Positions 1 through 64,000 of a stretch of 64,000 bases of DNA are shown piece by piece. Both the position numbers and the translations under genes were made by a program. How positions within the stretch are numbered: the first letter of the stretch is position 1; each line of letters starts with the position of its first letter. The stretch comes from Streptomyces sp. NBC_01197 (GTDB lineage: Bacteria > Actinomycetota > Actinomycetes > Streptomycetales > Streptomycetaceae): positions 4,698,501 to 4,762,500 of the forward strand of contig NZ_CP108569.1 in NCBI RefSeq assembly GCF_036010505.1. The letters are read 5' to 3'. Below the pieces are notes generated by a model. It ran no database searches and was not told the origin of the DNA. It saw nothing but the letters and a program-made list of their open reading frames with translations.

Positions 1-97
1 CTCTGAGGGAACGGGCGGTGCCCCGGAGCGGGCACGTCCGGAAGGCGGCGGTTCAATGAACTCCGATGTGGAAGTGGAACTTGAGGGGGATGACGGC

Positions 98-934
98 ATG
101 AGCGACAGCCCGGCCGCACGGCTGCAACAGCTCTTCGAAGGGCACCGGCTGACACCGACCCAGCGGCGCATCGCGCACTGCATGGTGCGGCAGGCCGCCG
201 AGGCGCCCTTCCTCTCCTCCGTCGAACTGGCCGAACTGGCCGGGGTCAGCCAGCCGTCCGTCACCCGGTTCGCGGTGGCGCTCGGCTTCGACGGCTACCC
301 GGCGCTGCGCCGGCACCTGCGGGAGGTCGCCCCGGCCGGACGTGAGGCGGACGACGACAGCCTCAACGAGTACCAGCAGGCAGTCCACGCCGAGATGGAG
401 AATCTGCGCCGGCTCGCCGAGGCACTGGCCGATCCCTCGCTGGTGGAACGCGCGGGCCGGCTGCTCGCTCAGTCCCCGACCCTGCCGGTACTGGGGCTGC
501 GCGCCGCCTCCTCGCAGGCCAGGGGGTTCGCGTACTTCGCCGCCAAGGTCCACCGGGATGTCCGGCTGCTCGACGAGGGCGGCACGATGCTGGCCGACCG
601 TATCGACGCCTCGGTACGGGCGGGGGCCACGGTGCTGCTCTGCTTCGCGCTGCCCCGCCACCCGCGTGAGGTGGTCGAGGCGCTCGCGTACGCGCAGTCG
701 GCCGGGCTGACCGTGGTGACGGTCGCCGACTCGGCCTTCGCGCCCGTCGCCAAGCACAGCGACATCCTGATCCCCGCCGCCGTCGGTACCGGCCTTGCCT
801 TCGACACGGTGTGCGGGCCGATGCTGCTGGGGCGGGTGCTGCTTGAGGCGATGTGCGACGACCTGCCGGAGGCGCAGTCGCGCCTGGAGGAGTTCGACAC
901 CCGGGCGGTGGCGCGGGGGCTGTTCATGGAGTAG
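98..934 (+). CDS. MurR/RpiR family transcriptional regulator with SIS domain
   Basis: DNA-binding regulator of the RpiR type: an N-terminal helix-turn-helix (about residues 10-75, containing SVELAELAGVSQPSVTRF) followed by a sugar isomerase (SIS) effector domain (about 110-260). SIS domains in this family usually bind phosphosugars or related small metabolites. I chose the ATG at 98 (278 aa) because a GAGGGGG ribosome-binding site sits 7 bases upstream; an in-frame ATG at 56 would add 14 residues. It lies about 4.8 kb from hutU on the same strand and has no other evident partner, so control of the hut genes is possible but unproven. Family assignment is firm; the target is inference. Confidence 0.85.
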   Translation: MSDSPAARLQQLFEGHRLTPTQRRIAHCMVRQAAEAPFLSSVELAELAGVSQPSVTRFAVALGFDGYPALRRHLREVAPAGREADDDSLNEYQQAVHAEMENLRRLAEALADPSLVERAGRLLAQSPTLPVLGLRAASSQARGFAYFAAKVHRDVRLLDEGGTMLADRIDASVRAGATVLLCFALPRHPREVVEALAYAQSAGLTVVTVADSAFAPVAKHSDILIPAAVGTGLAFDTVCGPMLLGRVLLEAMCDDLPEAQSRLEEFDTRAVARGLFME

Positions 935-1123
935 CTCAGGTCATACGTGAGGAGGGTTGTAGGCCCCGGCGGGCCGGGCGCCAACGGGTTGGGCGCACAT
1001 TCGTCACAGCCGGACGCGTCGAGAGCGTCACCGGATGCGACGGGCCGGGCCATAAAGAACACTCTCAGAAACCGTCGCTAATCTCCGCTCGGTCCGGAGC
1101 AGGCGTGCGGAGGGAGTACGGAC

Positions 1124-1774
1124 GTGGGGCGCGGCAGAGCGCATACGCAGGCACAGGTGCGGGGGCAGGCGCAGACTCGGGGACAGGGTCAGGGCCGGTG
1201 GTCGGAGGGGCACGGTAAGGGCCGGCCGCGGACCGTGGCGAGAGTCGCGGTGCTGGTACGGGCCGGGGCCGCGCCGCTGTGGTGGCTGGGGCTGGTGGCC
1301 GCAGCCACCGGGGCGCTGCTGCCCGGCCTGACGGGGCGCAGGATCGGTCTCCTGGCCGGGGCCGCGCTCGCCCTGGTCACCTGCGCGCTGGTGGCCCTGG
1401 TCCGCGGGCGCAGGTTCGACCATCTGTCGAAGTCGCCCTCGCGGGCGGGCCGTTCGGACTTCCTCCAGGACCGGGCCGTGACGGTACGGAACTGGCGGCG
1501 TGCCCACCGCTGGTGGCTGCTCGTGGCCTTCGCCGCGGCGCTCGGCTCGTCGTTCGCGCTTCCCGCCGCGGGCGGGCTGACCCTCGCCGGAGCGGGCGCC
1601 GGACTCTGGCTCAAGGCGGTGCGGCTCGGCCGTCGCGAACAAGCGGACGACCTGCTCTTCTGGGTCCGTACCGACTGGATCGCACGCGGCCCGGCGGGGA
1701 AGCCGGTCAAGGGCTACAGCTCCACGGGTGTCCTCGCGGGCGACGCCGCACCCGGCGGGGCACGGCGTCGCTGA
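1124..1774 (+). CDS. Hypothetical membrane protein, four predicted TM segments
   Basis: Unrecognised protein of 216 aa. The first 40 residues are basic and rich in Gln and Gly. Two hydrophobic segments follow (about residues 50-70 and 76-96), then a basic stretch containing NWRRAHRWW, then another hydrophobic pair (about 125-165) and a polar tail. The GTG start at 1124 has a good ribosome-binding site (GGAGGGAG about 8 bases upstream). It is convergent with the roadblock cassette, whose last stop is only about 30 bp away. No catalytic motif was seen, so no function is proposed. Confidence 0.6.
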   Translation: MGRGRAHTQAQVRGQAQTRGQGQGRWSEGHGKGRPRTVARVAVLVRAGAAPLWWLGLVAAATGALLPGLTGRRIGLLAGAALALVTCALVALVRGRRFDHLSKSPSRAGRSDFLQDRAVTVRNWRRAHRWWLLVAFAAALGSSFALPAAGGLTLAGAGAGLWLKAVRLGRREQADDLLFWVRTDWIARGPAGKPVKGYSSTGVLAGDAAPGGARRR

Positions 1775-1787
1775 CAGGGCCGTGAAG

Positions 1788-1805
1788 GTGACCCGGCCGG
1801 GTCAC
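1788..1805. terminator. Perfect 18-bp palindrome between convergent genes
   Basis: GTGACCCGGCCGGGTCAC is its own reverse complement. It overlaps the stop codon of the minus-strand roadblock gene (1802) and lies just after the plus-strand membrane protein gene (stop at 1774). The position suits a bidirectional terminator, although the loop would be very tight. It could instead be a protein-binding palindrome. Confidence 0.35.
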
Positions 1806-2176
1806 ACCTCCAGCTCGGCCTCGATCTTCTTCAGCTGGTGACGGGCCATCGCGAGGTTCGCCCGGGACTTGTCCAGCGCCAGATAGAGGAACAGGCCGTT
1901 GTTCCCACGTCCCTTGAGCAGCCGGATCAGGTGGTACTGCCCGCCCAGGGTGATGAGGATGTCCTCGATCTCGTCCTTCATACCGAGGTGTTCCATGGTC
2001 CGCACCTTGGCACGCACCACATCCGTGTTCCCGGCCGCGGCCACGGCCAGATCGAGATCCTTGCCGCCGCCGAGCGTGCCGAGGGCCATTCCGCTGGTGT
2101 AGTCGACGAGGGCCACCCCGATGGTCCCCTCGATCGAGCTCATCGCGTCCTTCAGTGCGGTTTCGGTGTTCGCCAT
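1802..2176 (-). CDS. Roadblock/LC7-like protein
   Basis: A 124-aa protein beginning MANTETAL. The segment GVALVDYTSGMALGTLGGG is typical of Streptomyces roadblock/LC7-like proteins, small dimeric modulators of GTPases; the best-known streptomycete examples are the CvnB proteins of conservons. The reading frame stays open to an ATG at 2314 that overlaps the upstream stop (ATGA), but the extra 46 residues are a low-complexity Arg-Ser-Asp-Thr repeat, so I prefer the start at 2176. It is last in a four-gene minus-strand cassette and is a diverged paralogue of the gene at 3554-3976. No GTPase gene is adjacent, so the partner is unknown. Confidence 0.75.
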   Translation of the reverse strand: MANTETALKDAMSSIEGTIGVALVDYTSGMALGTLGGGKDLDLAVAAAGNTDVVRAKVRTMEHLGMKDEIEDILITLGGQYHLIRLLKGRGNNGLFLYLALDKSRANLAMARHQLKKIEAELEV

Positions 2177-2203
2177 GGGAGGCGCACTTCCCTTCTTCTG
2201 GTT

Positions 2204-2248
2204 GGTGTCGGAGCGGGTGGTGTCAGTGCGGGTGGTGTCCGAGCGGCT
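2204..2248. repeat. Three imperfect 15-bp tandem repeats
   Basis: Units start at 2204, 2219 and 2234; each begins GGTGTC and ends in CGGGT or CGGCT, and a degenerate fourth follows. They lie between the two roadblock genes, inside the optional N-terminal extension of the downstream one. The period is a multiple of three, so the frame stays open. Confidence 0.7.
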
Positions 2249-2310
2249 GGTTTCCGATGCCGTACGGGTGCGGGCGGCTCCGGAGTGGGCGCCCCGAGAG
2301 GGTGTGCGGG

Positions 2311-2718
2311 TCATGGGCTCTCCGGTCGTGGGCTCTCCGGCCGGTCGAGGGCGCCGTCGACCAGTTCGCCGATCCGGGTGCTCGACCGGCGGGCCTCCAG
2401 ATGCAGCCGGCCCACGTTGGTACGCGGCTGGGCGAGCAGGGTGAGCACGGCGGACGGCCCCGCCGCGTACGTCGCCACATAGCCGTGCTCGCCGCGGACC
2501 AGCAGCTCACGGAAGGCGCCCTGGCCCGTCGTCTCGGTCAGCCGCTGCGCGACGCCGAGGGCCGCAGCGGTGAGCGCGGCGACGGACTCGCCCTCGGCCG
2601 ACGTGGTGTCCTGCGCCAGCACCAGGCCGTCGGCGCTCGCTGCGAGCGCCCCGCTGATCAGGGGCACCCGGGCTCTCAACCGCCGCAGTTCGTCCAGTAC
2701 TTCGGCCTCCGCGGACAT
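2311..2718 (-). CDS. Roadblock/LC7 domain protein
   Basis: A 135-aa protein starting MSAEAEVLDELRRLRARVPL. The pattern of a short helix, then LISGALAASADGLVLAQD, then a Leu/Ala-rich helix and GYVATYAAG is typical of the Roadblock/LC7 fold and of CvnB-like proteins that regulate small Ras-like GTPases. The start at 2718 has a GAGGAG ribosome-binding site about 8 bases upstream. It follows the DUF4388-like gene by 38 bp and precedes the roadblock-like gene at 1802. The C-terminus (ending PESPRPESP) comes from a short direct repeat in the DNA. The molecular partner is unknown because no GTPase or sensor kinase gene is linked. Confidence 0.8.
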   Translation of the reverse strand: MSAEAEVLDELRRLRARVPLISGALAASADGLVLAQDTTSAEGESVAALTAAALGVAQRLTETTGQGAFRELLVRGEHGYVATYAAGPSAVLTLLAQPRTNVGRLHLEARRSSTRIGELVDGALDRPESPRPESP

Positions 2719-2756
2719 CAGTTGTCTCCTCTCGGCGCGCTGCCGCAGAGCGCGGA

Positions 2757-3554
2757 TCACAGCGTGGCCTCCAATGCGTCTCGCAGCCGGCGGAGCAGGG
2801 CGACATCGGGGTCCGGTGCCATGTCGGCGACCGCGTCGGCGAACCGGGCGGGGACCGTGGGCGACTGCGGTACGGGTGCGCGCGGGGTCTCGACGGCGCC
2901 GGCGGCTGCCAGCCTGCGGACGTCGATGAGGGTATGGAAGGCCGGGCGGCCCAGTGCCCTGGCGATGCCGGGCGGGGTGCGGACCCCGTCCACCAGGTCG
3001 AGCACGGCGCGCTGGCGCGGGGTGACCGGGGCGTCGGAGCGGCTCGGGGCCCGTACCACCGGGGCGGTGTCGATGTCCGGGTACGGCCAGAGCCGGTCGA
3101 GCAGTTCCCGGCGGCGGGCGGCCTCCCGCTCCACCGTGTCGGCGGCGACCGGGTGCACGGTGCCGATCCAGTGGGCGACGCCGTAGCGGAAGCGGGTGGG
3201 GCCGCTGCTGGGGGCGAGGGCGAAGTACGCCGCGTCGTGCAGGGCGCCGAGGTGACAGATCTCCAGCTCGCCGTCCGCGACCTGGCCGCTCTCGACCAGG
3301 AACCGGCCGACCCGGCCGTGCGCCCCGGCCCGGTCCAGAGCCTGCTGCCATCCCTCGGGGCGCAGCCGTCCCGATGCGGTCAGCAGGACGTCTATCCCGG
3401 GGGCGGCCGGGCTCTCGGCGTGCACCACCTGGCCGTCGACCAGATAGAGGGTGCCGCGGTCACGCAGCAGGGCGCCGGTAGCGCGTTCGCCCGCGAGCCG
3501 GACGAGCATGGGCGAGACGCCCGGAGATCTGTTCGCGGTGGTCGCGGCGGCCAT
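2757..3554 (-). CDS. DUF4388 (PatA-like N-terminal) domain protein
   Basis: A 265-aa protein. Residues 15-65 (RATGALLRDRGTLYLVDGQV followed by HAESPAAPG) fit the DUF4388 pattern, a module found in bacterial signalling proteins such as PatA. The middle (about 85-130) resembles the rest of that module. The C-terminal part (around VTPRQRAVLDLVDGVRTPPG and HTLIDVRRLAAAGAV) looks like a winged helix. It could therefore join a signalling module to DNA binding, but that is inference. Its ATG overlaps the stop of the upstream roadblock-like gene by one base (TGATG), implying translational coupling. Confidence 0.6.
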   Translation of the reverse strand: MAAATTANRSPGVSPMLVRLAGERATGALLRDRGTLYLVDGQVVHAESPAAPGIDVLLTASGRLRPEGWQQALDRAGAHGRVGRFLVESGQVADGELEICHLGALHDAAYFALAPSSGPTRFRYGVAHWIGTVHPVAADTVEREAARRRELLDRLWPYPDIDTAPVVRAPSRSDAPVTPRQRAVLDLVDGVRTPPGIARALGRPAFHTLIDVRRLAAAGAVETPRAPVPQSPTVPARFADAVADMAPDPDVALLRRLRDALEATL

Positions 3555-3976
3555 CAGAGCACCAGTCGTCCGGCCAGGTCCCGCAGCCGTAACCGGGCGA
3601 GCGCCAGGTTGCCCTCGTCGCGGTCGAGCCAGAGATGCAGGAAGACGCTGCTGTCGAAGGTCGTCTCGACGAAGCGGAGGATGTGGTAGCCGGTGCGGTT
3701 GGTGACGATGACGTCCTCGACCGGAAGCCCCTCACGGGGGGCGGGCGTCGAGGCTTCCGGTATCTCGCCGGTGGCTGCCGGGGCCGGGGCGAACGCGGGT
3801 TGCTCGGCGGCCATCCGGGCCAGCTCCGCGGTCTCGGCCGCGGTCGCCTCGTGGTCGTCGTTCGGTGACTCGCCGATGGTGCCGAGTGCGAGCCCGCTGG
3901 TCCAGTCGACCACGGCGGCACCGAGGGAACCGGGCAGCCGCATGGCTTCCAGCAGACACTCATCGATTCCGGGCAC
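3554..3976 (-). CDS. Roadblock-like protein, first gene of the cassette
   Basis: A 140-aa protein. The N-terminal segment LGAAVVDWTSGLALGTIGES and the C-terminal segment VFLHLWLDRDEGNLALARLR parallel the gene at 1802-2176, so the two are paralogues. Between them lies a roughly 40-residue Ala/Pro/Glu-rich insertion not present in the other. The GTG start at 3976 has an AGGGGAG ribosome-binding site about 8 bases upstream. It is the first gene of the minus-strand unit (3976 to 1802), and its stop is coupled to the DUF4388-like start. Family membership rests on similarity to its neighbour; function is unknown. Confidence 0.65.
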   Translation of the reverse strand: MPGIDECLLEAMRLPGSLGAAVVDWTSGLALGTIGESPNDDHEATAAETAELARMAAEQPAFAPAPAATGEIPEASTPAPREGLPVEDVIVTNRTGYHILRFVETTFDSSVFLHLWLDRDEGNLALARLRLRDLAGRLVL

Positions 3977-4201
3977 GCGGAACTCCCCTCCCAGCGTGGC
4001 GCGCGTGGCCGCGGGGGCGGCCGTGCTCCAGTGACGGCCAAGTTACGCAACGCTCAGTCCTCCGGGGGGAGTTCTGGCATTTTCCAGCGGAACATGCGCG
4101 GCGGGATTAGGGTCTGCGTTCCGACTGTTCGTGCGGCTTTGGCTGGGCCTGTGCCCGGTCCGGCTGCTGTGCCTGCGCCGTCGACCGGCGTGCGCCAGAG
4201 G

Positions 4202-5581
4202 TCAGAGCAGCGCGTCCGCGTGTGAACCGCCCGACTCGGCGACGATCTCTGCCACGCTCTGCGCGTCCCGCACCGTCGCGAACCGGACCCCGCGCGCGCC
4301 GGACGCGGTCTCGGCCGCAGCCCCCGCCGCGAACCCGTAAACGGCGGGCCTGGCAAGGCTGTTGTACGCATAATGGTGCGCGAAGTAGTACGCCCCGGTG
4401 TCCAGCACCGCGACGTAGTCGCCCTGTCCGAGCAGTGGCAGTTCCCGGCCCTCCGCCAGCAGGTCGCCCGCGAAGCAGGCGGGGCCCGCGATGTCCTGGG
4501 TGGTGGCGGGGGCCGTACTGGGGCGGCCCTCCTTGTCGTACGCGGCGATCCGCAGCGGCCATGAAGCGGGCGCGTACACCGTGCGGGTGGCCACCTGGAC
4601 CCCGGCGTGGGTGACCGCGATGGCCCGCCCGCCCGCCGACTTCGCGTACTCGACGCGGGCCAGGATCGTGCCGTGCTTGGCGAGCAGCGAGCGGCCGAAC
4701 TCGGTGACCAGGCCGTAGCGGCCGTCGAGCAGGCCGGGCGCCGTCGCCTTGAGGAGCCGTGCGTACTCGGCGTACGTGGGGGTCTCACCGTCCGACGAGA
4801 AGTTGACCGGGAGGCCGCCGCCGATGTCGATGGTGTCGATCTGCTGCCGGCCCGCCGCCGTGTTGATCTCCTCGGCCAGTTCGTGGACGGCCCGTACGCC
4901 CTCGGCCATGAGCGCCAGCGGTAGGCCCTGCGAGCCCGAGTGGGTGTGCAGCCGGTTCAGCCAGGGGCGGTCCAGGAAGGCGCGGACGACCCACGCGCGG
5001 GCGCCCTCGTCACGCAGCGCCACCCCGAACTTGGAGGTCGCGGTGGCCGTCGACAGCGCGCCGATGGAGCCGCCGCCGGTCTGCGGATTGACGCGCAGGC
5101 CCAGCGGTGAGGCCGTCGGGGCGGACCGGACGAGGGCGTCGAGCCTGGCCAGTTCCTGCGGGTTGTCGGCGTTCACGGCGATCCCGATGGCGAGCGCCTC
5201 GCGCAGTTCGGCGGCGGTCTTGGCGGGGGAGTCCAGGACGGTGCGCGCCGGGCGCACCCCCGCGGCGCGGGCCAGCGCCAGCTCGCCCGGGCTCGCGACC
5301 TCCGCGCCGATGCCCTCATGGGCGAGCAGCCGAAGGACGGGGACGAGCGGGGCCGCCTTCACGGCGAAGGCGTGCAGAACGGGCGTACCCGGCGGAGTGA
5401 CCTCCTCGAACGCGGCCCGCAGGGCGGCCGCGCTGCCGCGGATGCCGTGGATGTCCAGCAGCCCGACGACGGGACTGTCCGGCCCGGCCAGCCCGGTCGC
5501 CACCGCGGCCCGCACCGCCTGCTCACGCCGGGCGGCGGCGCCCGTATCGGAACCCGTTTCAGAACCCGTTTCAGAAGCCAT
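4202..5581 (-). CDS. PLP-dependent decarboxylase, DAP/ornithine decarboxylase fold
   Basis: A 459-aa fold-type III PLP enzyme with an alanine-racemase-like barrel followed by a beta domain. Visible motifs are HAFAVKA (PLP-binding Lys, about residue 75), HTHSGSQG, the phosphate-binding Gly run IDIGGGLPV, GPACFAGD (the Cys-x3-Asp motif contributed across the dimer) and DTGAYYFAHHYAYNSL near the C-terminus. It resembles diaminopimelate decarboxylase (LysA) but the substrate cannot be read from sequence, and Streptomyces normally have a separate lysA. The N-terminus carries a short SETGSETGSDTG repeat. It is divergent from hutU with a 119-bp shared upstream region, so it may share the hut control site. 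Confidence 0.8.
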   Translation of the reverse strand: MASETGSETGSDTGAAARREQAVRAAVATGLAGPDSPVVGLLDIHGIRGSAAALRAAFEEVTPPGTPVLHAFAVKAAPLVPVLRLLAHEGIGAEVASPGELALARAAGVRPARTVLDSPAKTAAELREALAIGIAVNADNPQELARLDALVRSAPTASPLGLRVNPQTGGGSIGALSTATATSKFGVALRDEGARAWVVRAFLDRPWLNRLHTHSGSQGLPLALMAEGVRAVHELAEEINTAAGRQQIDTIDIGGGLPVNFSSDGETPTYAEYARLLKATAPGLLDGRYGLVTEFGRSLLAKHGTILARVEYAKSAGGRAIAVTHAGVQVATRTVYAPASWPLRIAAYDKEGRPSTAPATTQDIAGPACFAGDLLAEGRELPLLGQGDYVAVLDTGAYYFAHHYAYNSLARPAVYGFAAGAAAETASGARGVRFATVRDAQSVAEIVAESGGSHADALL

Positions 5582-5629
5582 GTGATCCAGCCAATCATCG
5601 ACCGGGGCGGGGTGGGACGCCCGACTGTA

Positions 5630-5658
5630 TTGACTAGTTCTATTCAGCTCGTCAATAT
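5630..5658 (+). promoter_or_regulatory. Candidate hutU promoter
   Basis: TTGACT (5630-5635), a 17-bp spacer, then CAATAT (5653-5658). The -35 box is close to the principal-sigma consensus and the -10 is weaker. It points to a start near 5665 and a leader of about 35 bases before the hutU ATG. Confidence 0.5.
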
Positions 5659-5669
5659 GTGAATAGAAC
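5637..5669. promoter_or_regulatory. Inverted repeat, candidate operator of the hut operon
   Basis: Perfect 9-bp arms GTTCTATTC (5637-5645) and GAATAGAAC (5661-5669) are separated by 15 bp, giving a 24-bp centre spacing. The arms are AT-rich in a very GC-rich region and cover the promoter spacer and the predicted transcription start, a position that suits a repressor. The RpiR-type protein at 98-934 is one candidate ligand. Confidence 0.6.
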
Positions 5670-5700
5670 GTGTAACAGTGTGGGATCGAGGAGGCAGACC

Positions 5701-7365
5701 ATGTCAGGACCCCGGCCGGTACGGGCCCCGCGCGGTACGGAGCTGAGCACCCTGGGATGGCAGCAGGAAGCCGCCCTGCGCATGCTCCAGAACAACCTGG
5801 ACCCGGAAGTCGCCGAGCACCCCGACAAGCTCGTCGTCTACGGCGGCACCGGCAAGGCCGCCCGCGACTGGCGCTCCTTCGACGCCATGGTGCGCACGCT
5901 GAAGACGCTCAAGCAGGACGAGACGATGCTCGTCCAGTCGGGTCGCCCCGTCGGCGTGATGCAGACCCACGAGTGGGCCCCGCGGGTGCTCATCGCCAAC
6001 TCCAACCTGGTGGGCGACTGGGCCAACTGGGAGGAGTTCCGGCGGCTCGAATCGCTCGGGCTCACCATGTACGGCCAGATGACGGCCGGCTCCTGGATCT
6101 ACATCGGGACCCAGGGCATCCTCCAGGGCACCTACGAGACCTTCGCCGCCGTCGCCGCCAAGCGCTTCAACGGCACCCTCGCCGGGACGATCACGCTCAC
6201 CGCCGGCCTCGGCGGCATGGGCGGCGCCCAGCCGCTCGCCGTGACGATGAACGACGGTGTCGCCATCTGCATCGACGTCGACCCGCGCGCCATCGACCGC
6301 CGGATCGAGCACCGCTACCTGGACGTCCGCGCGAACTCCCTTGAGCACGCGCTCCAGCTCGCCGTCGAGGCGCGCGACGCCCGCAAGCCGCTCTCCATCG
6401 GCCTCCTCGGCAACGCGGCCGAACTGCTGCCCCGGATGCTCGCCGAGGGTGCGCCGATCGACATCGTGACGGACCAGACCTCCGCCCACGACCCGCTCGC
6501 CTACCTGCCGCTCGGCATCGACTTCGACGACATGGCCGCGTACGCCGCCGAGAAGCCCGCCGACTTCACGGTCCGCGCCCGCGAGTCGATGGCCCGGCAC
6601 GTCGAGGCCATGGTCGGCTTCATGGATGCGGGGGCCGAGGTCTTCGACTACGGCAACTCCATCCGCGGTGAGGCCCAGCTCGCCGGTTACAGCAGGGCGT
6701 TCGACTTCCCCGGCTTCGTGCCCGCCTATATCCGCCCGCTCTTCTGCGAGGGCAAGGGCCCGTTCCGCTGGGCCGCTCTCTCCGGTGAGGCCGCGGACAT
6801 CCACAAGACGGACAAGGCGCTCCTGAAGCTCTTCCCCGAGAACGAGTCGCTGCACCGCTGGATCAAGATGGCCGGTGAGCGCGTCCACTTCCAGGGCCTG
6901 CCCGCCCGCATCTGCTGGCTGGGCCAGGGCGAGCGCGACAAGGCCGGCGCCCTCTTCAACGACATGGTCGCCGACGGCACCCTCGCCGCCCCGCTGGCCA
7001 TCGGCCGCGACCACCTCGACTGCGGCTCGGTCGCCTCCCCGTACCGCGAGACCGAGGCCATGCTCGACGGCTCCGACGCCATCGCCGACTGGCCGCTGCT
7101 CAACGCCATGGTCAACGTCGCCTCCGGTGCCTCGTGGGTCTCCATCCACCACGGCGGCGGGGTCGGCATGGGCCGCTCCATCCACGCCGGACAGGTCTCC
7201 GTCGCCGACGGCACCCCGCTCGCGGGCGAGAAGATCCGCCGGGTGCTCACCAATGACCCGGGCATGGGCGTCATCCGCCATGTCGACGCCGGATACGACA
7301 TCGCCGAGCGGGTCGCCGACGAGCGCGGCGTCCGCGTGCCGATGCGCGAGGGCGGTACGCAGTGA
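5701..7365 (+). CDS. hutU: Urocanate hydratase
   Basis: Second step of histidine degradation: NAD-dependent hydration of urocanate to imidazolonepropionate in the cytoplasm. The protein has 554 aa, the usual family length. Motifs include the NAD-binding Gly segment [24 protein letters not shown] and the urocanase signature [13 protein letters not shown] with its active-site Cys. The ATG at 5701 has a GAGGAGG ribosome-binding site; an in-frame ATG at 5659 lies inside the operator and is unlikely to be used. The stop overlaps the next start (GTGA). hutH (histidine ammonia-lyase) is not in this window. Confidence 0.97.
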
Positions 7366-8582
7366 CCTCCTCGTTCCAAGAGATGTGGGCGGAGCTGCTG
7401 CCCATCGGCCGCAGCTCCGAGTCCGGCGGGTACCGCCGGTACGCCTGGACCGGTGCCGACGCCGACTGCCGCGCCTGGTTCAAGGACCAGGCCCTGGCCC
7501 GCGGTCTCACATACGAACTCGACCGCAACGGCAACCAGTGGGCCTGGCTTGGCGACCCGCTGGGCACCGACGCCGTCGTCACCGGCTCGCACCTGGACTC
7601 CGTACCGGACGGCGGCGCCTTCGACGGGCCCCTCGGGGTGGTCTCCTCCTTCGCCGCGCTCGACGAACTCCGCCGGAGGGGAGCCGAGTTCACCAGGCCG
7701 CTGGCGATCAGCAACTTCGGCGACGAGGAAGGCGCCCGCTTCGGGCTCGCCTGCGTAGGCTCCCGGCTCACCGCGGGACAGCTCACCGTCGACAAGGCCC
7801 ACCAGCTCCGTGACGGCGACGGCGTCTCGCTGCCCGACGCCATGGAGCAGGCCGGGTACGACCCCGCCACCATCGGCGCCGACCCCCAGCGGCTGGCCAG
7901 GATCGGCGCGTTCGTCGAGCTCCATGTGGAGCAGGGCCGCGCCCTCGACCTCAGCGGCGACCCGGTCGGCATCGCATCGGCGATCTGGCCGCACGGCCGC
8001 TGGCGGTACGACTTCCACGGCGAGGCCAACCACGCCGGGACGACCCGGCTGGTGGACCGCCGCGACCCGATGCTGACATACGCCGAGACTGTCCTGGCCG
8101 CCCGCCGCCAGGCGGAACTCGCCGGCGCCGTGGCCACCTTCGGCAAGGTCTCCGTCGAGCCGAACGGCGTCAACGCGATCCCCTCCCTGGTGCGCGGCTG
8201 GCTCGACTCGCGCGCCGCCGACCAGTCGACGCTGGACACGGTCATCGCCGGTATCGAGCAGGCCGCCAGGGAACGCGGCGAGCGGGACGGCGTGGACGTC
8301 CGCGTCACCCGGGAGTCCTTCACCCCCGTCGTCGAGTTCGAGCACACCCTGCGCGACGAGCTCCGCAAGATCCTCGGCGGCGACGCCACCGACGTGCCCG
8401 TTCTCGGAACGGGCGCGGGACACGACGCCGGAATCCTCTCCGCGTCCGTCCCGACCGCCATGCTGTTCGTACGCAACCCCACGGGTGTGTCGCACTCCCC
8501 GGCGGAGACCGCCGGTGAGGACGACTGCCTGGCCGGGGTGACCGCACTCGCCGATGTACTGGAGGGCCTGGCGTGCAGGTGA
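7362..8582 (+). CDS. M20-family amidohydrolase (allantoate/N-carbamoyl amino acid hydrolase type)
   Basis: A 406-aa zinc-dependent hydrolase of the allantoate amidohydrolase/N-carbamoyl-L-amino-acid hydrolase group. Metal-site motifs: [31 protein letters not shown] and ELHVEQG, with [15 protein letters not shown] near the C-terminus. It is translationally coupled on both sides: its GTG overlaps the hutU stop, and hutF starts inside its end. In the hut pathway the missing activity after HutF is N-formylglutamate hydrolysis (HutG), so this enzyme may do that step instead of acting on allantoate. The family is firm; the substrate is inference from the operon. Confidence 0.85.
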
Positions 8583-9922
8583 CGTACTGGCTGGAACACG
8601 CCTGGCTCGACACACATGTCGAGCCAGGCGTCGTCCTGGAGACCGGCCAGGGCCGGATCACGGCCGTCCGCAAGGAGGTGCCGGCCCCGCCGCCCGGTGC
8701 GACGGCCCTGCGCGGTCTGACCATCCCGGGCCTGGCGAACGCCCACAGCCACGCCTTTCACCGCGCCCTGCGGTCCGCAGCCCAGGTCGGCTCCGGCACC
8801 TTCTGGACCTGGCGCGACGTCATGTACGGCGTGGCCGCCCGGCTGACCCCGGACACCTACCACGCGCTCGCCCGCGCGGTGTACGCCGAGATGGCGATGG
8901 CCGGGATCACCGTGGTCGGTGAATTCCACTATGTGCACCACACGCCGGGCGGCGCCCCCTACGACGATCCGAACGCGATGGGCGAGGCGCTGATCGCCGC
9001 CGCCGCCGACGCCGGCATCCGCATCACCCTCCTCGACACCGCCTACCTGGCGTCCGGGATGATCGACAAGTACCGCAGCGCGGAGCCCGAGAAGCACCAG
9101 CTGCGCTTCTCCGACGGCTCGGCGCAGAGCTGGGCCGAGCGGGCCTCCCTGCTGAAGGACCGCGATCACGCCCGGATCGGCGCGGCCGTCCACTCCGTGC
9201 GGGCGGTCCCGGCCGACCAGCTCGCCACCGTGGCCGCGTGGGCCGAGAGCCGGCAGGCCCCGCTGCACGTCCACCTCTCGGAGCAGACCGCCGAGAACGA
9301 GTCCTGCCTTGCGGCGCACGGCTGCACGCCCACCCGGCTGCTCGCCGACCACGGAGTGCTCGGGCCCCGCACCGTCGGCGTCCACAACACGCACCTCACC
9401 GACGAGGACATCAGCCTCCTCGGCTCCTCGGGGACCGGCACCTGTATGTGCCCCACCACCGAACGCGACCTCGCCGACGGCATCGGCCCCGCCGTCCGGC
9501 TCCAGCACGCGGGCAGCCCGCTCTCCCTGGGCAGCGACAGCCACGCCGTGATCGACATCCTCGAAGAGGCGCGCGCCCTGGAGCTCAACGAACGACTGCG
9601 CTCGCGCACCCGCGGCCACTGGACGGCGGCGGCCCTGCTGCGCGCGGCCACCTTGGACGGGCACGGCGCGCTCGGCTGGTCCGAGGGCGGCGTCATCGAG
9701 ACCGGCGCGCTCGCCGACCTCACGACGATCGCACTCGACACGGTCAGAACAGCGGGCCCCGTACCGCGACTCGGAGCGGAGACCGCGGTATTCGCCGGCT
9801 CCGCAGCGGACGTACGCCACACGGTCGTGGGCGGCCGCCATGTCGTACGCGACGGAGTCCACGCACTGGTCCCGGACGTCCCGCACGCGCTGGCCGAGTC
9901 GATCGCGGCGCTGCGTCCCTGA
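8573..9922 (+). CDS. hutF: Formimidoylglutamate deiminase
   Basis: A 449-aa amidohydrolase-superfamily enzyme that converts N-formimino-L-glutamate to N-formylglutamate and ammonia. The metal-binding H-x-H is in GLANAHSHAFHRALR (about residue 60); later ligands are in HVHLSEQ and VHNTHLTDEDI, and the catalytic Asp region is SLGSDSHAVIDILEEAR. The GTG start at 8573 overlaps the end of the upstream hydrolase gene by 10 bp, so the genes are cotranscribed. Its presence means this organism uses the two-step formylglutamate route rather than direct HutG-type formiminoglutamase. Confidence 0.92.
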   Translation: MQVTYWLEHAWLDTHVEPGVVLETGQGRITAVRKEVPAPPPGATALRGLTIPGLANAHSHAFHRALRSAAQVGSGTFWTWRDVMYGVAARLTPDTYHALARAVYAEMAMAGITVVGEFHYVHHTPGGAPYDDPNAMGEALIAAAADAGIRITLLDTAYLASGMIDKYRSAEPEKHQLRFSDGSAQSWAERASLLKDRDHARIGAAVHSVRAVPADQLATVAAWAESRQAPLHVHLSEQTAENESCLAAHGCTPTRLLADHGVLGPRTVGVHNTHLTDEDISLLGSSGTGTCMCPTTERDLADGIGPAVRLQHAGSPLSLGSDSHAVIDILEEARALELNERLRSRTRGHWTAAALLRAATLDGHGALGWSEGGVIETGALADLTTIALDTVRTAGPVPRLGAETAVFAGSAADVRHTVVGGRHVVRDGVHALVPDVPHALAESIAALRP

Positions 9923-9954
9923 CCCCGTACCCGTACACGTAGGAGCACACCGCG

Positions 9955-11133
9955 ATGACGAACCCCGCCACCGCCCTCACCCACATCGGCAGTCTGGTCA
10001 CCAACGACCCCTCCCTCGGGGACGGATCCCCGCTCGGTCTGATCCAGGACGCGGCGCTCGTCATCGACGGCGACCGCATTGCCTGGGTCGGTGAATCCAG
10101 CAAAGCACCCGCCACTGACAACGCGGTCGACGCGGGCGGCCGGGCGGTGATCCCGGGGTTCGTCGACTCGCACTCGCACCTGGTCTTCGCGGGCGACCGG
10201 ACGGCCGAGTTCAACGCGCGCATGTCGGGCCGCAGTTACTCGGCGGGCGGCATCCGCACCACGGTCGCCGCCACCCGCGAGGCCACCGACGAACAGCTGT
10301 CGGCGAACGTCGCGGCGTACCTCCACGAGGCGCTCCGCCAGGGCACCACCACGCTGGAGACGAAATCCGGCTACGGCCTGACCGTCCAGGACGAGGCACG
10401 GGCCCTGCGGATCGCGGCCCGCCACACCGAAGAGGTCACCTACCTGGGCGCCCACATCGTCCCGCCCGACTACGCCGACGACCCCGACGGGTACGTCGCC
10501 CTGGTCACCGGCGAGATGCTCGACGCCTGCGCGCCGCACGCGCGCTGGATCGACGTGTTCTGCGAGAAGGGCGCCTTCGACGGGGACCAGGCCCGCGCGA
10601 TCCTCACCGCGGGACGGGCCAGGGGCCTGCATCCGCGCGTCCACGCCAACCAGCTCGGTTACGGGCCGGGAGTCCAGCTCGCCGTCGAGCTGGACGCCGC
10701 TTCGGCCGACCACTGCACCCATCTCACCGACGAGGACGTCACGGCCCTGGCCGACGGCGACACCGTGGCCACGCTGCTGCCGGGCGCCGAGTTCTCCACC
10801 CGCGCAGCCTGGCCGGACGCCCGCAGACTCCTCGACGCGGGGGTGACGGTCGCGCTCTCCACCGACTGCAACCCGGGCTCGTCGTTCACGTCCTCCATGC
10901 CGTTCTGTATCGCCCTGGCGGTACGGGACATGGGGATGAGCCCGGACGAGGCGCTCTGGGCGGCAACGGCGGGCGGCGCGCAGGCGCTGCGCCGTACGGA
11001 CATCGGCCGGCTCGTGCCGGGGGCCAGGGCGGACCTGACACTGCTCGACGCCCCGTCCCACGTCCACCTCGCCTACCGGCCCGGTGTCCCGCTGGTCTCG
11101 GGGGTGTGGCAGCGCGGAACCCGGGTGGTCTGA
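9955..11133 (+). CDS. hutI: Imidazolonepropionase
   Basis: Third step of histidine degradation: hydrolyses 4-imidazolone-5-propionate to N-formimino-L-glutamate. The protein has 392 aa, normal for the family. Metal ligands are in [13 protein letters not shown]; further motifs are [33 protein letters not shown] and [18 protein letters not shown] ribosome-binding site precedes the ATG. It is the last gene of the hut operon, 32 bp after hutF, and is followed by a strong hairpin. Confidence 0.96.
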
Positions 11134-11151
11134 CCCGGCCGAAACTCACTC

Positions 11152-11189
11152 AGCCCGCGTACGCCGTTCACGACCGGCGTACGCGGGCT
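11152..11189 (+). terminator. Hairpin after hutI
   Basis: A perfect 15-bp stem (AGCCCGCGTACGCCG and its complement) closes an 8-base loop, 19 bp after the hutI stop. No T-run follows, as is common in Streptomyces. Confidence 0.75.
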
Positions 11190-11258
11190 TGAACGCGCGC
11201 CGTAACGCCCCGTAGCCCGGTAGCTCCGTACGCGGCCCGTACGTACCGGCTCCGCACG

Positions 11259-11297
11259 CGGAAGAGCCGGTCCCGGCGAGCGGGACCGGCTCTTCCG
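11259..11297 (-). terminator. Hairpin after the sigma factor gene
   Basis: A perfect 17-bp stem (CGGAAGAGCCGGTCCCG) with a 5-base loop, about 50 bp beyond the sigma gene stop on the minus strand. With the hutI hairpin it separates two convergent units. Confidence 0.75.
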
Positions 11298-11348
11298 CCG
11301 AGGCGCTGCCCGGCCGTGTGCCGGACGGACGCTCCTCGCGACGGTGCC

Positions 11349-12230
11349 TCACTGCTCCAGGGTCAGCCCCTTGCGCAGCTTCACCAGGGTGCGCGACAGC
11401 AGCCGCGACACGTGCATCTGCGAGATGCCCAGCTCTTCGCCGATCTCCGACTGCGTCATGTTGGCGACGAAGCGCAGCGACAGGATCTGCCGGTCGCGCG
11501 AGGGGAGCCCGGCTATGAGGGGCTTGAGCGACTCGATGTACTCGACGCCTTCGAGGTCGTGGTCCTCGTAGCCGATCCGGTCGGCCAGCGCGCCCTCGGA
11601 CTCGTCCTCCTCGGGCTGGGCGTCGAGCGAGCTCGCGGTGTACGCGTTGCTCGCCGCCATCCCTTCGACGACCTCTTCCTTGGTCAGGTCGAGGCGTGCG
11701 GCGAGTTCCGCCACGGTCGGGGCGCGGTCGAGCTGCTGGGCGAGCTCGTCGCCTGCCTTGGCGAGGTCGAGACGGAGCTCCTGGAGACGGCGCGGTACCC
11801 GCACCGACCAGGACGTGTCACGGAAGAAGCGCTTGATCTCGCCGATGATCGTCGGCATCGCGAACGTGGGGAATTCCACGCCTCTGCTGAGCTCGAAGCG
11901 GTCTATCGCCTTGATCAGCCCGATCGTGCCGACCTGGATGATGTCTTCCATCGGTTCGCTGCGTGAGCGGAACCGGGAGGCGGCGAACTTGACCAGGGCC
12001 AGGTTGAGCTCGACGAGCGTGTTACGGACATATGCGTACTCGTGCGTTCCCTCTTCGAGGGACTCCAGCCGCGAGAAGAGCGTCTTCGACAGGGCCCTGG
12101 CGTCCAGCGGGCCCACTTCGCCGTACGGCGGAATCTCAGGAAAATCCTCGATTCCGGACTCGATCCGGTGGGGCTGGGTAGGACGTGCAGTCGACGCATC
12201 GCTGCGGGATTCGTCGAGCCGGGGTGACAT
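11349..12230 (-). CDS. sigI: SigB/SigF-family alternative sigma factor (SigI-like)
   Basis: A 293-aa group 3 sigma factor. Region 2 includes LVKFAASRFRSRSEPMEDII, GLIKAIDRFELSRGVEFPT and a -10 recognition segment; region 3 includes RVPRRLQELR; region 4 ends in a helix-turn-helix (MTQSEIGEELGISQMHVSRL). The ATG at 12230 has a GGAGG site 5 bases upstream, unlike the ATGs at 12242 and 12254. It is divergent from a STAS antagonist and an HATPase kinase, the classic partner-switching set. Its place beside the hut genes matches my memory of S. coelicolor sigI, which is the only basis for the symbol. Confidence 0.85.
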   Translation of the reverse strand: MSPRLDESRSDASTARPTQPHRIESGIEDFPEIPPYGEVGPLDARALSKTLFSRLESLEEGTHEYAYVRNTLVELNLALVKFAASRFRSRSEPMEDIIQVGTIGLIKAIDRFELSRGVEFPTFAMPTIIGEIKRFFRDTSWSVRVPRRLQELRLDLAKAGDELAQQLDRAPTVAELAARLDLTKEEVVEGMAASNAYTASSLDAQPEEDESEGALADRIGYEDHDLEGVEYIESLKPLIAGLPSRDRQILSLRFVANMTQSEIGEELGISQMHVSRLLSRTLVKLRKGLTLEQ

Positions 12231-12478
12231 GGTGTCCTCCATGGTTCTCGGCATATGGCTGCCGATGCCTGTGTTCAGCGGTGTAGCGGCGCCTCCGAAG
12301 CCGACCGTGTTCGAATGATGTCGCTACTACCCCTACCGGCTGGCGATGGCCAAGCGCAAGTGTTAAATGTCCGTATTGATAAGGTTTGTTGGGGTTGTTC
12401 GGCTACCGGTCGACGTGCGAAAGGCGTAGTCTTCGTCGCACGTCAGCGACATCTCCAAGACGGCGAAGAGGAACGGAC
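12231..12478. promoter_or_regulatory. Divergent promoter region of the sigma and antagonist genes
   Basis: On the plus strand GGTTTG (12383-12388), 12 bp, then GGCTAC (12401-12406) resembles a SigB/SigF-type promoter (GTTT...GGGTA), which would make the antagonist gene a target of its own sigma factor. On the minus strand GGGGTAG (12327-12333) is a possible matching -10 for the sigma gene, with a poor -35. Both are visual matches only. Confidence 0.35.
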
Positions 12479-12847
12479 ATGGACCGCGGGACGGTCGGCA
12501 GCACAAACCGGGGCCGGCTTCAGGTCGAAGTCAGGTCCGTTGACCGGAGTGAGGTGGTGACTCCGGCAGGTGAGCTCGATCACCACACTGCCGAATTGCT
12601 GAGCGAGCCGCTGGACGACGCGCTGGAGCGGGGCCGGTCGAGGCTGGTCATCGACTGCTCCCAGCTGGAATTCTGTGACTCCACCGGCCTGAACGTGCTC
12701 CTCGGGGCCCGTCTCAAGGCGGAGGCCGCCGGGGGAGGGGTTCACCTGGCCGGGATGCTTCCCGTGGTGGCCAGAGTGTTCGAGATCACAGGCGCCGAGG
12801 CAGTCTTCACCGTGCACGATTGTCTCGAAGACGCGCTGCGCGACTGA
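12479..12847 (+). CDS. arsI: Anti-anti-sigma factor, STAS domain (ArsI-like)
   Basis: A 122-aa single STAS-domain protein of the SpoIIAA/RsbV type. The phosphorylation loop is QLEFCDSTGLNVLL, with the conserved DST Ser near residue 74. In partner switching the unphosphorylated form binds the HATPase anti-sigma factor and frees the sigma factor. The ATG at 12479 has an AGAGGAAC ribosome-binding site; the frame is open further upstream but without one. It is followed 118 bp later by the anti-sigma gene and is divergent from the sigma gene. Assignment to SigI rests on position. Confidence 0.85.
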   Translation: MDRGTVGSTNRGRLQVEVRSVDRSEVVTPAGELDHHTAELLSEPLDDALERGRSRLVIDCSQLEFCDSTGLNVLLGARLKAEAAGGGVHLAGMLPVVARVFEITGAEAVFTVHDCLEDALRD

Positions 12848-12964
12848 TCCGCACACTCTGTAGAAAGAAAAGAGTGTTGTCACCATTAGGCAGGGCAGGA
12901 GTCCCTCCGCAATCTCTGTACCGCTGACTTTTTTGAACCGGTGAATCGGTGAGGTGAAGCGCTG

Positions 12965-13456
12965 ATGAGCACCACCCGGCAGCAGCCGCCGGGGGACCTC
13001 GGTCCCGAGCGCGACGACGCCGGACCAGCCTTTGCCGAGTCCGCCGAAGGCCGCAGTCGCACGCTCTCCCTGCAGAGCGCGAGCGGCATCGTTCCCCTGG
13101 CGCGTGATTTCACGCGCCAGGCGCTGTACGACTGGGCCTGGCTGCCCGCCGAGAGCGCCGACCGCCGTGCCGCGGCGGAGGACGTCCTGCTGGTCGTGTC
13201 CGAGCTGGTCACCAACGCGTGCCTGCACGCCGAGGGCCCCGAGGAGCTTCGCGTCTCGTACGGGCAGAAGGTGCTCCGTCTTGAGGTCGTCGACCGCGGC
13301 GCGGGCCAGCCCGCACCGCGCAGCCCGCACCGGGCGGGCCGGCCCGGCGGGCACGGCATGTTCATCGTGGAGCGGCTCTGCCTCGACTGGGGCGTGGTCC
13401 GTACTCCCGGCAGGCCAGGCAAGATGGTCTGGGCCGAGCTGGCCGCACCGGCTTAA
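12965..13456 (+). CDS. prsI: Anti-sigma factor/serine kinase, HATPase_c_2 domain (PrsI-like)
   Basis: A 163-aa ATP-binding protein of the SpoIIAB/RsbW type. It shows the N-box (SELVTNACLHA), the G1 box (VVDRGAGQP) and the G2 Gly segment (RPGGHGMFIVERL). It is expected to bind and silence the neighbouring sigma factor and to phosphorylate the STAS antagonist. The N-terminal 30 residues are poorly conserved and probably disordered. The ATG follows GGTGAGGTGAAGCGCTG. Streptomyces have dozens of such kinases, so the specific partner is inferred from linkage. Confidence 0.82.
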   Translation: MSTTRQQPPGDLGPERDDAGPAFAESAEGRSRTLSLQSASGIVPLARDFTRQALYDWAWLPAESADRRAAAEDVLLVVSELVTNACLHAEGPEELRVSYGQKVLRLEVVDRGAGQPAPRSPHRAGRPGGHGMFIVERLCLDWGVVRTPGRPGKMVWAELAAPA

Positions 13457-13481
13457 CTTCCCCCTCTTCTCCTCTTCCCCT

Positions 13482-13507
13482 GAGCGCACCGATCCGGTGC
13501 GCTCTTT
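13482..13507 (+). terminator. Rho-independent terminator after the anti-sigma gene
   Basis: A 10-bp perfect stem GAGCGCACCG/CGGTGCGCTC with an ATC loop is followed by TTTGTC. It lies 25 bp after the stop and is one of the few in the window with a T-tract. Confidence 0.8.
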
Positions 13508-13602
13508 GTCTTCCCTCGGCAAGGGCTCCGGCGTACCTTGAGCGCCCAATCTGATGTGTCGTCAGTAACTTAGCGGCGGCATCCGGCATAAGGGGTTTCG
13601 AG

Positions 13603-14304
13603 GTGTCGTACCAGAAGCGGACAGCGTTTGCGCTGGCGGCGGCCGTCGCGGGCTCGGTGGTGCTGATGACCGCACCGGCAGCCCAGGCCGACGTGGTGGA
13701 CGTCAACTACCAGTGCAAGACGCCGATCGGTAACAAGGGAGCCGTCTCGCCCATCGACATCAAGGGCGTCAAGAGCGGCAGCGGCTACACCCTCACCATG
13801 TCCTTCCAGAAAGGCGTCTCGTCCAGCCCGGTCGAACTGGGCAAGGGCGCCATGAAGCCCAGCGCGCTCATCAAGCTGGGCGGCGCCGAGAGCGGAACGG
13901 TCCCGGTCTCGGGACCCACCAACCCGGCGGCCATACCCGCCAACTCGCCCATCAAGATCAGCGATCTGTCGGGCACCTACACGCCCCACAAGAGCGGCAA
14001 GGTCACCTTCACCGCGTCGACGCTGACCATCAAGGCGCTCGGTACGACGACCACCTGTACTCCGTCCAACAGCCCCAAGCCCTCACTGGAACTGACGGTC
14101 GCCGGATCGGGCGGCGGCGGTACGAGCGGGGGCAGCGGCTCCAGTACGAGCGGTGGTTCCTCGCAGAGCACATCGGGCGGCAGCCTGCCGAAGACCGGGC
14201 CGCTCGACTCCACGATGGCGCTCGGCACGCTCGGCGGGACCGTGCTGCTCAGCGGGGCCGCGGGGGTGCTGTGGCTGACCCGGCGGGGCCAGCGGTCCGC
14301 CTGA
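13603..14304 (+). CDS. Secreted wall-anchored protein with LPKTG sorting signal
   Basis: A 233-aa surface protein. It has a signal peptide (about 1-30, cleavage near AAQADV), one globular domain of about 135 residues with two Cys (QCKTPIG and TTTCTP), a Ser/Gly-rich linker, then LPKTG at residues 195-199, a hydrophobic segment and a basic tail RRGQRSA. This architecture means covalent anchoring to peptidoglycan by a sortase. The globular domain is closely related to the second domain of the protein at 16468-17874. GTG start with AAGGGG upstream. No sortase gene is linked. The domain has no function I recognise. Confidence 0.7.
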   Translation: MSYQKRTAFALAAAVAGSVVLMTAPAAQADVVDVNYQCKTPIGNKGAVSPIDIKGVKSGSGYTLTMSFQKGVSSSPVELGKGAMKPSALIKLGGAESGTVPVSGPTNPAAIPANSPIKISDLSGTYTPHKSGKVTFTASTLTIKALGTTTTCTPSNSPKPSLELTVAGSGGGGTSGGSGSSTSGGSSQSTSGGSLPKTGPLDSTMALGTLGGTVLLSGAAGVLWLTRRGQRSA

Positions 14305-14351
14305 CACCTGCCGGGACCAGGGAGGCGGTCCAAGCAACAGGGAGTTCTCTC

Positions 14352-15356
14352 ATGCTCACGCGCAACATCCGTTCCGCCGTGCTCACGGCTGCCGTACTGC
14401 TCTGCTCCGCCGTACCCGCGCTCGTACCCGCGGCCGCGGCGGAACCGGCGGCCGGCGGCTCCGGCTGGACGGCGGCGCCCGCGTCCGGCGCGGGGACCAG
14501 ACCCAGCGCCGACGGCCGGCCGTACTTCTATCTGGAGGGTGCGCCGGGGACCGTCCTGGAGGACACCCTGGCGCTGACCAATCCGGGGAAGAAGGCCGTG
14601 ACCGTACGGCTGCGGGGGGCCGAGGCGGACAACACGGCTTCCGGTGGGTCCGCGTTCCGCACCACGGGCCACTCCTGGATCACTCCGGCCGCCCGCACGG
14701 TGAAGGTCCCGGCGCGCACCAGCGCCCGGGTCCCCTTCAGCGTCACGGTCCCCGCCACCGCAGAACCGGGCGACCACCCGGCCGCGATCGTGGCGGCGGC
14801 AGGCGGGCGCGAGGCCGGGGTGCGGGTCCAGCTACGGGTGAGCGGACCGACGCTCTCGGCGCTGACCGTCGAGGACGTCCGGGTCGACAAGGGCCGGGGG
14901 CTGATCCACTACACGCTGGTGAACCGCGGCAACACCGCCCTCACCCCGCACCTCGATGTACGTACCGACGGCCTCATCAGCGGCGCTCACCACATCGCCG
15001 GGCGCACGCTGCCGGTGGAACTGCTGCCCGGACGGCGCGCACGGCTCACGGAGAGGTGGCCGCATCCGCCGGCGCTCGACTCGGCGTCCGTGCACCTCAC
15101 GGTGGCGGCCGGGGGCGGAGCACGCGGGACGGGGACCGTGTCCGCGGTGTTCGTGCCGTGGTGGCGCGTGGCGGGGGCTGTGGTCCTGGTGCTCGCGGGT
15201 ACGGGCGGCTGGTCCGCCGTACGGCGCAGACGCCGGGAAGAGGGGCCGGGCGCCGGCCCGGACCCGTACGCAAGCGACAGCGGCACCGGCGGCAGCGGCA
15301 CCAGGGACACGGAGTACACCGACAGCGAACCGGCGACGGCGGGAGCGGCAACGTGA
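14352..15356 (+). CDS. Secreted/membrane protein resembling WxL peptidoglycan-binding (DUF916-like) proteins
   Basis: A 334-aa protein with a signal peptide (about 1-35), an extracellular Ig-like beta domain and one C-terminal membrane helix (about 275-297), followed by a basic then Asp/Gly/Thr-rich cytoplasmic tail. Segments such as PYFYLEGAPGTVLEDTLALT and VPFSVTVPATAEPGDHPAAI resemble the DUF916 family found next to WxL-type surface proteins. The ATG at 14352 has GGGAG 7-8 bases upstream. The stop overlaps the next GTG, so the genes are coupled. Family call is by eye. Confidence 0.55.
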   Translation: MLTRNIRSAVLTAAVLLCSAVPALVPAAAAEPAAGGSGWTAAPASGAGTRPSADGRPYFYLEGAPGTVLEDTLALTNPGKKAVTVRLRGAEADNTASGGSAFRTTGHSWITPAARTVKVPARTSARVPFSVTVPATAEPGDHPAAIVAAAGGREAGVRVQLRVSGPTLSALTVEDVRVDKGRGLIHYTLVNRGNTALTPHLDVRTDGLISGAHHIAGRTLPVELLPGRRARLTERWPHPPALDSASVHLTVAAGGGARGTGTVSAVFVPWWRVAGAVVLVLAGTGGWSAVRRRRREEGPGAGPDPYASDSGTGGSGTRDTEYTDSEPATAGAAT

Positions 15357-16471
15357 AGATCGAACCCGCCCGGTGGCTGCGGGCACTCGGGAGCTGGGGG
15401 GCCGCCCTGGCCTTCCTCCTGGCGCTGCTCCCCGTCCTGGTCGTGTCCCCGGCCACCGGCGCCGCCGCGGCCGGCCGGCCCGGCGCCACGCTCTCCCAGC
15501 AACAGGCGGGCAAGGGCGGCGACATCACCGTCAGGGGCACGGGCTGGCGTCCGGACGCGCTGCTCATGATGCTGATCTGCGGTCAGGCCACCCCGGCCCG
15601 CGGCGTGATCGGCGGCACCAACTCCTGTGCCAACTCCGAGGGACGCGCCGTCACCACCGACTCCGAGGGTGGCTTCAGCAAGAAGTTGCCGGTCGCCGAG
15701 CCGCCCAAGCCCTGCCCGTGCGTGGTGCACATCGCGACCGTGACCGGTGAACAGGCCGCGGCCGACGTGGTGTTCAAGGTCGCGGGACATCCGGTCGCGG
15801 CCCTGCCGAAACCCTCGCCCGGGCGGCTGGCGGTCCTGTCCGACGCCCGTCTCGAAGGGTCGAGCGGGGTCCTCACCTGGTTCGGGGCGCCACCGAGCCG
15901 GACCATCGTCTTCACCGTGGGCAACCTCGGCTCGACGCCCGTCAAGGACCCGCTCTTCTCCCTCGGCACCTCGCACGGCGTGTTCGCCCCGCAGTGGCAG
16001 GACGGCCAGTGGCACGGCACCGTCGCACCTGGCAAGAAGGCGCAGATCAGACTGGACGCCGAACTGTCGGCGGGCGCCCACGGCGACTACCAGGTCGCGG
16101 TGAAGTACGCCGGCAAGGTGCTGGTCGAGCAGCCCTGGGGGGTGGGCCGCCCGTGGGGCGTCACGTTCTTCTGGCTGCTGCTGTGCGTGGTCGTACCGGC
16201 CGCCGTGTTCCGTATCGGCATGGCGGTCGTCGACAAGGTCAGGCCGCGGGGCGCACGCGGTACGGCCGGTGGCGCCGGCCGCCACCGGAACGCGCTGCTG
16301 CCCGGACTCACCGTGAGAATGCCCGCGTTCCGCAGGCCCGGGCGGGCGGCGTCGCCGTCCGGTGACGGGCCGCCCTCTACGACCACGGTTCTGCCGTGGT
16401 TCACCCCGGACACCGCACCGTCTGAGAACCACCCGGCCGAGAAGCACCCGACGACGAAGGGAAACTCGTGA
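15353..16471 (+). CDS. Hypothetical secreted/membrane protein of the surface-protein operon
   Basis: A 372-aa protein with an N-terminal signal or anchor segment (about 14-40), an extracellular region with six Cys (including CGQ, NSCANS and PCPCVVHIA), and one membrane helix near residue 265-285 (TFFWLLLCVVVPAAVFRIGM), followed by a basic and Pro-rich cytoplasmic tail. The extracellular part looks like two beta-sandwich domains. GTG start at 15353 and stop at 16471 both overlap neighbours by 4 bases, so it is co-translated. I do not recognise the family; a scaffold or export partner for the flanking surface proteins is a guess. Confidence 0.55.
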   Translation: MKIEPARWLRALGSWGAALAFLLALLPVLVVSPATGAAAAGRPGATLSQQQAGKGGDITVRGTGWRPDALLMMLICGQATPARGVIGGTNSCANSEGRAVTTDSEGGFSKKLPVAEPPKPCPCVVHIATVTGEQAAADVVFKVAGHPVAALPKPSPGRLAVLSDARLEGSSGVLTWFGAPPSRTIVFTVGNLGSTPVKDPLFSLGTSHGVFAPQWQDGQWHGTVAPGKKAQIRLDAELSAGAHGDYQVAVKYAGKVLVEQPWGVGRPWGVTFFWLLLCVVVPAAVFRIGMAVVDKVRPRGARGTAGGAGRHRNALLPGLTVRMPAFRRPGRAASPSGDGPPSTTTVLPWFTPDTAPSENHPAEKHPTTKGNS

Positions 16472-17874
16472 TCAGACAACGGAGGATGAGCGCGGCAGGA
16501 TTCGCGCTGATGCTCGGCGGTGCGGGGATCATGCTGGCCGCGGGCCCCGCGCAGGCCGCGGACGTCTCGTACAAGACCGAGTGCATACCGCCCTCGATTT
16601 CCGGCTTGCCGCCCATCGAGGGCACGACCGCCGTGGCGATCACCGCGCCCGCCACGGCGAAGGTGGGCGACGAGGTCGACGTCGTGTGGAAGACGGTCTC
16701 GGCCGCCTCCAAGAACCCCGACATCCTCAATCTGGACGCCAACACCGTGCAGCCGACCGGCACGGTCAAGGTCGGCGGGGCCCAGACAGCGGACCTGGCC
16801 GTGCAGGGGCCCCGGACCAACCCGCCCATCCCCAAGGGCGCCCCGATGGTCCTCTCCGACATGACGGCCAAGCTGAAGCTGACCAAGGCCGGGGACGTCA
16901 CGCTGACGGCCGACAAGTACAACATCAACGTCAGCAAGCCGATCTCCACGGACACCAAGTGCTCGCCCAAGGAGACGGTGAAGCCGTCGACCACCATCAA
17001 GGTCACGGACGGCGGGGGGACGACCACCGGCGGGACCACGACGGGCGGAACGACCACCGGCGGCACGACGGCCGGGACGACCACCGGCGGCACGACGGCC
17101 GGGACGACCACCGGCGGTACCACCACGGGCGGTACGACGGCCGGCACCACCACCGGCGGTACGAGCACCGGCGGGTCCACCACAGGCGGCAGCACCACGG
17201 GCGGCACCGGGGGCGCGACCGATTTCCCCGGCAAGCAGGTCTCCGTCGCCTACGCCTGCAAGACGCCCATCGGCGACAAGAACGCCACATCGCCGGTGCA
17301 GATCAACGCCAAGAAGAGCGGGGGGAACTACGGCCTCACCGTGAAGTTCAGCAAGTCCGTGATGGACAGCCCGGCCGACATCCCCGCCGGTTCGGTCGTC
17401 CCGTCCATGGACGTCAAACTGGGCGGCTCCGACAAGGGCACGGTCCATGTGGTGGGCCCGGCCAACAAGTCGGCCATCAAGTCGGGGGCGCCCATCGTGA
17501 TCCCCGACCTGACCGGCACGTACAAGCCGGGCGCCAGCGGCAAGACGACGCTCAGCCCCGGCGTACTGACCGTCAAGGCGCTCGGTACGACCACCACCTG
17601 CACCCCGCCGGGGAACGTCGCCGTCTCACTGCAACTGGACACGTCGGCCCAGCCGGGCGGCGCGTCGGGTGGCACGTCGACCGGCGGTACCACCGGCGGC
17701 ACGGCGACGGGCGGCTCGGGCGGCAGCACCAGCACCAGCGGTGGCCTCGCCGAGACCGGTGCGAGTGACAACGGCGGTCTGCGGGCGCTCGGCCTGGTGG
17801 CCGGCACGGTGATCCTGCTGGGCGGCGCGGTGTTCACCTTCACCCCGTGGAGGAGGCTGCGCGGCACTCGCTGA
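16468..17874 (+). CDS. Two-domain wall-anchored protein with LAETG (class E) sorting signal
   Basis: A 468-aa surface protein. It has a signal peptide (about 1-32), a first domain (33-175), a Thr-Gly-Gly repeat linker of about 65 residues (DNA 17018-17215), then a second domain (about 250-390) that is homologous to the protein at 13603-14304 (shared CKTPIG, LKLGG-type and TIKALGTTTTC-type segments). The C-terminus is LAETG (427-431), a hydrophobic stretch and RRLRGTR. LAxTG is the signal used by class E sortases common in Streptomyces. GTG start overlapping the upstream stop. It is the last gene of the unit, followed by a strong hairpin. Confidence 0.7.
   Translation: MIRQRRMSAAGFALMLGGAGIMLAAGPAQAADVSYKTECIPPSISGLPPIEGTTAVAITAPATAKVGDEVDVVWKTVSAASKNPDILNLDANTVQPTGTVKVGGAQTADLAVQGPRTNPPIPKGAPMVLSDMTAKLKLTKAGDVTLTADKYNINVSKPISTDTKCSPKETVKPSTTIKVTDGGGTTTGGTTTGGTTTGGTTAGTTTGGTTAGTTTGGTTTGGTTAGTTTGGTSTGGSTTGGSTTGGTGGATDFPGKQVSVAYACKTPIGDKNATSPVQINAKKSGGNYGLTVKFSKSVMDSPADIPAGSVVPSMDVKLGGSDKGTVHVVGPANKSAIKSGAPIVIPDLTGTYKPGASGKTTLSPGVLTVKALGTTTTCTPPGNVAVSLQLDTSAQPGGASGGTSTGGTTGGTATGGSGGSTSTSGGLAETGASDNGGLRALGLVAGTVILLGGAVFTFTPWRRLRGTR
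17018..17215 (+). repeat. Thr-Gly-Gly coding tandem repeat
   Basis: Twelve-base units encoding TTGG or TAGT variants, including two near-identical 24-base copies around 17056-17110. They form the flexible linker between the two domains of the LAETG protein and are a likely site of length variation. Confidence 0.85.
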
Positions 17875-17962
17875 CCCCCGGGCACAGGGCACCGGGTCCG
17901 CCGCCGTCCTGGGGAGGGCCCGGCGCGTACCGGAGGGCTCCCGAAGCTGAGCGCGTACGGGA

Positions 17963-17999
17963 CAGGCCCCGCCGCACCTGACCGGTGCGGCGGGGCCTG
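17963..17999. terminator. Bidirectional hairpin between the surface operon and the peptide transporter
   Basis: A perfect 16-bp stem (CAGGCCCCGCCGCACC) with loop TGACC. It lies between the convergent genes ending at 17874 and 18030. Confidence 0.8.
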
Positions 18000-18029
18000 C
18001 GTACAAAAACAGGTCGAGCGCGGACCGCG

Positions 18030-19511
18030 TCAGCGGACCTCGCCCATGAGGTCCTTGACCTTGCGTCGGTACATCCAGATCGCTATCGCCGCGACCACCG
18101 CGAGCGCCGCCTCAAGACCGACGATGCCGGACTTGTTGAGGTTCACACCGGCCAGCGACATCAGGCTGGTGAAGCAGTCACCCGCCGTGACGGCGAGGAA
18201 CCACACACCCATCATCTGGCTGGCGTACTTCGCCGGGGCCATCTTCGTGGTCACCGAGAGGCCGACCGGGGAGAGGCAGAGCTCACCGACGGTCTGGATG
18301 AAGTAGACCGCCACCAGCCACATCGGGCTGACCTTCGAGCCGTCCGTGGTCGACATCAGCGGCAGCATGAAGACGAAGAACGAGATGCCGATCAGGAAGA
18401 GGCCCGAGACGAACTTGACGACCGTGCTGGGCTCCTTGCCCCTCTTGTTGAGGGCCAGCCAGATCCAGGCGACGACCGGGGCCAGCGCCATGATGAACAC
18501 CGGGTTCACCGACTGGTACCAGGAGGTCGGGAAGTGGAAGCCGAGCAGGCTGTTCGTCGTGGAGTTCTCACCGAAGAGCGACATCGTGGAGCCGCCCTGG
18601 TCGTAGATCATCCAGAAGACGGCCGCGGCCACGAAGAACCAGATGTACCCGGACATCTTCTTCTGCTCGTGGCCCGACAGGTCCCGGTCGCGCTTGATGC
18701 GCACCAGGACGCCGATCGGGATGAGCAGACCGAGCACGGTGATCGGGTAGAGCGCCCAGTTCTGGGTGAACGCTCCGCTGAAGACCACGCCGCCGTAGAA
18801 GACCGCGGCGATGATCAGGCAGATCAGGCCCTTGGTCAGGGTCGAGCTGCGCTCCTGCGCCGACAGCGGCTTCGGGACGACGCTGCTGCGCGCGTTCAGG
18901 TGGCGGGTGCCGACCAGGAACTGGATCAGGCCCATCGCCATGCCGAGCGCCGCGAGGGCGAAGCCGAGGTGCCAGTTGACGTTCTCGCCGACCGTGCCGA
19001 TGACCAGCGGCGCCAGGAAGGCACCGAGGTTGATGCCCATGTAGAAGACGGTGAAGCCACCGTCGCGGCGCGGGTCGTCGGGGCCCTTGTACAGGTGGCC
19101 GACCATCGTGGAGATGTTGGCCTTCAGTAGCCCGGAACCGAACGCGACGAGCGCCAGACCCGCGAAGAACGCACCCGTGCTGGGCAGCGCCAGAGTGAGA
19201 TGCCCGACCATGATGACCGAGGCCGCGATGGCGACCGTCTTACGGGGCCCCCAGACGCGGTCGCCGAACCAGCCGCCGGGCATGGCGAGCAGGTAGACCA
19301 TCGCCAGGTAGATCGAGTAGATCGCCGTGGCGGTGGCCGCGCTCAGGTGCGGACCGCTGTTGGACACCAGGTACAGCGGGAGCAGAGCCCTCATGCCGTA
19401 GAAGCTGAAACGCTCCCACATCTCGGTCATGAAGAGCGTTGCCAGGCCGCGGGGGTGTCCGAAGAAGGTCTTTTCCGGGGTCTCCGGAGCCTTCGTCAGG
19501 CTTGACGCCAT
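18030..19511 (-). CDS. Proton-dependent oligopeptide (POT/PTR) family transporter
   Basis: A 493-aa major-facilitator protein that imports di- and tripeptides with protons. The family signature is near the N-terminus (MTEMWERFSFYGMRALLPLY, the ExxERFxYYG motif), and a second is GLLKANISTMVGHLY and FYMGINLGAFLAP. About 12-14 hydrophobic segments can be seen. The ATG at 19511 has GGAACG upstream; the open frame to 19742 lacks membrane or signal character and was rejected. It is a single-gene unit with a long upstream region carrying palindromes. Confidence 0.92.
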   Translation of the reverse strand: MASSLTKAPETPEKTFFGHPRGLATLFMTEMWERFSFYGMRALLPLYLVSNSGPHLSAATATAIYSIYLAMVYLLAMPGGWFGDRVWGPRKTVAIAASVIMVGHLTLALPSTGAFFAGLALVAFGSGLLKANISTMVGHLYKGPDDPRRDGGFTVFYMGINLGAFLAPLVIGTVGENVNWHLGFALAALGMAMGLIQFLVGTRHLNARSSVVPKPLSAQERSSTLTKGLICLIIAAVFYGGVVFSGAFTQNWALYPITVLGLLIPIGVLVRIKRDRDLSGHEQKKMSGYIWFFVAAAVFWMIYDQGGSTMSLFGENSTTNSLLGFHFPTSWYQSVNPVFIMALAPVVAWIWLALNKRGKEPSTVVKFVSGLFLIGISFFVFMLPLMSTTDGSKVSPMWLVAVYFIQTVGELCLSPVGLSVTTKMAPAKYASQMMGVWFLAVTAGDCFTSLMSLAGVNLNKSGIVGLEAALAVVAAIAIWMYRRKVKDLMGEVR

Positions 19512-19977
19512 GGTCGTTCCTTGCTTTTCGGGACGCGTCGCAGATCGGTGACGCGCCCGGTGGGGGGGTGGCCGGCACCGGCATGGTCCGTCCCCGCCCC
19601 ACGCCTGAGGGGCCAGCCGGATGTGATCCGTACCGAAGGGGGAGACCACACCGGGATCCACGCTCCGCGCGCTTCCTCGCACACAGGGCCCGGCCGCTAG
19701 GTCATTCACTGTCCAAGCGGCCGAAATGCCGACCGCGCACACAATAAGGGGGCCTTTGCCGCCTCATGGCAGGCCAAAGAACCTCAAGTACTGCTTGAGG
19801 CGTCTCGCCACCATAAAGAGGCAGCTGCGGCATTTGAAAGGGTTTGAGACATGGATCACAGGTGAATGCCGGAACCGGCCACTGTATTCGAAGGTGGCAA
19901 TCCGTATGACCGCCCAGACCCGCAGCCCTCCGCGATCACCTCACGAGCACGACCCGTCGCGGTCTACCATCACCTTC
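19512..19977. promoter_or_regulatory. 466-bp divergent intergenic region with two palindromes
   Basis: No gene seen. An 8-bp inverted repeat CGGCCGCT (19691-19698)/AGCGGCCG (19716-19723) with a 17-bp spacer and a 7-bp palindrome CCTCAAG (19782-19788)/CTTGAGG (19794-19800) are candidate operators for the transporter or the two-component genes. Immediately before the response regulator ATG, TACCAT (19965-19970) ends 7 bases upstream, a typical leaderless promoter -10. Confidence 0.4.
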
Positions 19978-20655
19978 ATGACCCGTGTACTGCTCGCCGA
20001 GGACGACGCATCCATCTCGGAGCCGCTGGCCCGCGCACTGCGTCGGGAGGGTTACGAGGTCGAGGTGCGGGAAGACGGACCGACCGCGCTCGACGCCGGC
20101 CTTCAAGGAGGGATCGACCTGGTCGTCCTGGATCTGGGCCTGCCCGGCATGGACGGCCTGGAGGTGGCCAGGCGGCTGCGCGCCGACGGGCACACCGTGC
20201 CCGTCCTGGTGCTCACCGCCCGCGCCGACGAGGTCGACACGGTGGTCGGCCTGGACGCCGGTGCCGACGACTACGTCACCAAGCCGTTCCGGCTCGCCGA
20301 ACTGCTGGCGCGGGTACGGGCCCTGCTGCGGCGCGGCGCCGCCGAGACCACCCCGCAGCCCGCCACCCACGGCGTACGGATCGACGTCGAGTCGCACCGG
20401 GCCTGGATGGGTGACGAGGAACTCCAGCTGACGGCAAAGGAGTTCGACCTGCTGCGGGTCCTGGTCAGGGACGCAGGCCGGGTCGTCACCCGCGACCAGC
20501 TGATGCGCGAGGTCTGGGACACCACCTGGTGGTCGTCCACCAAGACGCTCGACATGCACATCTCCTGGCTGCGCAAGAAGCTCGGCGACGACGCGGCGAA
20601 CCCGCGCTACATCGCCACCGTGCGGGGCGTCGGCTTCCGCTTCGAGAAGAGCTGA
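19978..20655 (+). CDS. OmpR/PhoB-family response regulator
   Basis: A 225-aa two-component regulator. The receiver domain (1-120) has the acidic pair EDD, the phosphoacceptor Asp in LVVLDLGLPGMDG (about residue 51) and Lys in TKPF. The winged-helix output domain (130-225) includes LTAKEFDLLRVLV and TLDMHISWLRKKLGDD. The ATG at 19978 is directly preceded by a -10-like TACCAT at leaderless spacing and no ribosome-binding site. The cognate sensor kinase gene starts 75 bp downstream. The regulon is unknown. Confidence 0.93.
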   Translation: MTRVLLAEDDASISEPLARALRREGYEVEVREDGPTALDAGLQGGIDLVVLDLGLPGMDGLEVARRLRADGHTVPVLVLTARADEVDTVVGLDAGADDYVTKPFRLAELLARVRALLRRGAAETTPQPATHGVRIDVESHRAWMGDEELQLTAKEFDLLRVLVRDAGRVVTRDQLMREVWDTTWWSSTKTLDMHISWLRKKLGDDAANPRYIATVRGVGFRFEKS

Positions 20656-20730
20656 GGCGGGAGCCACAAGGCGAGGCCGCGGGCGTAGAACCGTCCCGGT
20701 CCCGGGGGCGGCGACTGCGACACTTGCCGT

Positions 20731-22014
20731 ATGCGCCGCCGACTCATCAACTCCACGCTCGCCGTCGTACTCGTCGTGATCGCCGTCTTCGGCGTCTCAC
20801 TCGTCATCGTCGAGACGCGCACCATCAGCAGCAGTGCTCAGGAGAGCGTGGACTCCGAGGCGCTGCGTCTCGCGAGCATCGTCGAGAGCCGGATCGTCGG
20901 CAACGAACGGGTCACCGGGTCTGTCCTGCACGACCAGGTCGAGGCCCACCGCTACGCGGTGATCAAGGTCCCCGGCCGGGACACCGTCAGGCTCGGCACC
21001 GAGCCCGAGGGTAGCGTCATCCGGTCCAGGGCGACCGGCGCCCACGGCGAGGAGGTCACGGTCGAGGAAGCGGGCTCCACCGTGACCCGAGAGGTCGGCC
21101 GGACCCTGCTCATCATCGGCGCGGTGGCCCTCCTGGCGATCGTCTCGGCGGTGCTCCTCGCCGTACGCCAGGCCAACAAGCTCACCTCGCCGCTCACCGA
21201 CCTGGCCGAGACCGCCGAACGCCTCGGCTCCGGTGACCCGCGCCCCCGGCACAAGCGGTACGCGGTGCCAGAGCTGGACCGGGTCGCCGATGTGCTCGAC
21301 TCGTCGGCCGAGCGGATCACCAGGATGCTGACCGCCGAGCGCCGGCTGGCCGCCGACGCGTCGCACCAGCTCCGTACGCCGCTGACCGCGCTCTCCATGC
21401 GCCTTGAGGAGATCACCCTCACCGAGGACCTGGGCACGGTGAAGGAGGAGGCGACCATCGCGCTGACCCAGGTCGAGCGGCTGACGGACGTCGTGGAGCG
21501 GCTGCTGACCAACTCCCGCGACCCGCGCACCGGCTCCGCCGTCACCTTCGATCTGGACGAGGTCGTCACCCAGCAGCTCCAGGAGTGGCGCCCGGCGTAC
21601 CGCAGCGCGGGGCGCGCGATCGTACGGTCGGGGAAGCGCGGGCTGCGGGCCATCGGTACGCCCGGCGCGGTGGCCCAGGTGATGGCCGCCCTGATCGAGA
21701 ACTCGCTGATGCACGGCGGCGGCACCGTCGCGGTGCGTACACGGGTCACCGGCACCCAGACGGTCGTCGAGGTGACCGACGAGGGGCCCGGTGTGCCGTC
21801 CGACCTCGGGGCGCGGATCTTCGAGCGGACCATCAGTGGCCGCAACTCCACCGGTATCGGCCTCGCCGTGGCCCGTGACCTGGCGGAGGCGGACGGCGGA
21901 CGGCTCGAAATGCTCCAGCAGTACCCGCCGGTCTTCGCGCTCTTCCTGAGCCGGGTGTCGAAGAACCCGCCGCAGCAGAACAGCGCCCCCGACCCGCAGC
22001 CGACGATCCGGTGA
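20731..22014 (+). CDS. Two-component sensor histidine kinase
   Basis: A 427-aa membrane kinase. TM1 is at about 7-28, a short extracytoplasmic sensor loop follows (30-122), TM2 at about 123-145, then HAMP, then the phosphoacceptor His in ADASHQLRTPLTALS (about residue 212), the N-box LIENSLMHGGG, G1 DEGPGVP and G2 GIGLAVARDLAEADGG. It pairs with the response regulator just upstream. The start has no ribosome-binding site; GACACT ends 6 bases before the ATG, again leaderless-like. The signal is unknown. Confidence 0.92.
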   Translation: MRRRLINSTLAVVLVVIAVFGVSLVIVETRTISSSAQESVDSEALRLASIVESRIVGNERVTGSVLHDQVEAHRYAVIKVPGRDTVRLGTEPEGSVIRSRATGAHGEEVTVEEAGSTVTREVGRTLLIIGAVALLAIVSAVLLAVRQANKLTSPLTDLAETAERLGSGDPRPRHKRYAVPELDRVADVLDSSAERITRMLTAERRLAADASHQLRTPLTALSMRLEEITLTEDLGTVKEEATIALTQVERLTDVVERLLTNSRDPRTGSAVTFDLDEVVTQQLQEWRPAYRSAGRAIVRSGKRGLRAIGTPGAVAQVMAALIENSLMHGGGTVAVRTRVTGTQTVVEVTDEGPGVPSDLGARIFERTISGRNSTGIGLAVARDLAEADGGRLEMLQQYPPVFALFLSRVSKNPPQQNSAPDPQPTIR

Positions 22015-22033
22015 CCGGGGCTGCCGGCAGGCC

Positions 22034-22513
22034 CTACTCCGGGCCGGCCTCCACCAGGGCCCCGGCAGCCGGGGCCGGCGCGGCCAGCGCCCGGAACACC
22101 CAGGTGCGGTAGGACCAGAAGCGGAAGAGCGTCGCGACGGCGATACCGAGGAACTTGAAGAAGTTGCTCTGCAGCGGGGAGTTCCAGTCGGCGCCGTAGG
22201 TCGCCGCGTAGAGGATCCCGTTCTCGATGACCGCCCCGACCAGGCTGAACAGCAGGAAAAGACCCATCTCCCGGGCGCGGCCGCTCTTCTCGCGGTCCCG
22301 GTAGGCGAAGTACCGCAGGCCCACGTAGTTGAAGACGACCGCGATGACGGTCGCCAGCACACTGGCCCGTACCACCTGCAGTGAGGTCGTGTGGCGGAGC
22401 AGGTTGAACGCCGCCATGTTGACCAGCAGGCCGAGGGCGCCCACCGCGCCGAACTTGGCGACCTCGCGCCAGAGCCGCTGCACCCGCGTCCGCATCCCGC
22501 CGGAATCGCTCAT
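22034..22513 (-). CDS. GtrA family membrane protein
   Basis: A 159-aa protein with four hydrophobic segments and the GtrA pattern (FGAVGALGLLVNMAAFNLL near the N-terminus, VFNYVGLRYFAYR in the middle, FRFWSYRTWVF near the C-terminus). GtrA proteins are thought to move polyprenyl-linked sugars across the membrane for glycan modification. It is convergent with the sensor kinase gene (19 bp apart) and divergent from purK. The Ala/Pro-rich C-terminal tail is not conserved. Role here is not deducible, but other envelope glycan genes occur in the window. Confidence 0.88.
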   Translation of the reverse strand: MSDSGGMRTRVQRLWREVAKFGAVGALGLLVNMAAFNLLRHTTSLQVVRASVLATVIAVVFNYVGLRYFAYRDREKSGRAREMGLFLLFSLVGAVIENGILYAATYGADWNSPLQSNFFKFLGIAVATLFRFWSYRTWVFRALAAPAPAAGALVEAGPE

Positions 22514-22674
22514 GGTGGTGGAAAGCCCCGTTCGGTCGATGGAGTCAGCGTTCGGTCGAGTGTGTCGTCGGGTGGGTCAACGCGACCATGCTAGCCAGTG
22601 GTCCGTTCGGGTGCCCGCCCAAGGCTGTGACGTGCTGGCATGCGGGCCAGGGGCCTGCGGATACCCTGGGGTAC

Positions 22675-23826
22675 GTGACGTTCCCCGTAGTCGGCATGGT
22701 CGGTGGCGGACAGCTCGCCCGGATGACCCACGAGGCGGGTATTCCCCTCGGCCTTAAATTCAAGCTGCTCAGTGACACCCCGCAGGACTCGGCGGCCCAG
22801 GTGGTCAGCGAAGTCGTCGTCGGCGACTACCGCGACCTGGAGACGCTGCGCGCCTTCGCGCGCGGCTGCGACGTGATCACCTTCGACCACGAGCATGTGC
22901 CCACCGAGCACCTGCGCGCCCTGGAGGCGGACGGCATCCCCGTCCGGCCAGGCCCGGACGCGCTGGTGCACGCCCAGGACAAGGGGGTGATGCGCGAGCG
23001 GCTCACCGCGATCGGGGCCCCCTGCCCCCGCCACCGCATCGTCTCCGACCCGGCCGACGCGGTCGCCTTCGCGGACGAGGCGGGCGGCTTCCCGGTCATC
23101 CTCAAGACGGTCCGGGGCGGCTATGACGGCAAGGGCGTCTGGTTCGTACGCTCCCTCGCGGACGCCGAAGCCCCCTTCAAGGCGGGCGTCCCGGTGCTGG
23201 CCGAGGAGAAGGTCGACTTCGTACGGGAGCTGGCGGCGAACGTCGTACGCTCCCCGCACGGCCAGGCCGTGGCCTACCCGGTGGTCGAGTCCCAGCAGGT
23301 CGACGGGGTCTGCGACACCGTGATCGCCCCCGCGCCCGGCATCAGCGAGGAGCTGGCGGGCGAGGCCCAGCAGCTCGCCCTGCGGATCGCCGCCGAGCTG
23401 GACGTGACCGGCCACCTCGCGGTCGAACTCTTCGAGGTCCGCGGACCCGACGGCACGCCGGGCATCCTCGTCAACGAGCTGGCGATGCGCCCGCACAACT
23501 CCGGCCACTGGACCCAGGACGGCGCGATCACCTCGCAGTTCGCCAACCATGTGCGCGCGGTCCTGGACCTGCCGCTCGGCGATCCGCGCCCGCGCGCCCG
23601 CTGGACGGTCATGTGCAACGTCCTGGGCGGCGACTTCCCGGACATGTACCAGGCCTATCTGCACTGCATGGCCCGCGACCCCCAACTCAAGATCCACATG
23701 TACGGCAAGGACGTGAAGCCGGGGCGCAAGGTCGGCCACGTCAACACCTACGGCGACGACCTCGACGACGTGCTGGAACGCGCCCGTCATGCCGCCGGAT
23801 ACCTGCGAGGGACGATCACCGAATGA
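22675..23826 (+). CDS. purK: N5-carboxyaminoimidazole ribonucleotide synthase
   Basis: A 383-aa ATP-grasp enzyme of purine biosynthesis that carboxylates AIR to N5-CAIR using ATP and bicarbonate. It starts [17 protein letters not shown], typical of PurK, with later motifs [15 protein letters not shown] and [18 protein letters not shown] chose the GTG at 22675 because TACCCT (22662-22667) ends exactly 7 bases before it, a leaderless arrangement, and because the extra residues from the ATG at 22588 are not PurK-like. The stop overlaps the purE start. Confidence 0.95.
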
Positions 23827-24374
23827 CCTCTCCGTCAGCTCCCGCGGCCTCTGCCGCTCCCGTGGTCGGCATCGTGATGGGCTCGGACTCCGACTGGCCC
23901 GTCATGGAGGCAGCGGCCAAGGCCCTGGACGAGTTCGGGGTGGCGTACGAGGTGGACGTCGTCTCCGCCCACCGGATGCCGCGCGAGATGATCGCGTACG
24001 GCGAGCACGCCGACGGACGGGGGCTCCGGGCGATCATCGCGGGCGCCGGGGGAGCGGCCCATCTGCCGGGGATGCTGGCCTCGGTCAGCCCGCTGCCGGT
24101 CATCGGCGTTCCGGTGCCGCTGAAGTACCTGGACGGCATGGACTCCCTGTTGTCCATCGTGCAGATGCCGGCCGGCGTCCCCGTGGCGACCGTCTCGGTG
24201 GGCGGCGCGCGCAACGCGGGGCTGCTCGCCGTGCGCATCCTGGCCGCGTCCGACCCGCAACTCCAGGACAAGATGCGGGAGTTCCAGCAGAAGCTGAACG
24301 ACGAAGCGACGGAGAAGGGCACCCGGCTGCGCGCCAGGGCGGCGGGCGCGGAGACCTTCGGATTCGGAAAGTAG
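23823..24374 (+). CDS. purE: N5-carboxyaminoimidazole ribonucleotide mutase
   Basis: A 183-aa class I PurE that converts N5-CAIR to CAIR, the step after PurK. Motifs are [13 protein letters not shown] (Ser/Asp active-site loop), VVSAHRMP (catalytic His), [11 protein letters not shown] and GVPVP. Its ATG overlaps the purK stop by 4 bases (ATGA), so the pair is translationally coupled. The first 12 residues are a non-conserved Ser/Ala/Pro extension. Confidence 0.96.
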
Positions 24375-24383
24375 GCGGCTCCC

Positions 24384-25571
24384 ATGAGCAATCACCTCAC
24401 CGAAGCGCTGGACCTGCTCGCCGAGTACCCGGTCGTGGACGGCCACAACGACCTGCCCTGGGCACTGCGCGAGAACGTCCGGTACGACCTGGACGCGCTG
24501 GACATCGCCCGGGACCAGACGGGCCATCTCCACACCGACCTGCACCGGCTGCGCAAGGGCGGCGTCGGCGCGCAGTTCTGGTCGGTCTACGTCCGCAGCG
24601 ACATGGCGGGCGAGGACGCGGTCAGCGCGACGCTGGAGCAGATCGACGCGGTGGACCAGCTGCTCACCCGCTACCCCGGTGACCTGGTCCGCGCGCTGAC
24701 CGCCGACGACATGGAGAAGGCCAGGAGCCAGGGCCGCATCGCGTCCCTGATGGGCGCCGAGGGCGGCCACTCCATCAACAACTCGCTGGGCACCCTGCGC
24801 GCCCTGCACACGCTGGGCGTCCGCTACATGACGCTCACGCACAACGACAACATCGCCTGGGCGGACTCCGCGACCGACGTCGTGAAGGCCCGCGGACTGA
24901 CCGCCTTCGGCCACGAGGTGGTCCGCGAGATGAACCGCACCGGCATGCTGGTGGACCTCTCGCACGTGGCGGCGTCCACGATGCGCGACGCGCTGGCGAC
25001 CTCCACGGCGCCGGTGATCTTCTCGCACTCCTCGTCACGTGCGGTCTGCGACCACCCGCGCAACATCCCGGACGACGTCCTCGCACTGCTCCCGGCGAAC
25101 GGCGGCATCGCGATGGCCACGTTCGTACCGAAGTTCATCCTCCCCGAGGCGGTCGCCTGGACCGCCCGCGCGGACGAGAACATGCGCACCCACGGGCTGC
25201 ACCACCTGAACACCACGCCCGCGGGGCTGAAGGTCCAGCGCGCTTTCGAGGAGGCGCACCCCCGCCCGATGGCCACCGCGTCGACGGTCGCCGACCACCT
25301 GGACCACATGCGTGAGGTGGCGGGCGTCGACCACATCGGCATCGGCGGCGACTACGACGGCACGGCTTTCACCCCGGCCGGCCTGGAGGACGTGGCGGGC
25401 TACCCGAACCTGATCGGTGAGCTGATCGGCCGCGGCTGGTCGAAACCCGACCTGGCGAAGCTGACCTGGCAGAACGCGGTACGGGTGCTGCGCGCCGCGG
25501 AGGACGTGGCCCGCGGCCTCCAGGCCGAGCGCGGCCCGTCCAACGCGACTCTGGCCGACCTGGACGGCTGA
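24384..25571 (+). CDS. Membrane dipeptidase (M19 renal dipeptidase family)
   Basis: A 395-aa zinc dipeptidase of the M19 family. Metal ligands are visible in [10 protein letters not shown] (His and Asp), [10 protein letters not shown] (bridging Glu), [16 protein letters not shown] (His) and the later [11 protein letters not shown] (Asp). There is no signal peptide, so the enzyme is cytoplasmic and may hydrolyse imported or recycled dipeptides including L-D types. It starts 9 bp after purE and may be cotranscribed with purKE, although the link to purine synthesis is not obvious. A hairpin follows. Confidence 0.92.
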
Positions 25572-25576
25572 ATGGA

Positions 25577-25609
25577 TGGCCGGCCCGGGGGAGAATCCCG
25601 GGCCGGCCA
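25577..25609. terminator. Hairpin after the dipeptidase gene
   Basis: A perfect 13-bp stem TGGCCGGCCCGGG/CCCGGGCCGGCCA with a 7-base loop starts 6 bp after the stop. It also lies downstream of the convergent UDP-glucose dehydrogenase gene. Confidence 0.75.
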
Positions 25610-25663
25610 CCGTGCTCAGCAGACGCAGAGACAGAACGGGTGCCCGGCGGGATCCGCGTACAC

Positions 25664-27007
25664 CTAAGCCCGCGGGCGCCCCATCGCCCGGTACACCCAG
25701 CCGGCCTCCCGCCAAGCGACCGGGTCCAGCGCGTTGCGGCCGTCCAGCAGTATCCGCTCGGAGGCCACCGCGCCCAGTGCCGCCGGGTCCAGCTCGCGGA
25801 ACTCGCGCCACTCCGTGAGGTGCAGGACGACATCCGCGCCGCGTACCGCGTCCAGCGCGGTCTCCGCGTAGCCGAGCGTCGGGAAGAGACGGCGGGCGTT
25901 CTCCATGCCCTTCGGGTCGTAAACCGTGACCTGGCCGCCCTGGAGGTGGATCTGGCCCGCGACGTTCAGCGCGGGGGAGTCCCGTACGTCGTCCGAGTCC
26001 GGCTTGAAGGTCGCGCCGAGCACCGCGACCCGCTTGCCAAGGAACGAGCCGCCGCCCACGGCCTCCCGCGCCAGCTCCACCATGTGGCCGCGGCGGCGCA
26101 TGTTGACCGAGTCGACCTCGCGGAGGAAGGTCAGCGCCTGGTCGGCGCCCAGTTCGCCGGCGCGGGCCATGAAGGCCCTGATGTCCTTGGGCAGACACCC
26201 GCCGCCGAAGCCGATCCCGGCCCGCAGGAACTTCTTGCCGATGCGCTCGTCGTGCCCGAGTGCTTCCGCGAGCTTCGCGACGTCGCCGTCGGCGGCCTCG
26301 CAGACCTCGGCCATCGCGTTGATGAAGGAGATCTTCGTGGCGAGGAAGGAGTTCGCGGCGGTCTTCACCAGCTCGGCCGTGGGGAAGTCGGTCACCACGA
26401 ACGGCGACCCCTCGCCCACCGGCCCCGCGTACACCTCGCGCAGCAGCTTCTCGGCCCCCACGCTCTCCACGCCGACGACGATCCGGTCGGGGTGCAGGGT
26501 GTCCTTGACGGCGAAGCCCTCCCGCAGGAACTCCGGGTTCCACGCCAGCTCCACACCCGCACCGGCGGGCGCAAGATCCCGGAGCACCCCGGCGAGCCTG
26601 GCCGCGCTGCCGACCGGCACGGTCGACTTGCCGACGACCAGCGCGTTCGCCTTCAGATGCGGCGCGAGCCAGCGGAAGGCGTTGTCGACGTACGACATGT
26701 CGCAGGCGTACTCGCCGTGCTTCTGCGGGGTGTTGCAGCACACGAAGTGCACATCGCCGAACCCGCCCGCCTCCTCCCACGACGTGGTGAAGCGCAGCCG
26801 CCCGGTCGACCCCTGGATCCCCGCGACGTGCCGCTGCAGAAGCTCTTCGAGTCCGGGCTCGTACATGGGGACGCGCCCCTGCGAGAGCATCTCGATCTTC
26901 TCGTGGACGATGTCCAGACCGAGCACATCGAATCCCAGCTCAGCCATGGCCGCGGCGTGGGTGGCACCGAGATAACCGGTACCGATCACGGTGATTTTCA
27001 GGGCCAT
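25664..27007 (-). CDS. UDP-glucose 6-dehydrogenase
   Basis: A 447-aa NAD-dependent enzyme that oxidises UDP-glucose to UDP-glucuronate. The N-terminal Rossmann motif is VIGTGYLGATHA; the substrate loop is YEPGLEELLQR; the catalytic Cys is in GFGGGCLPKDIRAF (about residue 265); a C-terminal NAD-fold domain contains VAVLGATFKPDSDDVRDSP. The ATG at 27007 is preceded by TGGAG; the upstream extension to 27100 is not conserved-looking. UDP-glucuronate feeds polymers or glycosylated metabolites; the LCP and glycosyltransferase genes downstream suggest an envelope use, which is inference. Confidence 0.94.
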   Translation of the reverse strand: MALKITVIGTGYLGATHAAAMAELGFDVLGLDIVHEKIEMLSQGRVPMYEPGLEELLQRHVAGIQGSTGRLRFTTSWEEAGGFGDVHFVCCNTPQKHGEYACDMSYVDNAFRWLAPHLKANALVVGKSTVPVGSAARLAGVLRDLAPAGAGVELAWNPEFLREGFAVKDTLHPDRIVVGVESVGAEKLLREVYAGPVGEGSPFVVTDFPTAELVKTAANSFLATKISFINAMAEVCEAADGDVAKLAEALGHDERIGKKFLRAGIGFGGGCLPKDIRAFMARAGELGADQALTFLREVDSVNMRRRGHMVELAREAVGGGSFLGKRVAVLGATFKPDSDDVRDSPALNVAGQIHLQGGQVTVYDPKGMENARRLFPTLGYAETALDAVRGADVVLHLTEWREFRELDPAALGAVASERILLDGRNALDPVAWREAGWVYRAMGRPRA

Positions 27008-27121
27008 CAGGGAGCTCCAGGGGGGCGTACGGGATCGGTTGCGCGCCCGAGCATAGTCGGGGCGCCCGGTGCCCGGCCCGACCCCTGTCGTGCAGCTCAC
27101 GTATCCCTGTGGGCGGGCAGC

Positions 27122-27158
27122 CTCTAAAATCTAGTTACTTAACGGTAGTTAGCATCTT
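27122..27158. promoter_or_regulatory. AT-rich promoter region of the acyl-CoA dehydrogenase gene
   Basis: An AT-rich stretch containing AGTTA twice in direct orientation about 14 bp apart and a poor inverted repeat around TTAACGGTAGTTA. TetR-type regulators of acyl-CoA dehydrogenase genes often bind such sites, so it is a weak candidate operator. Confidence 0.3.
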
Positions 27159-27167
27159 GGGGAGTGA

Positions 27168-28331
27168 GTGACCTTGGCAGGTTCGCCCGATTTCGACCTG
27201 TACCGCCCGGCCGAGGAGCACGACATGCTCCGCGACTCGGTGCGTGCCTTGGCTGAGGCGAAGATCGCGCCCTTCGCCGCCGCGGTGGACGAGGAAGCCC
27301 GCTTCCCGCAGGAGGCGCTGGACGCGCTGACAGCTGCCGACCTGCACGCCGTGCACGTACCCGAGGAGTACGGCGGCGCCGGGGCCGACGCGCTCGCCAT
27401 GGTCATCGTGATCGAGGAGGTGGCCCGCGTCTGCGCGTCCTCCTCGCTGATCCCGGCCGTCAACAAGCTGGGCTCGCTCCCGGTGATCCTGTCGGGCTCC
27501 GAGGACCTCAAGAAGAAGTACATGAGCCGCCTGGCCAGGGGCGAGGGCATGTTCTCGTACTGCCTGAGCGAGCCCGACGCGGGTTCGGACGCGGCGGGCA
27601 TGAAGACCAGGGCCGTGCGCGACGGGGACTTCTGGGTGCTCAACGGCGTGAAGCGCTGGATCACCAACGCGGGTGTCTCCGAGTACTACACGGTGATGGC
27701 CGTCACCGACCCCACCAAGCGCTCCAAGGGCATCAGCGCCTTCGTGGTCGAGAAGTCCGACGAGGGGGTCTCCTTCGGCGCCCCCGAGAAGAAGCTCGGC
27801 ATCAAGGGCTCCCCGACCCGTGAGGTCTACCTCGACAACGTTCGCCTCCCCGCCGACCGGATGATCGGCGAGGAGGGCACAGGCTTCGCCACGGCGATGA
27901 AGACCCTGGACCACACCCGCATCACGATCGCAGCCCAGGCCATCGGCATCGCGCAGGGCGCCCTCGACTACGCCAAGGGCTACGTCCAGGAGCGCAAGCA
28001 GTTCGGCAAGCCGATCGGCGACTTCCAGGGCATCCAGTTCATGCTCGCGGACATGGCGATGAAGCTCGAAGCGGCCCGCCAGCTCACCTACTCGGCCGCC
28101 GCGAAGTCGGAACGCCTCGACGGCGACCTGACGTTCTTCGGCGCGGCCGCCAAGTGCTTCGCGTCGGACGTCGCGATGGAGGTCACGACGGACGCGGTCC
28201 AGCTCCTCGGCGGGTACGGCTACACGCGCGACTACCCGGTGGAGCGCATGATGCGCGACGCGAAGATCACGCAGATTTATGAGGGAACGAATCAAGTCCA
28301 GCGCATCGTGATGGCGCGGAACCTGCCGTAG
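27168..28331 (+). CDS. Acyl-CoA dehydrogenase
   Basis: A 387-aa FAD enzyme that introduces the alpha-beta double bond in acyl-CoA. Signatures: CLSEPDAGSDAAGMKTRA (FAD/substrate site), the middle beta domain with KRWITNAGVSEYYTV, ERKQFGKPIGDFQGIQFMLAD, and the C-terminal GGYGYTRDYPVERMMRDAKI with the catalytic Glu in QIYEGTNQVQR. The GTG at 27168 follows a GGGGAG ribosome-binding site. The Glu position fits short- and branched-chain enzymes, but chain length cannot be fixed. It is monocistronic, with a hairpin downstream. Confidence 0.95.
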   Translation: MTLAGSPDFDLYRPAEEHDMLRDSVRALAEAKIAPFAAAVDEEARFPQEALDALTAADLHAVHVPEEYGGAGADALAMVIVIEEVARVCASSSLIPAVNKLGSLPVILSGSEDLKKKYMSRLARGEGMFSYCLSEPDAGSDAAGMKTRAVRDGDFWVLNGVKRWITNAGVSEYYTVMAVTDPTKRSKGISAFVVEKSDEGVSFGAPEKKLGIKGSPTREVYLDNVRLPADRMIGEEGTGFATAMKTLDHTRITIAAQAIGIAQGALDYAKGYVQERKQFGKPIGDFQGIQFMLADMAMKLEAARQLTYSAAAKSERLDGDLTFFGAAAKCFASDVAMEVTTDAVQLLGGYGYTRDYPVERMMRDAKITQIYEGTNQVQRIVMARNLP

Positions 28332-28362
28332 CGGCCACCGCCCCCTGCCCGAGCACGCCCAG

Positions 28363-28387
28363 GGAAGCCCCGGCCGCCGGGGCTTCC
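28363..28387 (+). terminator. Hairpin after the acyl-CoA dehydrogenase gene
   Basis: An 11-bp perfect stem GGAAGCCCCGG/CCGGGGCTTCC with a 3-base loop, 31 bp after the stop. Confidence 0.75.
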
Positions 28388-28532
28388 TCACTTCGGGCAG
28401 GGCCCTTGACCACGCTGCGCGCGCTGTACGGGCTGTCGCAATACGTTCAGGTATACGACAGCTCTGACCGAAGAGGACTGTATTTCCGCATTCCCCCTGC
28501 CCGGTGTCCCTGACCGTCTGCACACTGTCGCC

Positions 28533-29552
28533 ATGGAGGATCAGGAACAGCAGACGCAGACGCCGGGGCGGTTCTTCATCAATGTGCAGCGCCGGGACGA
28601 CCCCGTATCCGAAGTCACCGAGCTGGATGCGATGGCCTCGGCGCGCAAGTACGGCGAGATCGTGGTCCGGGGGCCGCTCTTCGGCTTCGCCGAGCAGCGG
28701 CGTGGTGAACGGCCCCGGTGGCGGCTGCTCGGCGGGATGGACACGGGGTATCCGCAGGACGCCCGGGACGAACTCAACTCGTATCTCTGGCTCAAGGCCA
28801 AGGACGAGACCGACGATCACCTGGAACGGCGCGAACTGCTCGCGGCGGTCGCCCGGTTGGAGACCGAGCCGCTGAACGCCGTGTCCGCCTGGGGTACGCG
28901 CTACCGCATCGTGCGCGCCGACGAGTTCGCCAGGATCGGCGGGGGCCGGCTGGAGCCGCCGAGGCCCACCGACGTCGATACGGACGGCTGGGACGAGCCG
29001 CGCGTCCGCCCGGTGCCGCGCACCAAGGGCTTCGTGATCGACCACAGCGCCGCGGTCGGGCTGACCGAGGGCCTGGACCGGGCCGGCCTGCTGCCGCTCT
29101 CGTACACCTCCCGGCGCTTCCCGCCCGACGTACTGGCGGACTCCCGGCGTGCGGTGACGACCCACCCCGGCCTGGTGCTGCTGCCGGTCGCCTTCCGGAT
29201 CATGGAGCACAAGGAGCACACCTGGTCGATGGTGGGCGCGCAGTGCGTCACCCCCCAGGAGGCGCGGCGCTGGCTGGTGCACTACCTGACCGAGTCGCTG
29301 CCGATGTTCGGGAACATCAGCGAACGGGACGCCGAGGTGTACGCACGGGCGGCCGGGCGGTTCACCCAGCAGCGCAGGCCCAATGAGCTCCGGGTGCGCG
29401 GACGTTGCTTCCAGATCGTCCGGGTGGAGCGCATGATGCGCATCGGCCCGGACGGCCCCGAGCCCCCGCGGCGCTCGGACACGGACATCCAGGAGCCCAT
29501 CAAGATCCGCCCCACCATGGACGAGTGGGGCACGATCACGCACGGGGAGTAG
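28533..29552 (+). CDS. DUF5954 family protein
   Basis: A 339-aa soluble protein with no signal peptide or membrane segment. Two similar halves appear to carry related strands (WGTRYRIVRADEFARIG near residue 120-140 and VRGRCFQIVRVERMMRIG near 285-305), suggesting an internal duplication. I believe it belongs to DUF5954, a family largely restricted to Streptomyces, but this is from memory. CACACT ends 6 bases before the ATG and no ribosome-binding site is present, so the mRNA may be leaderless. Function unknown. The stop at 29552 originally lay next to the terminator now split by the insertion element. Confidence 0.6.
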   Translation: MEDQEQQTQTPGRFFINVQRRDDPVSEVTELDAMASARKYGEIVVRGPLFGFAEQRRGERPRWRLLGGMDTGYPQDARDELNSYLWLKAKDETDDHLERRELLAAVARLETEPLNAVSAWGTRYRIVRADEFARIGGGRLEPPRPTDVDTDGWDEPRVRPVPRTKGFVIDHSAAVGLTEGLDRAGLLPLSYTSRRFPPDVLADSRRAVTTHPGLVLLPVAFRIMEHKEHTWSMVGAQCVTPQEARRWLVHYLTESLPMFGNISERDAEVYARAAGRFTQQRRPNELRVRGRCFQIVRVERMMRIGPDGPEPPRRSDTDIQEPIKIRPTMDEWGTITHGE

Positions 29553-29560
29553 CCCGGGCG

Positions 29561-29571
29561 GACGGAGCAGG
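29561..29571. repeat. Left copy of the 11-bp target duplication
   Basis: GACGGAGCAGG, identical to 30637-30647 on the far side of the element. The right copy is part of a terminator stem, so this left copy was created by the insertion. Confidence 0.85.
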
Positions 29572-29632
29572 ACAATGCAGTTGTCTTTGAGTAGCGGAGA
29601 TCGTTGCCCCGCGTGTGACGGGGTGGGGCGCG

Positions 29633-30130
29633 GGCCAGCGGGTGCGAATTGGGACCCTGACGAAGGTGTTCACCGCCGAGCTGGTCGATGCGGAGTAGCC
29701 AAGCACGACCGAGCCGAGCGGCGCCGCCGACTTCCCTGCCGGGCCGATCAGGTCGCACCGGAGGGCGTCCGGCTGGAACTGTGGGCCTACTTCGCGGTCA
29801 CCACGCGATCCGCAAGTTCGCTCACACAGCGGCGCTCGCCCGCCCCGCCGTGGACGCCGACCGCATTTCCGACCTGAAGTGCGTCCGCAGCATCCCACCC
29901 CAGCTCGGAGCGACCGACGCCAGGCTCACCCGCTCCTTCACTGAGGCCAGGCAGGAGGCACGCGCGCGCCTCCTCCCGGCCCGGCGCAATCGGGACTGCC
30001 CACGCGCGGTACAAGAAGCCGAACCGATAGCCCGTGCTGAGGACCCGCGCCAGACGCGGCACCGTGCAGCCCGGCCGTTGGGCCCACAATCAGTCCAGGA
30101 AGCCGAAGAGCACCTGCCGGGTCGAAAGGC
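29633..30130 (+). pseudogene. IS4-type transposase remnant
   Basis: The N-terminal part reads GTLTKVFTAELVDA, then a one-base shift leads to VAKHDRAERRRRL; most of the catalytic core is missing. The frame resumes with GVRLELWAYFAV, shifts again to HHAIRKFAHTAALARPAVD and continues with DADRISDLKCVRSIP and EARARLLPARR, all typical of the end of Streptomyces IS4-type transposases. At least two frameshifts and a large internal deletion make it non-functional. Only about 150 of an expected 400 or so residues remain. Confidence 0.75.
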
Positions 30131-30160
30131 CGACTCAGAGAAGCACCAACCCCCACCGCC

Positions 30161-30544
30161 CTAGAGCAGGTACTGGGCGTCCCCGTTCCCGAGCGACCAG
30201 TCGGCATCGGTGTTCTCGGTCAGCACGACGAACACGTTGCGGGGTTCCGTCCCCGCGTATTCCTGAGCGAGCTCGGCAATACGTCGGTACAGCGCCTGCT
30301 TCTGGGCGGCCGACCGGCCACCCCGCAAAGTGATCGCCACGTACACGATGCCGTCGTCCCGCTGCACGTCGAGGTAGGTGCCGTGACGCAAAACGCTGCG
30401 TTCCCCGTCGTGTCCGGTGAGGATCTGGAAACGATCGTCGTCCGGGATCCCCATCGTCTCGCCCAGCGCCTCCTGGACGGCGCGCCCCAATGCCTTCAAT
30501 CGCTGGGCGTCACAGCCCAGAACATCGATGCGAACGAGCGGCAT
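30161..30544 (-). CDS. Tautomerase family protein, inside the insertion element
   Basis: A 127-aa protein of the 4-oxalocrotonate tautomerase superfamily. After Met removal the N-terminus is Pro (MPLVRIDVLG), the catalytic base of the family. Later segments VYVAITLRGGRSAAQKQALY, IAELAQEYAG and RNVFVVLTENTDADWSLGNG fit the longer tautomerase_2 type that has two beta-alpha-beta units in one chain. An AGGAGG ribosome-binding site precedes the ATG at 30544, and a near-perfect palindrome lies upstream. It sits wholly within the terminal repeats of the IS and is intact while the transposase is decayed, so it appears to be under selection. The substrate is unknown. Confidence 0.85.
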   Translation of the reverse strand: MPLVRIDVLGCDAQRLKALGRAVQEALGETMGIPDDDRFQILTGHDGERSVLRHGTYLDVQRDDGIVYVAITLRGGRSAAQKQALYRRIAELAQEYAGTEPRNVFVVLTENTDADWSLGNGDAQYLL

Positions 30545-30579
30545 GGAGCCTCCTGGGGAGATCGGCAATGCGACACCGA

Positions 30580-30601
30580 GTGTACGTACCAGTAGGTACA
30601 C
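30580..30601. promoter_or_regulatory. 22-bp near-perfect palindrome upstream of the tautomerase gene
   Basis: Nine of eleven base pairs match, with outer arms GTGTAC/GTACAC and inner TAC/GTA. It lies 36 bp before the tautomerase start and about 20 bp inside the right end of the IS. The form suits an HxlR- or TetR-type operator. No such regulator is linked. Confidence 0.55.
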
Positions 30602-30636
30602 ACGACGTGCGAGTGCCGCCTAAAGCAACTGCATTG

Positions 30637-30680
30637 GACGGAGCAGGCCCCCGGGCCGGGGTCCGGGGGCCTGCTCCGTC
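30637..30680. terminator. 18-bp-stem hairpin carrying the right target duplication
   Basis: The stem GACGGAGCAGGCCCCCGG (30637-30654) pairs perfectly with 30663-30680 around an 8-base loop. It terminates the LCP gene on the minus strand and, before the insertion, would also have served the DUF5954 gene. Its first 11 bases are the target duplication. Confidence 0.85.
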
Positions 30681-30692
30681 TTGTCCAGCGGA

Positions 30693-30745
30693 CCAGTTCG
30701 GGTCCAGTTCGGGCCCAAGCCGGGCCAGTTCGGGCCCAAGCCGGC
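30693..30745. repeat. 21-bp tandem repeat, two and a half copies
   Basis: Units at 30704-30724 and 30725-30745 begin CCAGTTCGGGCCCAAG; a half copy precedes them at 30693. They lie just beyond the LCP stop at 30747 and before the terminator. No function is evident. Confidence 0.8.
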
Positions 30746-30746
30746 G

Positions 30747-32006
30747 CTAGTTACCCGAAACCGTCACCGTGTCGTCGTCCTTCAGCTCCTGCACCAGCTG
30801 CTTGACCTTGGTCTTGTCCCAGACCAGATTGCCGCCGGTGGAGCCGGAGATCGGCATGTTCATCTGCTTGCCGTCACCGCCCGACACACCCTTCATGGCC
30901 CAGAACATGGATGCCAGGTTCCACAGGCTCATGTCCTTGTCCACGATCAGCGTGTCCAGGCCCGCGCCCATCACCGGGTAGAGCTTGAAGGGGTTCATGA
31001 TCGTGGACGGGGTGGCCGTCTGGGAGGCCAGGGCCGCCAGGAACTTCTGCTGGTTCTTCGTGCGCTGCAGGTCGCTGGCCGCGAAGGCGTGCCGGGTGCG
31101 GACGAAGGCCAGGGCCTGGCTGCCGTTGAGGGTCTGCTTGCCCGCCGGGAAGTCGGCGCCGGAGTCCTTGTCCTTGAACGCCTGCGGAATGTCCATCTGG
31201 ACCCCGCCGACCGCGTCCACGATGCTTGCGAAGCCGTCGAAACCGATCTCCGCGTAGTGGTCGATGTGCAGCCCGGTGTTGTACTCGATGGTGCGCACCA
31301 GCAGCTCCGGGCCGTCCTCCGCGTACGCGGCGTTCAGCTTCGTCTGCCGGCCGGTGTTCGGGTAGAGCTTGCCGGACGACGAGCCCTTGTACGACGGGAT
31401 CGTGACGTTCGAGTCACGGGGCAGCGAGACCATCGTGTTCCCGTGGTCACCGACGTGCAGGATGATCATGGAGTCGGTGCGCTTGCCCTCGGCGGAGCCG
31501 GTGTGCAGCTTCTTCTTGTCGGCCGCGGACATGCCGTCGCGGCTGTCCGAGCCCACGATCAGGTAGTTCGTGCCCTTGCCCGTGGCGGGACGGTCGATGA
31601 CCTTGGACAGGTCGACCTCGCGGCGCAGCTTTCCGTCGGCCCAGAAGTACGTACCGATGGAGACGCCGAGGATCGCGATCACCAGGACCAGCGCGCCGAT
31701 CTTGATGCGGCGGCGCCAGTTCGGGGGGGTGCCCGGACGTGTGGTGGGGTACGGGCCGCCAGCGCCCTGGCCGCCCTGGCCTCTCCGGCTGCCGGGGCCC
31801 GAGGGGCCACCCTGCCCGTAGACCTGGCCCGTGTTGTAGCCACTGTCGTACGCGGAGTCGTATCCGTTGTCGTAACCCTGGTCCTGCTGCTGTCCGCCGT
31901 ACTGCCGCTGGGCAGGTGGCGTCGAACGCTGCACGTGCCGCATGACCCGAGCACCGTCGGGCTGTGCGTTCTCGCTGCCGCGTCCGTAGCGGTCCCTGTC
32001 GTCCAT
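30747..32006 (-). CDS. LytR-CpsA-Psr (LCP) family protein 1
   Basis: A 419-aa membrane-anchored enzyme. LCP proteins move glycopolymers from polyprenyl carriers onto peptidoglycan. It has a long Gln/Gly/Tyr/Asp-rich cytoplasmic N-terminus (about 1-95), one TM (about 98-120) and an extracellular LCP domain with NYLIVGSDSRDG, DSMIILHV, TMVSLPRDSNVTIP, RQTKLNAAYAEDG and ALAFVRTRHAFAASDLQR. There is no LytR_C domain. In the minus-strand reading CACACT ends 7 bases before the ATG, with no ribosome-binding site. It is divergent from the thioesterase gene. Substrate polymer unknown. Confidence 0.92.
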   Translation of the reverse strand: MDDRDRYGRGSENAQPDGARVMRHVQRSTPPAQRQYGGQQQDQGYDNGYDSAYDSGYNTGQVYGQGGPSGPGSRRGQGGQGAGGPYPTTRPGTPPNWRRRIKIGALVLVIAILGVSIGTYFWADGKLRREVDLSKVIDRPATGKGTNYLIVGSDSRDGMSAADKKKLHTGSAEGKRTDSMIILHVGDHGNTMVSLPRDSNVTIPSYKGSSSGKLYPNTGRQTKLNAAYAEDGPELLVRTIEYNTGLHIDHYAEIGFDGFASIVDAVGGVQMDIPQAFKDKDSGADFPAGKQTLNGSQALAFVRTRHAFAASDLQRTKNQQKFLAALASQTATPSTIMNPFKLYPVMGAGLDTLIVDKDMSLWNLASMFWAMKGVSGGDGKQMNMPISGSTGGNLVWDKTKVKQLVQELKDDDTVTVSGN

Positions 32007-32124
32007 GTGGACCAGTGTGCCGTCACAGTGCGTATGTATTACAGGGCGGGTGTGGAATCGGGGCTGTGCTGTTGCAGAGCTGATGCAAAGTGCCGGGCTG
32101 CGGGCCCGGCCTAAGCTGGCACGT

Positions 32125-32649
32125 ATGACAGATCTTCCGGGCAAGCCCACCTCGGCCTCACGAACCACCCTGAGTCACATCATGACGGGCAATGACACCA
32201 ACCTCCTCGGTACCGTGCACGGTGGCGTGATCATGAAACTGGTGGACGACGCGGCCGGCGCCGTGGCCGGCCGGCACTCCGGCGGGCCCGCGGTCACCGC
32301 GTCGATGGACGAGATGGTCTTCCTGGAGCCGGTCCGCGTCGGTGACCTGGTCCATGTGAAGGCTCAGGTGAACTGGACCGGCCGGTCGTCGATGGAGGTC
32401 GGCGTACGGGTCCTGGCCGAGCGGTGGAACGAGTCGTCCCCGGCCCAGCAGGTCGGCAGCGCCTATCTGGTCTTCGCCGCGGTCGACGCGGACGGCAAGC
32501 CCCGGGCCGTACCGCCGGTGGTCCCCGGCAGCGAGCGCGACAAGCGGCGCTACCAGGAGGCGCAGATCCGCCGCACGCACCGGCTGGCCCGGCGCCGCGC
32601 GATCAAGGAGCTGCGGGAGCGGCACCTGGCCGACGGCATCGACGACTGA
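32125..32649 (+). CDS. Acyl-CoA thioesterase (hotdog fold)
   Basis: A 174-aa hotdog-fold thioesterase of the YciA/cytosolic acyl-CoA hydrolase type. The diagnostic segment is GTVHGGVIMKLVDDAAGAVAG with the HGG and active-site Asp; the second strand part is EMVFLEPVRVGDLVHVKAQV. A basic C-terminal helix (RRTHRLARRRAIKELRERH) is typical of the actinobacterial members. TAAGCT (32112-32117) ends exactly 7 bases before the ATG, a leaderless promoter arrangement. It is a single-gene unit between two LCP genes; chain-length preference is not readable. Confidence 0.9.
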   Translation: MTDLPGKPTSASRTTLSHIMTGNDTNLLGTVHGGVIMKLVDDAAGAVAGRHSGGPAVTASMDEMVFLEPVRVGDLVHVKAQVNWTGRSSMEVGVRVLAERWNESSPAQQVGSAYLVFAAVDADGKPRAVPPVVPGSERDKRRYQEAQIRRTHRLARRRAIKELRERHLADGIDD

Positions 32650-32713
32650 GCGAGCGGGACGGACACGCGCCCCGGGACCGCCGGCCGACTCGCGGACCCT
32701 TACTCGCAACCCC

Positions 32714-34144
32714 TTACTTGCAGACCACCTGGTCGCCCGTGACCGCCGCGAACCTGCCCGGATCCGGCTCGTCCGCCCGGACCGGTGTCACCGTGGTGAA
32801 GTCCGACCCGAGCGTCACCTTCAGCGTGGAGCCGATCCCCGTCACCGGACGCAGCTCCGCGTGCGGCAGCGCCGCCGCCAGCGAGCGCACCGACCGGTTC
32901 CAGCGCGGGTCGTACTCGATGACCGTGCGCTTGCTGTCCGAGGTCACCGGCCCGCCCGGGACCGTGGCCGCGACCGACGAGAGGAAGCCGGTGGAGCGCA
33001 GGCTCTTGTCGGCGCGGGCGGCCAGGCCGGTGGTCGATGTGCCGTTGGACACCTGCACCCTGATCTGGTTGGGCGGCACGTCGACCTTCCGCGCCTTCGG
33101 CGCCGCCGACCGGTGAACGGCGATCGGCACGTCCGCGCGGATCTCCCTGAAGAGCTTCCCCGCCTTGACCGGGTCCCACTTCACCGTCGAGCCGATGCCC
33201 TTGACCTGGTAGTTCATCTGCCCGATGGGTACGGAGGTGAACTCCGACGACGCCGGCTCGAAGCCCCGCATCGCCTGCCCGATGGAGAGCATCTCGTCCG
33301 GGCCGAAGCCCTTGTCCGCCCGGACCGAGCCGAAGATCGTGGACGCGACATCGCGGAACTTGACCGGGTTCAGCAGGACGCCGCTGCTGGTCGTCTTGGC
33401 GATGAGGGAGGCCATGAAGCGCTGCTGGCGCTGCATCCGGCCCAGGTCGGACGCCGCGTCGAGGTGGCGGGAGCGTACGTACTGCAGCGCCTGGCCACCG
33501 TTGAGCCTGCTGGTCCCCACCGGCAGGTCGAGCCCGGTGTAGGAGTCCTTCAGCGGGCGGGCGGAGCAGATGTCGACGCCGCCGAGCACATCCACCGTCT
33601 TCATGAAGCTGGTGAAGTCGACCTCCAGATAGTGGTTGATCTGGACGCCGGTCATCTTCTCCACGGTCTGCACTGTGAGCTGGGGGCCGCCCTGGGCGTA
33701 CGCCGCGTTGAGCCGGAGCGGGTGGGCGGGGTAGCGCCTCCCGGAGGCGGGGTCGGTGCGCGCGGGTACCACCGCGTAGCTGTCCCGCGGCAGGCTCACC
33801 ACGCTCACCCGGGAGCGGTCCGCCGAGACGTGGACGAGCATGACCGTGTCGGTGCAGTGACAGGGGGCTCCGCCCAGGTGGTACTTCTTCTTCTCCGCCG
33901 GCGTGATCTTGTCGCGGCCGTCGGTGCCGACGAGGAGCACGTTCATACCGCGGCCCGGCGCGGGACGGTCCTTCATGTCCTTGAACGGGTCGATACGGCC
34001 GATGCCGTCCAGCTCGCCGATGAGCGCGTGACCGATCCCGCCGGCGCCCAGCACCAGGACGGACAGGGTGGTGGTGATGCGCATACCCCAGCGAGGGCGG
34101 GGCGGGCGGCGCGGCGGCGGCCTGCGGCGGCGGGGTGGGGGCAC
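32714..34144 (-). CDS. LCP family protein 2 with LytR_C domain
   Basis: A 476-aa glycopolymer transferase. It has an Arg/Pro-rich cytoplasmic segment, a TM (about 22-40) and an LCP domain with NVLLVGTDGRDK, DTVMLVHVSADRSRVSVVSL, PRDSYAVVP, LRLNAAYAQGG and ALQYVRSRHLDAASDLGRMQ. A C-terminal LytR_C domain (about 360-470) begins at NQIRVQVSNGTSTTGLA. The start is uncertain: I chose the GTG at 34144 to keep the basic stop-transfer segment; the ATG at 34084 would leave the TM at the very N-terminus. Two Cys in the LCP domain (APCHCTD) are unusual compared with its neighbours. Confidence 0.88.
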   Translation of the reverse strand: MPPPRRRRPPPRRPPRPRWGMRITTTLSVLVLGAGGIGHALIGELDGIGRIDPFKDMKDRPAPGRGMNVLLVGTDGRDKITPAEKKKYHLGGAPCHCTDTVMLVHVSADRSRVSVVSLPRDSYAVVPARTDPASGRRYPAHPLRLNAAYAQGGPQLTVQTVEKMTGVQINHYLEVDFTSFMKTVDVLGGVDICSARPLKDSYTGLDLPVGTSRLNGGQALQYVRSRHLDAASDLGRMQRQQRFMASLIAKTTSSGVLLNPVKFRDVASTIFGSVRADKGFGPDEMLSIGQAMRGFEPASSEFTSVPIGQMNYQVKGIGSTVKWDPVKAGKLFREIRADVPIAVHRSAAPKARKVDVPPNQIRVQVSNGTSTTGLAARADKSLRSTGFLSSVAATVPGGPVTSDSKRTVIEYDPRWNRSVRSLAAALPHAELRPVTGIGSTLKVTLGSDFTTVTPVRADEPDPGRFAAVTGDQVVCK

Positions 34145-34277
34145 GGGGGAAACTGGGACACCTCCGCGGGGGGCGGGCAGGGGAAGCGACCACGGTAAGC
34201 CGCTGTGATCAACATCCCGGGCAGGCCACCCGGCCGCCGCGCCCGGTGTCCCTCGTTCGCGGTAACGTGACCTTCCT

Positions 34278-35300
34278 ATGGACGCCACGCCCGCCACGCC
34301 CGCTGTTTCTGTGATCATGCCGGTCCTCAACGAGGAGAGGCATCTGCGCAACTCGGTCCGCCACATCCTGGAGCAGGAGTACGACGGCGAGATGGAGGTG
34401 GTGATCGCCATCGGCCCGTCGTCCGACCGCACCGAGGAGATCGCCGCCGAGCTGGTACGGGAGGACCCCCGGGTCCACACCGTCGCCAATCCGACCGGCC
34501 GTACGCCCGCCGCGCTCAACGCAGCCATCAAGGCGTCGAGCCATCCCGTCGTGGTGCGGGTGGACGGCCACGGAATGCTCTCGCCGAACTACATCGCCAC
34601 CGCGGTCCGCCTCCTGGAGGAGACCGGCGCGATGAACGTCGGCGGGATCATGCACGCCGAAGGTGAGAACGCCTGGGAGGACGCGGTCGCCGCCGCGATG
34701 ACCTCCAAGATCGGCGTCGGCAACGCGGCGTTCCACACCGGCGGCAAGGCGGCCCCCGCCGAGACCGTCTACCTGGGTGTCTTCCGGCGCGAGGCGCTGG
34801 AGCAGCAGGGCGGGTACAACGAGGAGTTCATCCGCGCCCAGGACTGGGAGCTGAACTTCCGGATCCGCGAGGCCGGCGGCCTGATCTGGTTCTCGCCCGA
34901 GCTGCGCGTCCAGTACCGCCCGCGCCCCTCGGTCCGGGCGCTCGCCAAGCAGTACAAGGACTACGGCCGCTGGCGCCATGTCGTCGCCCGCTACCACGAG
35001 GGCTCGATCAACCTCCGCTACCTCGCCCCGCCGGCCGCGGTCTGCGCGATCGCGGCGGGCATCGTGGTCGGTGCGGCCGTCACCCCGTGGGCCTTCCTGG
35101 TGCCGGCCGGCTATGTCGCGGCCATCGTGGCGGGCTCGCTGCCGGCCGGCAAGGGGCTCTCGCCGAAGGCGCGGGTGCGGATCCCGGTGGCCCTGGCCAC
35201 CATGCACATGTGCTGGGGCTTCGGCTTCCTGACCAGCCCGCGCGCGCTGGCCCGCAAGGTCATCGCCAGCCGCCGCCCGGCGGTCCGCACCGCCGTCTGA
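34278..35300 (+). CDS. Membrane glycosyltransferase family 2 (ExoA-like)
   Basis: A 340-aa GT-A glycosyltransferase. The N-terminus (SVIMPVLNEERHLRNSV) and RVDGHGMLSPNYI (a DGH in place of the usual DxD) form the nucleotide-sugar site; AQDWELNFRIREAGG holds the catalytic acidic residues. Two to three C-terminal hydrophobic segments (about 245-310) anchor it in the membrane. The arrangement resembles ExoA-type enzymes that extend lipid-linked exopolysaccharide units. It lies divergent from LCP 2, with TAACGT 9 bases upstream of the ATG and no ribosome-binding site. Donor and acceptor are unknown; GDP-mannose or UDP-glucuronate are possible given the neighbours. Confidence 0.88.
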   Translation: MDATPATPAVSVIMPVLNEERHLRNSVRHILEQEYDGEMEVVIAIGPSSDRTEEIAAELVREDPRVHTVANPTGRTPAALNAAIKASSHPVVVRVDGHGMLSPNYIATAVRLLEETGAMNVGGIMHAEGENAWEDAVAAAMTSKIGVGNAAFHTGGKAAPAETVYLGVFRREALEQQGGYNEEFIRAQDWELNFRIREAGGLIWFSPELRVQYRPRPSVRALAKQYKDYGRWRHVVARYHEGSINLRYLAPPAAVCAIAAGIVVGAAVTPWAFLVPAGYVAAIVAGSLPAGKGLSPKARVRIPVALATMHMCWGFGFLTSPRALARKVIASRRPAVRTAV

Positions 35301-35307
35301 GCGTGGA

Positions 35308-35352
35308 GAAAGGGCCGGCCCGCCCGCCGTGAGGCGGCAGGCCGGCCCTTTC
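35308..35352. terminator. Bidirectional hairpin between the glycosyltransferase and LCP 3
   Basis: A 13-bp stem GAAAGGGCCGGCC (35308-35320)/GGCCGGCCCTTTC (35340-35352); the intervening bases form a smaller inner hairpin. It ends about 30 bp before the LCP 3 stop. Confidence 0.7.
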
Positions 35353-35382
35353 CCGTGCTGTGCTCCGGCTTACGGACCCGGG

Positions 35383-37092
35383 TTACGAGGTCCAGGTGTA
35401 CGCCGGGTCCACATGCATGCACGCCGACTTGTCGTCCCCGTGCAGTGCGTTGGCGGAGTCCGGTGTCTTCCCGTCGTCCCCCGCGGACTTGGGGTAGACC
35501 TCGCCCGTACGCCAGTCGCTTCCGACGATCACCGTGACCCCGGTGACCTGGGTGGACTTCGTCACGGACTTCAGCGGCACGCCCATGGCCTTCGCCACCG
35601 ACTGGGCGTCGCCCTCCAGATCGGCGCTGGGGAAGAGCACCTCGGTCTTCTTCTGCGGGTCCAGCGACTGGTCGGCCACGGCGCGTGCGAAGCCCTGCCC
35701 GGTCAGCAGCGCCGCGACCGAACCGGCCCGGCCCTTCGACGGCAGCCCGCCGTCGCCCCCCGTGCCGTTCCGCACGGTGATGCCGATCTCGCCCTTGGGC
35801 GCCGCAGGATCGTCGGAGACCTTCTCGGCGGGCTTCTTCTTGGCCCCCTTGCCGTCCAGCGGGGTGTCGTCCCTGATCATCGCGAACAGCTGGTCCGCGT
35901 CGCCCGCTTTCGGGTCCACCTTCTCCTCGAACCCGGGCCGTACGGAGTTCACATTCGGCATGGTCGTCATGGTGATCCGGGACGTCGGGACCTTCTGGAA
36001 CTCCCCGGCCAGGTCGTACAGGTTCTTGACCGTCTCGATCCCGGTATCGACCTTGAGCGCATGGGTGGCCGTGTTCGCGAGGTCCATGAGCTTGCCGGGG
36101 TCGGTGAGCTTGGTGCCCTCACGCAGCTGGCGGACCATCGAATTCATGTACTCGTGCTGGGCCTTGGTCCGTACGACGTCGGTGTCCGGCCAGAATCCGT
36201 ACCGCGTCCGCAGCCACTGGAGCGCCTGCTGCCCCTTGACCGACGTGGTGCCCTTCTTCAGCTTGAGCCCCGAACCGTGGCCGTCGTGGGTGTGCGAGTA
36301 AACATTGGCGTCCACACAGACCGGCACCCCGCCGACCGCATCGGCCATGGAGACCACACCGGCGAAATCGATCTTCATGAAGTGGTCGATGTGGATGCCG
36401 GTGAGGGATTCCCAGGTGGCCACGGTGCAGCCGGGGCCGCCGCGTCCGAGAGACTCGTTGGCCAGGGTCCAGCCCGTCGCCGGATAGGTCTTGCCGTCCT
36501 CAGCCGTGCACTTGGGGATCTTCAGCACGGTGTCCCGCGGCAGGCTGACGACCGACATGTTGCTGCGGTCGGCCGAGACGTGCACCAGCATCTGCACATC
36601 CGCCAGGGGAGCGGCGCCGAAGGTGTTCTTGGCGCCGCCGAGCTTCTGGTTCTCCTTGGAGTCCCGCGCGTCCGAGCCGATCATGAGGATGTTCAGCGGG
36701 GTCTGGCCCGCCGCGTTGGCCTTCGCCTTCGGGGCCTCATGGTCGCCGAGGTTGAGGGCGCTCTTCTGCAGATTCGCGTTCAGGTGGCGGTAGTAGAGAT
36801 ATCCCGCGCCCGCGGTGCCGATGATCAGCAGTGCCGCGGCGCCCGCCACCCAGCGGAGTATTCGGCGCTTCCCACGCCGCGCGCGCCGCCGCGACGTCCG
36901 TTGTCGGTGGCTTCCGCCACCGCCCGTCGGGCCGCCGCCCGTCGGGCCGCCGCCCGTCGGGCCGCCGCCCGTCGGGCCGTCGGGCCCAGGTCTCGGGGCG
37001 CCCTGCCCGTGCAGGGCGCCGTCTTGGCCGAGTTGGCTCGCGCCCCGACTGCGAGGCCGCGTCCCCTCCCCCCGCGTGCTGCTCTTTCCCAC
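35383..37092 (-). CDS. LCP family protein 3 with LytR_C domain
   Basis: A 569-aa LCP protein. The cytoplasmic N-terminus contains four PTGGG repeats and a highly basic segment (QRTSRRRARRGKRRI), then a TM (about 80-102), then the LCP domain (NILMIGSDARDSKE, DVQMLVHVSADRSNMSVVSL, PRDTVLKIPKC, QALQWLRTRYGFWPDTDVVR) and a LytR_C domain starting near GEIGITVRNGTGGDG (about residue 450). The GTG at 37092 has GGGGGA upstream. The LCP Arg after ALxW is kept, but the following His is Tyr (RTRYGF versus RTRH in the others). It and LCP 4 lie head to tail, 48 bp apart, so cotranscription is likely. Confidence 0.9.
   Translation of the reverse strand: MGKSSTRGEGTRPRSRGASQLGQDGALHGQGAPRPGPDGPTGGGPTGGGPTGGGPTGGGGSHRQRTSRRRARRGKRRILRWVAGAAALLIIGTAGAGYLYYRHLNANLQKSALNLGDHEAPKAKANAAGQTPLNILMIGSDARDSKENQKLGGAKNTFGAAPLADVQMLVHVSADRSNMSVVSLPRDTVLKIPKCTAEDGKTYPATGWTLANESLGRGGPGCTVATWESLTGIHIDHFMKIDFAGVVSMADAVGGVPVCVDANVYSHTHDGHGSGLKLKKGTTSVKGQQALQWLRTRYGFWPDTDVVRTKAQHEYMNSMVRQLREGTKLTDPGKLMDLANTATHALKVDTGIETVKNLYDLAGEFQKVPTSRITMTTMPNVNSVRPGFEEKVDPKAGDADQLFAMIRDDTPLDGKGAKKKPAEKVSDDPAAPKGEIGITVRNGTGGDGGLPSKGRAGSVAALLTGQGFARAVADQSLDPQKKTEVLFPSADLEGDAQSVAKAMGVPLKSVTKSTQVTGVTVIVGSDWRTGEVYPKSAGDDGKTPDSANALHGDDKSACMHVDPAYTWTS
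36925..36984 (-). repeat. 15-bp tandem repeat coding PTGGG
   Basis: Four nearly identical 15-base units plus a partial one encode (PTGGG)4 in the N-terminal cytoplasmic tail of LCP 3. The in-frame period allows length change without loss of function. Confidence 0.9.
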
Positions 37093-37140
37093 CAGGTCCC
37101 CCCTGCTACTCAGGTATTCGTATGGCCCGGTGACCTGGCG

Positions 37141-38913
37141 TCACTTGGCGCACACGCTCTTGTCGGCTTCGACCTTCTGTATGTCGGCCGGCGGCTTCGC
37201 CGGCGCCGTGATCGGCGTGCCGGCGGCCTTGAAGTCCGCCCCCAGGACGAGCGTCATCGGGGTGAGCCCGACGGAGTCCTTCGTGCCCGGCTTGAGCGCC
37301 GCCGCGGGCAGGCCCATGATGTCGGCGAGCTTGCGGGCCTGATCCGCCTGGTTCGGCGCGTAGCTGAGGGTCGTCTTGGTCAGATCCGGCTTGTAGTTGC
37401 CGCCGTTCTCCGACTTCAGTACGCCCTCGGTGTTCTGCAGCCAGGTCAGCGTGGTCTGCGCCGATCCCGGCTGGGCCCCGCCGTTGAGTACCTTGACCCG
37501 GACGTCGGAGGCGTTGGCCTGCTTCCCCTTGAGGAGCGCCTCCTGCTTGCTCGCGGCCGCGTCCTTCTTCTTCTTGACCTCGGTGAGCGAGACGTCGTCG
37601 CGCATCATCGAGAACAGCGGGTCCGCCTGGGCGTGGTTCACGACCACGGTGGCGTGGACCTTCTCCGCCGGGTTGTCCAGGACCGGCAGCGTGGTGAACG
37701 TGACGTTCTTCGGGTTCACCGACTTCAGGTCCATCGCGAGGCTCTTGAGGTGGTCGATGCTCCCGATGCCGCTGTCGACGGTGAGCGCCTTGGTCGCCGC
37801 GTTCGCCAGGTCGTAGAGCTTGGTGGGGCTGGTGAGCGTGTCGCCCGACGTCATCTTGCGTATCAGCGAGGCCAGGAACTGCTGCTGCACCTTGATGCGG
37901 TCCAGGTCGCCCTGGTTGCCGAAGCTGTGCCGGGTCCTGACGAAGGCCAGCGCCTGCTCGCCCTCGACCTTGGACTTCCCCGCCGGGAGCTTGAGATGCG
38001 ACTCCTTGTCGTCCACGGGGTGCGCCACACAGACATCGACGCCGCCCACCGCGGTGCTGAGCGTCTTGATGGCGTTGAAGTCGGCCATCATGAAGTGATC
38101 GACCGTCAGGCCGGTTATGGCCTTGACCGTCTTCATGGTGCAGCCGGGGTCGCGGTCGTCCTGGCCCAGGCTGGTGTTGAAGCGGACCTGCTGCGTACCG
38201 GGGATGGTCTTCATCGACCCGTCGGGCTGCTTGGTCTGGCAGTCCGGGATGTCGGTGATCAGGTCGCGGGGGATGGAGAGCGCGGTCGCGTTCGTCCGGT
38301 CCTTGGAGACATGGAAGAGGATGTTCGTGTCGGCGTGGCCGACGCTCCCCTTGTCGCCGTAACCCTCGTTGCCCTTGCCGGTGCGCTTGTCCGTACCGAT
38401 CAGCAGGATGTTGACGGCCCGGTCCTTGGTGGAGCCCGAAGTACCGCCGACCACATCGATCTTGTTGATGTTGTTGTTGAAGTGCTCGTAGAGCAGATAC
38501 GTGGCGACCGAGCCGCCGATGAGGACGAAGGCCGTCACACCGCCGGTCCACATCAGCGCCTTTTTCCTGCGCGACTTCTGCTGCTTGCGCTTCCGGCGGC
38601 CGGCCGCCGTCTGCGGCCCGCTCCCGGGACGGCCGTCCTGGCCGCTCCCCGCCCGGCGGCTGCGCTGTCCGGGCACGTCGCGGCGCGGCGACTGCGGCGG
38701 CGACTGCTGCTGCGAACGCCTGCGGGAGGACTGCTCCGGCAGCGAATCCCTGCGCCGTGTGCGGCCGGAAGCGGACTCGGAACTGGAAGCCGTCCTGCCC
38801 CCCGACTGCGGTCCGGAAGGGTTCAGTCGCAGTTCGTAATTGCCGGTTTCCGGGTTGAGCACCCACTGGTCTGCGGGGTCGATATCGTCCCGGCCACGGC
38901 TATGCGCGTCCAC
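37141..38913 (-). CDS. LCP family protein 4 with LytR_C domain
   Basis: A 590-aa LCP protein. It begins DPADQWVLNPETGNYELRL, then a Ser/Arg/Gln-rich disordered stretch, a Lys/Arg cluster and a TM (about 120-142). The LCP domain shows NILLIGTDKRTGKG, DTNILFHVSKDRTNATALSI, PRDLITDIPDC, QVRFNTSLGQDDRDPGC and ALAFVRTRHSFGNQGDLDRI; a LytR_C domain starts at DVRVKVLNGGAQPG (about residue 455). The GTG at 38913 has GGAGG 12 bases upstream, rather far; no nearer start is better. The N-terminal W-LNPETG-YEL segment is conserved-looking and may be a recruitment motif. Confidence 0.9.
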   Translation of the reverse strand: MDAHSRGRDDIDPADQWVLNPETGNYELRLNPSGPQSGGRTASSSESASGRTRRRDSLPEQSSRRRSQQQSPPQSPRRDVPGQRSRRAGSGQDGRPGSGPQTAAGRRKRKQQKSRRKKALMWTGGVTAFVLIGGSVATYLLYEHFNNNINKIDVVGGTSGSTKDRAVNILLIGTDKRTGKGNEGYGDKGSVGHADTNILFHVSKDRTNATALSIPRDLITDIPDCQTKQPDGSMKTIPGTQQVRFNTSLGQDDRDPGCTMKTVKAITGLTVDHFMMADFNAIKTLSTAVGGVDVCVAHPVDDKESHLKLPAGKSKVEGEQALAFVRTRHSFGNQGDLDRIKVQQQFLASLIRKMTSGDTLTSPTKLYDLANAATKALTVDSGIGSIDHLKSLAMDLKSVNPKNVTFTTLPVLDNPAEKVHATVVVNHAQADPLFSMMRDDVSLTEVKKKKDAAASKQEALLKGKQANASDVRVKVLNGGAQPGSAQTTLTWLQNTEGVLKSENGGNYKPDLTKTTLSYAPNQADQARKLADIMGLPAAALKPGTKDSVGLTPMTLVLGADFKAAGTPITAPAKPPADIQKVEADKSVCAK

Positions 38914-39132
38914 GGTTGCCTGTGTCCTCCGTCGGTGCCACGCGAGGCGCCCTCCCCCCGGGCGCTCGGTCTTTCGTCCTGCAGTGCGCGACCACATGGC
39001 CGGACGCACCGGATCGCGTCACACTATCTGCCCGGATCAATGTCCAGCGACGTCCGGGACATATTCCTTGGCGCTTACAACTGGGCATACCACCCAATCC
39101 ACATGCCCTGCGGATACGGGTTTGAGAATTGT

Positions 39133-40368
39133 TTACCCGCAGGCCGCGGCGGCCGCATTCGTGCCCGGGAAAGTGGCCTGCGGAGAAGGTGATGATTTGC
39201 CCTGCCCGCCGGCGTCCGCGGTGCCTCGGGTGCTCTCCGTGCCCGGGGCCGCCGAGGTGCCGGTGCCGCCCTTGGTCACGGTGACCGGGGCGTCATCGCG
39301 GAGCCGCTTGAAGAGCCGGTCCGCGTCCGGCTGCACGAGCTGGTCGCGGTCGCGGTCGGCGGTGTACGGCTCACGAGGCACCGTCAGGAACTGGACCCGG
39401 TGGGTGGGGATGTCGCGCATCCGCCGCGTCAGGTCGTACAGGTCCCTGAGCGTGTCCAGACCGGGGTCCGTGGTCACCGACTTGGTCGCCGCGTCCAGCA
39501 CCGGGTAGAGCCGCGCCGGGTTCAGCAGGACCCCGTTGCTCTGCACCTTCTTCACCAGCGAACCGAGGAACTCCTGCTGGCGCTGCATGCGTTCGGTGTC
39601 GCTGCCGTTGCCGATGGAGTGCCGGAGGCGTACGTATCCGAGCGCCTGCTCCCCGTTGAGCGTCTGGCGGCCCGCGGGCAGCTTGAGATGGGCGTCCTTG
39701 TCGTCCACCGGCTTCTTGAGGCAGACCTCGACGCCGTTGACCGCGTCGACCATGCCCTTGAAACCGTTGAAGTCGACCACCATGTAGTGGTCGATCCGGA
39801 TCCCGGTCATGTTCTCCACGGTGCGGACGGTGCAGGCGGTGCCGCCGAACTCGTACGCCCAGTTGAACTGCACGAACTGCTTCTGCGTACGGGTCTTGTC
39901 CGCCTTGACGCAGCTCGGCACGTGCGACATCAGGTCGCGCGGCAGGGACACCGCCGTCGCGCTCTTCTTGTCCGCGGCGAGATGCAGCAGGATCGTGGTG
40001 TCGGAACGCTGTGACCCCTCGTCCCTGCCGTACTTCTTGTTGTCGCCCGAGCGCGAGTCGGACCCGATGAGCAGGATGTTCTCGGCGCCGGCCGCGGCGG
40101 GCGTGGGGCGCTCCTTCTCGTACGCGCGCAGCTCCGCGGTCGTGGTGTTGTCCGTCTTGATGTTGTGGTCGAGCTTGTTGTAGAACCACCAGCCGGCGCC
40201 CGCGGCGACGAGCACGACGAACGAGACACCGATGGCGGCCCAGCGCATCCAGTGCCGCTTGCGCCGCTTCGGCGGCTCGGGGGCGGCGTTCGACGGATCC
40301 GTGTCCTGGCCGTCCGTCTGCGGCTCGTCGTCGGGCGTACCAGCACTGTCGGTCACGTCTGCGTCCAT
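39133..40368 (-). CDS. LCP family protein 5
   Basis: A 411-aa LCP protein lacking LytR_C. An acidic cytoplasmic N-terminus (TDSAGTPDDEPQTDGQDTD) is followed by a basic patch, a TM (about 43-65) and the LCP domain (NILLIGSDSRSGDN, DTTILLHLAADKKSATAVSL, PRDLMSHVPSC, QFVQFNWAYEFGG, ALGYVRLRHSIGNGSDTERMQ). A Gly/Ser/Thr/Pro-rich tail ends in AAAAACG. Its sequence is closest to LCP 4, suggesting a tandem duplication. No good ribosome-binding site precedes the ATG; GAAGG abuts it. The TIGR03089 gene lies upstream on the same strand. Confidence 0.92.
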   Translation of the reverse strand: MDADVTDSAGTPDDEPQTDGQDTDPSNAAPEPPKRRKRHWMRWAAIGVSFVVLVAAGAGWWFYNKLDHNIKTDNTTTAELRAYEKERPTPAAAGAENILLIGSDSRSGDNKKYGRDEGSQRSDTTILLHLAADKKSATAVSLPRDLMSHVPSCVKADKTRTQKQFVQFNWAYEFGGTACTVRTVENMTGIRIDHYMVVDFNGFKGMVDAVNGVEVCLKKPVDDKDAHLKLPAGRQTLNGEQALGYVRLRHSIGNGSDTERMQRQQEFLGSLVKKVQSNGVLLNPARLYPVLDAATKSVTTDPGLDTLRDLYDLTRRMRDIPTHRVQFLTVPREPYTADRDRDQLVQPDADRLFKRLRDDAPVTVTKGGTGTSAAPGTESTRGTADAGGQGKSSPSPQATFPGTNAAAAACG

Positions 40369-40547
40369 CCTTCACGGAGTCGGCGACGCGCTGGGCCGCC
40401 GATCGACCGGACGGACGGCTGAACCGCGCGCGGGGTTGTGCTCTCTCCTGATCATGTACCGGAGACCGCGCCGGTTCCCGGGGGCTCGTCCAGGGGTGGG
40501 CCAGACGGGTGGCCCGTCAGGGTCGGCGAGCCTGGCGCCCGCTCGCT

Positions 40548-41303
40548 TCAGTGCACGACGGAGTGCGTGACCCGCTCGCTCTCGACGCGCTTTTCGAGGC
40601 CGCCGTCGGACAGCTGCCCGAGGTTGCGGCACAGCACCACCGAGGCGCCCGCCGCGAGCGGGGCGTAGAGACCGGTCGAGAGACCGTCCCAGCTGTCGTA
40701 CGGCCGCCCCGACAGCAGCCGTGCCCCCGGGGCGAGTCCGACACCCGCCGCGTCGTGCATGGCCCGCTCCACCACCTGCGCGCCGGACAGCTCGGTTCCG
40801 CCGACCGCGAGCGCGGGTGCGGCCGGGTCGACCGGGGCGTACGGCGCGAAGCGGTCGCCCTGGCTGGGGACCTCGACCGCGTAGTCGGCGAACCCGGCCG
40901 GCGGCTGCGGGAAGCGGCCGCCGAGCGGGCGCAGCGCCAGCGCCACCCGCTCCCCGCCGCAGGCGCGCGCCTGCTCCAGGGTGTCGGGGCCGCTGACCAC
41001 CAGGTCCGCCTTGGCCGGGTCGCCGCCGATGTCGGCGAGCACGCCCACCGACGAACAGGCGAGCAGCCATACGGCGCTCTGCCAGTGCGCTGGGAGCAGC
41101 AGAGCGAGCCGGTCGCCCGGTTCCGCCGACAGCTCGCCCTGGAGCAGATTCGCGGTCTTGGCCACCCAATTGGCGAAGGTCGCCACGGAAAGTTCGACGC
41201 GCTCGCCGGTCGCATCGTCGTAGAACGTGACAAGAGGGCGCGCCGGTTCCAGGGCGAGTGCGGATCGCAGCAGGTCGGCGGGGGTGTGGTCGCTGGCAGT
41301 CAT
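40548..41303 (-). CDS. TIGR03089 family protein, half-length ANL (acyl-CoA synthetase-like) domain
   Basis: A 251-aa protein that resembles only the N-terminal part of AMP-forming acyl-CoA synthetases (RPLVTFYDDATGERVELSVA, WVAKTANLLQGEL, GDRLALLLPAHWQSAVWLLA). The P-loop-like motif and the C-terminal lid are absent, so adenylation is unlikely. I recognise it as TIGR03089, an actinobacterial family of unknown function usually found near LCP genes. TACGCT ends 6 bases before the ATG at 41303 on the minus strand, leaderless-like. The frame is open further upstream to 41372 but without start signals. Confidence 0.8.
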   Translation of the reverse strand: MTASDHTPADLLRSALALEPARPLVTFYDDATGERVELSVATFANWVAKTANLLQGELSAEPGDRLALLLPAHWQSAVWLLACSSVGVLADIGGDPAKADLVVSGPDTLEQARACGGERVALALRPLGGRFPQPPAGFADYAVEVPSQGDRFAPYAPVDPAAPALAVGGTELSGAQVVERAMHDAAGVGLAPGARLLSGRPYDSWDGLSTGLYAPLAAGASVVLCRNLGQLSDGGLEKRVESERVTHSVVH

Positions 41304-41440
41304 GCGGGAAGCGTACGTCGCGCGAGGTGCCGGGGACGGCTGCCTCCGCGGATTCCACGGCCGGCCGGCCACGCCGGCGAGCCGATGCGGCGTCAGTTGC
41401 GGGATGGACAGAGTCAGGTGGGTATGTCCAAATCGTTGCT

Positions 41441-42880
41441 ATGCGTGCTCCTATGACTACCTCTGTACTCTCCGCCTCGATTGCCGTGGCATGTGCCGCC
41501 GCGCTCGCCCTCCCGGCCGCCGGACCGGCCGGCGCGACCACGCCCCGCGCCGATTCGCCGGCCACGCCGTTCCCCGGCTCCACCCAGTCGCTGCGGCTCA
41601 ACCCCTCCGCCGACCGCTCCACGGACCACTCGGCCGCCGCCGCTCTGTCCAGGCAGAAGGTCAAACCGTTCTCGCTGGTCGGCGTGGTCTGGAACGACAA
41701 GAACGCCCACCTGAACGGCACCGTCCAGTTGCGGACCCGCCGCGTGGGCTCCACGGCCTGGACCGGCTGGCAGTCGGTCGAGGCCCGGAACGACGGCCAC
41801 GCGCCCGACCCCGCCACGGCGGAGGCCGAGTCCTCGGCCGTGCACGGTTCCACCGCCCCGCTCTGGGTGGGCAACTCGGACGCGGTCCAGGTCCGTGTAC
41901 ACGCCAAGGCGCCCACCGGTGCCACCCGCGCCGCGGCCACCCCGCTTCCGAAGGGGCTGCGGCTGGACCTCGTGGACCCGGGCCCCGACCCGCACCCACG
42001 ACCGGCCGACCCGACGGCAACCGATCCCACAGCGGCCAAGCCGACGCCGACTGAGCCGACGGCAACTGACCCGACGGCAGCCGACCCCACAGCGACTGAG
42101 CCGACGGCAACCGACCCGACAGCGGCCGATCCCACCGCGGCTGACCCCACGGCAGCCGGCCCGAACACCGCCGGCTCCCAGTCCGGCGATCACGCCGCCC
42201 CCACCGAACTGCCCGCCCTGAGCAAAGACGCCACCGTGGCCGAGCTGGAGGCCACGGGTGCCAAGGCGGGCCCCTACGTCGCGCCCCGGCCGCGCATCGT
42301 CACCCGTGAGGGCTGGGGCGCCGACGAGAGCGTCCGCGAGTCCGCCTTCCGCTACACGGACACCGTGAAGGTCGCGTTCGTCCACCACACCGCGACGGGC
42401 AACAACTACACGTGCGATGAGGCCCCCTCGCTGCTGCGGGGCATCTACCGCTACCACGTGAAGAGCCTCGGCTGGCGGGACATCGGATACAACTTCGTCA
42501 TCGACAAGTGCGGCACCATCTACGAGGGCCGCGCGGGCGGGATCACCAAGCCCGTGATGGGCGCCCACACTCTCGGGTTCAACTCCGACAGCACCGGCGT
42601 CGCCGTCCTCGGCACCTTCACCTCGACCGAACCGCCCGCCGCCGTCATCACCGCGCTCTCCCGTTTCACGGCGTGGAAGCTCGGGCTGACCGGCGCCGAC
42701 CCGGCCGGGAAGACCACCTTGGTGTCCGGCGGCGGCAACCGCTACCCGGAGGGCACCAAGGCGACGCTGGACGTGATCTCCGGACACCGGGACGGATTCA
42801 GCACCGAGTGCCCGGGAGACCGCCTCTACGCCAAGCTCGACGCGATCCGCAGCGCGGCCGCCCGCGACCAGGGCCGCTGA
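41441..42880 (+). CDS. Secreted N-acetylmuramoyl-L-alanine amidase, PGRP type
   Basis: A 479-aa exported wall hydrolase. It has a signal peptide (about 1-34), an accessory beta domain (about 50-170), a repetitive DPTAT/DPTAA linker (about 188-245) and a C-terminal PGRP/amidase_2 domain (about 285-475). Zinc ligands are in FVHHTATGNN, ISGHRDG and TECPG (T7 lysozyme-type H, H, C), with the catalytic Tyr/Lys region at YRYHVKSLGWRDIGYNF. The ATG at 41441 gives a signal peptide with an Arg; the ATG at 41453 has a -10-like TATGCG 7 bases upstream and is an alternative. Confidence 0.9.
   Translation: MRAPMTTSVLSASIAVACAAALALPAAGPAGATTPRADSPATPFPGSTQSLRLNPSADRSTDHSAAAALSRQKVKPFSLVGVVWNDKNAHLNGTVQLRTRRVGSTAWTGWQSVEARNDGHAPDPATAEAESSAVHGSTAPLWVGNSDAVQVRVHAKAPTGATRAAATPLPKGLRLDLVDPGPDPHPRPADPTATDPTAAKPTPTEPTATDPTAADPTATEPTATDPTAADPTAADPTAAGPNTAGSQSGDHAAPTELPALSKDATVAELEATGAKAGPYVAPRPRIVTREGWGADESVRESAFRYTDTVKVAFVHHTATGNNYTCDEAPSLLRGIYRYHVKSLGWRDIGYNFVIDKCGTIYEGRAGGITKPVMGAHTLGFNSDSTGVAVLGTFTSTEPPAAVITALSRFTAWKLGLTGADPAGKTTLVSGGGNRYPEGTKATLDVISGHRDGFSTECPGDRLYAKLDAIRSAAARDQGR
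42006..42165 (+). repeat. Pro-Thr-Ala repeat coding region
   Basis: Degenerate 12-15-base units built on GACCCGACGGCA encode about ten D/E-P-T-A-A/T repeats, forming the extended linker of the PGRP amidase. Confidence 0.85.
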
Positions 42881-43009
42881 GTCCCGGCAGTCCGTACGGC
42901 CTGCCCGCGACGGCAACTCCGTACAGCCTGCCCGCAACCGCGCTTCACCCGTCTGCATACACTGGCCAGCCGTTCAAGGCCCGCCCCAGCAGGAAGCAGA
43001 GACGTCAAG

Positions 43010-44092
43010 GTGACAGAAGCGATTCTCCTGGTCGGCGGCAAGGGCACGCGGCTGCGGCCGCTCACGGTCAACACACCCAAACCGATGGTCCCGGCGGCGG
43101 GAGTCCCGTTCCTCACCCACCAGCTCGTCCGCGCGCGGGCCGCCGGGATCGACCACATCGTGCTCGCCACGTCGTACCTCGCGGAGGTCTTCGAGCCGTA
43201 CTTCGGCGACGGGTCCGCGCTGGGCCTGCACCTGGAGTACGTCACCGAGGAAGAACCGCTGGGTACGGGCGGCGCCATCCGTAACGTCGCGGAACGCCTG
43301 CACTCCGCGCCGGACGAGCCGGTCCTCATCTTCAACGGCGACATCCTCACCGGCCTGGACATCGAGGCACTCGTCACCACCCACGGGACCTCGGGCGCGG
43401 ACGTCTCGCTCCACCTCACACGGGTGGAGGACCCGCGCGCCTTCGGGCTCGTCCCCACGGACGTGACCGGACGGGTGACGGCCTTCCTGGAGAAGCCGCA
43501 GACACCCGAGGAGATCGTCACCGACCAGATCAACGCGGGCGCGTACGTCTTCACGCGCTCGGTCATCGACACCATCCCGGCCGGGCGCCCGGTCTCGGTG
43601 GAACGGGAGACTTTCCCCGGCCTGCTCGGCTCGGGCGCCCACCTGCAGGGCATGGTCGACTCCACGTACTGGCTCGACCTGGGCACCCCGCAGGCCTTCG
43701 TACGCGGCTCGGCCGACCTCGTACTCGGCCACGCCCCGTCCCCGGCAGTCCCGGGCCTCTGCGGCGACCGGCTGATCCTGGAAAGCGCCACGGTGGCCCC
43801 CGACGCCAAGGTGACGGGCGGCACGGTCATCGGTGCCGGCGCGGTCGTCGGCGAAGGCGCCAGGATCGACGGCAGCACGGTCCTCGACCACGCGGTCGTC
43901 GAGCCGGGCGCGGTGGTCACCGACTCGCTGATCGGCGCCGGCGCCCGGATCGGGGCCCGCTCGGTGCTGACCGGTGCGGTGATCGGCGACGGCGCACGGG
44001 TGGGCGCCGACAACGAGCTGCGCGCCGGGATAAGGATCTGGTGCGGGGCCGTGCTGCCGGACGGTGCCGTGCGTTTCTCGTCGGACCAGTAG
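43010..44092 (+). CDS. manC: Mannose-1-phosphate guanylyltransferase
   Basis: A 360-aa nucleotidyltransferase with a C-terminal left-handed beta helix. The signature LLVGGKGTRLRPLTVNTPKPM, FNGDILTG and the sugar-binding EKPQTPEEIVTDQINAGAYV mark the GDP-mannose/NDP-sugar pyrophosphorylase family; C-terminal hexapeptide repeats start near residue 260. It most likely makes GDP-mannose from mannose-1-phosphate and GTP, completing the pathway whose first two enzymes (ManA, ManB) are at 56-60 kb. Specificity for GTP versus other NTPs is inferred from this context and from the matching mycobacterial locus. A -10-like TACACT is at 42958-42963; GTG start. Confidence 0.87.
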   Translation: MTEAILLVGGKGTRLRPLTVNTPKPMVPAAGVPFLTHQLVRARAAGIDHIVLATSYLAEVFEPYFGDGSALGLHLEYVTEEEPLGTGGAIRNVAERLHSAPDEPVLIFNGDILTGLDIEALVTTHGTSGADVSLHLTRVEDPRAFGLVPTDVTGRVTAFLEKPQTPEEIVTDQINAGAYVFTRSVIDTIPAGRPVSVERETFPGLLGSGAHLQGMVDSTYWLDLGTPQAFVRGSADLVLGHAPSPAVPGLCGDRLILESATVAPDAKVTGGTVIGAGAVVGEGARIDGSTVLDHAVVEPGAVVTDSLIGAGARIGARSVLTGAVIGDGARVGADNELRAGIRIWCGAVLPDGAVRFSSDQ

Positions 44093-44102
44093 CCTCTACG
44101 GG

Positions 44103-45005
44103 GTGGCAGGACGTTTCATCGCCAGGGCCCCGGGCCCCCACTCCGCCGACCTCGCTCTGGTCCTCGGGGTACTCCGCCGTGGTCCCTGGGACCCCACGTA
44201 CCGGACGACGCCGGACGGCGCGGTGTGGCGGGCCAGCCGTACGCCGGAGGGGCCGGGCACACTCCGGATCTCGGCGGACGGGGCGGAGGCTTGGGGCCCC
44301 GGCGCCGACTGGCTGCTCGCGGGCCTTCCCGGGCTGCTCGGCGAGCTGGACGACCCGTCGGGCTTCGTACCGCGCCACCGGCTGGTCGCCGACGCGCACC
44401 GGCGCCGCCCCCACCTCAGACTCTGCCGCACCGGCCTGGTCCTGGAGTCGCTGATCCCGTCGATCCTGGAGCAGAAAGTCACGGCCGACGAGGCGTACCG
44501 CGGCTGGCGCCGGCTGCTCCGTGCGTCCGGCACACCCGCGCCGGGTCCCGCGCCCGAGCACATGTACGTCATGCCCGATCCGCGCGGCTGGTCGCTCATC
44601 CCGTCCTGGGAGTGGCACCGCGCGGGTGTCGACAACAAGCGCGCGTCCACGATCCTGCGCGCGGTACGGGTGGCCCGCCGGCTGGAAGAGGCGACGGCGA
44701 TGGCACCGGCCGACGCGGCCCGCAGGCTGGAACTGATTCCCGGCATCGGCCCCTGGACCTCGGCGGAGACGCTCCAGCGCGCCATCGGAGCACCGGACGC
44801 GGTCACGGTCGGCGACCTGCACCTGCCGGGCATCGTCGGTTACGCGCTGACGGGGCGCCGGGGCGTCGATGACGACGGGATGCTGGAACTCCTGGAACCG
44901 TACGCGGGCCAGCGCCACCGCGCGGTCCGGCTGATCCTGCTGACGGGACGGGTACCGCAGCGCCGCACACCGAAGATGCCGCGCACGGACATCGCGCGGT
45001 TGTAA
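44103..45005 (+). CDS. HhH-GPD DNA glycosylase (3-methyladenine glycosylase type)
   Basis: A 300-aa base-excision repair glycosylase of the AlkA/HhH-GPD superfamily. The helix-hairpin-helix with the Gly-Pro segment is LELIPGIGPWTSAETLQRA, and the catalytic Asp is expected in VTVGDLHLPGIVGYAL. The first 100 residues form an AlkA-like N-domain. The GTG at 44103 is preceded at exactly 7 bases by TAGCCT (44090-44095), so it is probably transcribed leaderless from a promoter at the end of manC. There is no functional link to its neighbours. Confidence 0.88.
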   Translation: MAGRFIARAPGPHSADLALVLGVLRRGPWDPTYRTTPDGAVWRASRTPEGPGTLRISADGAEAWGPGADWLLAGLPGLLGELDDPSGFVPRHRLVADAHRRRPHLRLCRTGLVLESLIPSILEQKVTADEAYRGWRRLLRASGTPAPGPAPEHMYVMPDPRGWSLIPSWEWHRAGVDNKRASTILRAVRVARRLEEATAMAPADAARRLELIPGIGPWTSAETLQRAIGAPDAVTVGDLHLPGIVGYALTGRRGVDDDGMLELLEPYAGQRHRAVRLILLTGRVPQRRTPKMPRTDIARL

Positions 45006-45029
45006 ACCCCGCACACGCACCCCGCACCC

Positions 45030-46337
45030 TCACCGCACCGTGATGAACCCCTCCACGGCGCGCTCGGGACGCGCCACCGCAGGCGCGGCCGGATGCCCGA
45101 CCGCCACGGCCCCCATCGGCTCCCACTCCGCGGGCAGCGCCAGCACCTCCCGCACCACGTCCCGGCAGAACATCGTGGACGAGACCCAGGCGGACCCCAG
45201 CCGCTCACCCGCCAGCGCCACCAGGAAGTTCTGCACGCCCGCACCGGTCGCGACGGAGAACATCTCCCGCTCCGCCGCGTCCCGCCGGGCGTCCCCGTAC
45301 GTGTGTGAGCCGTCGAGCACCATGCAGGGCACCGCCAAGTACGGTGCCCGCCGCAGCACTTCACCGCGGCGCACCCGTTTGGCGATGGACTCGTCCGACT
45401 TGCCGTCGCGCCGCAGATCCGCGATCCACGCGTCCCGCATCGCGTCCAGCAGCCGGGTCCGCGCCGCCGCCGACTCCAGCAGGACGAAACGCCACGGCGT
45501 CGTGTGGTGCGGGGACGGCGCGGTGACCGCCGCCGCGACCGCCCGGCGCACCGCGCCCGGGTCCACCGGCTCGTCGGTGAAGTCGCGGATCGTGCGCCGC
45601 TGGGTGACCGCTTCCCGTACCGCCTCGGACGTACCGAGCCGGAACATGTCATCGGCGGCGACGCGCACCATGGCACGGGCGCGCCCGGCAGCGTCGTCGG
45701 CACCGGATGCCGTGACGACGTGCGGCAGACCGCGGACCACCGCGACCGGCAGGCCCGCGGCCTTGCCCTTCACCAGGTCGCCCGCGGCGGCCAGTTCGTC
45801 GGCGGTGGCGACGACGGTGGCGCTCAGGGGGTTGCCGTGCGCGTCCGTGCCGCCGCGCAGATCGTCGAGGACCCGCACCCCGGCGGCCCCGATCGCCACA
45901 TCGGTGAGGCCGTTGCGCCACGGGCGCCCGAAGGTGTCTGTGACGAGCACGCCCACCTCTACGCCCAGCGCGTCGCGCAGGCCCTCGCGGATCGCCCGCG
46001 CCGAACTGTCGGAGTCCTCGGGGAGCAACAGCACTGTTCCGGGAGGAGTGTTGGAGGCGTCGACCCCGGCGGCGGCCATCACCAGGCCCTGCCGGTTCTC
46101 GACGATACGGAGCGTGCCGCGCCGCGCCACCACCCGTACCGTCTCCGCGTCGATCGCCGCCTCACGGTCCTCGGCCTGCACGATCCGGCCCTCGGCCTTG
46201 GAGACGATCTTGGAGGTGACGAGGACGACATCGCCGTCCGCCAGGTCGGGCGACGCGGTGGCGATCAGCTTGGCGAGGTCGTCGCCCTGGCGTACCTCCG
46301 GCAGTCCGGGCACGGCCCAGACGCGGAAGGACGTCAT
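45030..46337 (-). CDS. fbiB: Bifunctional F420 gamma-glutamyl ligase/FMN oxidoreductase
   Basis: A 435-aa two-domain enzyme of coenzyme F420 biosynthesis. The N-terminal CofE domain (about 1-240; [36 protein letters not shown]) adds glutamates to F420-0. The C-terminal nitroreductase-like domain (about 245-435; [33 protein letters not shown]) reduces dehydro-F420-0 in the mycobacterial FbiB. Its ATG overlaps the cofD stop by 4 bases (ATGA), so the two are translationally coupled. Full length, no oddities. Confidence 0.95.
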
Positions 46338-47290
46338 GCCCTGACCTCTTCGGCCAGGGTGAGCGCCTCACGTGCCATCGCCGCGGTGGCGCCCAGGTCG
46401 GTCATCATCAGCGGCACGGCCCGGCAGCGGATCCCCGCCTCCTCGACCCGGGCCACGGACGCGGCGTCGACGGTGTCGACCAGCCAGCCGTCCAGCAGAC
46501 CCGAACCGTAGTGCTCGGCCACCGCGGCCGCCGTCGAATCGACGCCGACGGCGGCGAGGACCTTGTCGGCCATCCCGCGCACGGGGGCGTCCCCGACGAT
46601 GGGCGAGAGTCCGACGACCGGCACACCCGCGTCGGCGATGGCCTCGCGGATGCCGGGCACGGCGAGGATGGTGCCGACGGAGACCACCGGATTCGACGGC
46701 GGGAAGATCACGACGTCGGCGGATGCGATGGCATCGAGGACGCCCGGCGCGGGCTTCGCCTGGTCGGCGCCGACCGGTACGACGGCCGCGGCCTCGACGG
46801 ACGCACGCAGCCGCACCCAGTACTCCTGGAAGTGAATGGCCTTGCGCTCGCCGTCGATGTCGACGGCCACATGCGTCTCGATCCGGTCGTCCGACATCGG
46901 GATGAGCCGCACCCCCGGCTGCCACCGCTCACACAGGGCCTCGGTGACGGCGCTCAGCGGATAGCCCGCGCCGAGCATCTGGGTACGGACGATGTGCGTC
47001 GCGAAGTCACGGTCGCCGAGCCCGAACCACTCGGGTCCCACGCCGTACGCGGCGAGTTCGTCCTTGACGGTGAAGGACTCGTCGGTACGCCCCCAGCCCT
47101 GCTCCTCGTTGATGCCACCGCCGAGGGTGTACATCACCGTGTCGAGATCGGGGCAGACCTTCAGCCCGAACAGATGGATGTCGTCACCGGTGTTGCCGAT
47201 GACGGTGATGTCCGCGTCAGGCGCGGCCTGCTTGAGGCCACGCAGGAATCGGGCACCACCGATGCCGCCGGCCAGAACCACAATGCGCAT
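46334..47290 (-). CDS. cofD: 2-phospho-L-lactate (phosphoenolpyruvate-type) transferase
   Basis: A 318-aa CofD/FbiA enzyme that joins the phospho-three-carbon unit to 7,8-didemethyl-8-hydroxy-5-deazariboflavin (Fo), producing (dehydro) F420-0. Motifs: [37 protein letters not shown] and IIFPPSNP-type [16 protein letters not shown]. Coupled to fbiB downstream. Divergent whiB and adjacent manC are the same neighbours as in mycobacteria. The upstream region contains a 53-bp-period direct repeat. Confidence 0.95.
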
Positions 47291-47300
47291 ACAGACAGTC

Positions 47301-47393
47301 TGTCAGGCGAAGCCTGATCCGTTGAGGGGTGGTGGCCGGGCGACGGGTGGGACTGTCAGGCGGAGCCTGATCCGTTGAGGGGTGGTGGCCGGG
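47301..47393. repeat. Two 40-bp direct repeats, each opening with a small palindrome
   Basis: Copies at 47301-47340 and 47354-47393 differ at one position (period 53). Each contains TCAGGCGAAGCCTGA or TCAGGCGGAGCCTGA, a 6-bp stem with a 3-base loop. They lie between cysteine dioxygenase and cofD, both on the minus strand, directly in front of cofD. A role in termination or in cofD control is possible. Confidence 0.85.
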
Positions 47394-47437
47394 TGGGGGC
47401 GCCGCCCGGCGGCAGCTGAGGGAGAGGGGCCGGACTG

Positions 47438-47980
47438 TCAGGCCGGTACGGCGTCCTGGGTGGCCGGGACCGCGCACTGCGGGCTGTGCATCGGCATCTC
47501 GGTCAGGCCCGGGTAGTAGATGTGCAGGCTGACGGCCGCTTCCAGCGAGTCGTTGACGACCTCGTGGGCGTACCCGGGCGCGAAGACGCGCTGAGCGCCC
47601 GCGGCCAGTGACCGCCCGCCGCGTTCGGTCCGCTCGGTCAGCGTGCCGTCGAGGACGGTCAGCACACCGGACGAACGCCCGTGGCCGTGCGGCCCGCTGC
47701 CCTGTCCCGGAACCCAGCTGAGCAGCCAGACCTCGTATCCGAGCGGGACCTCCCCCGCCCGGTCGGAGCCGGGAGCCCGGGGAACGGCGCGCAGCCGGTG
47801 GTACCAGCGGGAGACCGCGTCGTACTCGACGAGGTGGGCCCACTGGCCGCGGTCCGCGGCGATGGAGCGTGCGAGTCCGGCGAACTCGGCCACCGTGGCC
47901 GGGTGCTCGCGGGCGGGCTGGAGAAGGTGCTGGACGGCGAGGATGTCGCCGGCGATCTGCAGGTCGCTGTCGCTGTTCAT
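47438..47980 (-). CDS. Cysteine dioxygenase family protein
   Basis: A 180-aa cupin-fold thiol dioxygenase that oxidises cysteine to cysteine sulfinate with non-haem iron. Iron ligands are in GPHGHGRSSGVLTVLDG (two His) and GYAHEVVNDS (third His). Length is normal for bacterial enzymes of this family. The ATG start at 47980 has CGGGGGTTCC-type purines nearby only in reverse, so the ribosome-binding site is weak. Its relation to F420 genes is not obvious; other thiols such as mercaptopropionate cannot be excluded as substrate. Confidence 0.85.
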   Translation of the reverse strand: MNSDSDLQIAGDILAVQHLLQPAREHPATVAEFAGLARSIAADRGQWAHLVEYDAVSRWYHRLRAVPRAPGSDRAGEVPLGYEVWLLSWVPGQGSGPHGHGRSSGVLTVLDGTLTERTERGGRSLAAGAQRVFAPGYAHEVVNDSLEAAVSLHIYYPGLTEMPMHSPQCAVPATQDAVPA

Positions 47981-48631
47981 GGTGCGGGGGTTCCTCGGCA
48001 GTGAAATTGCTGGGGTGTCGCAGAGAAAGATGCAGTCAGGGCTGCGGGAAGACGCTGGAGCTCGGTGGCATCAACAGCTGGAACAGCAACAGCACGCCTG
48101 GACAGCGCTGCGGAACCCACGGGCGTGGGTCACGGAGAACGCTGCGGTCGCTGGCATGGAACCAGGAGAGCGGCTCTCGGCCTCCCTGTCAACCCACTGC
48201 CCGATTTGGCCGTAATGTTTCACCTCATCCGGTTAATCCGTCCGGAGAGAGGTTTGTTCGCCAGCCGACGCGGAGATGTGGCGCAGCAAGCCCCGCCGCA
48301 AACACCGCAGGGATCTCGTGACCGGACTGTGATCTTGATCGCTTCGGCGGGCGGAGTGCGAACGGGACCGGCCCCGGCAGAGTCTCAGTCCGAGAGGGCA
48401 TTGCTCCTCGCGGACCGGGAAGGCGCAGGTATGGGCCAGTGGCATGTGTCAGGTTTTTAGTGATTTGAACACTTTCCGCATAGCCTTGGTTCCGCAGAGT
48501 GAATAAGGGGCCCAATAGCAGATCTCGGCTTGACTGGCCCGGATCCACACACTTGTAATTTCACTCGTGTCGTTCGGCCGAAATCGGTAGCGACAGCAAC
48601 ACGGGGACGCAAAGACGGACAAGGGGCGCAC
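47981..48631. promoter_or_regulatory. 651-bp region upstream of whiB
   Basis: No convincing gene. Codon bias is lost and the AT content rises between about 48430 and 48560. TTGACT (48531-48536), 18 bp, TGTAAT (48555-48560) is a good principal-sigma promoter giving a leader of about 65 bases to whiB. Farther upstream lies TTGAAC (48466-48471) without a matching -10. Developmental regulators are known to act at whiB in other Streptomyces, but I could not identify their sites with confidence. Confidence 0.5.
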
Positions 48632-48895
48632 ATGACCGAGCTGTTCCAGCAACTGCTGGTCGAGGACGCGGATGAGGAATTCGGCTGGCAGGAGCGCGCG
48701 CTGTGCGCCCAGACCGACCCGGAGTCCTTCTTCCCCGAGAAGGGCGGTTCCACCCGCGAGGCCAAGAAGGTCTGCCTCGCCTGCGAGGTCCGCTCCGAGT
48801 GTCTTGAGTACGCCCTCGCCAACGACGAGCGGTTCGGTATCTGGGGCGGTCTGTCCGAGCGGGAGCGCCGACGACTGAAAAAGGCCGCTGTCTGA
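48632..48895 (+). CDS. whiB: Sporulation regulator WhiB, iron-sulfur Wbl protein
   Basis: An 87-aa Wbl protein. Four Cys (25, 48, 51, 57) bind a [4Fe-4S] cluster in the pattern C-x22-C-x2-C-x5-C; the GIWGG turn (about 69-73) contacts the principal sigma factor, and the C-terminal RERRRLKKAA segment binds DNA. In Streptomyces WhiB works with WhiA to start sporulation septation in aerial hyphae. The length and the neighbours (cofD-fbiB, large glycosyltransferase) match classical whiB rather than other wbl genes. An AAGGGG ribosome-binding site precedes the ATG at 48632. Confidence 0.96.
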   Translation: MTELFQQLLVEDADEEFGWQERALCAQTDPESFFPEKGGSTREAKKVCLACEVRSECLEYALANDERFGIWGGLSERERRRLKKAAV

Positions 48896-49152
48896 CCGCA
48901 GGCCGACGAGCGCCGGCCGCGCTCTCCGGGCCGCCCGGCCGGGCAACCGGCCGCCGGCCCACGCACCACATCCGGTCCGCCGTCCGTCCCCCTGGGGCGG
49001 GCGGCGGACCGCTGTGCGAGTCAGCCGTTAGTGTGGGGCCCCGTCCGCGATGCACCAACGCCCCCGTGGGGCAGGTGCGTCCACCGCATCCGCACACCAG
49101 CCTTCCGGGGGGCAACGCCACCCGGACTCCGGCCGGAGGGGCCCGTACCTCG

Positions 49153-52100
49153 ATGTCCGTGCACAGCCAATCGACGGCCCCTTACGAGGCCGCAACGCCT
49201 GCGTTCGCTCCCGCGCACCCGCCCGAATTCCCGCAGCATGTCGTCACCGCCGTGCTCGTCACCCACGACGGCGCCCGCTGGCTGCCCGACGCGCTCGCCG
49301 GGCTGCTCGGGCAGGAGCGGCCCGTCCAGAACGTCGTCGCGGCCGACACCGGCAGCGCCGACGCGTCCGCGAGCCTGGTCACCGAAGCGCTCGGCGCCGA
49401 CCGGGTGTTGCATCTCGCACGCCGCACCGGCTTCGGTGCCGCCGTCGACGAGGCGGCCCGCACCGCGGGAGTCCTCACCCCCGAGGAACTGCCGTATCTG
49501 AAGCGGCCCAGCGGCTGGGACCCGGTGAGCCGCAGCTGGCGCGACGAGGCATACGACATGCCCGAACTGCCGCACGGTGAACCGGTGCAGTGGCTCTGGC
49601 TGCTCCACGACGACTGCGCCCCCGACCCCGACGCGCTCACCGAGCTGCTGCGCGTGGTCGACAACGACCCGCACGCCGTCATCGTCGGACCCAAACTGCG
49701 CGGCTGGTACGACCGTAAGCAACTGCTCGAAGTCGGCGTCTCGATCGCCAACAGCGGTCGCCGCTGGACCGGCCTCGACCGCCGCGAACAGGACCAGGGC
49801 CAGCACGACCAGGTCCGCTCGGTCCTGTCCGTCTCGACCGCCGGAATGCTCATCAGGCGGGACGTCTGGGAGGAACTGGGCGGGTTCGACCGCAGGCTGC
49901 CGCTGATGCGTGACGACGTGGACCTGTGCTGGCGCGCGCACGCCGCCGGCCACAGCGTCGTCGTCGCGCCCGATGCCGTACTGCGGCACGCGGAGGCATC
50001 GGCCCGCGAGCGCAGGCCCATCGACTGCGTGGGCCGCTCCGTCGCCAGCCCGCACCGCGTCGACAAGGCCGGCGCCGTCTACACCCTGCTCGTCAACACC
50101 CGCAGCCGCGGACTGCCGTACGTCATGCTGCGACTGGTCGTCGGCACCCTGCTGAGAGTGATCGCGTATCTGGTCGGCAAGGCGCCGGGACAGGCGCTCG
50201 ACGAGGTCGCCGGGCTCGTCGGCACCCTGCTGCGCCCCGAGCGGATCCTCGCCGCACGCCGCAAACGCGGAGTGGGCGCGGTCGAGGCGAGCGAGCTGCG
50301 GCCGCTCTTCCCACCGCCCGGAGCCACCGTCAAGGCCACCGCCGAGCAGGTGGCCGGCCATTTCGGCGGTAGCTCCGACGTAGAGGCCGGTTCGCGGCAC
50401 GGCGCCGTCGAATCCGGCCCGGGCGGTGACGACGCCGACTTCCTGGAGATCGAGCAGTTCGCCCGGCTGAAGCGGATAGCCCGCAAGCCGGCCCCCGTGC
50501 TGTTCGCCGTGCTCCTGCTGGTGTCGTTCATCGCCTGCCGGGCGCTGCTGGGCGGAGGCGCCCTCGCGGGCGGCGCCCTGCTCCCCGCGCCCGATCACGT
50601 ATCGGAGCTGTGGAACCGCTACGCCGACGTATGGCACCCCCTCGGCACCGGCGGCACCCAGACCGCCCCGCCGTATCTCGGCATCCTCGCCGTGTTCTCC
50701 ACCGTCCTGCTGGGCCACACCGGACTCGCGCTCACCCTGCTGCTGGTCTGCTCGGTCCCGCTGGCCGGTCTCACCGCGTACTTCGCCTCCCGCCCGCTCA
50801 CCGAATCGCGGCTGCTACGGGCCTGGGGAAGCATCGCGTACGCCTTCCTGCCCGCCGCCACCGGCGCCCTGGCCTCCGGGCGGCTCGGCACGGCCGTACT
50901 CGCCGTCCTGCTGCCGCTGATCGCCCGCTGCGCCGTCTCCGCCGCCGGAGTGCGCGGGGAGCGCGGAAGCTGGCGGGCCGTCTGGGCCTACGCGTTCCTG
51001 CTCACCCTCACCATGGCCTTCACGCCCGTCGTGTGGCCGCTCGCCGTCGTCATCGGGATCGCCGTCCTGGCGCTGCACCGCGACGAGCTCACGGCGTACG
51101 GACTGCGCCTCCTCGCGGTCGCCGGTACGCCCCTCCTGCTGCTGGCACCCTGGTCGCTCTCGCTTCTCGCCGGCCCTTCCGGCTTCTTCCGCGAGGCGGG
51201 CATGGAGTTCGGCAAGGGCTCGGCATCCGCGCTCGACCTGCTGGGCATGAGTCCCGGTGGTCCGAAGGCCGCGGGCGGGGCGCTGCTCATCGGAGTGGTG
51301 CTCGCCGCGCTGGCCGCCCTGCTGCGCGGGGAGCGCCAGTTCGCCATCCGCGGCGCCTGGGCGGTGGCCCTGCTGGGTCTCGTCTTCTCGGTGCTCGCCA
51401 ACAGTTCGGGCTGGGCCGGTCCCACGACGCTCGTCTACGGGCTCGCGCTGCTCGCGGCCGCCGTGCTCGGCGCGGAGGGCGCACGTGAGCGCGTGGCCAC
51501 CCAGAGCTTCGGCTGGCGGCAGCCGGTCGCCGGGCTGATCGCCGTCGCCGCGCTGCTCGCCCCGGTGATCGCCGCCTTCAGCTGGATGGTCAGCGGTGCG
51601 GACGGGCCGCTGGAGCGGCGCGACCCGGTGCAGGTCCCGGCGTTCGTCGCCGAGGAGAGCGGCACCCGAGACCAGGCCCGCACCCTGATCCTCGGCGGTA
51701 CGTCACCATCGGAGGTCTCGTACACGCTGGTACGCGGCTCGGGCGGCAGGCTCGGCGACGCCGAACTGGCCCGCGCCGGCGGCAGCAGCCCCCGCCTCGA
51801 CAAGATCGTGTCCAACCTGGTCGCGGGCTCAGGCGCCGACCAGTCCAGCCAGCTCAGCGGGTACGCCATCCGCTATCTGCTGGTCAGGGACGGCGCGCCG
51901 CGCGAGATGAGCCGGGTGCTCGACGCCACCCCGGGGCTGAGCCGGCTCAGCCAGCTGGACGGCAGCGAGCTCTGGCGCGTCGACCGGCAGGTCGCACGGG
52001 CCACGATCGTCTCCGGTACGTCGCCGGACGCGAGTTCGGAGCCGCAGTCCGTCGCCGCGGGCCCGGTGGACATCCACACCACCGTCCCGGCCGGCAAGTC

Positions 52101-52983
52101 CGGCCGCGTCCTGCGGCTCGCGGACGCCACCGCCCCGGGATGGCAGGCCACCCTGGACGGCCGCGCGCTCACCAGGACGACCGTCGACGGCTGGGCCCAG
52201 GGGTTTGAACTCCCCACACAGGGCGGGAAGCTCGACGTCACCTACGACGAGCCCCTCACCCACACCCTCTGGGTCTGGGCGCAGGTGCTGCTGGCGGTCG
52301 TGCTGCTGGTGCTCGCCCTGCCCGGCCGCCGGGAGCGGATCGACGACGACCTCCCCGACGAGGAACTCGCCGTACCCGCCGAGCCGGTGGTGGGCGAGGG
52401 CCGCAGGGCCCGCAGACTGCGCGCCGCCGCCCAGGCCGAAGCCGAGGCGGCGGGGAGCCCGGACGCGACGGACGTAACGGGCGTCATGGGCATCACGGGA
52501 GCCACGGAGGACGGCCAGGCCGGCGAACCCGGCGAGCAGAGTCCGTATGCCCCCGCCGGACACCCCGCGGCGGATCCGTCGGCCCCCGCCGCCGATGACG
52601 ACGTCGCCCCGCAGTACGGGACGGAGGTCCCGCAGCAGCCCGCATACGGCGACTGGGAGCAGCCCGCGTACGTGACGGGCGACTACAGCCAGTACCCGGC
52701 CGGGCAGTACGACAACGAAGGCCACTACGGCAACGGCGGCCCGTACGCCCCCGGCCAGTACGGCCAGGACGAGTACGGCAACGAAGTGCAGTACGGCAAC
52801 GACGGCCAGGGAGGGGGAGGCCGGCCCGGCCAGGCCGGTCACTACGCAGATGGGCAGCAGCAGTACGACCCGTACCAGCAGCAGCCCGACGGCCAGTACG
52901 ACTCGTACGGCTACGCCCTGCCGCATCAGCAGCCCCCTTACCCCGACGAGAACGAGCACCGCCCCGACGGGAGCAACCAGTGA
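49153..52983 (+). CDS. Large polytopic glycosyltransferase family 2 protein
   Basis: A 1,276-aa membrane protein. Residues 30-300 are a GT-A domain (TAVLVTHDGARWLPDALAGL, WLWLLHDDCAPDPDAL with the DDxD-like metal site, GFDRRLPLMRDDVDLCWRAH). Then come about 12 hydrophobic segments (about 450-850), an extracellular beta-rich domain (about 870-1035), one further TM (about 1040-1062) and a roughly 210-residue Tyr/Gly/Gln/Asp-rich cytoplasmic tail. The layout suggests that a cytoplasmic transferase is fused to a GT-C-like membrane part. The ATG at 49153 has GGAGGGG about 13 bases upstream. It is coupled to the DUF5719 gene, which may be its extracellular partner. Product unknown. Confidence 0.82.
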   Translation: MSVHSQSTAPYEAATPAFAPAHPPEFPQHVVTAVLVTHDGARWLPDALAGLLGQERPVQNVVAADTGSADASASLVTEALGADRVLHLARRTGFGAAVDEAARTAGVLTPEELPYLKRPSGWDPVSRSWRDEAYDMPELPHGEPVQWLWLLHDDCAPDPDALTELLRVVDNDPHAVIVGPKLRGWYDRKQLLEVGVSIANSGRRWTGLDRREQDQGQHDQVRSVLSVSTAGMLIRRDVWEELGGFDRRLPLMRDDVDLCWRAHAAGHSVVVAPDAVLRHAEASARERRPIDCVGRSVASPHRVDKAGAVYTLLVNTRSRGLPYVMLRLVVGTLLRVIAYLVGKAPGQALDEVAGLVGTLLRPERILAARRKRGVGAVEASELRPLFPPPGATVKATAEQVAGHFGGSSDVEAGSRHGAVESGPGGDDADFLEIEQFARLKRIARKPAPVLFAVLLLVSFIACRALLGGGALAGGALLPAPDHVSELWNRYADVWHPLGTGGTQTAPPYLGILAVFSTVLLGHTGLALTLLLVCSVPLAGLTAYFASRPLTESRLLRAWGSIAYAFLPAATGALASGRLGTAVLAVLLPLIARCAVSAAGVRGERGSWRAVWAYAFLLTLTMAFTPVVWPLAVVIGIAVLALHRDELTAYGLRLLAVAGTPLLLLAPWSLSLLAGPSGFFREAGMEFGKGSASALDLLGMSPGGPKAAGGALLIGVVLAALAALLRGERQFAIRGAWAVALLGLVFSVLANSSGWAGPTTLVYGLALLAAAVLGAEGARERVATQSFGWRQPVAGLIAVAALLAPVIAAFSWMVSGADGPLERRDPVQVPAFVAEESGTRDQARTLILGGTSPSEVSYTLVRGSGGRLGDAELARAGGSSPRLDKIVSNLVAGSGADQSSQLSGYAIRYLLVRDGAPREMSRVLDATPGLSRLSQLDGSELWRVDRQVARATIVSGTSPDASSEPQSVAAGPVDIHTTVPAGKSGRVLRLADATAPGWQATLDGRALTRTTVDGWAQGFELPTQGGKLDVTYDEPLTHTLWVWAQVLLAVVLLVLALPGRRERIDDDLPDEELAVPAEPVVGEGRRARRLRAAAQAEAEAAGSPDATDVTGVMGITGATEDGQAGEPGEQSPYAPAGHPAADPSAPAADDDVAPQYGTEVPQQPAYGDWEQPAYVTGDYSQYPAGQYDNEGHYGNGGPYAPGQYGQDEYGNEVQYGNDGQGGGGRPGQAGHYADGQQQYDPYQQQPDGQYDSYGYALPHQQPPYPDENEHRPDGSNQ

Positions 52984-54494
52984 ACCGCACCGCCATCCCC
53001 CTCGCGGCGGCCGTCGCGGCCCTCGCGGCCATCACCGGTTTCGCCGTGGTCGACGCCCCGTCGGGCGCCGCCACCACGCGGCAGGCCGCCGCCCGGCTCC
53101 CCGTCGAGCGCTCCGCACTGGTCTGCCCGGCGCCCAGCACGTCGGATGTCGCCGAGACGTCGTACACCGCCTTCACCCCGGCCGGGAAGGGCGGCGGGTC
53201 CGACGGCAGCGCCGAGTTGCTGCCGTCGGTCACCGGCACGGGCGCGAAGACGAACGCCAAGGACAGCAAGGGCAAGGGCGGCGCACCGGATCAGGGGAAG
53301 CCCGTGATCTCGCTCAAGCAGCCGGGCAAGCCCGTCGTCGACCAGGAGTCCGGCGGCGATTCACCGGCGCTGATCGGTTCGGCCGACGGTCCACTGGCCC
53401 CCGGCTGGACCGTTCAGCAGACCACGACGGTCGACGCCGGCGGCTCACGCGGAGTGCTCGGCACCAACTGCACAGCACCGGACACGGACTTCTGGTTCCC
53501 GGGCGCCAGTACGGCGGCGTCCCGCCAGGACTATGTGCACCTCACCAACCCGGACGACAGCGCGGCCGTCGCCGACATCGAGCTGTACGGAAAGGACGGC
53601 GCCATCAAGTCCGAGGTGGGGGAGGGGATCACGGTCCCCGCGAAGTCGACGGTCCCGGTCCTGCTCTCCACGCTGACGCCCGATCCCGCCGACAACCTCA
53701 CCGTCCATGTCAGCACCCGTACCGGCCGGGTCGGCGCCGTGGTGCAGTCCATGGACGACAAGCTCGGCAGTGACTGGCTGCCCGCTTCCACCGCCCCGGC
53801 CGACAAGCTGGTCATCCCCGGGATCCCGGCGGACGCCACCTCCGTACGGCTGGTGGCCCTCGCCCCGGGCTCGGACGACATGGACCTCAAGGTCCAGCTG
53901 GCCGGCGCCGACGGCACGATCACCCCGGCCGGACACGAGACGCTGCACCTCAAGGCGGGCATGACCTCCTCCGCGGACCTGGGCGACGTGACCAGGGGCG
54001 CGGCGGGGTCGCTGGTGCTCTCCCCGTCGGGCGGCGGCAAGACGCCCGTGGTGGCCGCCCTGCGCGTGGTACGCGGCAAGGGCAGCAAGCAGGAGGTCGC
54101 CTTCATCCCGGCGACCGCACCGGTCGGCGACCGGGCATCGGTGGCCGACAACCGCTCCAAGGGCTCGGTGCTGTCGCTGGCGGCCCCGGGCGCCACGGCG
54201 AAGGTCAAGGTCACCTCATCGCCGGGCAGCGGCGGTGGTTCCTCGGTCGTCAAGACGTACACGGTCAAGGGCGGTACGACGCTCGCGGTCAAGCCGACCC
54301 CGCCGCCCGGACTCAAGGGCTCGTACGCGCTGACGGTCGAGCCGATGGCGGGCAGCGGCCAGTTCTACGCGTCGCGGATGCTCGAACTCCCGCAGAACGG
54401 GATCCCGATGTTCACGGTGCAGACGCTCCCGGACGACCGGGGAACGGTCTCCGTGCCGCGTGCCCAGCAGGATCTGTCACTGCTGGACGACTGA
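52980..54494 (+). CDS. DUF5719 family secreted protein
   Basis: A 504-aa exported protein. The N-terminal hydrophobic segment (about 5-25) is a signal peptide or anchor. A Lys/Gly-rich spacer (about 75-120) leads into repeated beta-sandwich-like domains (for example DYVHLTNPDDSAAVADIELYG, LTVHVSTRTGRVGAVVQSMD). I recognise DUF5719, an actinobacterial family encoded next to the large glycosyltransferase. The GTG start overlaps the upstream stop by 4 bases, so the pair is co-translated and the products probably work together at the membrane. No catalytic residues were identified. Confidence 0.72.
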   Translation: MNRTAIPLAAAVAALAAITGFAVVDAPSGAATTRQAAARLPVERSALVCPAPSTSDVAETSYTAFTPAGKGGGSDGSAELLPSVTGTGAKTNAKDSKGKGGAPDQGKPVISLKQPGKPVVDQESGGDSPALIGSADGPLAPGWTVQQTTTVDAGGSRGVLGTNCTAPDTDFWFPGASTAASRQDYVHLTNPDDSAAVADIELYGKDGAIKSEVGEGITVPAKSTVPVLLSTLTPDPADNLTVHVSTRTGRVGAVVQSMDDKLGSDWLPASTAPADKLVIPGIPADATSVRLVALAPGSDDMDLKVQLAGADGTITPAGHETLHLKAGMTSSADLGDVTRGAAGSLVLSPSGGGKTPVVAALRVVRGKGSKQEVAFIPATAPVGDRASVADNRSKGSVLSLAAPGATAKVKVTSSPGSGGGSSVVKTYTVKGGTTLAVKPTPPPGLKGSYALTVEPMAGSGQFYASRMLELPQNGIPMFTVQTLPDDRGTVSVPRAQQDLSLLDD

Positions 54495-54579
54495 AGGGGG
54501 ATGGTGGCGGGCCGCCGAAGGGGAACGGCGGGCCGCCGGACGGAAGCGGCCGGCCGCCGGGCTCGTCCTGCCCGTACCG

Positions 54580-55038
54580 TCAGTCCTGTCCATACCGCGG
54601 ATCGACCGACTCCGGTGCCAGGCCGAGCAGTTCGGCGACCTGCTCCACGACGACCTCGTGCACCAGCAGCGCCCGCTCGTCGCGGTTCTTGGTGCGGATC
54701 TCGACGGGACGCCGGTAGACGACGATCTGCGCGGGCCGGTCCTTCTCGGCGGAGACCGCGCTGCCGAGCGGCACTGTGGTCTCGCCGGGCCACTCGTCGA
54801 TGCTTTCGGCGCCCTCGACCCGCGGGACGTCGAGCACCAGGAAGTCGACTTCGGAGAGTTGGGGCCAGCGCCGTTCCAGGCGTTCGACGGAGTCCGCGAC
54901 CAGATCGCGGAAGGAGTCCCCGCGGCTGGTCGAGAGCGGAACCTGCGGCGGGGCCACGGGCCCGCGCATCCCCCGGCCGTGCCGGTCGCGGCGGCGCGGC
55001 CGGGGCTCGGCGGGCTGGGGCGGAAGTGAGCTGTCCAT
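54580..55038 (-). CDS. Metallopeptidase-family (zincin-like) protein with altered metal motif
   Basis: A 152-aa soluble protein of the PF06262-type zincin family. After a basic disordered N-terminus (1-35) come DLVADSVERLERRWPQLSEV and VDFLVLDVP, then IVVYRRPVEIRTKNRDERAL and the helix that normally holds HExxH. Here that helix reads LVHEVVVEQVAELLG: His127 and Glu128 are present but the second His is Val131, so a standard zinc site cannot form. The start is ATG 55038 or the adjacent GTG 55041; TACCCT ends 6 bases before the GTG, leaderless-like. Same neighbour as the mycobacterial Rv3259 region. Confidence 0.7.
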   Translation of the reverse strand: MDSSLPPQPAEPRPRRRDRHGRGMRGPVAPPQVPLSTSRGDSFRDLVADSVERLERRWPQLSEVDFLVLDVPRVEGAESIDEWPGETTVPLGSAVSAEKDRPAQIVVYRRPVEIRTKNRDERALLVHEVVVEQVAELLGLAPESVDPRYGQD

Positions 55039-55358
55039 CACTGACGCAGGGTAGCTCTCCGTGCGACGCGGCGAGGCCGACGGCCGTGGTGCAGCCGTCA
55101 TGTCGCGGAATGAGCATTCCGGACAGGTTCACGATCGGCGGCCGGGCTGCTTTCGATCGACGGTCTCGCACCGGCTGACTGGATATCGCCGGGGGAATGA
55201 CTGGATTTGATTCGTCACTCGCTGTATGCGCCTGCACCCGTGCAGGTCAAGCGAGTTGCCGCCGGGCCGAGTGGGGCAGGGTTCGTGCCCCGACACGGTG
55301 GAGTGACGCCGGGGCGAGTCGTCGCGGCCCGCTCAAGAGTGCGGTACCGTCCAATACC
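55039..55358. promoter_or_regulatory. 320-bp divergent promoter region
   Basis: No gene seen. Both ends carry -10-like hexamers close to the start codons: TACCCT on the minus strand (55048-55053) and TACCGT on the plus strand (55345-55350, 8 bases before the GTG). Nothing else stands out. Confidence 0.35.
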
Positions 55359-55733
55359 GTGAGCCCTGTACGTCGCTGTTCTCGCACCGCGTGCGGCCGC
55401 CCCGCCGTCGCAACGCTGACGTACGTCTACGCCGACTCGACCGCGGTTCTCGGTCCGCTCGCGACTTACGCTGAGCCCCACTGCTATGACCTGTGCGCCG
55501 AGCACGGCGAGCGGCTGACCGCCCCGCGCGGCTGGGAGGTCGTCCGTCTCACCGACGGCTCGGCCCCCGTCAGGCCCAGCGGTGACGATCTCGAAGCGCT
55601 CGCCAACGCCGTACGGGAAGCCGCCAGACCGCACGAGCGCGCACCCGAGCCCGGTAGTGGCGCCCGCCAGACCGCACAGGCCGAGAGCGGGCGACGCGGC
55701 CACCTCCGTGTACTGCGCTCTCCGGAGTCCTGA
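55359..55733 (+). CDS. DUF3499 family protein
   Basis: A 124-aa protein with four conserved Cys in two pairs: RRCSRTACGRPA near the N-terminus and HCYDLCAEHGERL at about residues 43-55, likely a structural zinc site. The segment TAPRGWEVVRL follows, and the rest is a variable charged tail. DUF3499 is an actinobacterial family (the mycobacterial member lies between manB and the metallopeptidase gene, as here). Function unknown. GTG start with TACCGT 8 bases upstream and no ribosome-binding site. Confidence 0.8.
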   Translation: MSPVRRCSRTACGRPAVATLTYVYADSTAVLGPLATYAEPHCYDLCAEHGERLTAPRGWEVVRLTDGSAPVRPSGDDLEALANAVREAARPHERAPEPGSGARQTAQAESGRRGHLRVLRSPES

Positions 55734-55812
55734 CCCCGGCTCTCACCCCCGCTTCCCGGGCCTCGCCTCCCCTCCCGCTCCCTGGGCCCCCCCCCACCGC
55801 TTCGCGGCCCCC

Positions 55813-56034
55813 GGCTCCCCGCAACTACTGGCGGCCGCCAACAGCCCGGGCGGGATCCTGGGCAAGATGATCTCTCCGCAGAACCTGACCATCACGTGCG
55901 CGGTGGTGGGTCTCAGGGGGCAGGAGGGAGCTCTGCTGCGCAGGGTGCTGCCGTGGAGTCCGGGGCTGTTCCTTGTGATGTGTCTGGTCGTCATGGCGCA
56001 GAGCAGGGCGGTCCTGAGCTGGATGCTGCCGTGA
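55813..56034 (+). pseudogene. C-terminal remnant of an L-lactate permease (LctP/LldP)
   Basis: The frame reads PQLLAAANSPGGILGKMISP, then QNLTITCAVVGLRGQEGALL, RRVLPWSPGLFLVMCLVV and ends SRAVLSWMLP. This is the characteristic end of bacterial L-lactate permeases (about 550 aa), here only about 73 residues. Upstream sequence (55734-55812) is a pyrimidine-rich non-coding stretch with no permease similarity, and no start signal fits. A small membrane peptide could in principle still be made from an internal ATG at 55867. Confidence 0.75.
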
Positions 56035-56156
56035 GGGAGCGCTTGCGCCCGGCGCGCGCCGGGCGGCGGCTCCGATGTGCCGAGAGTCCCGATTCTCCCA
56101 GGTAGTTTGATGGGCGATGGGCCCGTAGGGACAGAGCGGATATCAGGAGGACCGAC

Positions 56157-57530
56157 GTGGCTGGTGCTGTCGATTTGTCGCAGGTCGTGAAGGCGTACGA
56201 CGTACGAGGTGTCGTGCCCGACCAGTGGGACGAGTCGCTGGCCGAGCTGTTCGGGGCCGCCTTCGTGCAGGTGACGGACGCGTCGGCGATCGTCGTCGGC
56301 CACGACATGCGCCCCTCGTCGCCCGGCCTGTCCGGAGCCTTCGCGCGTGGCGCGGCGGCGCGCGGCGCGGAGGTCACCCTCATCGGCCTCTGCTCCACCG
56401 ACCAGTTGTACTTCGCGTCCGGCCAATTCGACCTGCCCGGAGCGATGTTCACGGCCTCGCACAACCCGGCCCGGTACAACGGCATCAAGATGTGCCGGGC
56501 CGGGGCCTCGCCGGTCGGGCAGGACACGGGCCTGGCGGAGATCCGTACGCTCGTCGAGACCTGGTCCGCGACGGGCGCCCCCGGGGCCGCACCGACTCCC
56601 GGAACCATCACCGAGCGTGACACGTTGAAGGAGTACGCGGCCCACCTCCTCTCCCTGGTCGACCTCTCGGCGATCCGCCCGCTGAAAGTCGTGGTGGACG
56701 CGGGGAACGGCATGGGCGGACATACCGTCCCCACGGTGCTCGCCCCGCTCCCGCTCGATGTGGTCCCCCTCTACTTCGAGCTGGACGGGACATTCCCCAA
56801 CCACGAGGCCAATCCGCTGGACCCGGCGAACCTCGTCGACCTCCAGGCGAAGGTCCGCGAGACCGGCGCGGACCTCGGCCTGGCTTTCGACGGGGACGCG
56901 GACCGCTGCTTCGTCATCGACGAGCGCGGTGAGGGCGTCTCGCCGTCCGCCATCACCGCTCTGGTGGCCGCCCGCGAACTGGCCGCGCACCCCGGCGGCA
57001 CGGTCATCCACAACCTGATCACCTCCTGGTCGGTCCCCGAAGTCGTACGGGAGAACGGCGGCACCCCCGTCCGCACCCGGGTGGGGCACTCCTTCATCAA
57101 GCAGGAGATGGCCACGACCGGGGCGATCTTCGGCGGCGAGCACTCGGCGCACTACTACTTCCGCGAGTTCTGGAACGCCGACACCGGCATGCTCGCGGCG
57201 CTCCACGTCCTGGCCGCCCTGGGCAACCAGCCGGGGCCCCTCTCGGAGCTGGTCGCCCCGTACGACCGCTACACCGGATCCGGCGAGATCAACTCCGAGG
57301 TCACCGACCAGGCGGCCACCACAGCGCTGGTACGGGAGGCGTACGAACCCCGAGCCGGCATCACGACGGACGGCCTGGACGGCCTGACCGTGACGTCCGC
57401 GGACTGGTGGTTCAACCTCCGCCCGTCCAACACCGAGCCGCTGCTGAGGCTGAACGTGGAGGCACGGGACGAGGCGATGATGGCCGGGATCCGTGACGAG
57501 GTACTCCGTCTGGTGCGCGGGACCGGCTGA
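56157..57530 (+). CDS. manB: Phosphomannomutase/phosphoglucomutase
   Basis: A 457-aa alpha-D-phosphohexomutase that interconverts mannose-6-phosphate and mannose-1-phosphate. The phosphoserine loop is FTASHNPARYNGIK (about residue 103), the Mg site is DGDADRCF (about 245), the sugar-binding loop is GGEHSAHYYF, and the phosphate-binding loop is RPSNTEPLLR. The GTG has an AGGAGG ribosome-binding site at ideal spacing. It heads a likely operon of manB, Trm112-like, SIS and manA genes. With ManA and ManC it supplies GDP-mannose. The symbol follows Streptomyces use; mycobacteria call it pmmA/manB. Confidence 0.93.
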   Translation: MAGAVDLSQVVKAYDVRGVVPDQWDESLAELFGAAFVQVTDASAIVVGHDMRPSSPGLSGAFARGAAARGAEVTLIGLCSTDQLYFASGQFDLPGAMFTASHNPARYNGIKMCRAGASPVGQDTGLAEIRTLVETWSATGAPGAAPTPGTITERDTLKEYAAHLLSLVDLSAIRPLKVVVDAGNGMGGHTVPTVLAPLPLDVVPLYFELDGTFPNHEANPLDPANLVDLQAKVRETGADLGLAFDGDADRCFVIDERGEGVSPSAITALVAARELAAHPGGTVIHNLITSWSVPEVVRENGGTPVRTRVGHSFIKQEMATTGAIFGGEHSAHYYFREFWNADTGMLAALHVLAALGNQPGPLSELVAPYDRYTGSGEINSEVTDQAATTALVREAYEPRAGITTDGLDGLTVTSADWWFNLRPSNTEPLLRLNVEARDEAMMAGIRDEVLRLVRGTG

Positions 57531-57704
57531 CGGGAGGCCGTTGCCCGGGTGCATCCCGCCGGCACCGCATCCCGCCGACACCCCGCTCCGCGTGGCCGCG
57601 CCCGCCCACCCGAACCGTCCGATGCCCCGCACCTGCCCCGCCCCGGCGGTACGCTGACCTGGCCCAACCCGTATGCCAAACCGTACGTCCGAAGGGACCA
57701 CCCC

Positions 57705-57890
57705 ATGCCGCTCGAAGCCGGTCTCCTGGAGATCCTCGCCTGCCCGGTCTGTCACTCCCCGCTCAACGACCAGTCGGCAGCCGAGGAGAACCCGGAGCTG
57801 ATCTGTACCGGTAAGGAGTGCGGTCTCGCGTACCCCGTCCGCGACGGCATTCCGGTCCTGCTCGTCGACGAGGCCCGCCGGCCCGCGTAA
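57705..57890 (+). CDS. Trm112-family small zinc protein
   Basis: A 61-aa protein with two Cys pairs (CPVC at about 13-16 and CTGKEC at about 35-40) and the typical ending [16 protein letters not shown]. Trm112-like proteins are zinc-binding partners that stabilise methyltransferases; bacterial members are often encoded beside manB or lpxK. A GAAGGG ribosome-binding site lies 8 bases before the ATG. It is too short for an enzyme. Its partner here is unknown. Confidence 0.85.
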
Positions 57891-57944
57891 GGCACCCCGC
57901 CCCACGCACGCACCCGTACGCAAGGCGAATCGGAGGCAGACCCG

Positions 57945-59075
57945 ATGCTCGACGAGTCGTTGCTCGACGCCCCGGAAGCGCTGGCCCGAGCCGACCGCCG
58001 CGGACTCCTCCGCGGCGCAGCCGAGGCCGGAGCCCGTGTCCGTACCGCCGCCCGGAACGCGGCCGAGGCCGGCCTCGCCGACCTGAACCCGGAAGGGCGG
58101 CCGCGCGCCGTACTCGTCGCCGGTTCCGGCGCCGCCGCGACCGGTGTGGCCGACCTCCTCACCGCCCTGGCCGGTGCGGCGGCCCCGGTCACCCGGCTGC
58201 ACCCCACGGGGGTGGCCCCCGCCGCGGGCGCACTGCGCTGGACCCTGCCCGGCTGGGCCGGATCCGTTGACCTGCTGCTCGTCGTCACCGCCGACGGCTC
58301 GGAGCCGGGCCTCGCGCTCCTCGCGGAACAGGCATACCGGCGCGGCTGCACGGTCGTCGGCGTCGCCCCGCGCCGCTCGCCGCTGACCGAGGCGGTCAAC
58401 GGGGCGCACGGCCTCGTCGTACCGATGGCCGAAGCGCCGTACGAGGAGGAGACCGAGGCGCCCTTCACCGGGGTCGGCCCCGGTGCGCTGTGGGCCCTGC
58501 TCACCCCGCTGCTGGTCCTGCTCGACCGGGTCGGCCTGGTCACCGCACCGCCCGAAACCCTGCAGCAGGTGGCCGACCGGCTGGACAGCACGGCGGAACG
58601 CTGCGGTCCGGCCATCGCCACCTACAGCAACCCCGCTAAGACCCTGGCCTCGGAACTCGCCGACTCCCTCCCGCTCATCTGGACCGAAGGCGCGTCCGCG
58701 GCCCCCGTCGGCCGCCGCTTCGCCGCCGTACTGACCGAGCTGGCGGGCCGCCCCGCTCTCGCCGCCGAACTGCCCGAGGCCCTGCCCGCGCACGGCGCGC
58801 TGCTCGTCGGCCCCTTCGCTGGCGACGCCGACCCGGACGACTTCTTCCGCGACCGGGTGGACGACCCGCAGGCGCTGCACGCCCGGGTGGTGCTCGTACG
58901 CGACCGTCCGGCGGGGGGCCTCACCGCGGCCCCGGCCGCCCGCGAGGTCGCGCTGGCCCAGGACACACCGATCAGCGAGCTGGAACCGGAGGAGGGCAGC
59001 GAGCTGGAATGCCTCGCGGAGCTCCTCGCGGTCACCGATTTCGCCGCCGCCTACGCCGCTCTTGCCACGGCCTGA
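57945..59075 (+). CDS. SIS-domain protein, TobH/phosphomannose-isomerase-like
   Basis: A 376-aa protein with two tandem SIS-type subdomains (about 50-190, with VLVAGSGAAATGVADLL, and about 215-340, with SLPLIWTEGAS). It belongs to the group annotated as bifunctional phosphoglucose/phosphomannose isomerase or TobH. Good GAGG ribosome-binding site before the ATG. Genes of this type sit between manB and manA in many actinobacteria, as here, but the catalytic residues of true isomerases are not clearly kept, so a regulatory or sugar-binding role is possible. Confidence 0.78.
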   Translation: MLDESLLDAPEALARADRRGLLRGAAEAGARVRTAARNAAEAGLADLNPEGRPRAVLVAGSGAAATGVADLLTALAGAAAPVTRLHPTGVAPAAGALRWTLPGWAGSVDLLLVVTADGSEPGLALLAEQAYRRGCTVVGVAPRRSPLTEAVNGAHGLVVPMAEAPYEEETEAPFTGVGPGALWALLTPLLVLLDRVGLVTAPPETLQQVADRLDSTAERCGPAIATYSNPAKTLASELADSLPLIWTEGASAAPVGRRFAAVLTELAGRPALAAELPEALPAHGALLVGPFAGDADPDDFFRDRVDDPQALHARVVLVRDRPAGGLTAAPAAREVALAQDTPISELEPEEGSELECLAELLAVTDFAAAYAALATA

Positions 59076-59182
59076 ACGAGAACCGCACGGACCTCTCGCG
59101 CCCGCCGCCCCCGTACAGCAGGACCACAACCGTCCGCCGAGCGACCCGCACCGCCGCCCCCAGCAGCCCGGAAAGTAGCTTC

Positions 59183-60346
59183 ATGGACCGCCTCGCCAAC
59201 ACCGTGCGCCCCTACGCCTGGGGCTCGACCACCGCCATCCCGGCCCTCACCGGCACCGAGCCCACCGGCGAGCCGCAGGCCGAGATGTGGCTGGGCGCCC
59301 ACCCCGGAGCCCCGTCCCGCATCGACCGCGGTACGGGCGACCAGGCACTCTCGGCCGTCATCGAAGCGGACCCGGAGGCCGAACTGGGCGCGCCGGCGGT
59401 AGCGAAGTTCGGCCCGCGACTGCCCTTCCTGCTCAAAATCCTCGCGGCCGGAGCCCCGCTCTCCCTCCAGGTCCACCCCGACCTCGCCCAGGCGAAGGAG
59501 GGGTACGCGGACGAAGAGCGCCGCGGCGTCCCGGTCGACGCCCCGCACCGCAACTACAAGGACGCCAACCACAAGCCCGAACTCATCTGCGCGCTGACGC
59601 ACTTCGACGGCTTCTGCGGCTTCCGCGCACCCGCCGAATCGGCCGACCTGCTCGCTGCTCTCGACGTCGACTCGCTCAAGCCGTACGTGGACATCCTGCG
59701 CGCACACCCCGAGGAGGCGGCGCTGCGCGAGGTCCTGACGGCGGTCCTGTCCGCGGACCCCGCCGGGATGAAGGCCACGGTCACCGATGCCGCCGCCGCG
59801 GCCGAACGCCTCGGCGGCGCCCACGCCCCGTACGCCTCGATCGCCCACCACTACCCCGGCGACCCGGGCGTCATCGCCGCGATGCTGCTCAACCACGTAC
59901 AACTCCAGCCCGGCGAAGCACTGTTCCTCGGCGCCGGCATTCCGCACGCGTACCTCAACGGCCTCGGCGTCGAAATCATGGCGAACTCGGACAACGTGCT
60001 CCGCTGCGGTCTGACCCCGAAACACGTCGACGTCCCCGAACTGCTCCGTATCGTCCGCTTCGAGGCGACCGAACCCGGCATCCTGCGCCCGGAAGCGGCT
60101 CCGGACGGCGAGGAGCTGTACGAGACCCCGATCGACGAGTTCCGGCTCTCGCGCTACGTACGCCCCGAGGACACCCGCCCACTCCCGCTGCCCGCGGCCA
60201 CCCCGCAGATCCTGCTCTGCACGGCGGGCGCTCCCCGTGTGGGCGAACTCGCCCTGGCGCCGGGCCAGTCGGTGTTCGTCCCGGCGGGCGAGAACGTCAC
60301 CCTGAGCGGTACGGGGACGGTCTTTCGCGCCACTGTTGTCGCCTGA
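59183..60346 (+). CDS. manA: Mannose-6-phosphate isomerase, class I
   Basis: A 387-aa cupin enzyme converting fructose-6-phosphate to mannose-6-phosphate. Zinc ligands are in LSLQVHPD (Gln, His), HKPELICAL (Glu) and the IPHAYLNGLGVEIMANSDNV segment (His), with the catalytic Arg in VLRCGLTPKH. It starts MDRLANTVRPYAWGS, the usual N-terminus; the upstream frame from 59009 overlaps the SIS gene and was rejected. It is the first committed enzyme of the GDP-mannose route that continues with manB and manC in this window. Confidence 0.95.
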   Translation: MDRLANTVRPYAWGSTTAIPALTGTEPTGEPQAEMWLGAHPGAPSRIDRGTGDQALSAVIEADPEAELGAPAVAKFGPRLPFLLKILAAGAPLSLQVHPDLAQAKEGYADEERRGVPVDAPHRNYKDANHKPELICALTHFDGFCGFRAPAESADLLAALDVDSLKPYVDILRAHPEEAALREVLTAVLSADPAGMKATVTDAAAAAERLGGAHAPYASIAHHYPGDPGVIAAMLLNHVQLQPGEALFLGAGIPHAYLNGLGVEIMANSDNVLRCGLTPKHVDVPELLRIVRFEATEPGILRPEAAPDGEELYETPIDEFRLSRYVRPEDTRPLPLPAATPQILLCTAGAPRVGELALAPGQSVFVPAGENVTLSGTGTVFRATVVA

Positions 60347-60412
60347 TGCGACAATGTGCGGCCGTATAGCGGCACCAAGGCCGCGGCACCGACGAAGGGA
60401 ACACGTCCACCC

Positions 60413-61390
60413 ATGAGTGCGTCAGGTGGAACCAAGGCGATCGTGGCGGCGCTCGGCGCCAACCTCTCGATCGCGGTAGCGAAGTTCGTGGCGTTCCTCT
60501 TCAGTGGCTCGTCGTCGATGCTCGCCGAGAGCGTCCACTCACTCGCCGACTCGGGCAACCAGGGGCTGCTGCTCCTCGGCGGCAAGAAGGCCCAGCGCGA
60601 GGCAACCCCGCAACACCCCTTCGGCTACGGCCGCGAGCGCTACATCTACGCCTTCCTCGTCTCGATCGTGCTGTTCTCGGTCGGCGGGATGTTCGCGGTC
60701 TACGAGGGTTACGAGAAGGTCAAGCACCCGCACTCACTGGACAACTGGTACTGGCCGGTCGGCGTCCTGGTCTTCGCGCTCATCGCGGAGGGCTACTCCT
60801 TCCGTACGGCGATCAAGGAGTCCAACCAGACGCGAGGCACGCTCTCCTGGGCCCAGTTCATCCGCCGCGCCAAGGCGCCCGAACTTCCGGTGGTACTGCT
60901 GGAGGACTTCGGCGCACTGATCGGCCTGGTCCTCGCCCTGGCCGGCGTCGGACTGGCGGTGAGTACGGGCAACGGTGTCTGGGACGGCATCGGCACGCTG
61001 TGCATCGGCACCCTGCTCATCCTGATCGCGATCGTTCTGGCAGCTGAGACCAAATCCCTGCTCCTCGGTGAGGCGGCGGGCACCGAGGAGGTCGACAAGA
61101 TCAAGGAAGCGATCGTCGACCACGAGACCGTCACCTCCGTGATCCACATGCGGACGCTGCACCTCGGCCCCGAGGAACTCCTGGTGGCCGCCAAGATCGC
61201 GGTCCAGCACGACGACACGGCAGCGGAAGTGGCCCGCGCGATCAACGCCGCTGAGGCGCGCATCCGCGAAGCCGTCCCGATCGCCCGGGTGATCTATCTG
61301 GAACCGGACATCTACAGCGAGGCCGAGGCCGCGGCGGGCGAGGACCCGAAGGCGACCCCGGGCGGCCCGGCACCCGTACCGCACCACTGA
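60413..61390 (+). CDS. Cation diffusion facilitator (CDF) family transporter
   Basis: A 325-aa metal/proton antiporter. The first metal-site helix is AESVHSLADSGNQGLLLLGG (HxxxD), and the second conserved site is LEDFGALIGLVLALAG, with Asp in a modified position (E/D-x3). About six TM segments are seen, with a cytoplasmic C-terminal domain (about 225-305). It resembles the ZT_dimer-containing CDF proteins that export Zn or Fe; metal choice cannot be set. A GAAGGGA site is about 13 bases before the ATG at 60413. It follows manA by 66 bp, but a shared role is not evident. Confidence 0.88.
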   Translation: MSASGGTKAIVAALGANLSIAVAKFVAFLFSGSSSMLAESVHSLADSGNQGLLLLGGKKAQREATPQHPFGYGRERYIYAFLVSIVLFSVGGMFAVYEGYEKVKHPHSLDNWYWPVGVLVFALIAEGYSFRTAIKESNQTRGTLSWAQFIRRAKAPELPVVLLEDFGALIGLVLALAGVGLAVSTGNGVWDGIGTLCIGTLLILIAIVLAAETKSLLLGEAAGTEEVDKIKEAIVDHETVTSVIHMRTLHLGPEELLVAAKIAVQHDDTAAEVARAINAAEARIREAVPIARVIYLEPDIYSEAEAAAGEDPKATPGGPAPVPHH

Positions 61391-61718
61391 CGGGGACCGG
61401 ACCAGCGCGCGCTTCCCCGCCCGGCCACGGAAACGTTCCGACCAGCGTTCGGGGTACGTCCCGAGGTATCTCCCAGGGTACGGATTTCAGCCGGTACCCC
61501 CGGTGGGCTGGGGGCCGCTGGGCCGACCGGTGTAGATTCGACGTGAGCCAGACGTCGCTGCTGATGGCGGTCGGGCGGTCCGTTCTGCGGACCGGCCGAG
61601 GGAGAGAGGGCCTCCGACGGACTGCGCCGCGAGCGCTCGGGCATTCGTGTGCCTTTCCGCCCGTCGCCGCAGCATCCAGCCCGTACACCCTCGACCAACC
61701 TTCCGAGGAGCAGCTCGT
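61391..61718 (+). promoter_or_regulatory. 328-bp leader region upstream of ahcY
   Basis: No gene seen. It contains a 7-bp stem CGGTCCG/CGGACCG at 61576-61594 and a nearby weaker GAGG...CCTC pairing (61598-61614). S-adenosylhomocysteine riboswitches precede ahcY in some bacteria; I could not fit that consensus here, so the leader is recorded as structured but unassigned. A GAGGAG ribosome-binding site is at the end. Confidence 0.35.
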
Positions 61719-63176
61719 ATGACGACCGACGCCATCACCCAGGACTTCAAGGTCGCGGATCTTTCGCTGGCCGCCTTCGGGCGCAAGGAGATCACTCTCG
61801 CCGAGCACGAGATGCCGGGTCTGATGTCGATCCGCAAGGAGTACGCCGCGTCTCAGCCGCTGGCCGGCGCTCGTGTGACCGGTTCGCTGCACATGACGGT
61901 GCAGACGGCCGTACTGATCGAGACCCTGGTCGCTCTCGGCGCCGAGGTCCGCTGGGCCTCCTGCAACATCTTCTCCACCCAGGACCACGCCGCCGCGGCG
62001 ATCGCGGTCGGCCCGAAGGGCACCCCGGAGGCGCCTGCGGGCGTTCCGGTGTTCGCGTGGAAGGGCGAGAGCCTGGAGGAGTACTGGTGGTGCACGGAGC
62101 AGGCGCTGACCTGGCCGAACACCCCGACCGGCGGCCCGAACATGATCCTCGACGACGGCGGTGACGCCACCCTCCTGGTCCACAAGGGTGTCGAGTTCGA
62201 GAAGGCCGGCGCGGCCCCGGACCCGGCGACTGCGGACAGCGAGGAGTACAGCTACATCCTCAAGCTCCTCAACCGCACCCTGGGCGAGAACCCGCAGAAG
62301 TGGACGCAGCTGTCGTCCGAGATCCGCGGTGTCACCGAGGAGACGACGACCGGTGTGCACCGCCTGTACGAGATGCACCGTGACGGCACCCTCCTGTTCC
62401 CGGCGATCAACGTCAACGACGCTGTCACCAAGTCGAAGTTCGACAACAAGTACGGCTGCCGCCACTCGCTGATCGACGGCATCAACCGGGCCACCGACGT
62501 CCTGATCGGCGGCAAGGTCGCGGTCGTCTGCGGTTACGGCGATGTGGGCAAGGGCTGCGCGGAGTCGCTTCGCGGTCAGGGCGCCCGAGTGATCATCACC
62601 GAGATCGACCCGATCTGCGCTCTGCAGGCGGCGATGGACGGCTTCCAGGTCTCGACCCTGGACGACGTCGTGTCGATCGCGGACATCTTCGTCACCACGA
62701 CGGGTAACAAGGACATCATCATGGCCGCCGACATGGCCAAGATGAAGCACCAGGCCATCGTCGGGAACATCGGTCACTTCGACAACGAGATCGACATGGC
62801 CGGCCTGGCCCGAATCCCCGGGATCGTGCGGGACGAGGTCAAGCCGCAGGTCCACACCTGGACGTTCGCCGACGGCAAGGTCCTGATCGTGCTGTCCGAG
62901 GGGCGGCTGCTGAACCTGGGCAACGCGACGGGCCACCCGTCGTTCGTGATGTCGAACTCGTTCGCGGACCAGACTCTGGCCCAGATCGAGCTGTTCACCA
63001 AGCCCGCCGAGTACCCGACCGACGTGTACGTGCTGCCCAAGCACCTGGACGAGAAGGTCGCCCGCCTCCACCTCGAAGCCCTCGGCGTCAAGCTCACGAC
63101 GCTCCGTCCCGAGCAGGCCGCCTACATCGGCGTCCAGGTCGAGGGCCCGTACAAGTCGGACCACTACCGCTACTGA
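61719..63176 (+). CDS. ahcY: Adenosylhomocysteinase
   Basis: A 485-aa NAD-dependent enzyme that hydrolyses S-adenosylhomocysteine to adenosine and homocysteine, keeping methylation reactions going. Motifs: [28 protein letters not shown], the active-site [18 protein letters not shown], the NAD fold [15 protein letters not shown] and the C-terminal PYKSDHYRY whose Lys/Tyr contact NAD across the dimer. It carries the insert of about 40 residues (around [20 protein letters not shown]) found in actinobacterial and plant-type enzymes. Start at 61719 after GAGGAG. Confidence 0.97.
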
Positions 63177-63243
63177 GCCCACCGGTGCCGCTGGTGCGCA
63201 CGCACCGTCAGCAGCCGGCACAGCAGAAGCAGTAGGTACCAGA

Positions 63244-63274
63244 CAGGCCCCCGCACCCCCGTGTCGGGGGCCTG
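63244..63274 (+). terminator. Hairpin after ahcY
   Basis: A 10-bp stem CAGGCCCCCG/CGGGGGCCTG with an 11-base loop, 67 bp after the ahcY stop and 36 bp before the next start. Confidence 0.7.
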
Positions 63275-63309
63275 CCCCGTACCGGCTCTGGAAAGACCCC
63301 AAGGACCCC

Positions 63310-63924
63310 ATGCCCCGCGGCCGATATTCGCTCCACGATCTGCACGACCACACCCCCCTCGGTGAAGAACACTTCCACTGCGCGCCAGGCCCCTCCGGCT
63401 GGCGCTACGTCTCCCAGACCACTGCCCCCTCGGGCGACCACACGGGCTCCGTCGACCTGGCCATCGACGAACTCGGCCGCCCCATCCGCCTCGAACTCCA
63501 CTCCGCGAGCTGGCAGGTCCGCGGCGCGGCCATCGAAGGCGTCACCTGGGTCCGTACAGACCCCACGGGGGTTCATGCCACCGAAGGCAACGCCCCCGCT
63601 CATGCCTTCACCGGTACATCCCCCGCCTTCCTTGTCGCCATAACCCGACTGCTCGGCCTCACCCCCGGTTCCCCCGCCACACGCCTCCGTTTGGTCGCCT
63701 TCACCGACCCGGTCCTGGCCCCCCGCACCGTCGACCAGTCCTGGGCGCTACTGAAGAGTGAAGCGCATGCCACTGACAGTGACCCTCTAGTGGTGGACGA
63801 ATACCAGGTCAGCGCCCTGGACACCGGTGAGCAGTACGCGGTCCACATCGCCGGGGACGTGGTTATCGCGGCCCCTGGGATCGAGCTGGAACACCTGGAG
63901 ACGCCACCGTCGGTCTTCCACTGA
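63310..63924 (+). CDS. Hypothetical protein, unknown family
   Basis: A 204-aa soluble protein with no signal peptide or membrane segment. It starts MPRGRYSLHDLHDHTPLGEE and is rich in beta-forming segments (GWRYVSQTTAPSG, PIRLELHSASWQVRG, GEQYAVHIAGDVVIAAPGIE), suggesting a beta-barrel or sandwich that binds a hydrophobic or acyl ligand. I do not recognise the family. It has its own upstream region behind the ahcY terminator, with AAGACCCCAAGGACCCC as a weak ribosome-binding site. Codon use fits a real gene. Confidence 0.65.
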   Translation: MPRGRYSLHDLHDHTPLGEEHFHCAPGPSGWRYVSQTTAPSGDHTGSVDLAIDELGRPIRLELHSASWQVRGAAIEGVTWVRTDPTGVHATEGNAPAHAFTGTSPAFLVAITRLLGLTPGSPATRLRLVAFTDPVLAPRTVDQSWALLKSEAHATDSDPLVVDEYQVSALDTGEQYAVHIAGDVVIAAPGIELEHLETPPSVFH

Positions 63925-64000
63925 GCCGCAGCCCGTGACGACCCGTGGCAACGCAGGGCTGGGGTCGCAACCGCGATGTGCGTAGGACCCCGCTGAGCTG

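Follow-up and report, generated by a model that had tools for sequence, protein, structure and literature searches.

How did an intact tautomerase gene come to lie between the ends of an insertion sequence (IS) whose transposase is broken, and was it carried there as cargo? The question is raised by a 64,000-nucleotide stretch (C1:4698501-4762500, hereafter the window) of the 7.7-Mb genome of Streptomyces sp. NBC_01197, in which an earlier note had seen a unit of about 1 kb composed of terminal repeats and cargo. The unit occupies 29574-30635 (1062 bp), between a DUF5954 gene upstream (28533-29552, plus strand; Pfam PF19379, E 4e-107) and a LytR-CpsA-Psr family gene downstream (30747-32168, minus strand; Pfam PF03816, E 3.2e-46; a listed ORF with a provisional start). 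Its left end (IRL, AATGCAGTTGTCTTTGAG, 29574-29591, plus strand) and right end (IRR, TAAAGCAACTGCATT, 30621-30635, plus strand) are both intact and are identical to ends of sister elements. They are flanked by direct target repeats, GGACGGAGCAGGAC at 29560-29573 and GGACGGAGCAGGCC at 30636-30649, which agree at 13 of 14 positions and enclose the tautomerase gene. The extent of the proposed unit was thus borne out by matching ends and direct repeats.

Short repeats are common in hairpin arms, and the target repeat lies in one, so the terminal repeats might be chance matches around an ordinary resident tautomerase gene. This reading, to which we attach a negligible probability, is refuted by the ends themselves, by a transposase remnant at the left end and by empty sites in other genomes. 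The window's ends also bound full-length sister elements, and a search of the host genome for the end pattern, with at most one mismatch allowed, finds only the window's two ends and one further site with one mismatch, so chance is excluded as the source of the terminal repeats. Two loci with both flanks were found for comparison (L142 and L143). In genome G023 (L142), both flanking genes are present (91% and 96% match) with neither IS nor tautomerase; 142 nt separate the matched flank segments, versus 1180 in the window, and this empty site holds a hairpin, ACAGGCCCCCCGAGC...GCTCCGGGGGGCCTGT, similar to the window's. In G005 (L143), the flank matches are 76 nt apart, and IS and tautomerase are both absent. 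The gene thus lies inside IS boundaries, as the earlier note had maintained, and the finding that would have spoken against this, a tautomerase gene at the locus in relatives without the IS, did not turn up in these two genomes.

The coordinates also confirm that the tautomerase gene sits between the dead transposase and the right terminal repeat, on the opposite strand. The remnant (29642-30164, plus strand) was compared with an IS4-family transposase gene on the Streptomyces yangpuensis plasmid NZ_CP102515.1, to which 29567-29740 and 29740-30132 are 88.6% and 82.2% identical in DNA, respectively; 849 bp of the plasmid record are absent between these two segments, placing a deletion of about 849 bp, which removed the catalytic core, at 29740. 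No reading frame is open throughout, and a C-terminal ORF of 158 aa (29688-30164) survives. An open relative, P0001, is a single-ORF IS4 transposase (NCBIfam transpos_IS4_1, E 2.6e-65; Pfam Nterm_IS4, E 6.7e-28) with the motifs D119-76-D196-106-E303 and YREK YRERWEIELAFDEIK, whose spacings agree with D(60-110)D(100-150)E and Y(2)R(3)E(6)K. The part deleted from the remnant is inferred to span the positions of D119, D196 and E303, and in the window the IS4 DDE and YREK motif residues are deleted.

As described in PMC2266710, members of the IS4 subgroup have the end signature -AATR--------WTW----, direct repeats of about 10-13 bp, a single-ORF transposase with DDE and YREK motifs, a typical size of 1400-1650 bp and, in some cases, strong target-arm specificity. 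Read from one base before AATG, the window's ends fit this signature (left, C-AATG-CAGTTGTC-TTT; right, C-AATG-CAGTTGCT-TTA). The direct repeats of the clade, 12-14 nt when measured from AATG and two fewer if the first base is counted to the IS, fit the subgroup's range. By these sequence criteria, the window element is assigned to the IS4 subgroup of the IS4 family: its ends, its repeats and the motifs of its relative are those described for the subgroup, whereas its sisters reach about 6 kb as complete cargo-bearing elements and the window copy itself measures 1062 bp with a broken transposase.

The tautomerase gene (30161-30544, minus strand) encodes 127 aa of a malonate semialdehyde decarboxylase-like protein. 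Its ORF is intact, with an ATG at 30542-30544, a stop codon at 30161-30163 and a proline directly after the methionine. It matches Pfam Tautomerase_2 (E 1.6e-25) and Tautomerase (E 5.3e-16), and among solved structures it is best matched by malonate semialdehyde decarboxylases (PDB 3mjz, E 5.1e-19). A ribosome-binding site, AGGAGG, is seen at 30549-30554 (minus strand), and an operator-like palindrome, TGTACCTACTGGTACGTACA, at 30581-30600 (minus strand); all these features of the earlier description held up. Palindromes like TGTACCTACTGGTATGTACA (up to three mismatches, within 160 nt) lie upstream of 19 of 29 tautomerase relatives (L112-L140), among which the form is TGTACCTACT(G/A)GTATGTACA (19/29), which we take to resemble a TetR-type operator. 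The window's palindrome differs from this form at 1 of 20 positions, and it was thus retained with a single change, so the cargo comprises the gene together with its control region. The stop codons of tautomerase and transposase overlap in one CTAG (30161-30164). The transposases of L034 and L004 likewise end in CCCTAG, whereas the nearest tautomerases have other endings, so the joint between IS and tautomerase probably lies at that stop.

The earlier note had further proposed selection for the cargo. Pairwise dN/dS of the window tautomerase is 0.087-0.132 against its five nearest relatives. Across 28 of the 29 relatives (a length filter removed L128) it ranges over 0.087-0.323. Six of the 94 residues invariant in the five relatives are altered, and synonymous changes occur at nine codons identical in them. 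Ratios and codon changes fit purifying selection in the family as read from sequence comparison, but they do not single out the period since capture. Seven relatives were used to define invariant columns over the final 400 nt of the remnant; the window is changed at 20/263 of these (about 7.6%; 2/274 to 16/288 in the relatives), and the changes fall on codon positions as 9/103, 7/104 and 4/56, so the third position is not favoured, but some open relatives are likewise little biased. The clearest sign of selection is qualitative, namely that the transposase core is lost while the tautomerase is whole, and selection on the window tautomerase is likely rather than proved.

The expectation that the same ends would enclose a tautomerase gene at several sites did not hold. 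Tautomerase matches occur in 117 of 392 genomes of the genus, the host included (E <= 0.001), and among the 30 protein-match loci examined only the window's own has IS ends (0/29 for the others). Paired IS ends were likewise found at none of 26 DNA-match loci, some of which are the same places as protein-match loci, nor at the plasmid locus L036, with flanks scanned for about 1.5 kb per side. A search of plasmids for a second tautomerase-bearing copy yielded 12 matching records, none covering at least 80% of the query. Movement of the tautomerase cargo was therefore not observed.

Sister elements show what this type of IS can carry. A scan with P0001 of a collection in which 84,980 species are represented by one genome each gave 47 loci; named relatives of the window's IS are mostly from Streptomyces, and the clade is sparse, the left-end pattern occurring in 20 of 392 genomes of the genus. 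Together with plasmid and genus loci, the scan loci yielded 28 dereplicated elements with both ends, after exclusion of L160, L162, L163 and L164 (on the same contigs as L058, L042, L045 and L048), L034 (the same element as L038), and L051 and L176 (left ends less than 20 nt from a contig end). Direct repeats, scored at variable length with a cut-off of 4 (L050, with 10/13, enters at 4 but not at 5), reached a score of at least 4 in 24 of the 28 and at least 9 in 20. Mismatched flank pairs from different elements reached 4 in 76 of 756 cases and 9 in 13, partly because GGCCTTCGCCGGCC recurs as a target. Direct repeats were absent from the remaining four both-ended elements (L033, L049, L037 and L060), and the end pairings of L037 and L060 are probably spurious. 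L033:1494-3511 and L049:5779-7421 have inverted rather than direct repeats in their flanks, as if an inversion had joined halves of two hairpin targets. At L090:601-1997 and L091:1501-2897, sisters of another type have the ends AATGCCGTTG / CAACGGCATT, spaced about 1.4 kb apart. Copies of the left end also occur at mirror positions near both chromosome ends in G124 (C1, 15369 and 8920706) and G159 (C1, 34960 and 9607886), where they presumably sit in terminal inverted repeats.

We defined the slot as the DNA that separates the transposase match from the right end. It measures at least 400 nt in 19 of the 24 elements with ends and direct repeats, the window included, with L173 uncertain and with L043 and L059 among those whose figure takes in an unmatched transposase tail; shorter slots have 0 nt (L045, L053), 18 nt (L055), 169 nt (L178) and 196 nt (L050). 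The contents vary widely: a Ribosomal_L12 (L7/L12-like) ORF in L038, with a 94.5% identical counterpart in L064 under different repeats; DUF4262 in L048; DUF6461 in L058; pentapeptide repeats in L044; PG_binding_1 in L040; and a short-chain dehydrogenase accompanied by TetR in L056 or by an MmyB-like regulator in L059. Loci with a right end only hold an epimerase and Dabb (L072), DUF6882 (L075) and RibD_C (L077). Slot ORFs tested in L039, L051 and L054 had no match at E <= 0.01, and no ORF in the slots of L033, L041, L042, L050 and L062 exceeded the cut-off of the codon score. A HEAT-like gene (155-157 aa; weak HEAT match in L052) is found in four loci (L047, L052, L057 and L161), three of which are complete elements with differing repeats (GGTATCGGCAGGCC in L052, GGCCTCCACAGGCC in L057 and GGCCGGCCCAGGCC in L161). 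The proposed recurrence of ends plus cargo at several sites is thus found for a sister cargo, and the reading of the window unit as a miniature transporting IS is sustained insofar as sisters hold other genes in the same slot, but not by any second site for the tautomerase itself.

Taken together, the window unit is very probably a stranded, non-autonomous remnant of a cargo-carrying clade of the IS4 subgroup. Elements of this clade, in Streptomyces and its relatives, have room for a gene behind the transposase stop, ahead of a right end that measures only about 15 bp, and slot DNA moves along with the element, as the recurrence of the HEAT-like cargo shows and as is likely for the tautomerase. 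One element would have captured the tautomerase gene and its control region, in convergent orientation to the transposase, and would then have inserted into the hairpin between the DUF5954 and LytR-family genes, a step to which the repeats and empty sites testify, duplicating 12-14 bp of target. The transposase core was probably lost afterwards while the tautomerase was kept open. At present the element is probably immobile because it lacks a matching transposase; the best IS4-like transposase in the host genome, among the 4 of 28 candidates scored, is 37% identical.

The lack of any other IS-tautomerase combination would also suit a different history, in which the element landed here first and the tautomerase joined it later, through a recombination event that took out the transposase core as well, so that the gene never transposed as cargo. 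We regard this as improbable: the gene sits exactly in the slot that sisters use for cargo, about 420 nt separate the transposase deletion at 29740 from the tautomerase joint, and neither syntenic relative (L142, L143) has a tautomerase here. A rather better case, though still an uncertain one that we would not bet on, is that the unit arrived already without its transposase, driven in trans by a full-length sister as a mobile insertion cassette. Both of its ends are intact, and a short two-ended derivative exists elsewhere, at L173:2785-3570 (786 bp, repeats 11/12), where only transposase residues 1-34 are recognisable and which is non-autonomous. On the other side stand the changes in the remnant, about 7.6% at invariant columns (20/263), and the change at 1 of 14 repeat bases, with which decay after arrival is equally possible.

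Several named systems resemble the element preferred here, a remnant of a cargo-carrying IS. In the IS231 subgroup of the IS4 family, as presented in PMC2266710, variable passenger genes lie inside the IS ends, between the left end and the transposase; the window's clade shares the family and the changing passengers, but its ends have AATG and its cargo lies between transposase and right end, whereas IS231 ends begin with CAT and its hosts are mostly of the Bacillus cereus group. Membership of that subgroup was rejected on the ends and on the position of the cargo behind the transposase. The term transporter IS (tIS), as used in PMC3129680 and PMC9330008, denotes IS copies with passenger genes unrelated to transposition. 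The sisters fit the term, and the window has such a passenger inside its ends, but differs in lacking a working transposase (about 849 bp, including the core, are missing). In this it is like the cassettes without transposase that PMC3129680 names mobile insertion cassettes, being composed of IS ends and cargo without a functional transposase. A composite transposon likewise mobilises genes by IS ends and was rejected because the host genome has a single pair of ends and no second IS copy flanks the tautomerase.

The targets of the clade tend to be G+C-rich hairpins. The window's target repeat forms the base of the left arm, off-centre, of a terminator-like hairpin of 21 bp (30637-30680; two 21-nt arms, 95% complementary, with a 2-nt loop). 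In 16 of the 24 rebuilt empty sites, the repeat sits at the centre of an unbroken stem of at least 6 bp, versus 18% of local controls, and 14 of the sites fold more stably than 95% of local controls. The window site has a centred stem of just 3, a value reached by 90% of local controls, and its folding energy is at the 5.5% mark. Many targets have the form GGGGGCC-N6-GGCCCCC, which resembles an intrinsic terminator without its T-run. No paper on this clade or its hairpin targeting was found in the literature searched, and the clade may well include an already named member.

The history of the slot was examined in a midpoint-rooted tree of 31 transposases, whose branchings are given without support values. 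The cargo-less L055, L053 and L049 fall outside, the cargo-less L045 and L046 beside one cargo clade, and the remaining cargo-bearing elements in inner clades. L048 (DUF4262), L058 (DUF6461) and L033 (a 156-aa ORF below the coding cut-off by codon score) share 92-93% of their transposase DNA and have unlike slots, and the slot of L041 is a shortened form of that of L058 (pieces 87% and 92% identical). In the cargo-less L045, L046 and L053, the stop codon TAA lies inside the right end (TAAAGCAACTGCATT), and among cargo elements the sequence just inside this end varies from cargo to cargo, which suggests that the requirement at the right end is about 15 bp. In L041, the right end passes into an inverted left end, with agreement at 19 of 24 inner positions (7.1 +/- 3.0 in cross pairs), and the right end of L058 equals the left end of L033 at 25 of 26 positions, with an ungapped score over the whole inner 24 nt of 10, not above chance. 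Judging from three sister loci, cargo would probably be exchanged when a second copy in the same hairpin lends an end and the DNA between becomes cargo.

Tentatively, and at slightly less than even confidence, we suggest that the clade is a natural single-gene shuttle: an open slot before a right end of about 15 bp, genes replaced among elements with about 93% identical transposase DNA, terminator-like hairpin targets that limit harm, swaps by end lending, and decay that leaves the cargo as a chromosomal gene. Simple insertion sequences of this type appear to act as gene carriers, which extends passenger genes to a second subgroup of the IS4 family and to a new position, behind the transposase. 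Elements without cargo, with cargo, with changed cargo and with the transposase lost form a series on which the capture of genes by simple insertion sequences can be tested. Small accessory genes may use this as one of their routes across Streptomyces chromosomes and plasmids, via probably harmless hairpin sites. Annotators of Streptomyces genomes should note that a gene adjoining an IS4 transposase may be part of the IS.

Two arrangements of ends were also observed in individual sisters. At L041:7850-7889, the right end reproduces a left end in inverted orientation over about 40 nt. At L044:5933-10048, a single target repeat is shared by two members of the clade that meet head-on and differ in their cargo regions; the second, in the opposite direction, has an IS end at 8981 and, at 9689-10048 on the minus strand, transposase residues 339-457.
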